Below the pieces are notes generated by a model. The model saw only the letters and a program-made list of their open reading frames with translations, had not been told where the DNA came from and did no database searches. DNA of 38,481 nt from Bacteroidota bacterium (GTDB taxonomy: Bacteria; Bacteroidota; Bacteroidia; Bacteroidales; B39-G9): NCBI GenBank assembly GCA_015222055.1, contig JADFUR010000028.1, forward strand, positions 1 to 38,481, read 5' to 3'. Shown piece after piece: positions 1 through 38,481 of the stretch. How positions within the stretch are numbered: the first letter of the stretch is position 1; every line of letters starts with the position of its first letter. The translations under genes and the position numbers were made by a program.

Positions 1-77
1 TGTAAAAATCTTTTGAGATTTATTTTCCATTTATATTAGGTTATTAAGTTGACGAAATGTCTCTTGCCATTGCACAT

Positions 78-191
78 AACACTTCAATAAGACACACTAG
101 TGTGTCTTATATTCACTATATATTTAATATATCAAACCCAAAGTTAGAAAAAAAAAAGACAATAAAGATATTAATTGGGATTGTATTTTTT
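78..191. repeat. Long direct repeat, left copy, flanking the R-M cassette
   Basis: This stretch reappears at 2532-2643 on the far side of the restriction-modification genes, in the same orientation. By eye about 13 of ~113 positions differ. The last ~34 bases (from GACAATAAAGAT to the T run) are identical, and the divergence lies mainly in the outer third. The two genes and nothing else lie between the copies. The sequence just outside the pair differs on the two sides. Confidence 0.9.
87..110. repeat. 24-bp perfect palindrome
   Basis: The 12-base arm ATAAGACACACT is followed directly by its exact reverse complement, with no loop. In the right-hand repeat copy (2541-2564) the same place reads ATAAAACACCCT then AGAATGTCTTAT, so the symmetry is largely lost. 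It could be a dimeric repressor operator or a recombination site. The adjacent methyltransferase has an N-terminal HTH, but the site is ~400 bp from its start, so a link is speculative. Confidence 0.8.
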
Positions 192-510
192 GAAAAGTTG
201 ATTTAAGTAATGAAAAAAAAGACAATTGATTGGTGCTGAAAGTTGTGGTAGTTAGATATTTTGACGAGCGGTGGGTAGCGGGTAGGATTATTAACTATAA
301 AAAAAAATGAGATTTTTAGACGATCTGATGATTGATGTTTGATTGTGCGTTATTTATTGCATATATTTTTCAAAATGCTATATTGTTAATTATTTTTCAC
401 CTGTGTCAATTTTAGACTTATTTTGTAATTATTTTTATATTTTTTAGGCACAGAGTTGTTTGTTCAAAATTTATTTGTATTTTTGTAACCAATGTGTAAG
501 GTTGTGTAAC

Positions 511-1854
511 ATGGTTATAAAAGATTATTATTCGCTTTCAGAAGCAGCAGATATTTTAGGTAAAAGTAAGGAAACTCTCAGACGATGGGACAGAGATGGT
601 AAATTAGAAGCTGTACGTGAACCTATTAGTAATTATAGAGTATATAGAAAAGAACAATTAAGTATATTTTCAAATCTTCTTTCAAACGAATTAGAAGATA
701 CAACTGACAATTCAGTTACACCTTATGTTGATTATAATGTTTTAGAATTATTTGCCGGAGCAGGTGGACTTGCTCTTGGTTTAGAAAAAGCGGGTTTAAA
801 ATGTGTAGCTTTAAATGAAATTGACAAGTGGGCTTGTCAAACATTAAGAAAGAATAGACCAAATTGGAATATTTTAGAAGGAGACGTTAAATCTTTTGAT
901 TTTACAAAATACAGAAACAAAGTTGAAGTAGTCACAGGTGGTTTCCCTTGTCAATCATTTAGTTATGCTGGTAAAAGATTAGGCTTTAAAGATGCAAGAG
1001 GAACATTGTTTTACGAATTTGCAAGAGTTGTAAAAGAAGTTAATCCTCCAATATGTATAGGCGAAAATGTAAAGGGATTATTATCTCACGACAAAGGCAA
1101 AACATTAGAAGGTATGATTTCAATTTTAGATGAAATTGGTTATAAAGTCGCACCAATAAAAATATTAAAAGCAATTAATTACAAAGTTCCTCAAAAACGA
1201 GAAAGATTAATATTAGTTGGTATTAGGAAAGATATTGATATTGAATTTAATTACCCTAAACCGCACAATCAAATTTATACTTTATCAGATGCTTTGAAAA
1301 AAGGTGCTTTATATGACTGTGATGTTCCTAAATCAAAAGGTTCTGAATATCCACAACATAAAAAAGACGTTTTAGACTTAGTTCCACCAAAAGGTTATTG
1401 GAGAGATTTACCATTGGATATTCAAAAAGATTATATGGGCAAAAGTTTTTATCTAAGTGGTGGAAAAACAGGAATGGCAAGACGAATAGGTTGGGACGAA
1501 CCAAGTCTTACTTTAACTTGTAGTCCTGCACAAAAACAAACAGAGAGATGTCATCCCGATGAAACAAGACCTTTTACTGTTAGAGAATATGCCCGTATTC
1601 AAACTTTTCCTGACAATTGGAAATTTTTTGGCTCTATTTCTCAACAATATAAACAAATTGGTAATGCTGTTCCTTGTAATTTAGGACAAGAGGTTGGGTA
1701 TTCTATTGTTAAATTTTTAAATACTTACTCAAAGCAAAATCAGGATAATTTATCTTCAATTTCTTTGGCTAAAACATCAATTGTTTCTTCCAATATTTTT
1801 GTTCCATCAACTTCAATAGCAACTTCACCTAAGGTATTGATTAAATCTAAATAG
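511..1854 (+). CDS. DNA (cytosine-5) methyltransferase with N-terminal MerR-like HTH (type II R-M)
   Basis: Transfers a methyl group from S-adenosylmethionine to C5 of cytosine in a short target, protecting host DNA from the nuclease encoded opposite. The ATG at 511 gives 447 residues. Residues ~5-50 (YYSLSEAADILGKS... TLRRWDRDGKL) form a MerR/excisionase-like winged HTH. The catalytic domain shows all key C5 motifs: I (FAGAGGLALGLEKAG), IV with catalytic Cys (GGFPCQSFSYAGKR), VI (GENVKGLL), VIII (PQKRERLILVG), IX (RPFTVREYARIQTFPD) and X (QIGNAVP). The target-recognition region lies between VIII and IX. The last ~38 residues, from 1740 on, are read through the antisense of the nuclease gene, are Ser/Ile-rich and are not a recognisable family tail. 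The HTH may serve autoregulation, as in M.SsoII and M.EcoRII, although those HTHs belong to other families. Specificity is not determined; GGNCC-like is a guess from the partner. Confidence 0.95.
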   Translation: MVIKDYYSLSEAADILGKSKETLRRWDRDGKLEAVREPISNYRVYRKEQLSIFSNLLSNELEDTTDNSVTPYVDYNVLELFAGAGGLALGLEKAGLKCVALNEIDKWACQTLRKNRPNWNILEGDVKSFDFTKYRNKVEVVTGGFPCQSFSYAGKRLGFKDARGTLFYEFARVVKEVNPPICIGENVKGLLSHDKGKTLEGMISILDEIGYKVAPIKILKAINYKVPQKRERLILVGIRKDIDIEFNYPKPHNQIYTLSDALKKGALYDCDVPKSKGSEYPQHKKDVLDLVPPKGYWRDLPLDIQKDYMGKSFYLSGGKTGMARRIGWDEPSLTLTCSPAQKQTERCHPDETRPFTVREYARIQTFPDNWKFFGSISQQYKQIGNAVPCNLGQEVGYSIVKFLNTYSKQNQDNLSSISLAKTSIVSSNIFVPSTSIATSPKVLIKSK

Positions 1855-2447
1855 AATCCTTTATTTCCTGTAAGTCGATACCAGAATTCTTGACCAATTA
1901 TAACAGGATATTTTTCCTTAATTTTTTTATAATGAGAACTAAGTTCTGATTCTTCACCATATAAAACACCAATAACCATATCATTAACCCCAATGATAAG
2001 ATTGTTGGTTCTAGCTAAATTTATGATTGCTTTAAAATGGCCATAAACAGTTTCTACATCGTCTTTGTTAATTGTATTTGGTCCTGATTTTAATTGGCAA
2101 TATTTTTTTCTTCCATCTATTGCATCAATATATTCGATATCTATTCCAGAAGTAGTTGAACCATAACCGTCAAAAAGTTTACTTATTAATTTTTGAATCT
2201 TCATGCCGAAAGACGTGGTAATTGAAGAGCCTAAAACCCTAGGCAAAACAAGAGCTTCGGCTATACTTCTCGGTTTTGAATTCCCTTTTAAAAAATTAGC
2301 TAGATATTTATATAAGAATGGATTTACATTATATTCAGAAAGTTTACTAGCCCTTTTACATCCTTCAATTATATGAGCTTCAACTATTTCATTTCTGAAA
2401 AAATCTTTCGCTTTGTTTAATATTATTTCTTGTTCTTTTTTATTCAT
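1740..2447 (-). CDS. Type II restriction endonuclease, EcoO109I/TdeIII-like, PD-(D/E)XK fold
   Basis: Predicted to cut DNA at the site protected by the convergent methyltransferase. The 235-residue protein begins at ATG (MNKKEQEIIL). It resembles EcoO109I and TdeIII, which belong to the GGNCC-recognising group, in several collinear blocks: NPFLYKYLANF, the conserved ILPRV-like block (VLPRVLG, ~67-73), a nuclease core with D103 and Q118-L-K120 (GIDIEYIDAIDG... CQLKSGPN), a V-x-GV-x-YG strand (IGVLYGE, ~159-165) and the GQEFWYRLTG block (~185-194). The core is a D...QxK variant of PD-(D/E)XK. The gene is convergent with the methyltransferase and overlaps it by 115 bp, so the two have separate promoters. 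No controller (C) protein is present. Family assignment rests on recalled similarity; nuclease role likely, specificity uncertain. Confidence 0.8.
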   Translation of the reverse strand: MNKKEQEIILNKAKDFFRNEIVEAHIIEGCKRASKLSEYNVNPFLYKYLANFLKGNSKPRSIAEALVLPRVLGSSITTSFGMKIQKLISKLFDGYGSTTSGIDIEYIDAIDGRKKYCQLKSGPNTINKDDVETVYGHFKAIINLARTNNLIIGVNDMVIGVLYGEESELSSHYKKIKEKYPVIIGQEFWYRLTGNKGFYLDLINTLGEVAIEVDGTKILEETIDVLAKEIEDKLS

Positions 2448-2531
2448 TTTTCAAAAGTAAGAAATCAGATTGAGATTTTTATAAAAACACTTAATTTTAT
2501 AATTAGCAAATCATTCTTTCTAATTTATGCC

Positions 2532-2643
2532 AACACCTAAATAAAACACCCTAGAATGTCTTATCTCCACTATATATTTAATAGTGAAACCCAAAGTTAT
2601 CAAAAAAAGACAATAAAGATATTAATTGGGATTGTATTTTTTT
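2532..2643. repeat. Long direct repeat, right copy, flanking the R-M cassette
   Basis: Same orientation as 78-191. It lies between the nuclease start and the kdsA promoter. If the copies arose by target duplication, this one would mark the right border of the inserted R-M unit. Its palindrome is degenerate compared with the left copy. Confidence 0.9.
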
Positions 2644-2768
2644 GGAAATTAATTATTGTTCACAAAAAATTATTGAAAATTTGCAGGTAAAGCAGGTGGT
2701 AAATCAACAATACTTCTCCTTAATAACCACAAAATTTATTAAAACATTAAGTTCTTAAATAAAATTAA

Positions 2769-2776
2769 TAACTTTG
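2769..2776 (+). promoter_or_regulatory. Bacteroidota -7 box (TAnnTTTG) for kdsA
   Basis: TAACTTTG matches the Bacteroides consensus TAnnTTTG and sits 37 bp before the kdsA ATG, leaving room for a short leader. No clear -33 TTTG box is visible upstream, so the call rests on the -7 element and position alone. Confidence 0.5.
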
Positions 2777-2813
2777 TCGCAAAACAATTATAAACCAAAC
2801 AAATTTATAAAAG

Positions 2814-3632
2814 ATGCTTAGCACATTACCTTATATTAAAAATTTAGATTCTAATAATTTTTTTCTTTTAGCCGGTCCTTGTGTTGTTGAGGGTGAAGAA
2901 ATAGTTTTTGAAACAGCTCAAAGAATTAAAGAGATAGCCGACAGATTAAAAATTCCGTTTATTTTTAAGGCATCTTACCGTAAAGCTAATCGTTCGCGCT
3001 TAGATTCTTTTGCAGGCATTGGCGACGAAAAAGCATTAAACATCTTAAAAAATGTAAAAGAAAAACTGCACGTTCCTATAGTTACCGATATTCACACCGA
3101 AGAGGAAGCCGCATTGGCAGCACAATATGTTGATATTTTACAAATACCGGCTTTTTTGTGTCGTCAAACAAATTTGCTTGTTGCAGCAGCCAAAACAGGT
3201 AAAATAATAAACATAAAAAAAGGTCAGTTTCTTTCACCTTCTGCAATGAAATTTGCCGCAGACAAGGTTGTTCAGTCAGGAAACAACAAAGTAATGTTTA
3301 CCGACAGAGGCACAATGTTTGGTTATCAAGATTTAATTATTGATTACAGAGGAATACCGGAGATGCAAGAGATTGGTTATCCTGTTATTCTCGATATTAC
3401 TCACTCGTTGCAGCAGCCAAATCAAAGCTCAGGTGTAACAGGTGGCAAACCCGAATTAATAGAGACAATTGCTAAAGCTGGTATTGCAGTTGGAGTAGAT
3501 GGTATTTTTATTGAGACACATCCAAATCCTGCAAAAGCAAAATCTGACGGAGCCAATATGCTTAATTTAAATTATCTTGAAGATTTATTAACAAAACTTG
3601 TAAAAATTAGACAAACAGTGGTTAATTTATAA
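2814..3632 (+). CDS. kdsA: 3-deoxy-8-phosphooctulonate synthase (Kdo-8-phosphate synthase)
   Basis: Condenses phosphoenolpyruvate with arabinose-5-phosphate to Kdo-8-phosphate in the cytoplasm, the first committed step to the Kdo of the LPS inner core. The 272 residues match the family length. Visible signatures are LLAGPCVVEGEE, FKASYRKANRSRLDSFAG (substrate-binding block), VTDIHTEEEA, IPAFLCRQTNLL, INIKKGQFLSP, TDRGTMFGYQDLI and FIETHPNPAKAKSDGANML. C23 (in AGPC), H197 (DITHS), E234 and D245 correspond to the Cys-His-Glu-Asp metal ligands of the Aquifex-type enzyme, whereas E. coli KdsA has Asn at the first position. This enzyme is therefore predicted to be metal-dependent. The gene appears monocistronic, with its own -7 box upstream and a hairpin terminator downstream. 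Confidence 0.97.
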   Translation: MLSTLPYIKNLDSNNFFLLAGPCVVEGEEIVFETAQRIKEIADRLKIPFIFKASYRKANRSRLDSFAGIGDEKALNILKNVKEKLHVPIVTDIHTEEEAALAAQYVDILQIPAFLCRQTNLLVAAAKTGKIINIKKGQFLSPSAMKFAADKVVQSGNNKVMFTDRGTMFGYQDLIIDYRGIPEMQEIGYPVILDITHSLQQPNQSSGVTGGKPELIETIAKAGIAVGVDGIFIETHPNPAKAKSDGANMLNLNYLEDLLTKLVKIRQTVVNL

Positions 3633-3653
3633 CTTAAATTTGATTTGATAACT

Positions 3654-3727
3654 AGCACAAGCGTCCTCGCTTGTGCTTATGTAAAACAAAAAAGTAAAAG
3701 GTACAAGCGAAGACGCTTGCACCTTTT
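3654..3727. repeat. Pair of REP-like hairpins between convergent genes (possible bidirectional terminator)
   Basis: Hairpin 1 (3654-3677) has a perfect 10-bp stem, AGCACAAGCG with loop TCCT. Hairpin 2 (3696-3727) has a 14-bp stem with one mismatch around the same CAAGCG core, loop AAGA, ending in CCTTTT. The same family recurs at 16758-16779 and 16812-16835. The location between kdsA and the convergent transporter suits a bidirectional terminator, but the dispersed copies point to a mobile REP-type element. Confidence 0.8.
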
Positions 3728-3763
3728 AAAATATTTTTTGAATAATATCCTCAGATTGTCAAA

Positions 3764-4534
3764 TTAATATTTCGATTGTGTTTCGTGGTAAGTAGTGTCA
3801 ATATTTAAATATTTCGATAGCAGTTTAACACCAATATAAAAAGGAATAGTGTCAATCAAAGCAGTAACCATTTTATAAATATAGTTTGATAAGATAAGTA
3901 TTCTTAGGTGATGAAAAACTGTTTGTCCTTCAGGAATATGTATTGCTTTTGCATAATAATAAGTTATTAAAATTACAGCCAGAGAATCGACCATTTGACT
4001 TGTTAAAGTTGATCCGTTATTTCTGAGCCATAATTTTTTACCTTTAGTCAACCGTCGTAACATATGAAAGATTTGCACATCAACAAATTGAGCCGTAAGA
4101 TAAGCTACCATAGAAGCACCCACAGCACCAAAAGTTAATCGTTGAATTTCGTAAAAAACTCTGTTATGGTCGCTCAAAGGAGGAAGTCCTGTGCTGGGAA
4201 CAATAGTTGATTGAGGAGGCAGAAAGCCACCTATCCATAAAATAAAGATAACCCAAATATTTAAAAATAAGCCGACCCATACAACGGTATTTGCTCTTCT
4301 TTTGCCGTATAGCTCACTAATAAAATCTGTGCATAAAAAAGTTATTGGGTAAGGTAAAACACCTATAAATACAAAAAAAGGAACTTTAAAATTGAAGATT
4401 GTAAAAGAAAGGTCAATGAGTTTAGTCAGCCCAAGAATATTAAGCATTGTTAAAGACCCTAAGAAAAATCCCGTTAAAATTAGAAAAACAAATTCTCTTC
4501 TTCTTGAATAAATATCATCTGAGCCTTTAAACAT
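3764..4534 (-). CDS. Queuosine-precursor transporter family protein (YhhQ/VUT, DUF165)
   Basis: Inner-membrane protein of the VUT/YhhQ family, whose E. coli member takes up the queuosine precursors preQ0 and preQ1. The preferred start is the ATG at 4534 (MFKGSDDIYSRRREF, 256 residues). A TTG nine codons upstream is the only reason to extend it. About six hydrophobic helices are visible, with family hallmarks: the acidic/aromatic segment LPYPITFLCTDFISELYGKR, FGAVGASMVAYLTAQFVDV and the histidine-containing loop FHMLRRLTKGKKLW. The last helices include ILSNYIYKMVTALIDTIPFY. The gene converges on kdsA with the hairpin pair between them. Queuosine-precursor uptake is the family role, and nothing here tests the substrate. 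Confidence 0.85.
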   Translation of the reverse strand: MFKGSDDIYSRRREFVFLILTGFFLGSLTMLNILGLTKLIDLSFTIFNFKVPFFVFIGVLPYPITFLCTDFISELYGKRRANTVVWVGLFLNIWVIFILWIGGFLPPQSTIVPSTGLPPLSDHNRVFYEIQRLTFGAVGASMVAYLTAQFVDVQIFHMLRRLTKGKKLWLRNNGSTLTSQMVDSLAVILITYYYAKAIHIPEGQTVFHHLRILILSNYIYKMVTALIDTIPFYIGVKLLSKYLNIDTTYHETQSKY

Positions 4535-4653
4535 ATTTTTTTTGACTATATTAATTATCAAATATATTTAATTTTTAGTTAAAATAAAATTTTTTAAAAA
4601 TTTTATTTATTTATATATTGCATGAAATTTACAGAAACTCAGAAAATTATAAC

Positions 4654-7600
4654 ATGAGCATATCTTTTTATAAGGCATTAAACATTGAAAAAAATGAAGC
4701 TAAATCTGTATCTCTATTAATAACACAATCTGTCTTTCTGGGAATTTTTTACGGCTCTTTTGAAGTTGTAGCTAACACCTTGTTTTTAAAGACTTTCGAT
4801 TCTTCACTTATTCCAAATGCCTATTTAATTTCCGGAATTATTGGAATTATTATGACATCAATTTTTTCAGAGTTCCAAAAAAAGATTAATTTTTCTAAAC
4901 TTACTCTATTAAATCTGTTCACAATATCGGCAATCACAGTTTTATTATTTTTTGGTTTTGACTTTGTTAGCACTAAGCTTGTCGTTTTTGTTATATTTTT
5001 AATGTTAGGACCCCTAAATATTGTTGCACTTCTAGGTTTTTGGGGAACTGTAAGTAGAATTTTCACCCTTCGTCAGGGGAAACGAATTTACGGAATAATT
5101 GACATGGGTCAGATAATAGGAGTTATTGCTATCAGTTATTCTATTCCAATAATTTTAAATTATTTACACGGCACTAAAAGCATATTATTGATTAGTGCAA
5201 TAAGCATTATTATTGCTTTTTTCTTTCAATTTATTATTCAAGGTTTTTTCAATTTGAATGTAGCACAAGAAGAGGAAAAAGAACTTGAAGAAAAAGGAGA
5301 AAAAAAGAGTGTCGGCTTTTTTAAATTATTAAAAGATAAGTATATCTTATTAATGTCACTATTTGTAATCTTTTCGATGATTGTGGCATTTTTTGTTCAA
5401 TATTCTTTTCTTGTAGTAACAAATTTTAAATATCCTGAAGAAGCAGACTTAGCAAAATATCTTGGAGTATTTACGGGTACAATGATGATTTTTTCAATCA
5501 TTATTAAATTATTTGTTTATAGCAAGTTAATGAAAACTTATGGCTTAAAGGTTTGTTTGTTAATACTTCCTGTATTAATGCTTCTTTTAACAATTCTCGC
5601 TTCTGTATCTGGTTACTATTTTGGCTTTATGGCAGCTTCAGGAGGATTTATATTATTTTTCTTACTTATTTCTTTAAGTAAATTATTTTCAAAATCTATT
5701 AAAGATTCGATAGAATTTCCTGCATTTAAATTGCTTTACCAGTCTTTAGATAAAAACATAAGGTTTAATGTGCAATCCCGTGTTGATGGTACTGTTAATG
5801 AGTTCTCTGCCTTGTTTTCGGGATTGTTATTATCTGCTTTAGGTTTGTTGAGTTTTTTTAAAATAATTCATTTCTCATACACATTAATTATTATTCTTGT
5901 TATTTGGATTTTTGTTGCTTTTCAGCTATATAAACAATACCGTAAATCTCTAGAAAAATCATTAACGATTTCTAAAACAGATGATACCGTTGAAGAGAAT
6001 GAAGAAAAAACTGTGTTAGATAAAATTATTGAAAAAATTAATAATGCCGATAATAATGAATTAGAAAATATAACAGAATCTGTTAATATTATTAATCCAA
6101 TTTTGTACGAAACAATGCTCACTAATTTGCTAGAGCATCAATCGGAAGAATTAAAGGTCTTTTCTATAAATAAAATTAGGGAAAAAAATATATTGTCAGC
6201 GTATGATCGTTTAAAAAAATATATTAAAAAAGAGAAAAATATTAAGATTAAAGATTTGCTAATTGATCTTGAGCAAAGATTTTCTAATCTTCTTAAGAAA
6301 TATTCGTCTTTAGATTCTTTATCGACATTAATTAAATCGAATAAGACGATTAATAAGGTATTAGCTGCAAAAATTATAGCTGTATCATATAAAGAGGAAT
6401 ATCGTCCATTATTAATTTTATTGTTAAAAAATAACGAGATTTCAGTAAAAAGTGAAGCAATAAAAACTTGTGGTATTGTTAAGGATGAAGAGTTAATTCC
6501 ATTGCTTGTTGATTTATTTCCTTTGCCAGATTATCACAGATATGTTTATGCTTCGGTATATAACTATGGGGGAGTATCGGTTGATTACCTTGAGCAAATT
6601 TTTAATAAATCGAATATTGAGAATAACATATTAATTGACCTTATAAAACTCTATGGTTATTTTGGAGGTGAAAAAATTAAAGTGCTCTTATTAAATAAAT
6701 TAGATAATACAAATAACGAAATATTGCGTCAAACAGTTAACTCGTTAAACTTGTGTAATTTTCAAGCCGATGAGCATAGCGAGCATAAAATTAATAATAT
6801 TATTGAATTAAATATTCGCATTATTGCCTGGAATTTGGCAGCAATAACAAGTCTTAAAGATAATAACGATACCAATGAATTGAAGAATGCTCTACAAGAA
6901 GAATTGAAAAATAATTACAAAACTCTTTTTAATTTACTCTCACTCGCATACGATGCTAAATCGGTTTTACATGTGAAAGAAAATTTAGAAAGCGGTACAA
7001 ATGAAGGAATTGGTTTTGCCCTTGAGTTATTAGACCTGTTTGTTGCCGATGAACTAAAACCAACATTATTTCCTGTACTTGATGATATTACAAATATTGA
7101 AAAAATAAAAAAACTTCAGAATTTTTTTCCTGTAAATATTTTAACAACCGAAGAATTATTAACAGCAATAATTAATAGAGACCCAAATTATATTCATCGT
7201 TGGACAAAAGCTTGTGCCATAAAAAACTTTTTTAAATTTGAAAACTTTAAACTTAGTGACGACTTAATAGCACAGCTTTTTAATTCCGACATGCTTTTAT
7301 GTGAAACTTCGGCTCAGTTAATATATAGTAAAGATAAAGATGCCTATAATAATTGTATTAGCAGAGTTGATGTGAATATAAAAAAACGACTTAAAGAGAT
7401 TATTGAATATGATAATAATGGAGAATTTGTTATGCTTTATGATAAAATTTTAAGCTTGAAACAAATGAAACAATTTGATGATTTTTCTTCTGAGCTTCTT
7501 TCCAAAGTAGTTGAAAATATTAGCGAAAAGCATTTGAAAAAAGGAGCCACAATAAATATAGCACCAAATGATTTGAACATTATTGTTAAAGGAAAAATTG

Positions 7601-7782
7601 TTTTGAACAATACCCAACAAGAGTTTATTGACAATACAATAATTTGGAATAATTATTCCATCGATAAAGAAAATGAATATACAGTTAAAGAAGATTCTTT
7701 GCTGTTCCAAATAGAGAGTAATAAAATTAAAGAACTAATTTTTAATAATAACGAAATTATCACATCATTTTTAAATTTATAG
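4654..7782 (+). CDS. MFS/nucleotide-exchanger-like membrane protein with HEAT repeats and cNMP-binding-like C-terminus
   Basis: First gene of a six-gene co-directional run. The ATG at 4654 (MSISFYKALN, 1042 residues) is preferred to a TTG twelve codons upstream. Residues ~1-430 form ~12 hydrophobic helices. The block LFSKSIKDSIEFPAF followed by RVDGTVNEFSALFSGLLL resembles the ATP/ADP exchanger (Npt) branch of the MFS. Residues ~450-950 are alpha-helical with HEAT-like repeats (for example AKIIAVSYKEEYRPLLILLL, SEAIKTCGIVKDEELIPLLV). The last ~95 residues (LKKGATINIAPNDLNIIVKG to the C-terminus) look like a degenerate cyclic-nucleotide-binding beta-barrel without the usual phosphate-binding cassette. 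It may sense or signal rather than transport. The role is inferred, and the architecture is seen directly. Confidence 0.8.
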   Translation: MSISFYKALNIEKNEAKSVSLLITQSVFLGIFYGSFEVVANTLFLKTFDSSLIPNAYLISGIIGIIMTSIFSEFQKKINFSKLTLLNLFTISAITVLLFFGFDFVSTKLVVFVIFLMLGPLNIVALLGFWGTVSRIFTLRQGKRIYGIIDMGQIIGVIAISYSIPIILNYLHGTKSILLISAISIIIAFFFQFIIQGFFNLNVAQEEEKELEEKGEKKSVGFFKLLKDKYILLMSLFVIFSMIVAFFVQYSFLVVTNFKYPEEADLAKYLGVFTGTMMIFSIIIKLFVYSKLMKTYGLKVCLLILPVLMLLLTILASVSGYYFGFMAASGGFILFFLLISLSKLFSKSIKDSIEFPAFKLLYQSLDKNIRFNVQSRVDGTVNEFSALFSGLLLSALGLLSFFKIIHFSYTLIIILVIWIFVAFQLYKQYRKSLEKSLTISKTDDTVEENEEKTVLDKIIEKINNADNNELENITESVNIINPILYETMLTNLLEHQSEELKVFSINKIREKNILSAYDRLKKYIKKEKNIKIKDLLIDLEQRFSNLLKKYSSLDSLSTLIKSNKTINKVLAAKIIAVSYKEEYRPLLILLLKNNEISVKSEAIKTCGIVKDEELIPLLVDLFPLPDYHRYVYASVYNYGGVSVDYLEQIFNKSNIENNILIDLIKLYGYFGGEKIKVLLLNKLDNTNNEILRQTVNSLNLCNFQADEHSEHKINNIIELNIRIIAWNLAAITSLKDNNDTNELKNALQEELKNNYKTLFNLLSLAYDAKSVLHVKENLESGTNEGIGFALELLDLFVADELKPTLFPVLDDITNIEKIKKLQNFFPVNILTTEELLTAIINRDPNYIHRWTKACAIKNFFKFENFKLSDDLIAQLFNSDMLLCETSAQLIYSKDKDAYNNCISRVDVNIKKRLKEIIEYDNNGEFVMLYDKILSLKQMKQFDDFSSELLSKVVENISEKHLKKGATINIAPNDLNIIVKGKIVLNNTQQEFIDNTIIWNNYSIDKENEYTVKEDSLLFQIESNKIKELIFNNNEIITSFLNL

Positions 7783-7808
7783 TTTAGAATTATTTTAATA
7801 AAAAAATT

Positions 7809-9770
7809 ATGTTTAAAAAATCAACAACAATTTTTCGACAATTAATAATAAATGTAGTATTACCTGCTGTTGTAGCATTGCTTATACTAGGTATTCTTAA
7901 TTATCAAAACACAAAAAAGATTCTTGTAGAATCTAGTGAAGCTAAAAATCATATAATATCTGACGAGATAATGAAAGTTCTTGAATTTCAAGATGTTGCA
8001 CTTGATGTTTTAGAACAAAATTTAGATAAAAAAATTGAAGGTTACAGCAATTCTGTTGTTAATAAATATCTTTATAACACAAAAAATATTAAAAAAGTCG
8101 ATCTTTATAAAGTGAGAAAAGAAATCGGCATGAACCCTAAGTTATGTGATATTTATGTAATTAATAATGAGGGTATTGTGATTAATACTACTTATAAAAA
8201 AGACAAGAATCTTAATTTTTTTAGTTTTGGTGAAGAACATAAAAATATGCTTTTGGGTATTTTAAAAAATAAAAAATTTAAAAGCGAAAGATTTGCTATA
8301 GAAGCATCTACACGCCGATTAAGAAAATATACCTATCAAGCTACTAATGATGGCAATTACATTATTGAAATTGGTATGTATTCACAAAAAGCTGATGAGA
8401 TAATTAATTTCATAAGAAATACCTTGAAAGATATTGCTAAAAAACAAGCAAGCATTAATGCCGTTGATTTGTTTATTGGTGCAGCCATACCTTTTTCATT
8501 AGATATAAGCACTAAGATTAAAGAAACACATAAAAAAATATTATATGAGGCTTTTCAAAATAAAGACACAATTACTTTAGTTGAAAAAGAAAACGGTTTC
8601 ACAATAAGCCATGAGTATATTTATATGTATAGAAAGAATACAGAATTATATAAAAATGCTGTAATTAGAATCGTTTCTGATAAAACAACAGAAATTAAAC
8701 GCTTACGAAACGAACTAATTAAATTTTTCATAATATTTGGATTAACTTTATGTGTAGTAATATTATTAATCTATAATAAAACCCGTGTTATTACCGATCC
8801 TATAAAACATCTGGTAACTAATGTAAATAGAATAACCGACGGCCATCTTAACGAAAGGGCAGAGGTTATAGGTAATAACGAAATTACTACTTTGTCGCAA
8901 AAGTTCAATATGATGATTTCTGAATTAGAAAGTTATTACTATGAATTGGAAGAAAAAGTAAGAGTACGAACAGCTAAAATATCTAAACAAAAAGAACAGA
9001 TTGAAGAACAAAATAAACATATTACAGATAGTATTAGATATGCAAAAAGAATTCAAAATGCTATTCTACCTCCTGACAAATATATCGAAAATATAATGCC
9101 AAACTCATTTATTTTATACAGACCAAAGGATATTGTAAGTGGTGATTTTTATTGGATTAACGACCTTGATGGTAAAATTGTTGTTGCCGCAGTAGATTGT
9201 ACCGGACACGGAGTGCCGGGAGCATTTATGTCAATTGTAGGAAGCAATCAGTTGAATCATGCTGTAAATGTAGTAAATGCACGAACTCCATCAGATATTT
9301 TAGATGCTTTAAATGAGGGTGTTACCGATACCTTGAGAGAAAAAGGAGATTCCTCAATAAGAGATGGGATGGATATTGCTATGTGCTCAATAGATTATAA
9401 AAATAATAAAGTACAGTATGCTGGTGCATATAATCCGCTGTATTTGATACGCGATAATGAATTAATTCAATATAAAGCCGATAAGTTTCCAATTGGGCAA
9501 AGTGGCGTTGATGAGTTTAAGAAATATACTAATAATGAAGTTGATGTTAAAAAGGGAGATACTTTATACATTTTTTCTGATGGTTATGCAGACCAGTTTG
9601 GCGGTCCTAAAGGGAAAAAATTTATGTATAAAGCCTTTAGAAATCTCTTGATAGAAATTAGCAATGAGCCAATTGATAAACAAGAAGAAATTCTTAATAA
9701 AACGATTAATGATTGGAAAGGAGATCTTGAACAGATTGATGATATAATAGTAATTGGAATTAAAATCTAA
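7809..9770 (+). CDS. Membrane sensor serine phosphatase: extracytoplasmic domain, HAMP, SpoIIE/PP2C
   Basis: Predicted PP2C-type phosphatase of the RsbU/SpoIIE family, which dephosphorylates Ser/Thr-phosphorylated partners such as anti-anti-sigma (STAS) proteins. The 653 residues contain TM1 ~11-31, an extracytoplasmic Cache-like sensor ~35-300, TM2 ~305-323, HAMP ~324-375 (VITDPIKHLVTNVNRITDGH), a coiled coil ~376-410 and the phosphatase ~440-653. The metal-binding aspartates are all present: GDF (446), VDCTGHG (463), RDGMDIA (520), SDGYAD (591) and QIDD (644-645), so it should be catalytically competent. No STAS or RsbW partner is encoded nearby, so its substrate may be in the adjacent TIR/nSTAND proteins or elsewhere. 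It starts 26 bp after the previous gene, consistent with cotranscription. Confidence 0.93.
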   Translation: MFKKSTTIFRQLIINVVLPAVVALLILGILNYQNTKKILVESSEAKNHIISDEIMKVLEFQDVALDVLEQNLDKKIEGYSNSVVNKYLYNTKNIKKVDLYKVRKEIGMNPKLCDIYVINNEGIVINTTYKKDKNLNFFSFGEEHKNMLLGILKNKKFKSERFAIEASTRRLRKYTYQATNDGNYIIEIGMYSQKADEIINFIRNTLKDIAKKQASINAVDLFIGAAIPFSLDISTKIKETHKKILYEAFQNKDTITLVEKENGFTISHEYIYMYRKNTELYKNAVIRIVSDKTTEIKRLRNELIKFFIIFGLTLCVVILLIYNKTRVITDPIKHLVTNVNRITDGHLNERAEVIGNNEITTLSQKFNMMISELESYYYELEEKVRVRTAKISKQKEQIEEQNKHITDSIRYAKRIQNAILPPDKYIENIMPNSFILYRPKDIVSGDFYWINDLDGKIVVAAVDCTGHGVPGAFMSIVGSNQLNHAVNVVNARTPSDILDALNEGVTDTLREKGDSSIRDGMDIAMCSIDYKNNKVQYAGAYNPLYLIRDNELIQYKADKFPIGQSGVDEFKKYTNNEVDVKKGDTLYIFSDGYADQFGGPKGKKFMYKAFRNLLIEISNEPIDKQEEILNKTINDWKGDLEQIDDIIVIGIKI

Positions 9771-9857
9771 GAAAGAATATCTTATACTAGCGGTTTTCAT
9801 AATTTGAAAAGCTTAGTTAGTAAAGACATTTTTTTTCAGATAAAATATATAAAAATA

Positions 9858-11318
9858 ATGATGAAATTTGACAATGATATTTTTATAAGTCTATCAGAGG
9901 AAGATATATCTTCTGATAAAAATAATTTGTTGGTAAATAATATTTGCCATTATTTACCACTTATTTTGGAGCAATCGTCAAACAAGAAACCAAATATTCT
10001 AAATAGCTCTGAGCTTAATAAATCAAAAAAAGATAAGTTAGATATATTTTCAAAAACATTGCTATTCGTTATTGTTTTAACCGAGAACTACCTTAAAACA
10101 GAAAAATGTATTAACGAGTTAGACTTGATTCTAGAAACGTTAAAACAACAAAGTTTACGACAAGAAAACAGAATTTTTAAAATTATTGATAGTAAAAAAA
10201 CAATAGAAAATCAACCAAAACTGTTACAACATTTTATTAATTATCGTTTTTTTGAGCTTGATAAAGAGGCAGGACGAATTATTGATTTTAATTCATTACA
10301 AGGTAACTTTTTAGAGAAAGCTCTCTGGTTAAAATTAATTGACTTAACTTATGATATTCAAAACTCTATTATTATGGAAAAAAATCAAGATATAGAGTTG
10401 CTAGATGCAAGAAAAACAATATATTTATCAAAATCAAGTTCCGACCAACTTGAAAATTACAATAGATTAAAAAGAGAATTTCTTCATCATAAACTAAATG
10501 TTATTCCCCGTTCTTATTTATCAAGCGACCCTGAGAAATTAAAACCTGAAATATTAAATAATTTAAAACATTCGCTCTTATCTATTCATATTATTGGTGG
10601 CGATTACGGCGATTTACTCGATAATTCAGAAGAATCGATTATGACTCTTCAGAATAAAATTGCTGCCAAATTTTATGAAGAAATAAGCTCGGAAAACCCT
10701 CATTTTTCTCGCATTATTTGGATGCCTCAAAAAATTGAATTTAAAAGTAAAAAGCAGGAATTGTATGTAAATCAACTCATACAAAATATTAATGCCGTAA
10801 AAGGTGCCGAAATTGTTCAAACGCCTATTGAAGTGTTAAAACAAATTGTTTTAACAAAAACCGAACAAATAAATACCCAAAACAATAATGATTTAATTGA
10901 AGAAAAAGCAAATGATGATATTAGAATTTATATAATAAACGATAAAAAAGATGAAGATAAAGTAGATGATATTATTAAGTATTTTGAAAATAATAATATT
11001 AAAATATTAGCATCTTCATATACAGGCAAACAGATTGATATACTTAATAAACACAGAGAAAATTTAGTAAAATGTGATGCTGTATTTATTTATTCAAATA
11101 ACAACTTACAATGGATTAAAAGTAAGATAAAAGATATAAAAAAATCACCGGGCTTTGGTCGAGATAAAGCTTTTATGGCTAAAGTTTTTTATTCTGATAT
11201 AGAATGTAATGACAGTACTTTATTTGATGACGATTTCGTGATTTTTGATAAACAAAAACAGTTTAATCCTGATCGTTTATCTTCTGTTTTAACTAAACTA
11301 AAAAAACAAAATGGATAA
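9858..11318 (+). CDS. Protein with three tandem TIR / DUF4062-like domains
   Basis: Cytoplasmic protein of 486 residues from the ATG at 9858. An upstream TTG at 9804 would add 18 residues before the domain. Domain 1 (~5-130) has a TIR pattern: DNDIFISLSEED at the first strand and VLTENYLKTEKCINELD, which keeps the CxxEL glutamate (E87) that is catalytic in NAD-consuming TIRs. Domain 2 (~185-310) is the TIR-like/DUF4062 type: KTIYLSKSSSDQLENYNRL, LLSIHIIGGDYGDLL, ESIMTLQNKIAAKF, FSRIIWMPQK. Domain 3 (~352-450) is again TIR-like: DIRIYIINDKKDEDKV, CDAVFIYSNNNLQWIKSKI. The gene overlaps the nSTAND NTPase by 8 bp, so the two are almost certainly translationally coupled and probably interact. NADase activity is possible only for domain 1. 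The proteins may be signalling adaptors rather than a toxin. Confidence 0.8.
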   Translation: MMKFDNDIFISLSEEDISSDKNNLLVNNICHYLPLILEQSSNKKPNILNSSELNKSKKDKLDIFSKTLLFVIVLTENYLKTEKCINELDLILETLKQQSLRQENRIFKIIDSKKTIENQPKLLQHFINYRFFELDKEAGRIIDFNSLQGNFLEKALWLKLIDLTYDIQNSIIMEKNQDIELLDARKTIYLSKSSSDQLENYNRLKREFLHHKLNVIPRSYLSSDPEKLKPEILNNLKHSLLSIHIIGGDYGDLLDNSEESIMTLQNKIAAKFYEEISSENPHFSRIIWMPQKIEFKSKKQELYVNQLIQNINAVKGAEIVQTPIEVLKQIVLTKTEQINTQNNNDLIEEKANDDIRIYIINDKKDEDKVDDIIKYFENNNIKILASSYTGKQIDILNKHRENLVKCDAVFIYSNNNLQWIKSKIKDIKKSPGFGRDKAFMAKVFYSDIECNDSTLFDDDFVIFDKQKQFNPDRLSSVLTKLKKQNG

Positions 11319-14300
11319 ATCAATATCATCAAAAAATAATAAAAAAACTTATTTTAATCCATTTCCCGGGTTAAGACCATTTAACATTAATGAAAGTCAT
11401 TTGTTTTTTGGTCGTGACGGGCAAAGCGACGAGATATTACAAAAATTATCCGACAATAGATTTATTGCTGTTATAGGTGCCTCAGGAAGTGGAAAATCAT
11501 CTCTTATTTATTGTGGTGTAATACCAATTCTTTATGGTGGATTTATTACCGATGCTGGCTCAAAATGGAAAATTATTAAATCTAAACCAGGTAATTCTCC
11601 TGTTAATAATCTTTCCGATTCAATTATTGATTCTTTCAAGCTTAGCTCAGACGCCGAATCTTCTGACAAAAAAAATATTATTTCATCTTTTTTAAACTCA
11701 AGCTCTTTAGGTCTTGTTGAGGCTATTAAACAATTTAAAAGCGAAAAAGATGAAAATGTACTTCTTATTATCGACCAATTTGAAGAACTTTTTAGATTTA
11801 AGAAAAATACAAATAACTTAAATTCAATTAACGAATCAATTGCTTTTGTAAATCTTTTAATTGAAGCAATAAATCAAACCGCTGTTCCTATTTACGTGGT
11901 TATTACCATGCGATCTGACTTTATTGGTGAATGTTCTCAGTTTCAGACTTTTACCAAGCTCATTAATCAAAGTAATTATTTGGTTCCCCAGATGACCCGT
12001 AACGATCTTCGTCAAGCAATATTAGGACCAATTGCCGTTGGTGGTGCACAAATAACTCCTTTTTTAGAGCAACAATTATTAAATGATATTGGCGATAATC
12101 CCGATCAACTTCCTATTCTCCAGCATTCACTTATGAGAACTTGGGATTATTGGTTGAAAAATCATGACAATAATTCTTCTATTAATATTGAAGATTATAA
12201 CTCTATAGGGAGAATGGAAAAAGCATTGTCTCTTCACGCAAATGAAGCATTTGATGAACTAAATCATAATCAACAAATTATTTGCCAGAATTTATTTAAA
12301 ACTTTAACAGAGAAGGGCTCAGATAACAGAGGTGTAAGACGGCCTTCGAGTGCTAAAGAAATAGCTGCAATTACAAATTCTTCTGTAGAAGATACAATTG
12401 CTGTGATTGATAATTTTAGAGGTCGTGGCAGGTCTTTTATTTATCCTTCTATTGAGTATCCAATTAACGAAAATTCTATTATTGATATTTCTCACGAGAG
12501 TTTAATGAGAATTTGGGATAAATTAACAAATTGGGTAAAAGAAGAGAATGACTCAATACAAATGTATAGCAGACTTTCTGACGCTGCAGCAAAATATCAA
12601 GAAGGAAAAACCGGTTTATGGCGACCACCTGATTTGCAATTAGCTATAAACTGGAAAGAAAAGCAAAAACCTACTCTTGCTTGGGCTCAAAAATACAACC
12701 CTGCTTTCGAAAGAACCATGGTTTATCTTCAAACAAGTAAAAAAGATTATGATGCCGAGGAAGAGAATAAAATAAAATTACAAAAAAGACAACTTCGCCG
12801 TACTCGTGTTTTTGCATTAGTGCTTGGTATTGCTTCAATCATATCTCTAGGTTTTATGCTTTATTCGGTTGTGATGAAACAAGAATCTGATAAGAATAGA
12901 GTTCTTGCCGAGAAACAAACTGTTTTAGCTAATCAAAATTTTAAAAAAGCGGAAGAACAAACTGCTATTGCTAAGGTAAAAGAAAAAGAAGCTCTAGAAC
13001 AAAAGGCTATTGCCCAGCAAAAAGAAAAAGAGGCCGCAAGAAGTGCAAAATATGCTTTATACCAAAAAGAAATAGCAAAGAAGGAATCCATTGAAGCTGA
13101 TAAACAGAGAAAACTTGCCCTTGAAAGTGAGAAAGTTGCTCTTAAACAAAAAGCAATTGCTGAAGAAGCAAGTGAAAAAGCTTTCTCTCTTCGTATGTTA
13201 TCTATTTCTCAGTCAATGTCGGTTAAATCAGCCCAAATTGATAACGATAATAACCTTAAAGCTCTTGTCGCTTACAAAGCTTACTTGTTAAACAAAAAAT
13301 ATAAAGGCATTGAGCAAAATCCCGATGTTTATAATGGACTGTATTTGGCTTCTAAGGCATTCGGTTTAAACAATAATGATGTTTTTAATGAACATAATAA
13401 TCCAGTAAAAGGTCTTGTTTTTAATAATGTCGAAAATGTTTTGTATAGCACGTCAAGTGATGGGAAAATTATTGCCTATGAAAAAACCGACACCTCAAAT
13501 TTTATTTTAGTTAATCAAAATGATGCAATAAATCGTAGTCTGGCAATTAGTCACGATGGAAAAACTCTTGCCTGCGGGACTAATGATGCAAAAATTCAAT
13601 TATTTAACATAACAAATAAAAATGATACGAATTTTGTTGTTATAAAAAATCATAAAGGAGCTGTTTTGTCATTGTTTTTATCAAATGATAATAATTCACT
13701 TGTTTCGTCGAGTACTGACAAATCTGTAACTATAACTAATTTATCGACCAAAAAAAATATTATTATTGCTAACGATGTAATGGTTAAGGGGCTTACTTGT
13801 AGCGATACAGAGAAATCAATAGCAGGATTTACAAATAAAGGGGAATTAATTATTTGGGATAAAATTAAAAATTATTCATATGAAAAATTTGTTGCTGTTA
13901 CAAATAAAGATAATACGGTATCTCTTGTTAATATTTTAGATTCTGCAAACTTAAAAAATAAGCTTTCTCACGATATTTTAAATGTTGTAAGGTATAATAA
14001 AAACGGAACAAAATTGGCAATGGGTGATATCAAAGGGAAAGTGTTTTTGCTTGATGTAGCTTCTAATAAAATTATAGTTTTACAAGGACAAAATGCACGT
14101 ATTAACGATATTCAGTTTAGCCCCGATAATAAATTTATTGCTGCGGCAAGTTCTGACGGAACAACTCAATTATGGGAAATGGAAAGCATTAATAACCAGC
14201 CAATTGTGTTAAAAGATAATGATGCGTGGATATTGAAAATTGATTTCACTAATGATTCAAAATATTTATACACAGCTTACTCTGACGGATTAATTCAAAA

Positions 14301-14433
14301 ATGGGCTACAAAACCAGTTATTATTGCTGATGATATTGGGTCTAAAATTGAACGAAATATGACACATAATGAATGGAATAAATTTGTAGGTGCTGATATT
14401 GAGTATAAAAAAATTAAATTAGATTTACCTTAA
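11311..14433 (+). CDS. nSTAND-type NTPase with transmembrane segment, coiled coil and C-terminal WD40 repeats
   Basis: Signal-transduction ATPase/GTPase with numerous domains (STAND), 1040 residues. The N-terminal block NPFPGLRPFNINESHLFFGR is the nSTAND1 signature. Walker A is GASGSGKS (56-63), Walker B VLLIIDQFEELF (D155), followed by ITMRSDF (~198-204). The winged-helix end carries DISHESLMRIWDKL (~392-405). A hydrophobic helix (~499-521) separates this from a Lys/Glu/Ala/Gln-rich coiled coil (~525-625) and a WD40 propeller (~690-1005; HNNPVKGLVFNN, SDGTTQLWEM, SDGLIQKWATK). With the NTPase inside the cell, the simple reading places the propeller in the periplasm, though a cytoplasmic peripheral arrangement cannot be excluded. 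Such proteins are switches that oligomerise when the repeats bind a trigger. It is coupled to the TIR gene, and the next gene starts 11 bp on. Confidence 0.92.
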   Translation: MDKSISSKNNKKTYFNPFPGLRPFNINESHLFFGRDGQSDEILQKLSDNRFIAVIGASGSGKSSLIYCGVIPILYGGFITDAGSKWKIIKSKPGNSPVNNLSDSIIDSFKLSSDAESSDKKNIISSFLNSSSLGLVEAIKQFKSEKDENVLLIIDQFEELFRFKKNTNNLNSINESIAFVNLLIEAINQTAVPIYVVITMRSDFIGECSQFQTFTKLINQSNYLVPQMTRNDLRQAILGPIAVGGAQITPFLEQQLLNDIGDNPDQLPILQHSLMRTWDYWLKNHDNNSSINIEDYNSIGRMEKALSLHANEAFDELNHNQQIICQNLFKTLTEKGSDNRGVRRPSSAKEIAAITNSSVEDTIAVIDNFRGRGRSFIYPSIEYPINENSIIDISHESLMRIWDKLTNWVKEENDSIQMYSRLSDAAAKYQEGKTGLWRPPDLQLAINWKEKQKPTLAWAQKYNPAFERTMVYLQTSKKDYDAEEENKIKLQKRQLRRTRVFALVLGIASIISLGFMLYSVVMKQESDKNRVLAEKQTVLANQNFKKAEEQTAIAKVKEKEALEQKAIAQQKEKEAARSAKYALYQKEIAKKESIEADKQRKLALESEKVALKQKAIAEEASEKAFSLRMLSISQSMSVKSAQIDNDNNLKALVAYKAYLLNKKYKGIEQNPDVYNGLYLASKAFGLNNNDVFNEHNNPVKGLVFNNVENVLYSTSSDGKIIAYEKTDTSNFILVNQNDAINRSLAISHDGKTLACGTNDAKIQLFNITNKNDTNFVVIKNHKGAVLSLFLSNDNNSLVSSSTDKSVTITNLSTKKNIIIANDVMVKGLTCSDTEKSIAGFTNKGELIIWDKIKNYSYEKFVAVTNKDNTVSLVNILDSANLKNKLSHDILNVVRYNKNGTKLAMGDIKGKVFLLDVASNKIIVLQGQNARINDIQFSPDNKFIAAASSDGTTQLWEMESINNQPIVLKDNDAWILKIDFTNDSKYLYTAYSDGLIQKWATKPVIIADDIGSKIERNMTHNEWNKFVGADIEYKKIKLDLP

Positions 14434-14444
14434 AATATAAAAAT

Positions 14445-15485
14445 ATGAAGCTCTTTTTTAAAAATATTATTCTCTTAATATCTTTTTTGTTATTAAGTGC
14501 TAATATAAGTGCTCAAGATGACTGTGCCTTAAATTTAAAAGAAGCACAAAAGTTATATACGCAAGGAATTATTGAGGAAATACCTGCTTTACTAAATCCA
14601 TGCTTAGAGCAAGGCTTTAATACTGAAGATAAAATTCAGGCATATAAACTTCTTATTTTAACTTATTTGTTTGATGATAATAAAGAATTGGCAGAAGAAA
14701 CAATGCTGAAATTTTTAAAAACAAACCCTGAATATAAACTTAATCCGGCTATTGATCCTGCTGAATTCATTTTTCTTTTTAATTCATATAATACAAAACC
14801 AATTTTTGAACTAGGTGTTACTGCAGGTTTAAATTATTCATTTCCTTTTATTACCAAATTATTTGGACCGGGAAATGTTGCCACTGATGTAAGTAAATAT
14901 AAGTCTTCGGGAATGGGTGTGCAGTTCGGACCAAAATTTATTTGCCATATTTCCGATAAATATGATATTGGAACACAAGTTGTTTATTCGCAGAAAAAAT
15001 TTGAATTAACAAGTGCTTTATCCGATTTTTCGAAAACTTCACTTATCGAAACCCAAAAATTAATACACATTCCTGTTGTGGCTTATTATAAATTTGAGCT
15101 CACCGAAAAAATTAAACCTTATGTCCTGTCAGGACTTGCTTACTCTTATCTTTTTGATGCTTCGTATAAGCCAGTGAGACAATATACTGACAATTCAAGT
15201 AATGACGTGTCTGGTTCTGATTTCTCATTAAAAGACTTTAGACGAAAAAATAATGTGTCTATTATTGTAGGTGCAGGTGCTCGATACAAAATCCCTCACG
15301 GGAATATATTTTTCAATATAAAATATAGTCTTGATTTGTTAAATCAGGTGAATGTTGACAATCGTTTGTCAGATTTTGATTTTATCTCAAGATATTATTC
15401 TTACGATAGTAATTTTAATATTAATAACTTAACCATTTCTGTTGGTTATCTTTATTCAATATTTAATCACAAAAAAATTAAATAA
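14445..15485 (+). CDS. Outer-membrane beta-barrel protein (porin-family, PF13568-like) with N-terminal helical domain
   Basis: Secreted by Sec: signal peptide ~1-23 (MKLFFKNIILLISFLLLSAN, cleavage near SAQ-DD). Residues ~25-115 are helical and TPR-like (ALNLKEAQKLYTQGIIEE, KIQAYKLLILTYLFDDNKEL), and in the mature protein would lie in the periplasm. From ~117 (FELGVTAGLNYSF) alternating strands fit an outer-membrane barrel: GMGVQFGPKFICHI, YDIGTQVVYSQKKF, KIKPYVLSGLAYSYLF, NNVSIIVGAGARYKI, LTISVGYLYSIF. It is 346 residues and ends one base into the next gene. Its place after the TM-WD40 NTPase suggests an outer-membrane partner for a periplasmic propeller. That is inference; no ligand is evident. 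Confidence 0.85.
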   Translation: MKLFFKNIILLISFLLLSANISAQDDCALNLKEAQKLYTQGIIEEIPALLNPCLEQGFNTEDKIQAYKLLILTYLFDDNKELAEETMLKFLKTNPEYKLNPAIDPAEFIFLFNSYNTKPIFELGVTAGLNYSFPFITKLFGPGNVATDVSKYKSSGMGVQFGPKFICHISDKYDIGTQVVYSQKKFELTSALSDFSKTSLIETQKLIHIPVVAYYKFELTEKIKPYVLSGLAYSYLFDASYKPVRQYTDNSSNDVSGSDFSLKDFRRKNNVSIIVGAGARYKIPHGNIFFNIKYSLDLLNQVNVDNRLSDFDFISRYYSYDSNFNINNLTISVGYLYSIFNHKKIK

Positions 15486-16672
15486 TGAAACGAATTTTAC
15501 CATTAATAATTCTTACAATCATATTTTTTGTAAGTGCCTGCAATAAAACGAATTTAAAACCCGAGCAGAAAGATTTTTTTATAAAACTTTTCGGTAGCTC
15601 AAGTCTTGATTATGGTGTTGATGTGAAACAAACCGACGATGGTTATATTTTGCTATCAACAACAACAACAATCGCTGACCAAGGAACCGATATAGTGCTT
15701 ATTAAAACAAATGAATATGGTAATGAACAATGGTCAATTACTTATGGTGATACTTTAAACGATTATGCAAACAGCGTTGTGGTTAATGCCGATGGTTCAT
15801 ATACTTTACTGGGAACTAAAACTGTTGATAATAATTCAATGTATGAAGATTTGTTTATTGCTAAAGTAAGCAATAACGGAGATAAACAATGGGAGAAGCA
15901 AATTAGCATAACTAATAAACAGTCGGGGAAATGCATTAAACAAACAAGCGATGGCGGATATATTATAGTTGGTAGCACAACAGCAAATAATAACACTGAT
16001 GTTTATCTTATTAGAACAGACCAGACAGGAGATACTTTATGGACAAAAAATTTTGGAGGTATTTATGACGATATAGCTAATGATGTTTTACAAAAAAGTG
16101 ATGACGGTTTTGTTATTATTGGAAGCACAAAAAGTTTTCCAACATTATCTCAAAATAATAATGTAATTGTTATTGAGACTAATGCAAATGGTATTATTAG
16201 TAATGCTCCTCAATATTCACAATTGCAGGGAGCAGAAGGACAAAATATTAAGGCACTGCCAGATGGTTCAGGATATATGTTAACCGGAACAATTCTAAAT
16301 GGAAAAAATGGTAAAAGAGATGTTTTCCTTGCAAAAATTAGTAGTAACATTTCTAATTTTGAGTGGAAAAAAGAATTTGGAGGTTCTGCCGATGATATTG
16401 GTAATGCATTGCAAATTACAAATGATAACGAAATCGCAATTATTGGTACAACACAAAGCTATAATGACGGTTCAAAAGACATGTATTTTATTAAAACCGA
16501 TAACTCAGGAAATGAGATTATTACACAAACTTTTGGTGGAGTCGGTATTGAAGAAGGAAACAATATTTTTAACACATCAAATGATGGTTTTATAATTATT
16601 GGTTCAAGTGAAGTGGAAGGTAATAAAATGATTTGTCTTGTTAAAACAGATGAACTCGGCAATTTGAATTAG
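15485..16672 (+). CDS. Lipoprotein beta-propeller with repeated DGGY...GxT...D blades
   Basis: Signal peptide with lipobox FVSAC (Cys ~19), then 395 residues in all. From ~32 about six to seven repeats follow one pattern, e.g. DYGVDVKQTDDGYILLSTTT, GKCIKQTSDGGYIIVGSTTA, DIANDVLQKSDDGFVIIGST and DIGNALQITNDNEIAIIGTT, each followed by a D-x-x-x-IKT strand and W/F-GG turn. This is a beta-propeller of a type common in Bacteroidota surface proteins. Its ATG overlaps the stop of the preceding barrel gene by one base (TAATG), indicating coupling, so barrel and lipoprotein probably form an outer-membrane complex. It ends the six-gene run, and a hairpin with a T-rich tail follows 33 bp later. Confidence 0.85.
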   Translation: MKRILPLIILTIIFFVSACNKTNLKPEQKDFFIKLFGSSSLDYGVDVKQTDDGYILLSTTTTIADQGTDIVLIKTNEYGNEQWSITYGDTLNDYANSVVVNADGSYTLLGTKTVDNNSMYEDLFIAKVSNNGDKQWEKQISITNKQSGKCIKQTSDGGYIIVGSTTANNNTDVYLIRTDQTGDTLWTKNFGGIYDDIANDVLQKSDDGFVIIGSTKSFPTLSQNNNVIVIETNANGIISNAPQYSQLQGAEGQNIKALPDGSGYMLTGTILNGKNGKRDVFLAKISSNISNFEWKKEFGGSADDIGNALQITNDNEIAIIGTTQSYNDGSKDMYFIKTDNSGNEIITQTFGGVGIEEGNNIFNTSNDGFIIIGSSEVEGNKMICLVKTDELGNLN

Positions 16673-16704
16673 TTTTAAAATATAACAATAATAAATAAAA
16701 TAGC

Positions 16705-16729
16705 TCTTTCGGATTTGTAATCCGAAAGA
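16705..16729. repeat. Hairpin repeat, family TCTTTCGGATT (copy 1), possible terminator
   Basis: Perfect 11-bp stem (arm TCTTTCGGATT) with a 3-base loop TGT, followed by TTGTTTT. It lies 33 bp after the lipoprotein gene and may end the six-gene transcript. An identical copy lies at 16911-16935 and a degenerate one at 25170-25193. Confidence 0.8.
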
Positions 16730-16757
16730 TTTGTTTTCAGAGTGAGTTCTAAAAATG

Positions 16758-16835
16758 GTGCAAGCGTCTTCGCTTGTACATTAATTTATTTGGATCATTC
16801 TTTTTAATAAAAGCACAAGCGAGGACGCTTGAGCT
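16758..16835. repeat. Two REP-like CAAGCG hairpins
   Basis: 16758-16779 (core CAAGCG, loop TCTT, one G-T wobble) and 16812-16835 (AGCACAAGCG, loop AGGA, one mismatch) belong to the same family as the pair at 3654-3727. The two lie ~33 bp apart, as in the kdsA intergenic pair (~19 bp), suggesting that the element may come as doublets. Confidence 0.8.
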
Positions 16836-16860
16836 ATTCGGGAAAAAGTCATCATAGACG

Positions 16861-16890
16861 TCATTGCGAGGGCGAAGCCCAAAGCAATCT
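16861..16890. repeat. TCATTGCGAG...AAGCAATCT hairpin repeat
   Basis: Outer stem ATTGC/GCAAT (16863-16867 with 16884-16888) encloses an inner stem GGGC-GAA-GCCC (16870-16880). It resembles the short TCATTGCGAG...GCAATCT repeats that I recall as widespread in bacterial genomes, including Bacteroidota. Only one copy is visible in this window. Confidence 0.6.
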
Positions 16891-16910
16891 GTTTATAATT
16901 ACCAACTTGC

Positions 16911-16935
16911 TCTTTCGGATTTGTAATCCGAAAGA
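16911..16935. repeat. Hairpin repeat, family TCTTTCGGATT (copy 2)
   Basis: Identical over 25 bases to 16705-16729. Both are preceded by a short TAGC/TTGC context. It lies 110 bp before the adhesin start and could act as an attenuator or simply be a repeat insertion. Confidence 0.85.
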
Positions 16936-17045
16936 CGAAAGATTTTAATAATTTATTAATCAATATATTAATAAAGTTTGTCAAAATATATTTTAGCAGA
17001 ATAAATTACTTCGTAACTTATGGAGTTTATCTAAATATAGCCATC

Positions 17046-20000
17046 ATGAAAAAAATAATTATATTATCAATATCAGTATTATTTATTTTTATAAATAATT
17101 TATATTCTCAAGAAGTTACAATTGACCAAGAAGGAACTGTTACTTCCTGTGTCGATACTCTTTACGATTCTGGTGGTTCTTCCGGAGACTATGGAAATGG
17201 CGAAGATTTTACAATAACAATTAGCCCTACAAATGCTTCTTTTCTTTCTATTTCTTTTATTAGTTTTAACATTGAAAATCACGATCATCTTTATGTTTAT
17301 GACGGAGACAATACAATTACAACTCCAATATATGATATAACAAATACATCTGTATTACCTGTGGATTGGACTTCAAGCGGATCAAGTGTTACTTTGAAAT
17401 TTACATCAAGTATAGCAATTGTTGGAACTGGTTTCTCAATGGCATGGCAAGGTCATACACAAGTATCCACTACTATCACTACAACTACCGATGTTAGTTG
17501 TAACGGCAACTACGATGGTGAAATTAATTTAGATGTAAGTGGAACAACACCAATATCTTATGAATGGACAGGTCCCGATTCTTATTCATCAACTTCACAA
17601 AATTTAAATACACTAAAGGGGGGTGAATATTATGTAACAGCAACTGATGTTAACGGATGTTTTGTTGATACCAGCTTTATTATTAACGAAGAACCTGCAT
17701 TAACGCTAAGTTTAGTTAAATCCGATATAAGCTGTAATGGTGAAAAAGATGGATCAATAACTGCAACTCCCGGCGGAGGAACTGGATCATATACATATTC
17801 GTGGGAAAAAGGCGGTACTCCATTCGAAACAGATATCCCCACAATAAGTAATTTATATTCTGCTACTTACACAGTAACAGTTACTGACGATAATTCATGT
17901 ACAATTGTTGATGGTGTTACAATAAACGAACCTGATGCAATAGCAGTATTTAATGTTACAGGTACAAATGCATATTGTGCAGGTTCGTCAGGAATTACAG
18001 TGCGTCTTTCGGGCTCCGAAACAGGAGTTAATTATCAGTTGAAAAAAGGAGGAGTTGATGAAGGAGCTCTTGTTGTAGGAACAGGCAATCCACTTTCGTG
18101 GGAAGAAAAAGCTGAAGGAGAATATACCGTTGAAGCAACAAATGCCACAACATCATGCCCACAGACAATGACTGGCAGTGCGGTTGTAACAGAAAACTCC
18201 TTGCCAACAGCATTTAATGTTACAGGCACAGGTGCATATTGTGCAGGTTCTACAGTAACAGTTGGTCTTGATGACTCTGAAACAGGCGCTAAGTACCAAC
18301 TTTTAAAAGATGGTTCAAATGATGGTGCCTCTCGTGCAGGAGCAGATGGCTCTTCTCTATCATGGGATAATAAAACAGAAGGTACATATACAATAGAAGC
18401 AACAGATACAACTAATACAACATTATGTACTCAAACAATGACTGGCAGTGCAATTGTAACAGAAAATTCTTTACCTACAGTATTTAATGTTACAGGTTCA
18501 GATTCATATTGTGCAGGTTCGTTAGGAATTACAGTAAGTCTTTCAGGCTCCGAAACAGGAGTTAATTATCAACTGAAAACAGGAGGTGCTGATGAAGGAG
18601 CTCTTGTTGTAGGAACAGACAATCCTCTTTCGTGGGATAATAAAACAGATGGAACATATACAGTAGAAGCAATAAATGTTTCAACTTCGTGTACTCAGAC
18701 AATGTCAGATAATGCAGTTGTTACCGAAAATCCTTTGCCAATAGCTTATAATGTTACAGGAACAACAGAGTATTGTGCAGGTTCATCAGTTACCGTTGGT
18801 CTTGAAAATTCACAAACCGGTGTTAATTACCAACTTTTAAAAGAAGATTCTGATGATGGTTCTCAGCTTGCCGGAACAGGTTCGCCACTTTCATGGAATA
18901 ATAAAACCGAAGGTACATATACAATAGAAGCAACAGATACAACTAATGCAACATTATGTACACAAACAATGACAGGCAGTGTAGAGCTAATAGAAAATTC
19001 TTTACCAACAGCATTTAATGTTACAGGCACAGGAGAATATTGTGATGGTTCGTCAGTCACAGTTGGTCTCGATGGCTCTGAAATTGGTGTTAATTATCAA
19101 CTTTTAATAGGTGGCTCTGATGATGGTTCTCCGCTTGCCGGAACAGGTTCGCCACTTTCATGGAATAATAAAACCGAAGGTACATATACAATAGAAGCAA
19201 CAGATACAACTAAGACAACATTATGTAATCAAACAATGACAGGTAGTGCAATTGTAATTAAAAATTCTTTAACTCCTGTTAATATTACAAATCTTGCTTC
19301 AACTTACAATTATACAGACAATCCTGTAGTGCTAATTGGTTCTCCTGCAGGAGGAACATTCTCAGGACCAGGAATTATACCAAGTAATAATACTTTCCAT
19401 CCAAGCTCAGCTGATACTTTATCTCCTAACCAAATATTATATTCATATACAGACGGCAATGGTTGTACAAGCGTTGATACAAAATTAGTAAATGTTGTTA
19501 CTTCTGGCGGTAAAATTGACCGTCTCGAAGCAATTTATTGCTATACTAATCAGAATTATAACATATATGGTACAAATCCAAATACTGCGGACTCAATTGG
19601 TTCTTTTTCAATTTCAGGAGGTGCTGGACTTCACGATAACGGGGATAATAGTGCATATATAAATCCAAGTGAAATTGGACCAGGTAAAGATACTATTACT
19701 TATACCTACCCTGATGGTATTCCCATTGAGGTTGTTCGTACTTTTACTGTTGATTCTGTTGGTGCTGTTGATTTTGATATGGCTGAGAAATATTGTGAGG
19801 GAGATCCTGTATTTACCTTAACTCCTACTGATCTTGTGCAAGGAGTAGGATTTTATCCTGCAGGTGGTCAAGGTTCGTGGTCTGGTGCAACAGCTCCTTT
19901 TTTAAATCCTAATATTATTAATGGTAATACTGCACAATTAGACCCAAATCAGGCTACTTTTGGAACAACTTATGATATTAGTTTTTATTACACTTCGCCT

Positions 20001-23000
20001 AATGGTTGTAAAAGCAATACTGTTACAAAAAGTGTTACTGTAAACAGCAAGCCAAATGTATCGTTTACTCTTCTCGATTATTATAATTATGCAGGCGACC
20101 CTGTTACTTTAGAAGGTAAGGTAGAAGATGTTGTTACTCCCGGAATATTTAGCGGACCGGGTGTTGTTGCAGGAGATTTATATCCAAATCTGGCAGGAAC
20201 AGGTGACGGTAAAATTATTAATTATGCATACACTAATTCAACAACAGGATGTTCAAACAATGTGGACGCCACTACAAATATCAGGGCTGCAAATGAGACT
20301 ATTCCTGAATTAAAAAACTCATATTGTTACAAAGATACATCTTTTGCAATTTCATGTTCACCTATTGGTTTTCCTGCTAAAACTGGAACTTTTACCAGTT
20401 ATAAAAATGCTATTACTGATGTTGATTTAAATGATAATCAAGCAGAATATAATCTTGTTTCGGCAGGTAATGGAAGAGATACAGTTACATATACATATTA
20501 TTTTGGAGAGACACGCTTCGATGTTAAACAGATTGTTTATGTTGATTCTATTGGTAATGTAGATTTTATTACTCTTGATCCTTCATATTGTGTTAGTGAT
20601 GATGTAATTAATCTAAATGCAATTTATTCTCACCCTGATGGTTATGGTGCTTTTACAAACACAATTCAGGGTTTGAATAATAATGGAAATTCTGCTACTC
20701 TAAATTTAAGAGAGATACCTGCAGATGCAAATTATGTTATTAATTATACTTATACTTCAAATATAAGTGGATGCTTTGCTTCGAAAGAAAGAAACGTTAG
20801 AATAAATTCAGTACCTGTTGTCTCATTCAATTTACTTAGTAATTACAATGTAAATTCTGATGCTGTTGAGTTAGTTAGTATTGTTAACGCTGACACTACT
20901 TTAAACGGTACATTCAGCGGTCCAGGGATATATCAACATAATTTTGATCCTGAATTAGCAGGTGTTCGTTCAAATGCAGAGATTTCTTATACTTATGAAA
21001 ACACTCTTACCGGTTGTTCATCATCAATATCACATTTTACAAATATTATTGCTGCAAACGCCTCAATTGTAGGAGCAAATGATAATAATATTTATTGCTA
21101 CTACGAAGATGTTGATACTTTGTGGGGAACTAATAATGATGGAGTACCCGGTTCAGGAAAATTTACGGGAAAAGGAATTAAAAACCTAACTTCTGATTCG
21201 GCAACTTACGACCCTGTTAAGGCTGGTAGTGGAAAGGATACTATTCGATATAATTATACAAGTGCTAGTGATGGAACAACTTTACTTTATGTTGAGAAAA
21301 TTTTGCAAGTAGATTCTATTGGCGAAGTAATGATTCTTGATCTTGACACTGCTTATTGTGCTGAAGATGAAAGAGTGCTAATTAGTGGATTCCCAGAAAA
21401 TAATAATGGACACTTTACAGGTGAAGGAATTACTGATAATAGTGACGGAACAGCTTATTTTTATCCTAATCTTACTGTTCCCGGAAATAATTATAATATT
21501 AAGTATGTTTATTCGTCACCTGCACCAAGCATTTGTTCTAAAGAAATTGTACAGGATGTTAAAATAAATCCATTGCCGGAAGTATCATTTATATTGTATG
21601 ATAATTATAATAAAGACGGAGACCCTGTTCCGTTAGTTGGAAATCATACAGAAGGTGATTTCTCCGGAACAGGTGTAAGTGATAATATTTTTTATCCAAA
21701 CCTTATTTCTGCAGGTTCTCAGGTTGATATCAATTATCGATATACCGATACAATTACCGGATGTGCAAATGATACAAGTATCACTACCCAGGTTAGAATT
21801 GCACAAGGTGATATAATAAATTTAAATTCAACAATCTGTTATAAAGATGTCGTTATTGAAATTACTGGAGATGACGAAGGATTATCTGGTTTTGGTACTT
21901 TTAGAGACACTCGTGGAGGTATTTCAAATAATAGTGATAATAATACTGCTTCATTTAATGTTGTAGATGCCGGTGCAGGAAACGATACTGTTGTGTTTAC
22001 ATATTACAGAAATGAAACCAAATATGAAATAATTAAGCCAATTATTATTGATTCAATTGGAATTATTGATTTTGCAACATTAGATACAACTTATTGTTTT
22101 GGAGACCCTGTTATCTCATTAAAATCAAGTGTTTACCATCCAGGGACAGGAAGTTTTTCAGGCTATTCAGGCAATGGTTTTATCGATTATGGAAATAGTG
22201 CAACTATAGATCCCGGAATTATCCCCACAGGTTATTACGATATAAAATATGTATTTACGTCTTCTGTTGGAGATGGTATATGTAAAGATTCTATAAGTAA
22301 ACCTGTTACTTTTTATTCTTTACCTGATGTTACTTTTAGTATGCGTGATATATATAATATTGAAGAAACAAAAGATACTTTAATTGCTTCGCATTCAGGC
22401 GGGATTTTTTCTGGATCAGGAGTTTCGGGTAATTATTTTTTACCTGAACAGGCTGGTTTAGGTTCCGAATTTAAAATTACATATACTTATACAGATAATC
22501 ATTCTTGTTCTAACTCAATAGCAGATACTACAAGTGTAAAACAAGCTTCAGGAAATATTGAAAGCACAGGAGATGTTTATTGTTACGACGGTAAAGTTGA
22601 TGTTTTTGTTGGTAATCCAGATAATGCTCTTAATGGAGGTTTCTTTATAGGTGATGGAATAAATAATTTTGCACCTGATACAGCTCAGTTCGATCCTGCT
22701 CAAGCAGGTTCGGGCGAACATAATATACGTTTTCAGTACAAAATGAAAGGAGAACATGATACAGCAACATTTTATTTAGATAAAACAATTACTGTCGATT
22801 CTATTGGCTTTGTCGATTATACTAATTTAGATAATAGCTATTGTCAGGATGCTGCTACTACTGAGTTAACAGGTGTTCCTAAAAGTTCAAGCGGAAGCTT
22901 TTATGGTAACGGAATTGTTGACAGAGGTGATGGCTCCGCTAATTTTTCTCCAAATGATGCTGATATTGGTGAAAATTTTATCCGTTACAGATATACTAAT

Positions 23001-25064
23001 AACGTAACTGGTTGCTGGGTTGATATATATAAAAATGTTATAATTAACGAAGTGCCGGAAATTGATTTTAATATTAATGATGCTTGTATTGCCGATTCAA
23101 TACGCTTTACATTTATCTCGTCACTTCCTTTAGATTCAATAATGTCTTCTTTATGGACATTTGGTGATGGTGGAACCGATACAAGATTTAATCCTAATCA
23201 TTTTTATACAAGTCCGGGTGAATATAATATTAATTTAACAGCAACTACTTTGTCAGGATGTAGTAACATAAAAGATTCAATTATCAGTTTTGGTGTTCCT
23301 CCTGTTGCCGACTTCTCATGGAAAAATGTTTGTTATGGCGGAGATTCGGTTATGTTTTTTAATAACACTCCCGGGACATCTAATAATTATTATTGGAATT
23401 TTGGAGATACAGAAACTTCTCTAAATAAAAATCCAAAGCATTTATATACTTCTGTTGGCGATTATGATGTGAAACTTATTGTTACTACAGATAACTCTTG
23501 TAACGATACAATAGTACAAAAAGTTCATATCAGACCATATATTAAATTTGATGAGCATCCTTCATATAACGAGAATTTTAATTCTGGTAAAAATGGTTGG
23601 TATAGTCAGTATAGAGATGTAAGTAACAGCAGTTGGCAGTTTGGTATTCCTCAAGGAAATATAATTAATTCTAATGATGAAGATTCTGTTTGGTGTACAA
23701 ATTTATTGGGTAATTATAACGACAACGAGAAATCTCATATTACAAGTCCTTGTTTCGACTTTACAGCATTGAAACGACCAATGATAAAAATGAAAGTTTT
23801 CTCTAGCTCTCAGGAGAAATATGACGGATCTGTTTTGCAATATAGCCTTGACGATTCTTTATGGACAAACCTAGGAACTTTAGATGATGGTATTAAGTGG
23901 TTTAATATTTCAGGAATTGCAAGTAACCCGGGAGATCAAAAACTTTATCAGGAAGGATGGTCGGGAGACAACGATAATGCTTGGGTAGAGGTTAGACACG
24001 ATCTTGATGTTTTAATAAATGAAAATAATGTGCGTTTCAGAATAGCCTTTGCTTCTGATGCTTCTAACTCAGATTATGAAGGTTTTGCTTTTGATAATGT
24101 ATGGATTGGCGAACGTTCACGAAAGGTACTGTTTGAACATTTTACAAATTCTTCGTCAACTAAGTGTAATACAGTTAGATCTCAAATAAATCCCATACTT
24201 GAAGCAAATGCTTCTGATGTTGTTGATATTCAATATCACACAGCTTATCCGGGTGAAGATCCAATGAACACTTATAACCCTGCTGCACCAAGTGCACGTT
24301 CAATTTATTATGGTGTTTCTGGAGTTCCTTATTCAATTATTGATGGGAAATTGACTTATGATTATCTATCTTCTTCTTTATCTGAAAAAAGTATAAAACA
24401 GCGTTCATTAGAAAGTCCTGAATTTGATATTGAATTGCAAACAGAGAAAAGCAATAATTCAATAAGCGTAAGTGCAACTATTACTGCAATTGACACAATG
24501 GAAAATAAGAATGTTTCTTTATACCTTGCTGCTGTTGAAAAAGAGATTGCCATTGATGGTAAATCAATTGAATTTAGAAATGTATTAAGAAAAATGCTTC
24601 CTAACTCTGGAGGAATAAATTACAGTCAAAATTGGCTGCCGGGTAGTAGTGAGACAGTTAATAAATCATGGCAAATTGATGATGATGTTAATATTGATAA
24701 CTTAATTGTTGTTGCTTTTGTTCAAGACGATAACTCTAAAGAAATTTATCAAGCTGAAACTGATGATACTACAACATCGTCAACCGGAATAGCTTCATTC
24801 TTTGCCAAGAATAATGGTTTTAATTTCATGCTTTATCCTAATCCGTCGGTGGGAGAGACTTATGTTTTATTTAACAAAGCTTTAGAGAATGATATCTACA
24901 TACAGATTTATAATCAGCTTGGACGTGTTGTTAAGTCTGTTAAAATTAAAAAAGGAAACGAAATGTTCGTTTTCAATTCAAACACTTATCCCGAAGGTAT
25001 GTATTTTGTAAGAATAAATGATAAAACATCGTTTATTACAAAAAAGTTTATTGTCGTTAAATAG
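17046..25064 (+). CDS. Giant T9SS-secreted adhesin: CUB, SprB, Ig-like repeats, PKD, Omp28-like module, type A sorting domain
   Basis: Predicted cell-surface or released protein of 2672 residues. Signal peptide ~1-21 (ends NNLYSQ). Next comes a CUB-like domain (~22-135; GDYGNGEDFTITISPTN, HDHLYVYDGDN) and two SprB-type repeats (~139-297; DVSCNGNYDGEINL, DISCNGEKDGSITATPGGG). Five near-identical ~89-residue Ig-like units follow (~300-740; FNVTGTxxYCAGS, WxNKTEGTYTIEATDTT). Then come five diverged ~250-residue super-repeats (~820-2000) marked by YCY, VDSIGxVDF and FSGxGV. Two PKD domains follow (~2005-2150; WTFGDGGTD, YYWNFGDTE), then a jelly-roll-like stretch and an Omp28-like module (~2358-2520; VLFEHFTNSSSTKCNTVR). 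The type A sorting domain is C-terminal (~2592-2672; LYPNPSVGETYV, YPEGMYFVRI). A role in adhesion or gliding is inferred from the domains. A hairpin terminator follows the stop. Confidence 0.92.
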   Translation: MKKIIILSISVLFIFINNLYSQEVTIDQEGTVTSCVDTLYDSGGSSGDYGNGEDFTITISPTNASFLSISFISFNIENHDHLYVYDGDNTITTPIYDITNTSVLPVDWTSSGSSVTLKFTSSIAIVGTGFSMAWQGHTQVSTTITTTTDVSCNGNYDGEINLDVSGTTPISYEWTGPDSYSSTSQNLNTLKGGEYYVTATDVNGCFVDTSFIINEEPALTLSLVKSDISCNGEKDGSITATPGGGTGSYTYSWEKGGTPFETDIPTISNLYSATYTVTVTDDNSCTIVDGVTINEPDAIAVFNVTGTNAYCAGSSGITVRLSGSETGVNYQLKKGGVDEGALVVGTGNPLSWEEKAEGEYTVEATNATTSCPQTMTGSAVVTENSLPTAFNVTGTGAYCAGSTVTVGLDDSETGAKYQLLKDGSNDGASRAGADGSSLSWDNKTEGTYTIEATDTTNTTLCTQTMTGSAIVTENSLPTVFNVTGSDSYCAGSLGITVSLSGSETGVNYQLKTGGADEGALVVGTDNPLSWDNKTDGTYTVEAINVSTSCTQTMSDNAVVTENPLPIAYNVTGTTEYCAGSSVTVGLENSQTGVNYQLLKEDSDDGSQLAGTGSPLSWNNKTEGTYTIEATDTTNATLCTQTMTGSVELIENSLPTAFNVTGTGEYCDGSSVTVGLDGSEIGVNYQLLIGGSDDGSPLAGTGSPLSWNNKTEGTYTIEATDTTKTTLCNQTMTGSAIVIKNSLTPVNITNLASTYNYTDNPVVLIGSPAGGTFSGPGIIPSNNTFHPSSADTLSPNQILYSYTDGNGCTSVDTKLVNVVTSGGKIDRLEAIYCYTNQNYNIYGTNPNTADSIGSFSISGGAGLHDNGDNSAYINPSEIGPGKDTITYTYPDGIPIEVVRTFTVDSVGAVDFDMAEKYCEGDPVFTLTPTDLVQGVGFYPAGGQGSWSGATAPFLNPNIINGNTAQLDPNQATFGTTYDISFYYTSPNGCKSNTVTKSVTVNSKPNVSFTLLDYYNYAGDPVTLEGKVEDVVTPGIFSGPGVVAGDLYPNLAGTGDGKIINYAYTNSTTGCSNNVDATTNIRAANETIPELKNSYCYKDTSFAISCSPIGFPAKTGTFTSYKNAITDVDLNDNQAEYNLVSAGNGRDTVTYTYYFGETRFDVKQIVYVDSIGNVDFITLDPSYCVSDDVINLNAIYSHPDGYGAFTNTIQGLNNNGNSATLNLREIPADANYVINYTYTSNISGCFASKERNVRINSVPVVSFNLLSNYNVNSDAVELVSIVNADTTLNGTFSGPGIYQHNFDPELAGVRSNAEISYTYENTLTGCSSSISHFTNIIAANASIVGANDNNIYCYYEDVDTLWGTNNDGVPGSGKFTGKGIKNLTSDSATYDPVKAGSGKDTIRYNYTSASDGTTLLYVEKILQVDSIGEVMILDLDTAYCAEDERVLISGFPENNNGHFTGEGITDNSDGTAYFYPNLTVPGNNYNIKYVYSSPAPSICSKEIVQDVKINPLPEVSFILYDNYNKDGDPVPLVGNHTEGDFSGTGVSDNIFYPNLISAGSQVDINYRYTDTITGCANDTSITTQVRIAQGDIINLNSTICYKDVVIEITGDDEGLSGFGTFRDTRGGISNNSDNNTASFNVVDAGAGNDTVVFTYYRNETKYEIIKPIIIDSIGIIDFATLDTTYCFGDPVISLKSSVYHPGTGSFSGYSGNGFIDYGNSATIDPGIIPTGYYDIKYVFTSSVGDGICKDSISKPVTFYSLPDVTFSMRDIYNIEETKDTLIASHSGGIFSGSGVSGNYFLPEQAGLGSEFKITYTYTDNHSCSNSIADTTSVKQASGNIESTGDVYCYDGKVDVFVGNPDNALNGGFFIGDGINNFAPDTAQFDPAQAGSGEHNIRFQYKMKGEHDTATFYLDKTITVDSIGFVDYTNLDNSYCQDAATTELTGVPKSSSGSFYGNGIVDRGDGSANFSPNDADIGENFIRYRYTNNVTGCWVDIYKNVIINEVPEIDFNINDACIADSIRFTFISSLPLDSIMSSLWTFGDGGTDTRFNPNHFYTSPGEYNINLTATTLSGCSNIKDSIISFGVPPVADFSWKNVCYGGDSVMFFNNTPGTSNNYYWNFGDTETSLNKNPKHLYTSVGDYDVKLIVTTDNSCNDTIVQKVHIRPYIKFDEHPSYNENFNSGKNGWYSQYRDVSNSSWQFGIPQGNIINSNDEDSVWCTNLLGNYNDNEKSHITSPCFDFTALKRPMIKMKVFSSSQEKYDGSVLQYSLDDSLWTNLGTLDDGIKWFNISGIASNPGDQKLYQEGWSGDNDNAWVEVRHDLDVLINENNVRFRIAFASDASNSDYEGFAFDNVWIGERSRKVLFEHFTNSSSTKCNTVRSQINPILEANASDVVDIQYHTAYPGEDPMNTYNPAAPSARSIYYGVSGVPYSIIDGKLTYDYLSSSLSEKSIKQRSLESPEFDIELQTEKSNNSISVSATITAIDTMENKNVSLYLAAVEKEIAIDGKSIEFRNVLRKMLPNSGGINYSQNWLPGSSETVNKSWQIDDDVNIDNLIVVAFVQDDNSKEIYQAETDDTTTSSTGIASFFAKNNGFNFMLYPNPSVGETYVLFNKALENDIYIQIYNQLGRVVKSVKIKKGNEMFVFNSNTYPEGMYFVRINDKTSFITKKFIVVK
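17942..19270 (+). repeat. Five tandem ~268-bp repeats inside the adhesin gene
   Basis: Units begin near 17942, 18210, 18479, 18742 and 19010, each with a TTTAATGTTACAGG-like start and a TATTGTGCAGGTTC element. Spacing is ~264-270 bp, so each unit codes for ~89 residues. Units 2, 4 and 5 share long near-identical stretches (e.g. GGTACATATACAATAGAAGC), which suggests recent duplication or gene conversion. Such a block is prone to copy-number change and to assembly collapse. Confidence 0.9.
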
Positions 25065-25088
25065 TTGATAATGTTGAGTAAAAAAAGA

Positions 25089-25121
25089 AATGGCATATGA
25101 ATATGTATGTCATTTTTTTTT
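25089..25121 (+). terminator. Rho-independent terminator of the adhesin gene
   Basis: Stem AATGGCATA / TATGTCATT (one G-T wobble) with an 8-base loop, followed by a run of nine Ts, 25 bp after the adhesin stop codon. Confidence 0.75.
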
Positions 25122-25169
25122 AATTAATTTTCAAAATTTCAAAGATTTGGAAAATTTTAACAACCTCGC

Positions 25170-25439
25170 TCTTTCGGATTTGCAATCCGCAAGTATTAAT
25201 AACTGGTTAGTTCGGAATTACAAATTCCGAACAGCATTGTCGGCATGCGTTAAAAACAAAGTCGGCTAAAAGCCGACTATAAAAAACAAGCTTATCAATT
25301 AACCACCACAATAAATTGTGGTGCTAATTTGATATTTCAATTCATTTATTTAATTATTAATCTAATGAACATAATATTTTTATTGCTATAATGTTAATAA
25401 AATATAAACATCAGACTAACACCACGCTTCAGCGTGGTG
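25170..25439. repeat. Cluster of five different short hairpins
   Basis: In order: 25171-25193 (CTTTCGGATT family, degenerate 3' arm); 25210-25232 (perfect 10-bp stem GTTCGGAATT, loop ACA); 25260-25278 (perfect 8-bp AGTCGGCT, loop AAA); 25304-25323 (perfect 9-bp CACCACAAT, loop AA); 25420-25439 (perfect 9-bp CACCACGCT, loop TC). The fourth and fifth share the CACCAC start. A further AGCCGACTTT at 25462-25471 looks like a half site of the third. The ~470-bp gap between adhesin and serpin holds no gene. Confidence 0.85.
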
Positions 25440-25532
25440 GAAAATGGAAGCAAATAGGATTTCAGCCGACTTTAAAAATAATTAACAGAGTTTAATATGC
25501 AATACAAAGAATGAAACTATTCTGAATTGCTG

Positions 25533-26768
25533 TTATTCGTAATAAGGTTCTGCCATCTTCCCAATAAATATAATAGAGTTAGTGCTCTTTTCTTTTATTG
25601 TAAATACAAAAGGCTTGTTTGCATTAAAAACTCTTGATGGCCCGACACTAGTATTCCCAATTTCAACCGAAGTTGCAGCTGCTGCTTCGGTTCCTTCTTC
25701 ATTTACATCAACAAAGGTTTTATGTTTTACTTTTGTAATTGCTATACCACCGGCAGAGTTGATTTTTGTAAAATCAGCTTTTTCAGAAAATGCTATTCCT
25801 AATCCCATATCAATTAATACATTATTTAAATTTTTTTCGTATTCAAACTTGAATTTTGGCATAATAATATGAATATCACTCACTTTTTGAAAGTTGCTTA
25901 GCCAGACATTCCAATTATCATCATTTAATTTATTAATAATATCAGCAGTTATTTTACCTTCGTTTGGCAAAAGAACCACCATACTGAATTTTTCACCACC
26001 GTAAGGTAACTCAACTGCCTCAAAAATATCGTTTGACAAATAATTAAAACTACCTTCTTGCTGCATCATTAATACATTTTTTGTTGTTCCATCAGCAAGG
26101 TAAAAAGCTTTTGATTCTGTATCAGAATTATCAAATTTATATTTCCAGTCACCTTTAAAATATATTGCATTTATCAAAAACATAACTGTTTCAGGGGATA
26201 TCTCATCAACAATTTTTTTAATTTTATTGTTTGTCTTATCGGCTACCCATTTGTTAATAATATCTTTAGCTTGAGAATCTGCAAAATCAAGAGCATTAAC
26301 TTCAGCATCATAGAAATTTTTATTTACATCAATAAAATTTTGTTCAACATGATAGCTGTCTCTGTACCAAATTGAATTAGCAATATTAAATGCTACCTTG
26401 GGGTCAAGACCTATTAAGGAATTCATTATATTTTTAAACGAGCTGTTAATTTCTTCAGTAGTTAGTCCATTTAATCTGAGAGTTTCCTCCATAGCTGTTT
26501 TTGTTTCATTATCGGCTCCATTATAAGTCATGGCAAGAGCAATGGATACGCTCAAAGGTGAAACAAAAACATTTTTGTTTTGCTCCTCCAAATTATTTAA
26601 CTTATAAAACAAATTAAAACCAAATTTGTTGCTGGAATTAACCAGCGATTGTTCTTTTAAATTAAGGTTAATATCAGGTATTTCAGGAGTTGGATTATTA
26701 TCTTTTTTACAAGAAAATGATATTATTGACAAAAAGATTATCAAAAAAAATAATTTTATAGTCTTCAT
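25533..26768 (-). CDS. Serpin-family serine/cysteine protease inhibitor, lipoprotein
   Basis: Predicted suicide inhibitor of proteases anchored to the envelope. The 411 residues begin at an ATG with a lipoprotein signal peptide; lipobox FSC-KKD puts the lipid Cys at ~20. Serpin signatures: NVFVSPLSVSIALAMTYNGA (~64-83), FLINAIYFKGDWKYKF, FSMVVLLPNEG and the C-terminal NKPFVFTIKEKSTNSIIFIG. The reactive-loop hinge EEGTEAAAAT (357-366) is the classical small-residue inhibitory hinge, so loop insertion should work. Counting 17 residues from the hinge places the scissile P1-P1' bond at about Thr373-Ser374. The target could be a host, predator or self protease such as those exported by T9SS. It is transcribed alone, opposite to its neighbours. 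Confidence 0.95.
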   Translation of the reverse strand: MKTIKLFFLIIFLSIISFSCKKDNNPTPEIPDINLNLKEQSLVNSSNKFGFNLFYKLNNLEEQNKNVFVSPLSVSIALAMTYNGADNETKTAMEETLRLNGLTTEEINSSFKNIMNSLIGLDPKVAFNIANSIWYRDSYHVEQNFIDVNKNFYDAEVNALDFADSQAKDIINKWVADKTNNKIKKIVDEISPETVMFLINAIYFKGDWKYKFDNSDTESKAFYLADGTTKNVLMMQQEGSFNYLSNDIFEAVELPYGGEKFSMVVLLPNEGKITADIINKLNDDNWNVWLSNFQKVSDIHIIMPKFKFEYEKNLNNVLIDMGLGIAFSEKADFTKINSAGGIAITKVKHKTFVDVNEEGTEAAAATSVEIGNTSVGPSRVFNANKPFVFTIKEKSTNSIIFIGKMAEPYYE

Positions 26769-26871
26769 AGTTTTATAGATTTTAATTAAAAAATAATTAT
26801 AATTTTGTAAACAGTGGAAAATAATAAGACAAACCGTCTTTTAAATAATTAGATGATTTTAAGTAGAAAAA

Positions 26872-26904
26872 GGTTGCTTTAATTTTTTTTATCATTAAGC
26901 AACC
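26872..26904 (+). promoter_or_regulatory. Inverted repeat upstream of the ECF sigma factor gene
   Basis: GGTTGCTT (26872-26879) pairs with AAGCAACC (26897-26904) across a ~17-base AT-rich loop, ending 40 bp before the sigma ATG. It could be an operator, a leader hairpin or a weak terminator. Function unknown. Confidence 0.45.
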
Positions 26905-26944
26905 ATAATAACAAAAATTACATCTATATATTAGAATTTAAAAA

Positions 26945-27520
26945 ATGTCGAGTAAAGAATCTTTGCACGGAATCGATAAAATAATTAAAGGGTGTGTTGC
27001 TGGCAACACTAAATATCAGGAATTGTTGTATAAACAATTTTCTGGAAAAATGTTCGCTGTTTGTTTAAGATATGCAAAAGATTACACTGAGGCTGAAGAT
27101 GTTTTGCAAGAAGGATTTATAAAGGTATTTGAAAAAATTAATCAGTTTAAATTTAAAGGTTCTTTTGAGGGGTGGATGAGAAGAGTTATTGTTAATACCG
27201 CTTTAGATAAATATCGAAAGCAAAATTTATTACATACAGTTGATGATATGAATGAATATTCGGAAAACTTTAATTACGACGAAGTTATCAGTAATATTAC
27301 TTCAAAAGATATTTTAAAATTAATTCAAGAACTTTCACCAAAATATAAAATGGTGTTTGTTTCTTATGCAATTGAAGGATATTCGCACAAAGAGATTAGT
27401 GAGATGTTAGGTATATCTATTGGTACATCAAAGTCAAATCTTTCAAGGGCTAGACATATTTTGCAAATTAAAATTAATAAGTATTTTAAAACCGATGATA
27501 AGATTAAATTTTTTAAATGA
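26945..27520 (+). CDS. RNA polymerase ECF-type sigma-70 factor
   Basis: Directs RNA polymerase to a stress or envelope regulon. The 191 residues have region 2 at ~23-92 (YAKDYTEAEDVLQEGFIKVF, then SFEGWMRRVIVNTALDKYR) and region 4 at ~130-180 (LSPKYKMVFVSYAIEGYSHK, EISEMLGISIGTSKSNLSRA). The lack of regions 1 and 3 is typical of ECF factors. Its last four bases (ATGA) overlap the start of the next gene, whose N-terminus looks anti-sigma-like, so the two are a probable sigma/anti-sigma pair made by coupled translation. The regulon cannot be identified from this window; the two flanking surface-protein genes are candidates only by proximity. Confidence 0.95.
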   Translation: MSSKESLHGIDKIIKGCVAGNTKYQELLYKQFSGKMFAVCLRYAKDYTEAEDVLQEGFIKVFEKINQFKFKGSFEGWMRRVIVNTALDKYRKQNLLHTVDDMNEYSENFNYDEVISNITSKDILKLIQELSPKYKMVFVSYAIEGYSHKEISEMLGISIGTSKSNLSRARHILQIKINKYFKTDDKIKFFK

Positions 27521-28911
27521 TTGATGATAAAAAAAATATTGATAAATTGTTTCATGATGCATTATTTGATGATGAGCATGATGTTCCAAATTATGTTTGG
27601 GATAACATTAAAGATGAATTGTTAGCAAAGAAAAGAAAGAGAGTACGAAATGTTTTGCGAAATATTGCAGCTTCAATTATTATATTGTTAACTTTTGCCG
27701 GAGGTTATTTTTTTACTGATTTATTCCCTACTGAAAAACAAAAATTTGTGCAAGCTGAAATACAAATAAAAAAAATTGATAAGAAGGCAGTAAAAAATAA
27801 TAAGAGTTCAGACAAGAAACTTAAGAGTTCAGACAAGAAAATGAATAAAGATTCTGATTCTCAATTTAGAAATAATTTAGCATTACAAAATAAAAGTCAA
27901 AACAAATCGTTTTTGGCAAACACAGAAAAGAGCCCATCACAGATTAATAATAAAAAAAACGAACAACTTGCTCAAAAGGTTATATTAACAAGCGTAGACG
28001 ATAATGAAAATTTTGACAAGCTACCTGTAAAAAGGGTGGCTAATTATGAAATAAATTATAAAAAATTAAAATTATTAGATGTAGATAATATTAAACTGGA
28101 AATTAATTTGGAAACGAATTTAGTTTCTGTTTACGGACAAGTTCCTATTTTAGATGTTGAACTTGAGAAAAAAAAGGAATCTCGTTGGTCTGTTGAAGGG
28201 CAATTTTCTCCTCTTTATGCGTTTAGAGAGGTAAATGAAGTTGATGAATTATATGAAGCAAGTGCAAACTCAAATATCAATAGTAGCAACAGTAAAGAAA
28301 AACCCATTTCAGCTTTTTCGGTGGGAGCAAATATCAAATATAAAATAAGTGATAGATTAAAGTTTCAAACAGGAATTTATTATTCAGAAACCGGACAAAT
28401 AACTAAAAATGCAATGCTTTTTTCCGAATCAATGTATAATGGAAAAGGAAACACATTTTTATTAAACACAAGCGTTGGAAATGTTATTGAAGCAACTAAA
28501 ACAGTCGTTCCTGTTAACAATGTAGATAATTTAGACTTTTCAAATTCAAAAATCTCTGATATAATACAAAATTTTGATTATCTGGAAATTCCTGCAATTA
28601 TTAAATACAAAATTATTGATAAAAAAATTGATGTTAATATACTTAGCGGTATGAACACCGGAATTTTGATTGGCAATAATGTTACCGTTAAAAATGATGA
28701 AGGTAAATTTAAGGTTGGCAAGACAACAGATATTAATTCAGTTATTTATTCGGGAATCTTTGGTGTAAATCTTGTATATCCGCTTTTTAAAAATTTTTCA
28801 TTCATAATTGAACCTACATTTAAGTATTCGTTAAAATCAATTAATAAATATAATTCTGTTTACCCATATTCATTTGCTGTCTTTTCGGGTATAAATTTTC
28901 AATTTCAGTAA
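27517..28911 (+). CDS. Anti-sigma-like, inner-membrane-anchored protein with C-terminal outer-membrane-barrel-like domain
   Basis: 464 residues. Residues ~1-45 (IDKLFHDALFDDEHDVPNYV, WDNIKDELLAKKRKR) look like the short cytoplasmic anti-sigma segment common after ECF factors in Bacteroidota. One helix (~48-66, IAASIIILLTFAGGYFF) follows a basic patch, giving N-in topology. Next is a charged Lys/Ser/Asn-rich linker (~70-215) with a tandem KSSDKK repeat, then ~220-464 with barrel-like strands (RWSVEGQFSPLYAF, FSVGANIKYKISDRLKFQTG, FDYLEIPAIIKYKIIDKKI, SGIFGVNLVYPLF, FAVFSGINFQF) of the PF13568 type. If both predictions hold, the protein would bridge inner and outer membranes and pass envelope state to the sigma factor. 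An alternative is a periplasmic, non-inserted beta-domain. Confidence 0.8.
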   Translation: MIDDKKNIDKLFHDALFDDEHDVPNYVWDNIKDELLAKKRKRVRNVLRNIAASIIILLTFAGGYFFTDLFPTEKQKFVQAEIQIKKIDKKAVKNNKSSDKKLKSSDKKMNKDSDSQFRNNLALQNKSQNKSFLANTEKSPSQINNKKNEQLAQKVILTSVDDNENFDKLPVKRVANYEINYKKLKLLDVDNIKLEINLETNLVSVYGQVPILDVELEKKKESRWSVEGQFSPLYAFREVNEVDELYEASANSNINSSNSKEKPISAFSVGANIKYKISDRLKFQTGIYYSETGQITKNAMLFSESMYNGKGNTFLLNTSVGNVIEATKTVVPVNNVDNLDFSNSKISDIIQNFDYLEIPAIIKYKIIDKKIDVNILSGMNTGILIGNNVTVKNDEGKFKVGKTTDINSVIYSGIFGVNLVYPLFKNFSFIIEPTFKYSLKSINKYNSVYPYSFAVFSGINFQFQ

Positions 28912-29234
28912 TTTTGTTTAATTTTTTAATGCTAATATAAAAGATTTTCGTGTTATCAAAAAATGCGTATTAAAGCCCTAAAACCATCGAAATATAAACA
29001 AGAGTTTCAACAATAGGAATTTTTGAAATTAAAAACACAATTGATGCTTTGGATATTTAATTTTTAAAGCCCATTAAAATTTTGAACTAAACTAATCTCC
29101 TGCTACAAAACGATTACATACTAAAGCATAAATTTTAATAATTTACACTAACAACGAATAAATAAAAATTTTTACTCATACAAAATTTTGTAAATTTATC
29201 CTAACAAAAAACTGTACCTAAAACAAGACCTTTT
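28912..29234. other. Intergenic region, nothing recognised
   Basis: AT-rich 323 bp with no gene. Only small symmetries are seen: TTTCAA...TTGAAA around 29008-29031 and a 14-base palindrome TACAAAATTTTGTA (29180-29193). It marks the left edge of the accessory island. Confidence 0.5.
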
Positions 29235-30526
29235 TTGCTACATATTAGTTATAACAAAAATCCAATTTTGCTTGCAGATTTTAAGCTAATAAATATTTTT
29301 TTGAACCTATATAGTTATGCTGAAAAGACTCGAGAAGATTTTTTAGAGGTTCTAAATAAGATTAAAAAACAAATTTGGGTTTCATATCATGTTGGACTTA
29401 AATATCAAAGGAGGAGATTAACAATTATTAGAAACGAAAAAACTGTTTTTAATAAAATTGATGACAGTTTAACAAAAATAGAAAAAGTTTTTAGTGGAGA
29501 TATTGAGCAATTAAGCTTAGAAAGAAGATTTCCAGAACTTCATGAAAACACAAAAAAATTACAGAAAGAGATTTTGAAACTAATTAGTAATTATAAAAAA
29601 TCATTAACCCAATGGGATAATAAGCAACCATGTGTTAGGTCTCACGATAAAATTAGAGAAAAACTTAACGTGTTATTAGAAAGTAAGGTTGGTTTAAAAC
29701 CTAAAAACCAAGAAGAAATTGATATAATTTAAAAAGAAGGAGAGGAAAGGTATAAAAATCAAATTCCTTCTGGATATCAAGATTCTACTAAGGATAAAGA
29801 TGATAAATCATCATTTACTTATGATAATATTAGGTATGAAAGACAGTTCGGTGATTTAATTTTATGGAATCAAATAATTAATAAAGCTAAAGAGAATAAA
29901 ATAGAGAATGTGATTTTTGTAACAGATGATGCCAAAAAGATTGGTGGTATATTATTAATTCGAGAGGAAAAAAAATAATTGGTTCGCATGCTAATTTACA
30001 ATCAGAAATTTATACTAAATCAGCAATAAACCTTTTTCACATATATAGTACATCCTCATTTTTAGAGGAAGGGAAACGAACGCTTGAATTGGGAATAAGT
30101 GATAGCTCAATCGACGAAATAGACAATCTCTATAAAATTAAATTATTTGAAAGATTGCAAAAGGAGTTATTTAAGAAAGATGAAATAGAAAAATTAGATA
30201 ATTACAAGCAATTTATTTCAAATATTAATTTAAGTAATAAAATTTTAAATTCTGACGAAGATAATCATAACTTCTACAAATGGAATTTTAAAAGCGAGGA
30301 TAACGATTTGTTCAAGGAATTTATAAAGAAACATGATAAAATAAATTCAGAAAAGAGAAATAAAAATTTTCATCAATTGTATTTTAATAAAAAAGTGCCA
30401 GAATGTTTTGAAGATAATGTTGAGAAATCCGAGTTTTTTAAGAAATATTTCAAAAGTCATGAAAAAGAACATGATCTTGAAGCCTTTTATAAATTTTTAG
30501 AATTAATTAAGAAAAATTGCAAGTAA
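29235..30526 (+). pseudogene. Broken PIN-like domain gene (PIN_8 / DUF4935 family)
   Basis: One ancestral gene now split. The first piece (29235-29732, no ATG, only a TTG) has FLNLYSYAEKTREDFLEVL and QIWVSYHVGLKYQRRRL, typical of PIN_8 nucleases, but the expected Asp-Thr of the D-T-N active-site motif is missing (reads LINIFLNLY). An in-frame TAA at 29730 stops it. The frame then continues KEGEERYKNQIPSGYQDST and RQFGDLILWNQIINKAKENK, VIFVTDDAK. A one-base loss in the A run at 29934-29938 then shifts the frame; restoring one A gives TDDAKKDWWYIINSRGKKII and IGSHANLQSEIYTKSAINLF, which joins directly to the last piece (to 30526, Lys/Asp/Glu-rich). At least three lesions make it non-functional. 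The intact family acts as a ribonuclease-like effector, often in defence islands. Confidence 0.85.
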
Positions 30527-30583
30527 TTCCTATTGATAAAACGCGGTCATAAACCCCAGCTACAACTCTTTTTTACCTGAAGA

Positions 30584-30705
30584 TTTTTTTTTATAGTATT
30601 CAATATTTTTTAGTAAACACTTAAGATCTTACAAACCAAATAATTTTTTACCCAATAATATTTTATAATTATTTTTTGCTATGCCTCAATTTGTAATTGA
30701 TGGGG
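30584..30705. repeat. Long direct repeat, left copy, flanking the ATPase-RloB pair
   Basis: 122 bp repeated in the same orientation at 33028-33150. By eye only ~6 substitutions and one single-base indel separate them (~95% identity). It begins with nine Ts, contains the 10-base palindrome TAAGATCTTA, and ends in TGTAATTGATG. It is unrelated to the repeat around the R-M genes. Confidence 0.92.
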
Positions 30706-30854
30706 AAGCAACTTTTAATAACTTGTGTGTAGCTCGATTTTTTTAATTGTTTTTCCATCAAAATAAGTCTTGTTTCTGAATAAATTACAAATAAAATACG
30801 GAGATTTTTAGCGAACTGCTGTTAGTAATAATACAAAAAAAACATCGACACAAA

Positions 30855-30885
30855 TTGAATAATTTAATTCTTATTTATATATTTG
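30855..30885 (+). promoter_or_regulatory. Candidate Bacteroidota promoter of the ATPase-RloB operon
   Basis: TATATTTG at 30878-30885 fits the -7 consensus TAnnTTTG, with a TTG at 30855-30857 about 20 bp upstream as a weak -33 element. It lies 32 bp before the ATPase ATG and inside the repeat-bounded unit, so the cassette carries its own promoter. Confidence 0.5.
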
Positions 30886-30917
30886 TAAAATAATTGCAAA
30901 TATTAAAATAAGATAAA

Positions 30918-32219
30918 ATGATTATTCAAGAATTTAGTTTTGGAAATTTTAGGTCGTTTAAGGATATTCAAACCTTAAATCTTTCGTCAGCTAAAATCAA
31001 GTCAAAATATGAATCAATTGATAACAATAATATTATTAAGGATTCAAAATATAAAGATGCTTCATTTCTAAAATCAAAAGCAATTTACGGAGCCAATGCA
31101 TGTGGAAAAAGTAATGTTGTAAAAGCGTTTGTTACATTTATTCGAATTATTCGGCAATCTGTTAAGGATGAGGAGATTTTAAATCTTGTTGAACCCTTTA
31201 GACTTTCAACAGAAACAGAGAACGAACCAAGTTTTTTTCAATTGATTTTTTGGATTGATAATGTTAGATATAGATATGGCTTTGAATTGGACAATGAAAA
31301 GATTTATGCAGAATGGCTTTATGCAAAGCCTGGAGAAAGAGAGTTAGCTTATTTTATTCGAGATAATCAAAAAATTATTGAAATTGATAAAACTAATTTT
31401 AGTGAAGGTAACAAACTTGTTAGTCTATTTGGTGATTATACGTCTGATAATGAAATTTTTAGAAATAATTCTTTATTGCTTTCTTCCATTTCATCATTAG
31501 GTTTTGGGAAGTTGTCAAAACAAATAATCGAGAACATTGCATCTATTATTGTAATTAATGGTCTAGGTCACAGTGGTCTTTTCTCATTTGCTCTTGATTC
31601 ATTAAGTGACGAAAAAAGAAAAAAATATATTGTTAATTTTTTGAAAAACGGTGATACAGGGATTGAAAATATTGACACTTTTGACATTCCATCTGAAGAT
31701 TCTTTAAAGGATTCTGAAACAGAGAAAAATAAAAAAACAAAAATAGTTGTATCGACTAGAAAAAAGTATAATGAAAATTTAGAATTTTCTAAAGAAGAAT
31801 CTTTCCCTTTTCGAATGATGGAATCTGAGGGAACTTTAAAATTATTTGAACTTAGTCCTTTTATTTTTGAAGCACTGAAAGAAAATAGACCACTGATTAT
31901 TGATGAATTTGATGCGAGGTTTCATCCTTTGCTAACAAAAAAAATTATTGAATTATTTAATTCAAATAAAAACGGGAGTTCCCAATTAATTTTCACAACT
32001 CATGATACAAATTTGTTGTCAGCGGATTTACTAAGAAGGGATCAGATAGAATTTGTAGAAAAGGATAAATACGGAGCTAGTCATTTATACTCTTTGGTTA
32101 AATTTAAAGGAATTAGAAATACCGATTCTTTTGAAAAAGATTATATAAATGGCAAGTATGGGGCAATTCCATTCTTAGGTGATTTTGAGAACCTTTTAAA
32201 CTTTGAAGATAATGCCTAA
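30918..32219 (+). CDS. AAA/ABC-type ATPase (AAA_15/RloA-like) of a defence pair
   Basis: ATPase of the OLD/AAA_15 group, 433 residues from ATG. N-terminal MIIQEFSFGNFRSFKDIQTL is the family's typical opening. Walker A is GANACGKS (58-65), with Ala-Cys in the variable part. Walker B is RPLIIDEFDARFHPLLTKKI, then the switch FTTHDTNLLSADLLRRDQI and the C-terminal YINGKYGAIPFLGDF common to RloA-like proteins. It is translationally coupled to the RloB-like gene (8-bp overlap). Comparable ATPase + TOPRIM/RloB pairs (RloAB, AbiL, and the related PARIS logic) act as abortive-infection systems, in which the ATPase senses phage and releases or activates the partner. That role is inferred from family and context. 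Confidence 0.92.
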   Translation: MIIQEFSFGNFRSFKDIQTLNLSSAKIKSKYESIDNNNIIKDSKYKDASFLKSKAIYGANACGKSNVVKAFVTFIRIIRQSVKDEEILNLVEPFRLSTETENEPSFFQLIFWIDNVRYRYGFELDNEKIYAEWLYAKPGERELAYFIRDNQKIIEIDKTNFSEGNKLVSLFGDYTSDNEIFRNNSLLLSSISSLGFGKLSKQIIENIASIIVINGLGHSGLFSFALDSLSDEKRKKYIVNFLKNGDTGIENIDTFDIPSEDSLKDSETEKNKKTKIVVSTRKKYNENLEFSKEESFPFRMMESEGTLKLFELSPFIFEALKENRPLIIDEFDARFHPLLTKKIIELFNSNKNGSSQLIFTTHDTNLLSADLLRRDQIEFVEKDKYGASHLYSLVKFKGIRNTDSFEKDYINGKYGAIPFLGDFENLLNFEDNA

Positions 32220-32904
32220 GAAAACGAAAGCCATAAAATTTACCGATAAAAGAGCACAAAAAGCTTGGTTAAAGAAAGTTAGACCTTCGGAATATGAAAT
32301 AGAGGTGAAAGAACCAAACAAGACCATTTTAATTGTTGGAGAAGGTCAAAGTGAAAAGTTATATTTTGAATCTTTTCCTGTATTAACATTAACTGTGGAA
32401 GCTATCGACCTAGAAGGACAAAGTAAACTTAAGTTGATAGAAATGACCGAAAATATAATTTCAAATAGCAAAAAAAAATACGATGAAGTATGGTGTGTCT
32501 TTGATATGGATGTAAAGAAAAGAGAAAAAGAATTTGCAGATTTTGATAATGCAATAAAAAGTGGGAAAGCTAAAGGTTACAATATTGCTTATTCAAATGA
32601 TGCTTTTGAATTGTGGTTCTATTTACATTACAATTTTACAGACCAAGCAAACCATCGTAAATTTTATTATAAAGCATTGGGCGATTTATGGAATTGTAAT
32701 TATGAGAAAACAGGAAAGTCATATGAATTCTGTCAAAATTTATATAAGAGACTAATATTTGATAAAAATGCTTCTCAGAAAGAAGCTATAAAACGAGCAA
32801 CCAAACTTTATGAGTCCCAATCTCAATTGGACTATCATAAACAAAATCCAGTTACATTGGTGCATGAACTTGTTAAATTTCTTAATGATAATTCAAGAAA
32901 ATGA
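32212..32904 (+). CDS. RloB-family TOPRIM-like nuclease partner
   Basis: 230 residues from the ATG at 32212, which overlaps the ATPase stop by 8 bp; a TTG nine bases upstream is less likely. RloB signatures: TILIVGEGQSEKLYFESFP with the acidic residue E44 and a second Glu at 48, the DxD motif VWCVFDMDV (D98, D100), NDAFELWFYLHYNF, and the C-terminal NPVTLVHELVKFL. The Glu plus DxD pattern corresponds to a TOPRIM metal site, so nuclease activity is expected (RNA or DNA unknown). Likely the effector of the pair, held in check or delivered by the ATPase. The right copy of the direct repeat begins 124 bp after its stop. Confidence 0.9.
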   Translation: MPKKTKAIKFTDKRAQKAWLKKVRPSEYEIEVKEPNKTILIVGEGQSEKLYFESFPVLTLTVEAIDLEGQSKLKLIEMTENIISNSKKKYDEVWCVFDMDVKKREKEFADFDNAIKSGKAKGYNIAYSNDAFELWFYLHYNFTDQANHRKFYYKALGDLWNCNYEKTGKSYEFCQNLYKRLIFDKNASQKEAIKRATKLYESQSQLDYHKQNPVTLVHELVKFLNDNSRK

Positions 32905-33027
32905 AAGTTCTATTGCCAACATCGGGTCACAAAACATGCTGTCTTTTGTTAATTTGCGAGTTTTTTAATACCTTAAAATTTTATTAGCGAGTTACAAACA
33001 GGGCGAAATTCCGCATAATTTCACATG

Positions 33028-33150
33028 TTTTTTTTTATAGTATTCAATATTTTTTAGTAAACACTTAAGATCTTACAAACCAAATAATTTTTTTAACCAA
33101 TAATATTTTATAATTATTTTTTGCTATGCCTCACCTTGTAATTGATGTGG
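33028..33150. repeat. Long direct repeat, right copy, flanking the ATPase-RloB pair
   Basis: Second copy of 30584-30705, same orientation, downstream of the rloB-like gene. One copy plus the intervening 2.3 kb equals a complete two-gene unit with its own promoter. Confidence 0.92.
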
Positions 33151-33206
33151 CAACGGAGAACTTACTTCAATAATAAAAAAAATGATTTCTTAAAATCATA
33201 AAAACC

Positions 33207-33236
33207 AAAAGGTCGTTGAATTACCAACGACCTTTT
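33207..33236. terminator. Strong hairpin, terminator-like in both directions
   Basis: Perfect 12-bp stem AAAAGGTCGTTG (33207-33218), loop AATTAC, CAACGACCTTTT (33225-33236) followed by T. No intact gene ends just upstream except the RloB-like gene 300 bp away, with the repeat between. It may terminate the defence transcript or be left from a lost gene. Confidence 0.75.
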
Positions 33237-33368
33237 TCGAGTAATAAAAAACGCTGTATCAAAACGTTTAAGAAAAGTAAAGATACAAAAAAAAAATTAA
33301 ATAAAAAAATTTTTGTGAGAACAACGACTTTTAAATGAGATTTTTAATTCAAATAAAATTAAAGTTAA

Positions 33369-33775
33369 CTCGGAAAATTTATTAATTTTTTACGATTAAG
33401 TAATACCAATTGGAATATTGGAAGAGAATCGGTTATCTCTGAAACGATAAAATTTTTTGGCATAAACGACTTCGGAAATAATATGTATCCTTCAATAAAT
33501 AAGAGTAAAAACGAAATGTTATTTTGTAGAGATAGAAACGATACCGTTTTTAATATTTATTCTGCCATTTATAAAAGACGATATAATCGTTTTTACGTCA
33601 AACCGAGAGAGCGGAATTGTACTACTCTTGTTTTGAAAATGGTTCGTGGACTGTAGCCGAATTTTTTGGAAATAACATAAACTCGGAATATGATGATTAC
33701 AGGCCGATTATTTTTGAAATGCTCGGATATTATCTGATGATATTCTCATCCAATCGACCCAGAGGAAAAGTGTGA
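33369..33775 (+). pseudogene. Decayed unidentified coding sequence in two frames
   Basis: An open stretch without a plausible start (33369-33656) reads ESVISETIKFFGINDFGNNM and IYSAIYKRRYNRFYV. A one-base shift continues in another frame (33608-33775) as ELYYSCFENGSWTVAEFFGN, YDDYRPIIFEMLGYYLMIF, then TGA. Both halves use protein-like codons and share a F-F-G-[IN]-N motif (KFFGIN, EFFGNN). I do not recognise the family. It is most likely a frameshifted remnant. Confidence 0.45.
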
Positions 33776-34319
33776 ATATTACCGAAATAATAAAACAATC
33801 AGCCCATAACCTAAGAAATATAAAAGTACTCTAGAGCAAGGTTTTCTAAGGCTTTTAAACTAAAGGAGGTGGATTTTTGATATTTAAAAAAGCAGTGTGT
33901 GAAGCTAAAATATAGAAATTGGCACGCATACACTTTTTTATTCATTTGCGACTCAAATACATCGTGATTTAAAAGTCGCTTGTGACAAACCATCTGCATA
34001 CGATTTAAAAGCACAGCAATGTAGATTAAATCATTTTGTATAGGAGTATAATCATATAAAATTAACTCAAAACGGAGCTATTAGATGAAAGTCATATTAT
34101 TGAGTATATTTAACAATCGCTTTGAAAGGCAAATGCCTGATTATTGAGGATTTATCTAATAATATTTGGAAATTATTTTATAAAATCGTATATTTAAAAT
34201 GTTTTGAAAGAAATGAATTAATAAACAAATAAACAAAGAGAAATCAATAAGCTTAGAAACTAATTTAGTGTAAAGTCTAATCTTTTTTTTTTGTAAACGA
34301 TGTTTATTAACGAACATAT
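33776..34319. other. Non-coding, decayed-looking region
   Basis: No gene can be supported. A short minus-strand open frame at 33811-34014 has no recognisable features. The stretch lies between two clear gene remnants, so degenerate mobile or cassette DNA is likely. Confidence 0.4.
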
Positions 34320-34670
34320 TCTAAAGTAATTTGGCTCCAAATTGAAATCAGACAATGGTTCTTGTTATATATTTAATGAATTAGCTAACTATATTGAAGA
34401 TAAAAACGAAAAATGTATGAGGCACCTTTGCACCAACAAATTTAAGGGTAAATAGCGTTAATCGTTATTATTACTATAGTTCTGTTCAATTGGAACAGAA
34501 ATTAAAGGAATATGTTGAGTATTATAATTATTATCAGAATCAAGAATCTATCAATAATGTTACTCTTGAGGATGTTTATTTTTGCACTTCTGAAAGAAAA
34601 ATAAATAGTTGAATTTTGATCACAGAGCTTTAAATGCTAGAAAAAGAACAGCTTTAAAAAATTAATGTAA
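34320..34670 (+). pseudogene. Remnant of an IS3-family transposase (integrase core, C-terminal half)
   Basis: 34342 onward reads LKSDNGSCYIFNELANYIED, matching the SDNG block with the second catalytic Asp of the rve/DDE domain. After a frameshift near 34420 it continues GTFAPTNLRVNSVNRYYYYS and QLEQKLKEYVEYYNYYQNQE, SINNVTLEDVYFCTSE, which matches the family end (E-Y-Y-N...ESLNNVTPADVYFG). A stop lies at 34610-34612. A further piece (NFDHRALNARKRTALKN) follows in another frame. The N-terminal half, the orfA-type HTH and any inverted repeats are not found, so it is an old fragment. Confidence 0.8.
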
Positions 34671-34763
34671 TTTAGTAATATCTATCAAAAAAATGGATTC
34701 TAAAAGTTCATTTTTATCTGAGTAAATAGAGTATTGCATATATAAATTCATAACATTAATCAT

Positions 34764-35435
34764 ATGGGCGAATTAGAAAAGGAACAAGAATATTTACTGG
34801 AAACTATTATTAATGCAGAGAAAAAAAATGCAACAGACACTATTTTAAATTGGGCAGAGAAAACAAGTTTTAAAAATGCATTTTCAGAATTATTAGAACC
34901 TGTTTTAAGTAAGCTTGGAGACCTTTGGTTTAGGAATGAGTTATCTTTAGCTCAAGCCTTTCTTGCTGGCAAAGTGGCAGAAGATATTTTTAATATTGCG
35001 TCAAAGAGTGATGAGCTTTCTTTAGACTTAGCCAACCCAAAAGGAACAGCTGTAATAGGCAATATTGAGGATGACTTTCATTCATTTGGACGAAAATTGG
35101 TTGTTATTTTTTTGAGACTTGATGGTTGGAAAGTGTATGATTTAGGAAATGATGTTTTGCCAAAAGAATTTGTTGATAAAGCAGTTCAAACAAATGCAAG
35201 AGTAATTGGTGTTTCTGCTATGATATACAATACGGCCATCAGTATTATCGGTGTACGAAAAGAAATTGACAAACGTAATTTAACGGGCAAAATTCAACTT
35301 TGTGTGGGTGGTGCTGTTTTTAATGTGAGGACAAACCTTGTTCAGGAAGTAGGAGCCGATGGCACTGCCGACAATGCAATAAAAACTCCGGAATTATTTA
35401 ATAAGCTTCAACAAAAATCATTTAAATATGAATAA
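34764..35435 (+). CDS. Corrinoid (cobalamin-binding) protein of the methyltransferase type
   Basis: Small B12 carrier of 223 residues. Residues ~5-85 form the helical cap (B12-binding_2 type; FSELLEPVLSKLGDLWFRNE, LSLAQAFLAGKVAEDIF). Residues ~93-215 are the Rossmann-like B12 domain with the base-off/His-on motif D104-F-H106-S-F-G109, IGVSAMIYNT and LCVGGAVFNV. In methylotrophic pathways such proteins shuttle a methyl group between a substrate-specific methyltransferase and an MtaA-type enzyme. In regulators the same module senses cobalamin or light. Its stop overlaps the next ATG by 8 bp, coupling it to a UroD/MtaA-like protein, an expected partner. Confidence 0.92.
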   Translation: MGELEKEQEYLLETIINAEKKNATDTILNWAEKTSFKNAFSELLEPVLSKLGDLWFRNELSLAQAFLAGKVAEDIFNIASKSDELSLDLANPKGTAVIGNIEDDFHSFGRKLVVIFLRLDGWKVYDLGNDVLPKEFVDKAVQTNARVIGVSAMIYNTAISIIGVRKEIDKRNLTGKIQLCVGGAVFNVRTNLVQEVGADGTADNAIKTPELFNKLQQKSFKYE

Positions 35436-37050
35436 TGCAAGAGCACAATTAAATGGATACCAGAAAATACTCAATGCTATAAATGGTACGCCAACAGAAA
35501 CAACACCTTTAGCATTGGTTTTATCGTTGTACGGAAGCAAGTTAACATCAAGCCCGCCTAAAGAATATTATTCTAATCCAGAAGCATATGTTAAAGGACA
35601 GGAAGCTATTGTTGATTTATATAATCCTGATATTATTACTACACCTTTTGTCTTGCCTTTTGAAGGAGAAGCATTTGGGAGTGAAATAAAATATGTTGCG
35701 AAAATGACCCCTCAACTAAAACGTCCTGTAATTAGCTCATATGATGAAATCAAAAATTTAAAAACACCTGCCTATAATGAAGGCGCAAAAGCCTATTGTT
35801 TGGAGTGTGCTAAAATGTTAGTATCTCGCTATAAATATAAAAATTTTATTCTAGGATTTACATTGTCTTGCATAGATTCCTGTGCAATGATAATGGGTGT
35901 AGAAGGCTTTATGGATACTCTGTTGTTTCATCCCAAAGAACTTCAATTATTATTTGAAAAAACCAGTAGGCATTTTATAGAATATTCAAATGCTTTATTT
36001 GACATCGGTGTAGATGCAATAGCTATTCCTAGTGCCTTTTGTAGTCCTACAATGGTAACATCAAAAATTATTGAAGAAGTAATACTTGACCCATTAACAA
36101 ATGCATTACAAAAAATTAAGGGATCAGTTATAATTCATAATGGTAGTGCAACAAACCTGAAATTTCTTCATTATTATGTCAACTTGCCTAATGTAGCCGG
36201 TTTTGTTATCGATAATAGAGAAAATATGGACGAAGCTCGGCAAATTGTTGGAAATAAGTTATTACTTGGAAATATGAATATCGCAACAATAGCAGAAAAA
36301 ACGCCCGAGGTAGTGCAAAGAGCTACCTCAAGAATTCTTAATAGAAGGAAGAGCGATAATCATTTTGTGTTTTGCAACGCAGGACCTGATGTGACATATG
36401 AAACACCTCATGAAAATATTATAGCTATTTGCAATACCGTAAATAATTTCAAAAAAAAACATGTAAAGCACAAAAAAATATGTATAGCGTGTAGCATTTT
36501 TAAAAAAGAATTGGAAGCTTTAAAAAAAGAAGGTGCAATAAATATTCCCATTATTTATTTAGATTCTATGCTTCATATGAAACCCGATAAGTTAAATGCC
36601 TTGTTGTCTGCAGAAATTGAAAAATATAATGATTATGAAATTATATTAGCATTTGGAGACTGTAGTACAGGAATGTTTGATATTGAAAATAAACACAATG
36701 TTAAAAGAACTAAAGGGCTAAATTGCACCAATATATTATTAGGAACTAGTGAATACCGAAAATTAAGAAAAGAAGGGGCGTTCATTTTGTTTAATGAATG
36801 GGTTCATCGCTGGAAAGAAGTTTTTATAGATGAATTTGGATTTAAGAAATCAGAAAGTGCCACATTGTTCATGAATGAAATGCATACCAAATTTGTTTAT
36901 TTAGATTTGGGCGATGCTGAAATTCCTCATGATACATTAAAAGAATTATCGGATTTTTGCGGTTTGCCATATGAGATAAAATCCTCCACATCTGAATTTT
37001 TAGCTAAATCCATTTTTAGTCTTAATCAGCTTTTTGATTATGGAAGATAA
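35428..37050 (+). CDS. UroD/MtaA-like methyltransferase fused to a DUF1638 domain
   Basis: 540 residues. Residues ~10-340 have the uroporphyrinogen-decarboxylase/MtaA-CmuA TIM-barrel fold, e.g. YNPDIITTPFVLPFEGEAFG, GVDAIAIPSAF, LLLGNMNIATIAEKTPEVVQ, ETPHENIIAI. MtaA enzymes bind zinc through His-x-Cys...Cys; here H237 and C316 are present but the HxC cysteine is replaced (IIHNGSA). Thiol-methyl chemistry may therefore be altered. Residues ~350-520 are DUF1638 (KICIACSIFKKELEALK, ILAFGDCSTGMFD, with C355, C412 and C433), which otherwise often stands as a separate gene beside corrinoid methyltransferases. It overlaps the corrinoid gene by 8 bp and the kinase gene by 11 bp. Substrate unknown; a heme-pathway UroD is unlikely. 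Confidence 0.88.
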   Translation: MNNARAQLNGYQKILNAINGTPTETTPLALVLSLYGSKLTSSPPKEYYSNPEAYVKGQEAIVDLYNPDIITTPFVLPFEGEAFGSEIKYVAKMTPQLKRPVISSYDEIKNLKTPAYNEGAKAYCLECAKMLVSRYKYKNFILGFTLSCIDSCAMIMGVEGFMDTLLFHPKELQLLFEKTSRHFIEYSNALFDIGVDAIAIPSAFCSPTMVTSKIIEEVILDPLTNALQKIKGSVIIHNGSATNLKFLHYYVNLPNVAGFVIDNRENMDEARQIVGNKLLLGNMNIATIAEKTPEVVQRATSRILNRRKSDNHFVFCNAGPDVTYETPHENIIAICNTVNNFKKKHVKHKKICIACSIFKKELEALKKEGAINIPIIYLDSMLHMKPDKLNALLSAEIEKYNDYEIILAFGDCSTGMFDIENKHNVKRTKGLNCTNILLGTSEYRKLRKEGAFILFNEWVHRWKEVFIDEFGFKKSESATLFMNEMHTKFVYLDLGDAEIPHDTLKELSDFCGLPYEIKSSTSEFLAKSIFSLNQLFDYGR

Positions 37051-38233
37051 AGCAAATACTTTTTTATACTTTGCATTATTTGAAAATGCTTTAAAATACT
37101 CTGATAAGCCGGGAGAACTAGGGCAAAATATAACAGGGCAAATCAGAGAGCTTATTGGTGGCAGAACAGTAATAATGTTTTATAACGACGATGTAAAACA
37201 GAAATTAAAATTAATGGCAGTAAGCCCTGAAAGAAGATTAGATATTGCAAAAAATATCGAATTAATAAAGTTAGCAGAACATTGCCTTGCAATGGAAGAA
37301 GTTGAAATATTAGACCAAAAGCACTCAACTTCAGTTGTTTCCCAACGTCTAACGAAACTTGGAGTTGAACAATCAATTTGTATCCCCTTGAGCCTTGATG
37401 AAAAAAAAATAGGCGTGATATTAATTCATGACATATTTTCTGATTCAGGTCTTGATACTGTATTAAATACACTTAAAAAACTCTCTGGAATATTTGCTCT
37501 AGCAGCAAAAAATGCAATGTCATTTCAATCACTTGTTGAACTAAATGCAACTAAGGATAAATTTTTTTCCATAATTGCACATGACTTAAAAATTCCTTTT
37601 AATTCTATTCTCGGGTTTAGTGAAATATTGCATACTGAAATAATCAACAAAAATTATGATGATATTGAAAAATACAGCCGTATTATACAAACAACTTCGA
37701 ACAACGCATTCAATTTGTTACAAAATCTTTTGGAGTGGTCTAGGTCTCAAACTGGAAAAATTGATTTTCATCCAGAATATTTTTTATTGTCAGAATTGGT
37801 CGATTCTGTAATTGATTTACTGGAAAATGTTGCAGAAAAAAAAGGTGTTGCGATAATAAAAGTAATTTCATTTGACCTGAAAGTTTATGCCGATAGACAT
37901 ATGATTGAGACTGTAATAAGAAATCTGATTTCTAATTCAATTAAATATACAACTAAAGGAGGGGATATAACTATATCTGCAAATGCGTTGACTGAGAATA
38001 TTCAAATTTCAATTTCAGATACTGGAGTTGGTATACCTCCTGAAAAAGCTGAAAATATTTTCCAAATTACAAACAACAGTTCAACTTTAGGAACTAATAA
38101 CGAAAAGGGAACTGGATTAGGTCTAATTTTGTGTAAAGAATTTATTGATGAACATAATGGGAAAATTTGGGTAAATAGTGAGATTGAAAAAGGTTCTACG
38201 TTTTATTTTACAATCCCAAACATACGAGAATAG
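37040..38233 (+). CDS. Soluble GAF-domain histidine kinase
   Basis: 397 residues from the ATG at 37040 (MEDKANTFLY); a TTG two codons upstream is less likely. Residues ~25-160 are GAF-like (GGRTVIMFYNDDV, QSICIPLSLDEKKIGVILIH). HisKA has the H-box KFFSIIAHDLKIPFNSILGF with phospho-acceptor H181. HATPase_c has the N box RNLISNSIKY, G1 DTGVGIPPEKAENIF and G2 GTGLGLILCKEF. No membrane helices and no receiver domain are present. The gene overlaps the UroD-DUF1638 gene by 11 bp, making a three-gene unit. It may sense a ligand or the methylation or redox state of the corrinoid pathway through GAF. No response regulator lies within the window, though one could follow beyond its end. Confidence 0.93.
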   Translation: MEDKANTFLYFALFENALKYSDKPGELGQNITGQIRELIGGRTVIMFYNDDVKQKLKLMAVSPERRLDIAKNIELIKLAEHCLAMEEVEILDQKHSTSVVSQRLTKLGVEQSICIPLSLDEKKIGVILIHDIFSDSGLDTVLNTLKKLSGIFALAAKNAMSFQSLVELNATKDKFFSIIAHDLKIPFNSILGFSEILHTEIINKNYDDIEKYSRIIQTTSNNAFNLLQNLLEWSRSQTGKIDFHPEYFLLSELVDSVIDLLENVAEKKGVAIIKVISFDLKVYADRHMIETVIRNLISNSIKYTTKGGDITISANALTENIQISISDTGVGIPPEKAENIFQITNNSSTLGTNNEKGTGLGLILCKEFIDEHNGKIWVNSEIEKGSTFYFTIPNIRE

Positions 38234-38481
38234 GTGAAAATATTGAAGACAGAACCCAAACTATTAAAAAGATAGCTTTCCTCTAATTTTTAGAATTTAA
38301 ATAGTTGAAATTGATTTCATTATTCGGCTTTGGGCTATTACTAAAAAATATTATTATTTTTTAATGCTATTCATAAGTGCTTCGCTTTTGAAGTCTCATT
38401 AATTCATTTATAAATTCGCAGTTATAATTCTTACTGCTTATAATCCTTAACTATAAAAAGGACTTTCTCCCATTGAAAAAA
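38234..38481. other. Terminal intergenic stretch, nothing recognised
   Basis: 248 bp of AT-rich sequence without a supported gene, hairpin terminator or RNA. The window ends before the next gene. Confidence 0.5.

Follow-up and report, generated by a model that had tools for sequence, protein, structure and literature searches.

The window, by which we mean the whole stretch of DNA that was analysed (38,481 nucleotides), opens with a restriction–modification (R-M) gene pair lying between two long direct repeats, and the question raised by this locus is how the pair came to be there. The preliminary description of the sequence had attributed it to a one-off insertion with a long target duplication, an event reported for R-M genes in Helicobacter pylori (Nobusato et al., 2000, as cited in PMC4978471). 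The H. pylori insertions resemble the present locus in placing R-M genes between direct repeats of ~100 bp and differ from it in that the repeat here appears to be a multi-copy recombination site. We propose that the R-M pair is most probably one cassette of an integron-like system, in which a tyrosine recombinase with its gene on another contig (C26) joins circular cassettes at GTT. A cassette would begin at G|TTRNNNNYMAT and end in an attachment site made up of an AT-rich leader, a palindrome, ~5 nt and GTT; the recombinase would join the circular cassette to a site at GTT, and cassettes would pile up head to tail in a single orientation.

The R-M gene pair and its flanking repeats

The two direct copies (78–191 and 2532–2642) are 87% identical over 114 bases with E = 8e-32 in a genome search, which excludes chance. 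The repeat of ~113 bp first described at 78–191 and 2532–2643 is thus real, but its true extent is longer, as a profile built from all copies stretches the two to about 47–237 and 2507–2688. Their start-to-start spacing, taken from ungapped blocks, is 2,454. As originally stated, the repeats enclose exactly two genes, which are convergent: a C5 cytosine DNA methyltransferase (511–1854, + strand; PF00145, E 9e-86) with an N-terminal MerR/HTH_17 domain (PF12728, PF00376) and an EcoO109I-family type II restriction endonuclease (1740–2447, − strand; PF14511, E 7e-35). The PF14511 and PF00145 matches of these adjoining genes are both above cut-off, which identifies a type II R-M system of EcoO109I type. 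No recombinase is encoded between the two repeats, in agreement with the earlier statement that a mobility enzyme is lacking inside. A plasmid search with the methyltransferase returned broad family matches only, the best among the matches listed being 52–54% identical.

Read on the − strand, the window would comprise, in order, an upstream attachment site, the R-M cassette, the cassette's own site and the start of the next cassette. The upstream site (2532–2688, −; genome search and profile) adjoins the chromosomal kdsA gene and has the core GTTGGCATAAAT (2523–2534, −; cassette-start consensus). The complete cassette (80–2533, −), as defined by the repeat spacing and the boundary, measures 2,454 bp from G|TT to G|TT; the nuclease is its first gene, starting 84 bp from the sharp edge, and the methyltransferase is further cargo. 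It is closed by an attC-like attachment site (78–237, −; profile match 47–237 and a 43-copy alignment) that contains a perfect 24-nt palindrome, ATAAGACACACTAGTGTGTCTTAT, at 87–110 (no strand assigned). The adjoining recombination-site core, GTTATGTGCAAT (69–80, −), follows the consensus of 44 cassette starts and would be crossed over after its G. The next cassette's start (1–77, −) is cut by the contig end and recurs unchanged at the ends of contigs C81 and C4, there adjoining other repeat copies. An Rfam scan of window positions 1–4200 gave chance-level matches only. A strong, terminator-like inverted repeat (GCACAAGCG...CGCTTGTGC) is located after kdsA at 3655–3723 and attracts chance microRNA matches in Rfam.

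Copy number and arrays

The genome searched was the window's own assembly (3.75 Mb, 118 contigs, 98.6% complete). One search found at least 40 full or partial repeat copies and a second query three more on contig C97; with more than 40 copies, the repeat is not the single-copy target that had been supposed. On contigs C94, C113, C83, C15, C11, C9, C105 and C97 the copies occur in series with differing genes between them. Most units contain cargo genes only, are about 1–3 kb in size and have no room for an integrase. The arrays are spread over many contigs of this fragmented assembly, mostly distant from the integrase gene.

A single insertion of the R-M genes into one ~113 bp sequence, as proposed for H. 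pylori, would account for the two direct copies that flank exactly these genes, but dozens of unrelated genes are bounded by the same repeat, only one of its edges is sharp, the conserved core reaches into the cassette (see below) and relatives are without a single copy beside kdsA. We consider this origin highly improbable; it is contradicted by the more than 40 copies and the core shared among cassettes. What survives of the preliminary description is an acquired unit between repeats, whereas its single insertion event does not agree with the head-to-tail arrays of one orientation elsewhere in the genome. The divergence between the two copies, which had been taken as a sign of an older duplication, dates nothing, since 13% is the normal spread within the repeat family. 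G001, a genome of the same genus, lacks the repeat and has other sequence beside kdsA, although this is no clean empty site, as the neighbouring gene differs. More generally, the kdsA neighbourhoods of G001, G003 and G004 have other neighbours and no repeat, and the G002 contig stops before the site.

Repeat anatomy and cassette boundary

Alignment of the copies reveals an asymmetric repeat with one sharp edge at AAC (window 78–80 and 2532–2534; GTT on the opposite strand) and an opposite side that fades over 100–150 bp. On the − strand, each copy consists of an AT-rich leader, TAACTTTG, ~30 nt, a palindrome with arms of up to 12 bp, ~5 nt and GTT. The palindrome is off-centre within the repeat and is weak in the copy at 2532. 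Its GCTAAC...GTTAGC ends are able to pair, with folding z values of −3.9 for one window copy and −1.2 for the other. The hairpins of this genome show too few compensatory changes to support folding of one strand. The palindrome may nevertheless work in folded, single-stranded form, like attC, which recombines as a folded bottom strand with R″/L″/L′/R′ boxes, or it may serve as a pair of protein sites.

The −7 promoter element of Bacteroidota is TAnnTTTG. This motif is present in 44 of 46 copies, most often ~65 bp before GTT. In the two window sites it is represented by TAACTTTG (139–146 and 2592–2599, both −), a sequence that also precedes kdsA in this genus. The motif suggests a putative promoter in each site that could drive the next cassette, an arrangement different from that of class 1 integrons with their single Pc. 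In the Oceanihabitans copies described below, TAnnTTTG was not seen at the corresponding place.

The first genes obey a strict orientation rule: in all 39 copies with a gene within 400 bp that gene points away from the sharp edge, with none opposed, and it starts at a median of 66 bp beyond the edge. The 44 distinct cassette starts conform to GTTRNNNN(Y)(M)A(T), with GTT in 44/44, R in 42/44 and A at position 11 in 44/44. GTT served to place the edge, so its count is partly by construction; the A at position 11 is independent of that and has a probability of ~1e-14 given the downstream A frequency of 0.48, a conclusion that is unaffected by the position having been chosen after looking. Thus, the conserved site extends ~12 bp into otherwise unrelated cassettes. 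GTTR fits 42 of the starts and the strict GTTRRRY only 4/44; as in integrons, the variable bases after GTTR suggest that sequence identity may not be required at these positions. The same 77-bp cassette start adjoins three distinct repeat copies, since window positions 1–77 are identical to the ends of C81 and C4, yet the adjoining repeat copies differ mutually. An assembly break caused by a repeated cassette could explain why the three contigs stop at this point.

These features also bear on a dispersed palindromic repeat of the MITE or REP type that lies near genes by chance and has no role in moving them. Such an element would be expected to combine high copy number with a palindrome, but it would explain neither the 39/39 orientation, nor the conserved core that continues into otherwise unrelated cassettes, nor the Aequorivita junction described below; it is contradicted by the conservation on the cassette side, and we regard its probability as negligible.

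Cargo

We surveyed 61 proteins encoded between or beside copies using Pfam and PADLOC. The cargo includes a second type II R-M system with a HaeIII-type nuclease, giving two C5 methyltransferases in total, and further defence-type matches to ABC-three-component proteins, RhuM, SocA/Panacea, IrrE-like, YhcG and NYN domains. Non-defence cargo includes a cellulase, a lipocalin and a radical SAM protein, among others. Such a mixture is what integron cassettes carry (PMC8618304).

The C26 recombinase and its relation to the sites

A tyrosine recombinase of 379 residues is encoded at C26:40749–41885 and is the only full-length relative that adjoins a repeat copy, the 3′ end of its gene running straight into the copy. 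The protein contains Phage_int_SAM and Phage_integrase domains. Its score passes the cut-off set for NF040815 (XerA type, `site-specific tyrosine recombinase/integron integrase') but falls short of the one for TIGR02249 (integron integrase); no canonical integron integrase was matched above cut-off in this genome. Between blocks aligned with IntI4 (2a3v), the C26 protein has 16 residues compared with about 58 in IntI4, and a predicted model of the L070 protein (88% identical to the C26 protein; mean pLDDT of 80) has no extra helix there. Thus, the IntI additional domain, which is located near patch III, is absent from the C26 recombinase. This domain has been called essential for integron function (PMC8138268) and a defining feature of IntI (PMC9668308). 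The nearest solved structures to the L070 model are XerA, Xer and IntI4, in a comparison that barely covers the N-terminal 70–100 residues. The C26 recombinase is presumably the enzyme that cuts at the sites, presumably by way of a circular intermediate.

Fragments of the last 28–57 codons of the integrase gene, some with stops, are found at sites on C113 and C114; by these 3′-end fragments the integrase gene is physically tied to the site family. In the alignment, the common site type has a leader similar to the integrase 3′ end. A second site type, the leader of which is clearly the integrase gene 3′ end, is concentrated on C113 and C114 (L022, L032). The window also contains a decayed remnant of the integrase gene 3′ end (28962–29057, +; 32 codons, 72% identity, two stops). 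It is followed in the same direction, up to 32219 (+), by small ORFs and a 433-residue ATP-binding protein that is AAA/OLD-like by eye. The segment 28962–32219 could represent a second cassette position, degraded and lacking a recognizable hairpin site.

Integrase remnants at several sites (28–57 codons, some with stops) and the similar leader of the common site type could also point to tandem accretion of small integrative elements, each of which once had its own integrase that has decayed to a 3′ end. However, the cargo-only units of about 1–3 kb are mostly too small for an integrase, and the Oceanihabitans array sites described below match the integrase-adjacent site in the hairpin part only, so we judge tandem accretion to be quite unlikely.

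Relatives in Bacteroidota

Relatives of the recombinase are encoded at thirty named Bacteroidota loci, at many of which a hairpin lies directly past the integrase stop and is followed by ~5 nt, GTTR and then unrelated sequence. The hairpin sequences vary between groups of relatives. Over 48 loci, a hairpin-plus-GTTR score averaged 4.65 compared with 2.41 in mononucleotide shuffles; the score lies above the 95th percentile of the shuffles at 46% of these loci and not at the remainder, so that some relatives have no clear site. When each locus was searched with its own integrase-adjacent site, few extra copies were found, with a clear second copy only in L085, which indicates that the arrays often use diverged sites or sit elsewhere.

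Aequorivita viscosa and A. sinensis share 98.3% identity across 2,285 bp that include the integrase and the site. Their similarity stops within ~20 bp of GTT, beyond which each has a different gene, i.e. the neighbour has been replaced at GTT between the two species. In Oceanihabitans sediminis, seven sites of the same kind (AATAAACTCCCTTGGGTGTTTATACAATTGTT) are distributed across ~25 kb with genes between them, most in the direction of the sites. This array is on a different contig from the integrase, and its sites resemble the integrase-adjacent one in the hairpin part alone. Two of the O. sediminis sites (L120, near 7771 and 12521) are identical over more than 150 bp upstream and then differ within the hairpin; one of them may be a recombinant or a partial duplicate.

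Relatives at E ≤ 1e-45 are present in 147 of 295 sampled Bacteroidia genomes, a count that includes recombinases with unchecked surroundings, arrays having been checked in few. Among the matches listed, 13 on the minus strand end (3′) within 300 bp of the contig start, and the only plus-strand match that starts within 300 bp of the contig start is itself truncated. Repeated sites just past the integrase gene would break assemblies in this way.

Comparison with known systems

The arrays resemble integron arrays and CALINs (IntI/attI/attC) in their head-to-tail, mostly one-gene cassettes of one orientation with GTTR junctions, in the palindromic site that closes each cassette on its 3′ side, in the tyrosine recombinase gene adjoining one site, in their defence-rich cargo and in the occurrence of arrays without a nearby integrase. 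Two features that mark integrons are thus found here, namely one-orientation arrays with related palindromic sites (39/39) and an integrase that adjoins an attachment site. They differ from integrons in that the recombinase has no IntI additional domain and carries an N-terminal extension of ~100 residues, the site lies at the 3′ end of the integrase gene, which reads into it, and a conserved A lies eleven bases into the cassette; the palindrome is off-centre, unlike that of classical attC. Two other features of an integron in the strict sense, the IntI additional domain and the GTTRRRY core (4/44), are not found, and we therefore do not classify the system as a true integron. Judged from its sequence features, it is an integron-like cassette system. 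The absent IntI domain, the palindrome (off-centre, and weak in the 2532 copy), the dispersal of the arrays mostly far from the integrase, the separate contig of the Oceanihabitans array and the fragmentation of the assembly are points against this assignment.

A true IntI-type integron with diverged attC sites, in which the C26 recombinase has no part in the arrays and the canonical IntI was lost or left unassembled, would be in keeping with GTTR at 42/44 cassette starts, the cassette orientation and the cargo, and CALINs are common in fragmented assemblies (PMC9024848). Against it, this genome yields no match above the integron-integrase cut-off, the 3′ end of the C26-type gene forms part of several site copies and related patchless integrases are found directly before such sites in other Bacteroidota. 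We consider a true integron to be unlikely, and retain the integron-like system.

The C26 recombinase shares the catalytic core of XerA-type tyrosine recombinases (PDB entries 5hxy and 4a8e) as well as scoring above the NF040815 cut-off; the recombinases in these entries act as single Xer recombinases, whereas the gene here is situated at site arrays. The delta-attI cassettes of mobile integrons (PMC12901181) likewise finish with part of the integrase-side site, but the part here includes the integrase gene 3′ end and is present at several sites.

Implications

Integrons are considered to be rare in Bacteroidetes, and IntegronFinder 2.0 lists just one complete example for Bacteroidetes proper, from Salinibacter (PMC9024848). 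In a search of open-licence papers, arrays of this kind were not found described for Bacteroidota; this silence is weak evidence that the cassette system is new. We incline slightly towards a separate and widespread class of cassette capture in Bacteroidota, in which recombinases without the IntI domain would act on compact, sequence-diverse hairpins followed by GTTRNNNNYMAT. If it exists, this class would escape software that requires canonical IntI and attC. If the patchless integrases, which about half of the sampled Bacteroidia genomes encode, commonly run arrays, a large pool of mobile defence and adaptive genes would have been overlooked, and the indispensability of the IntI additional domain for cassette recombination would become testable.
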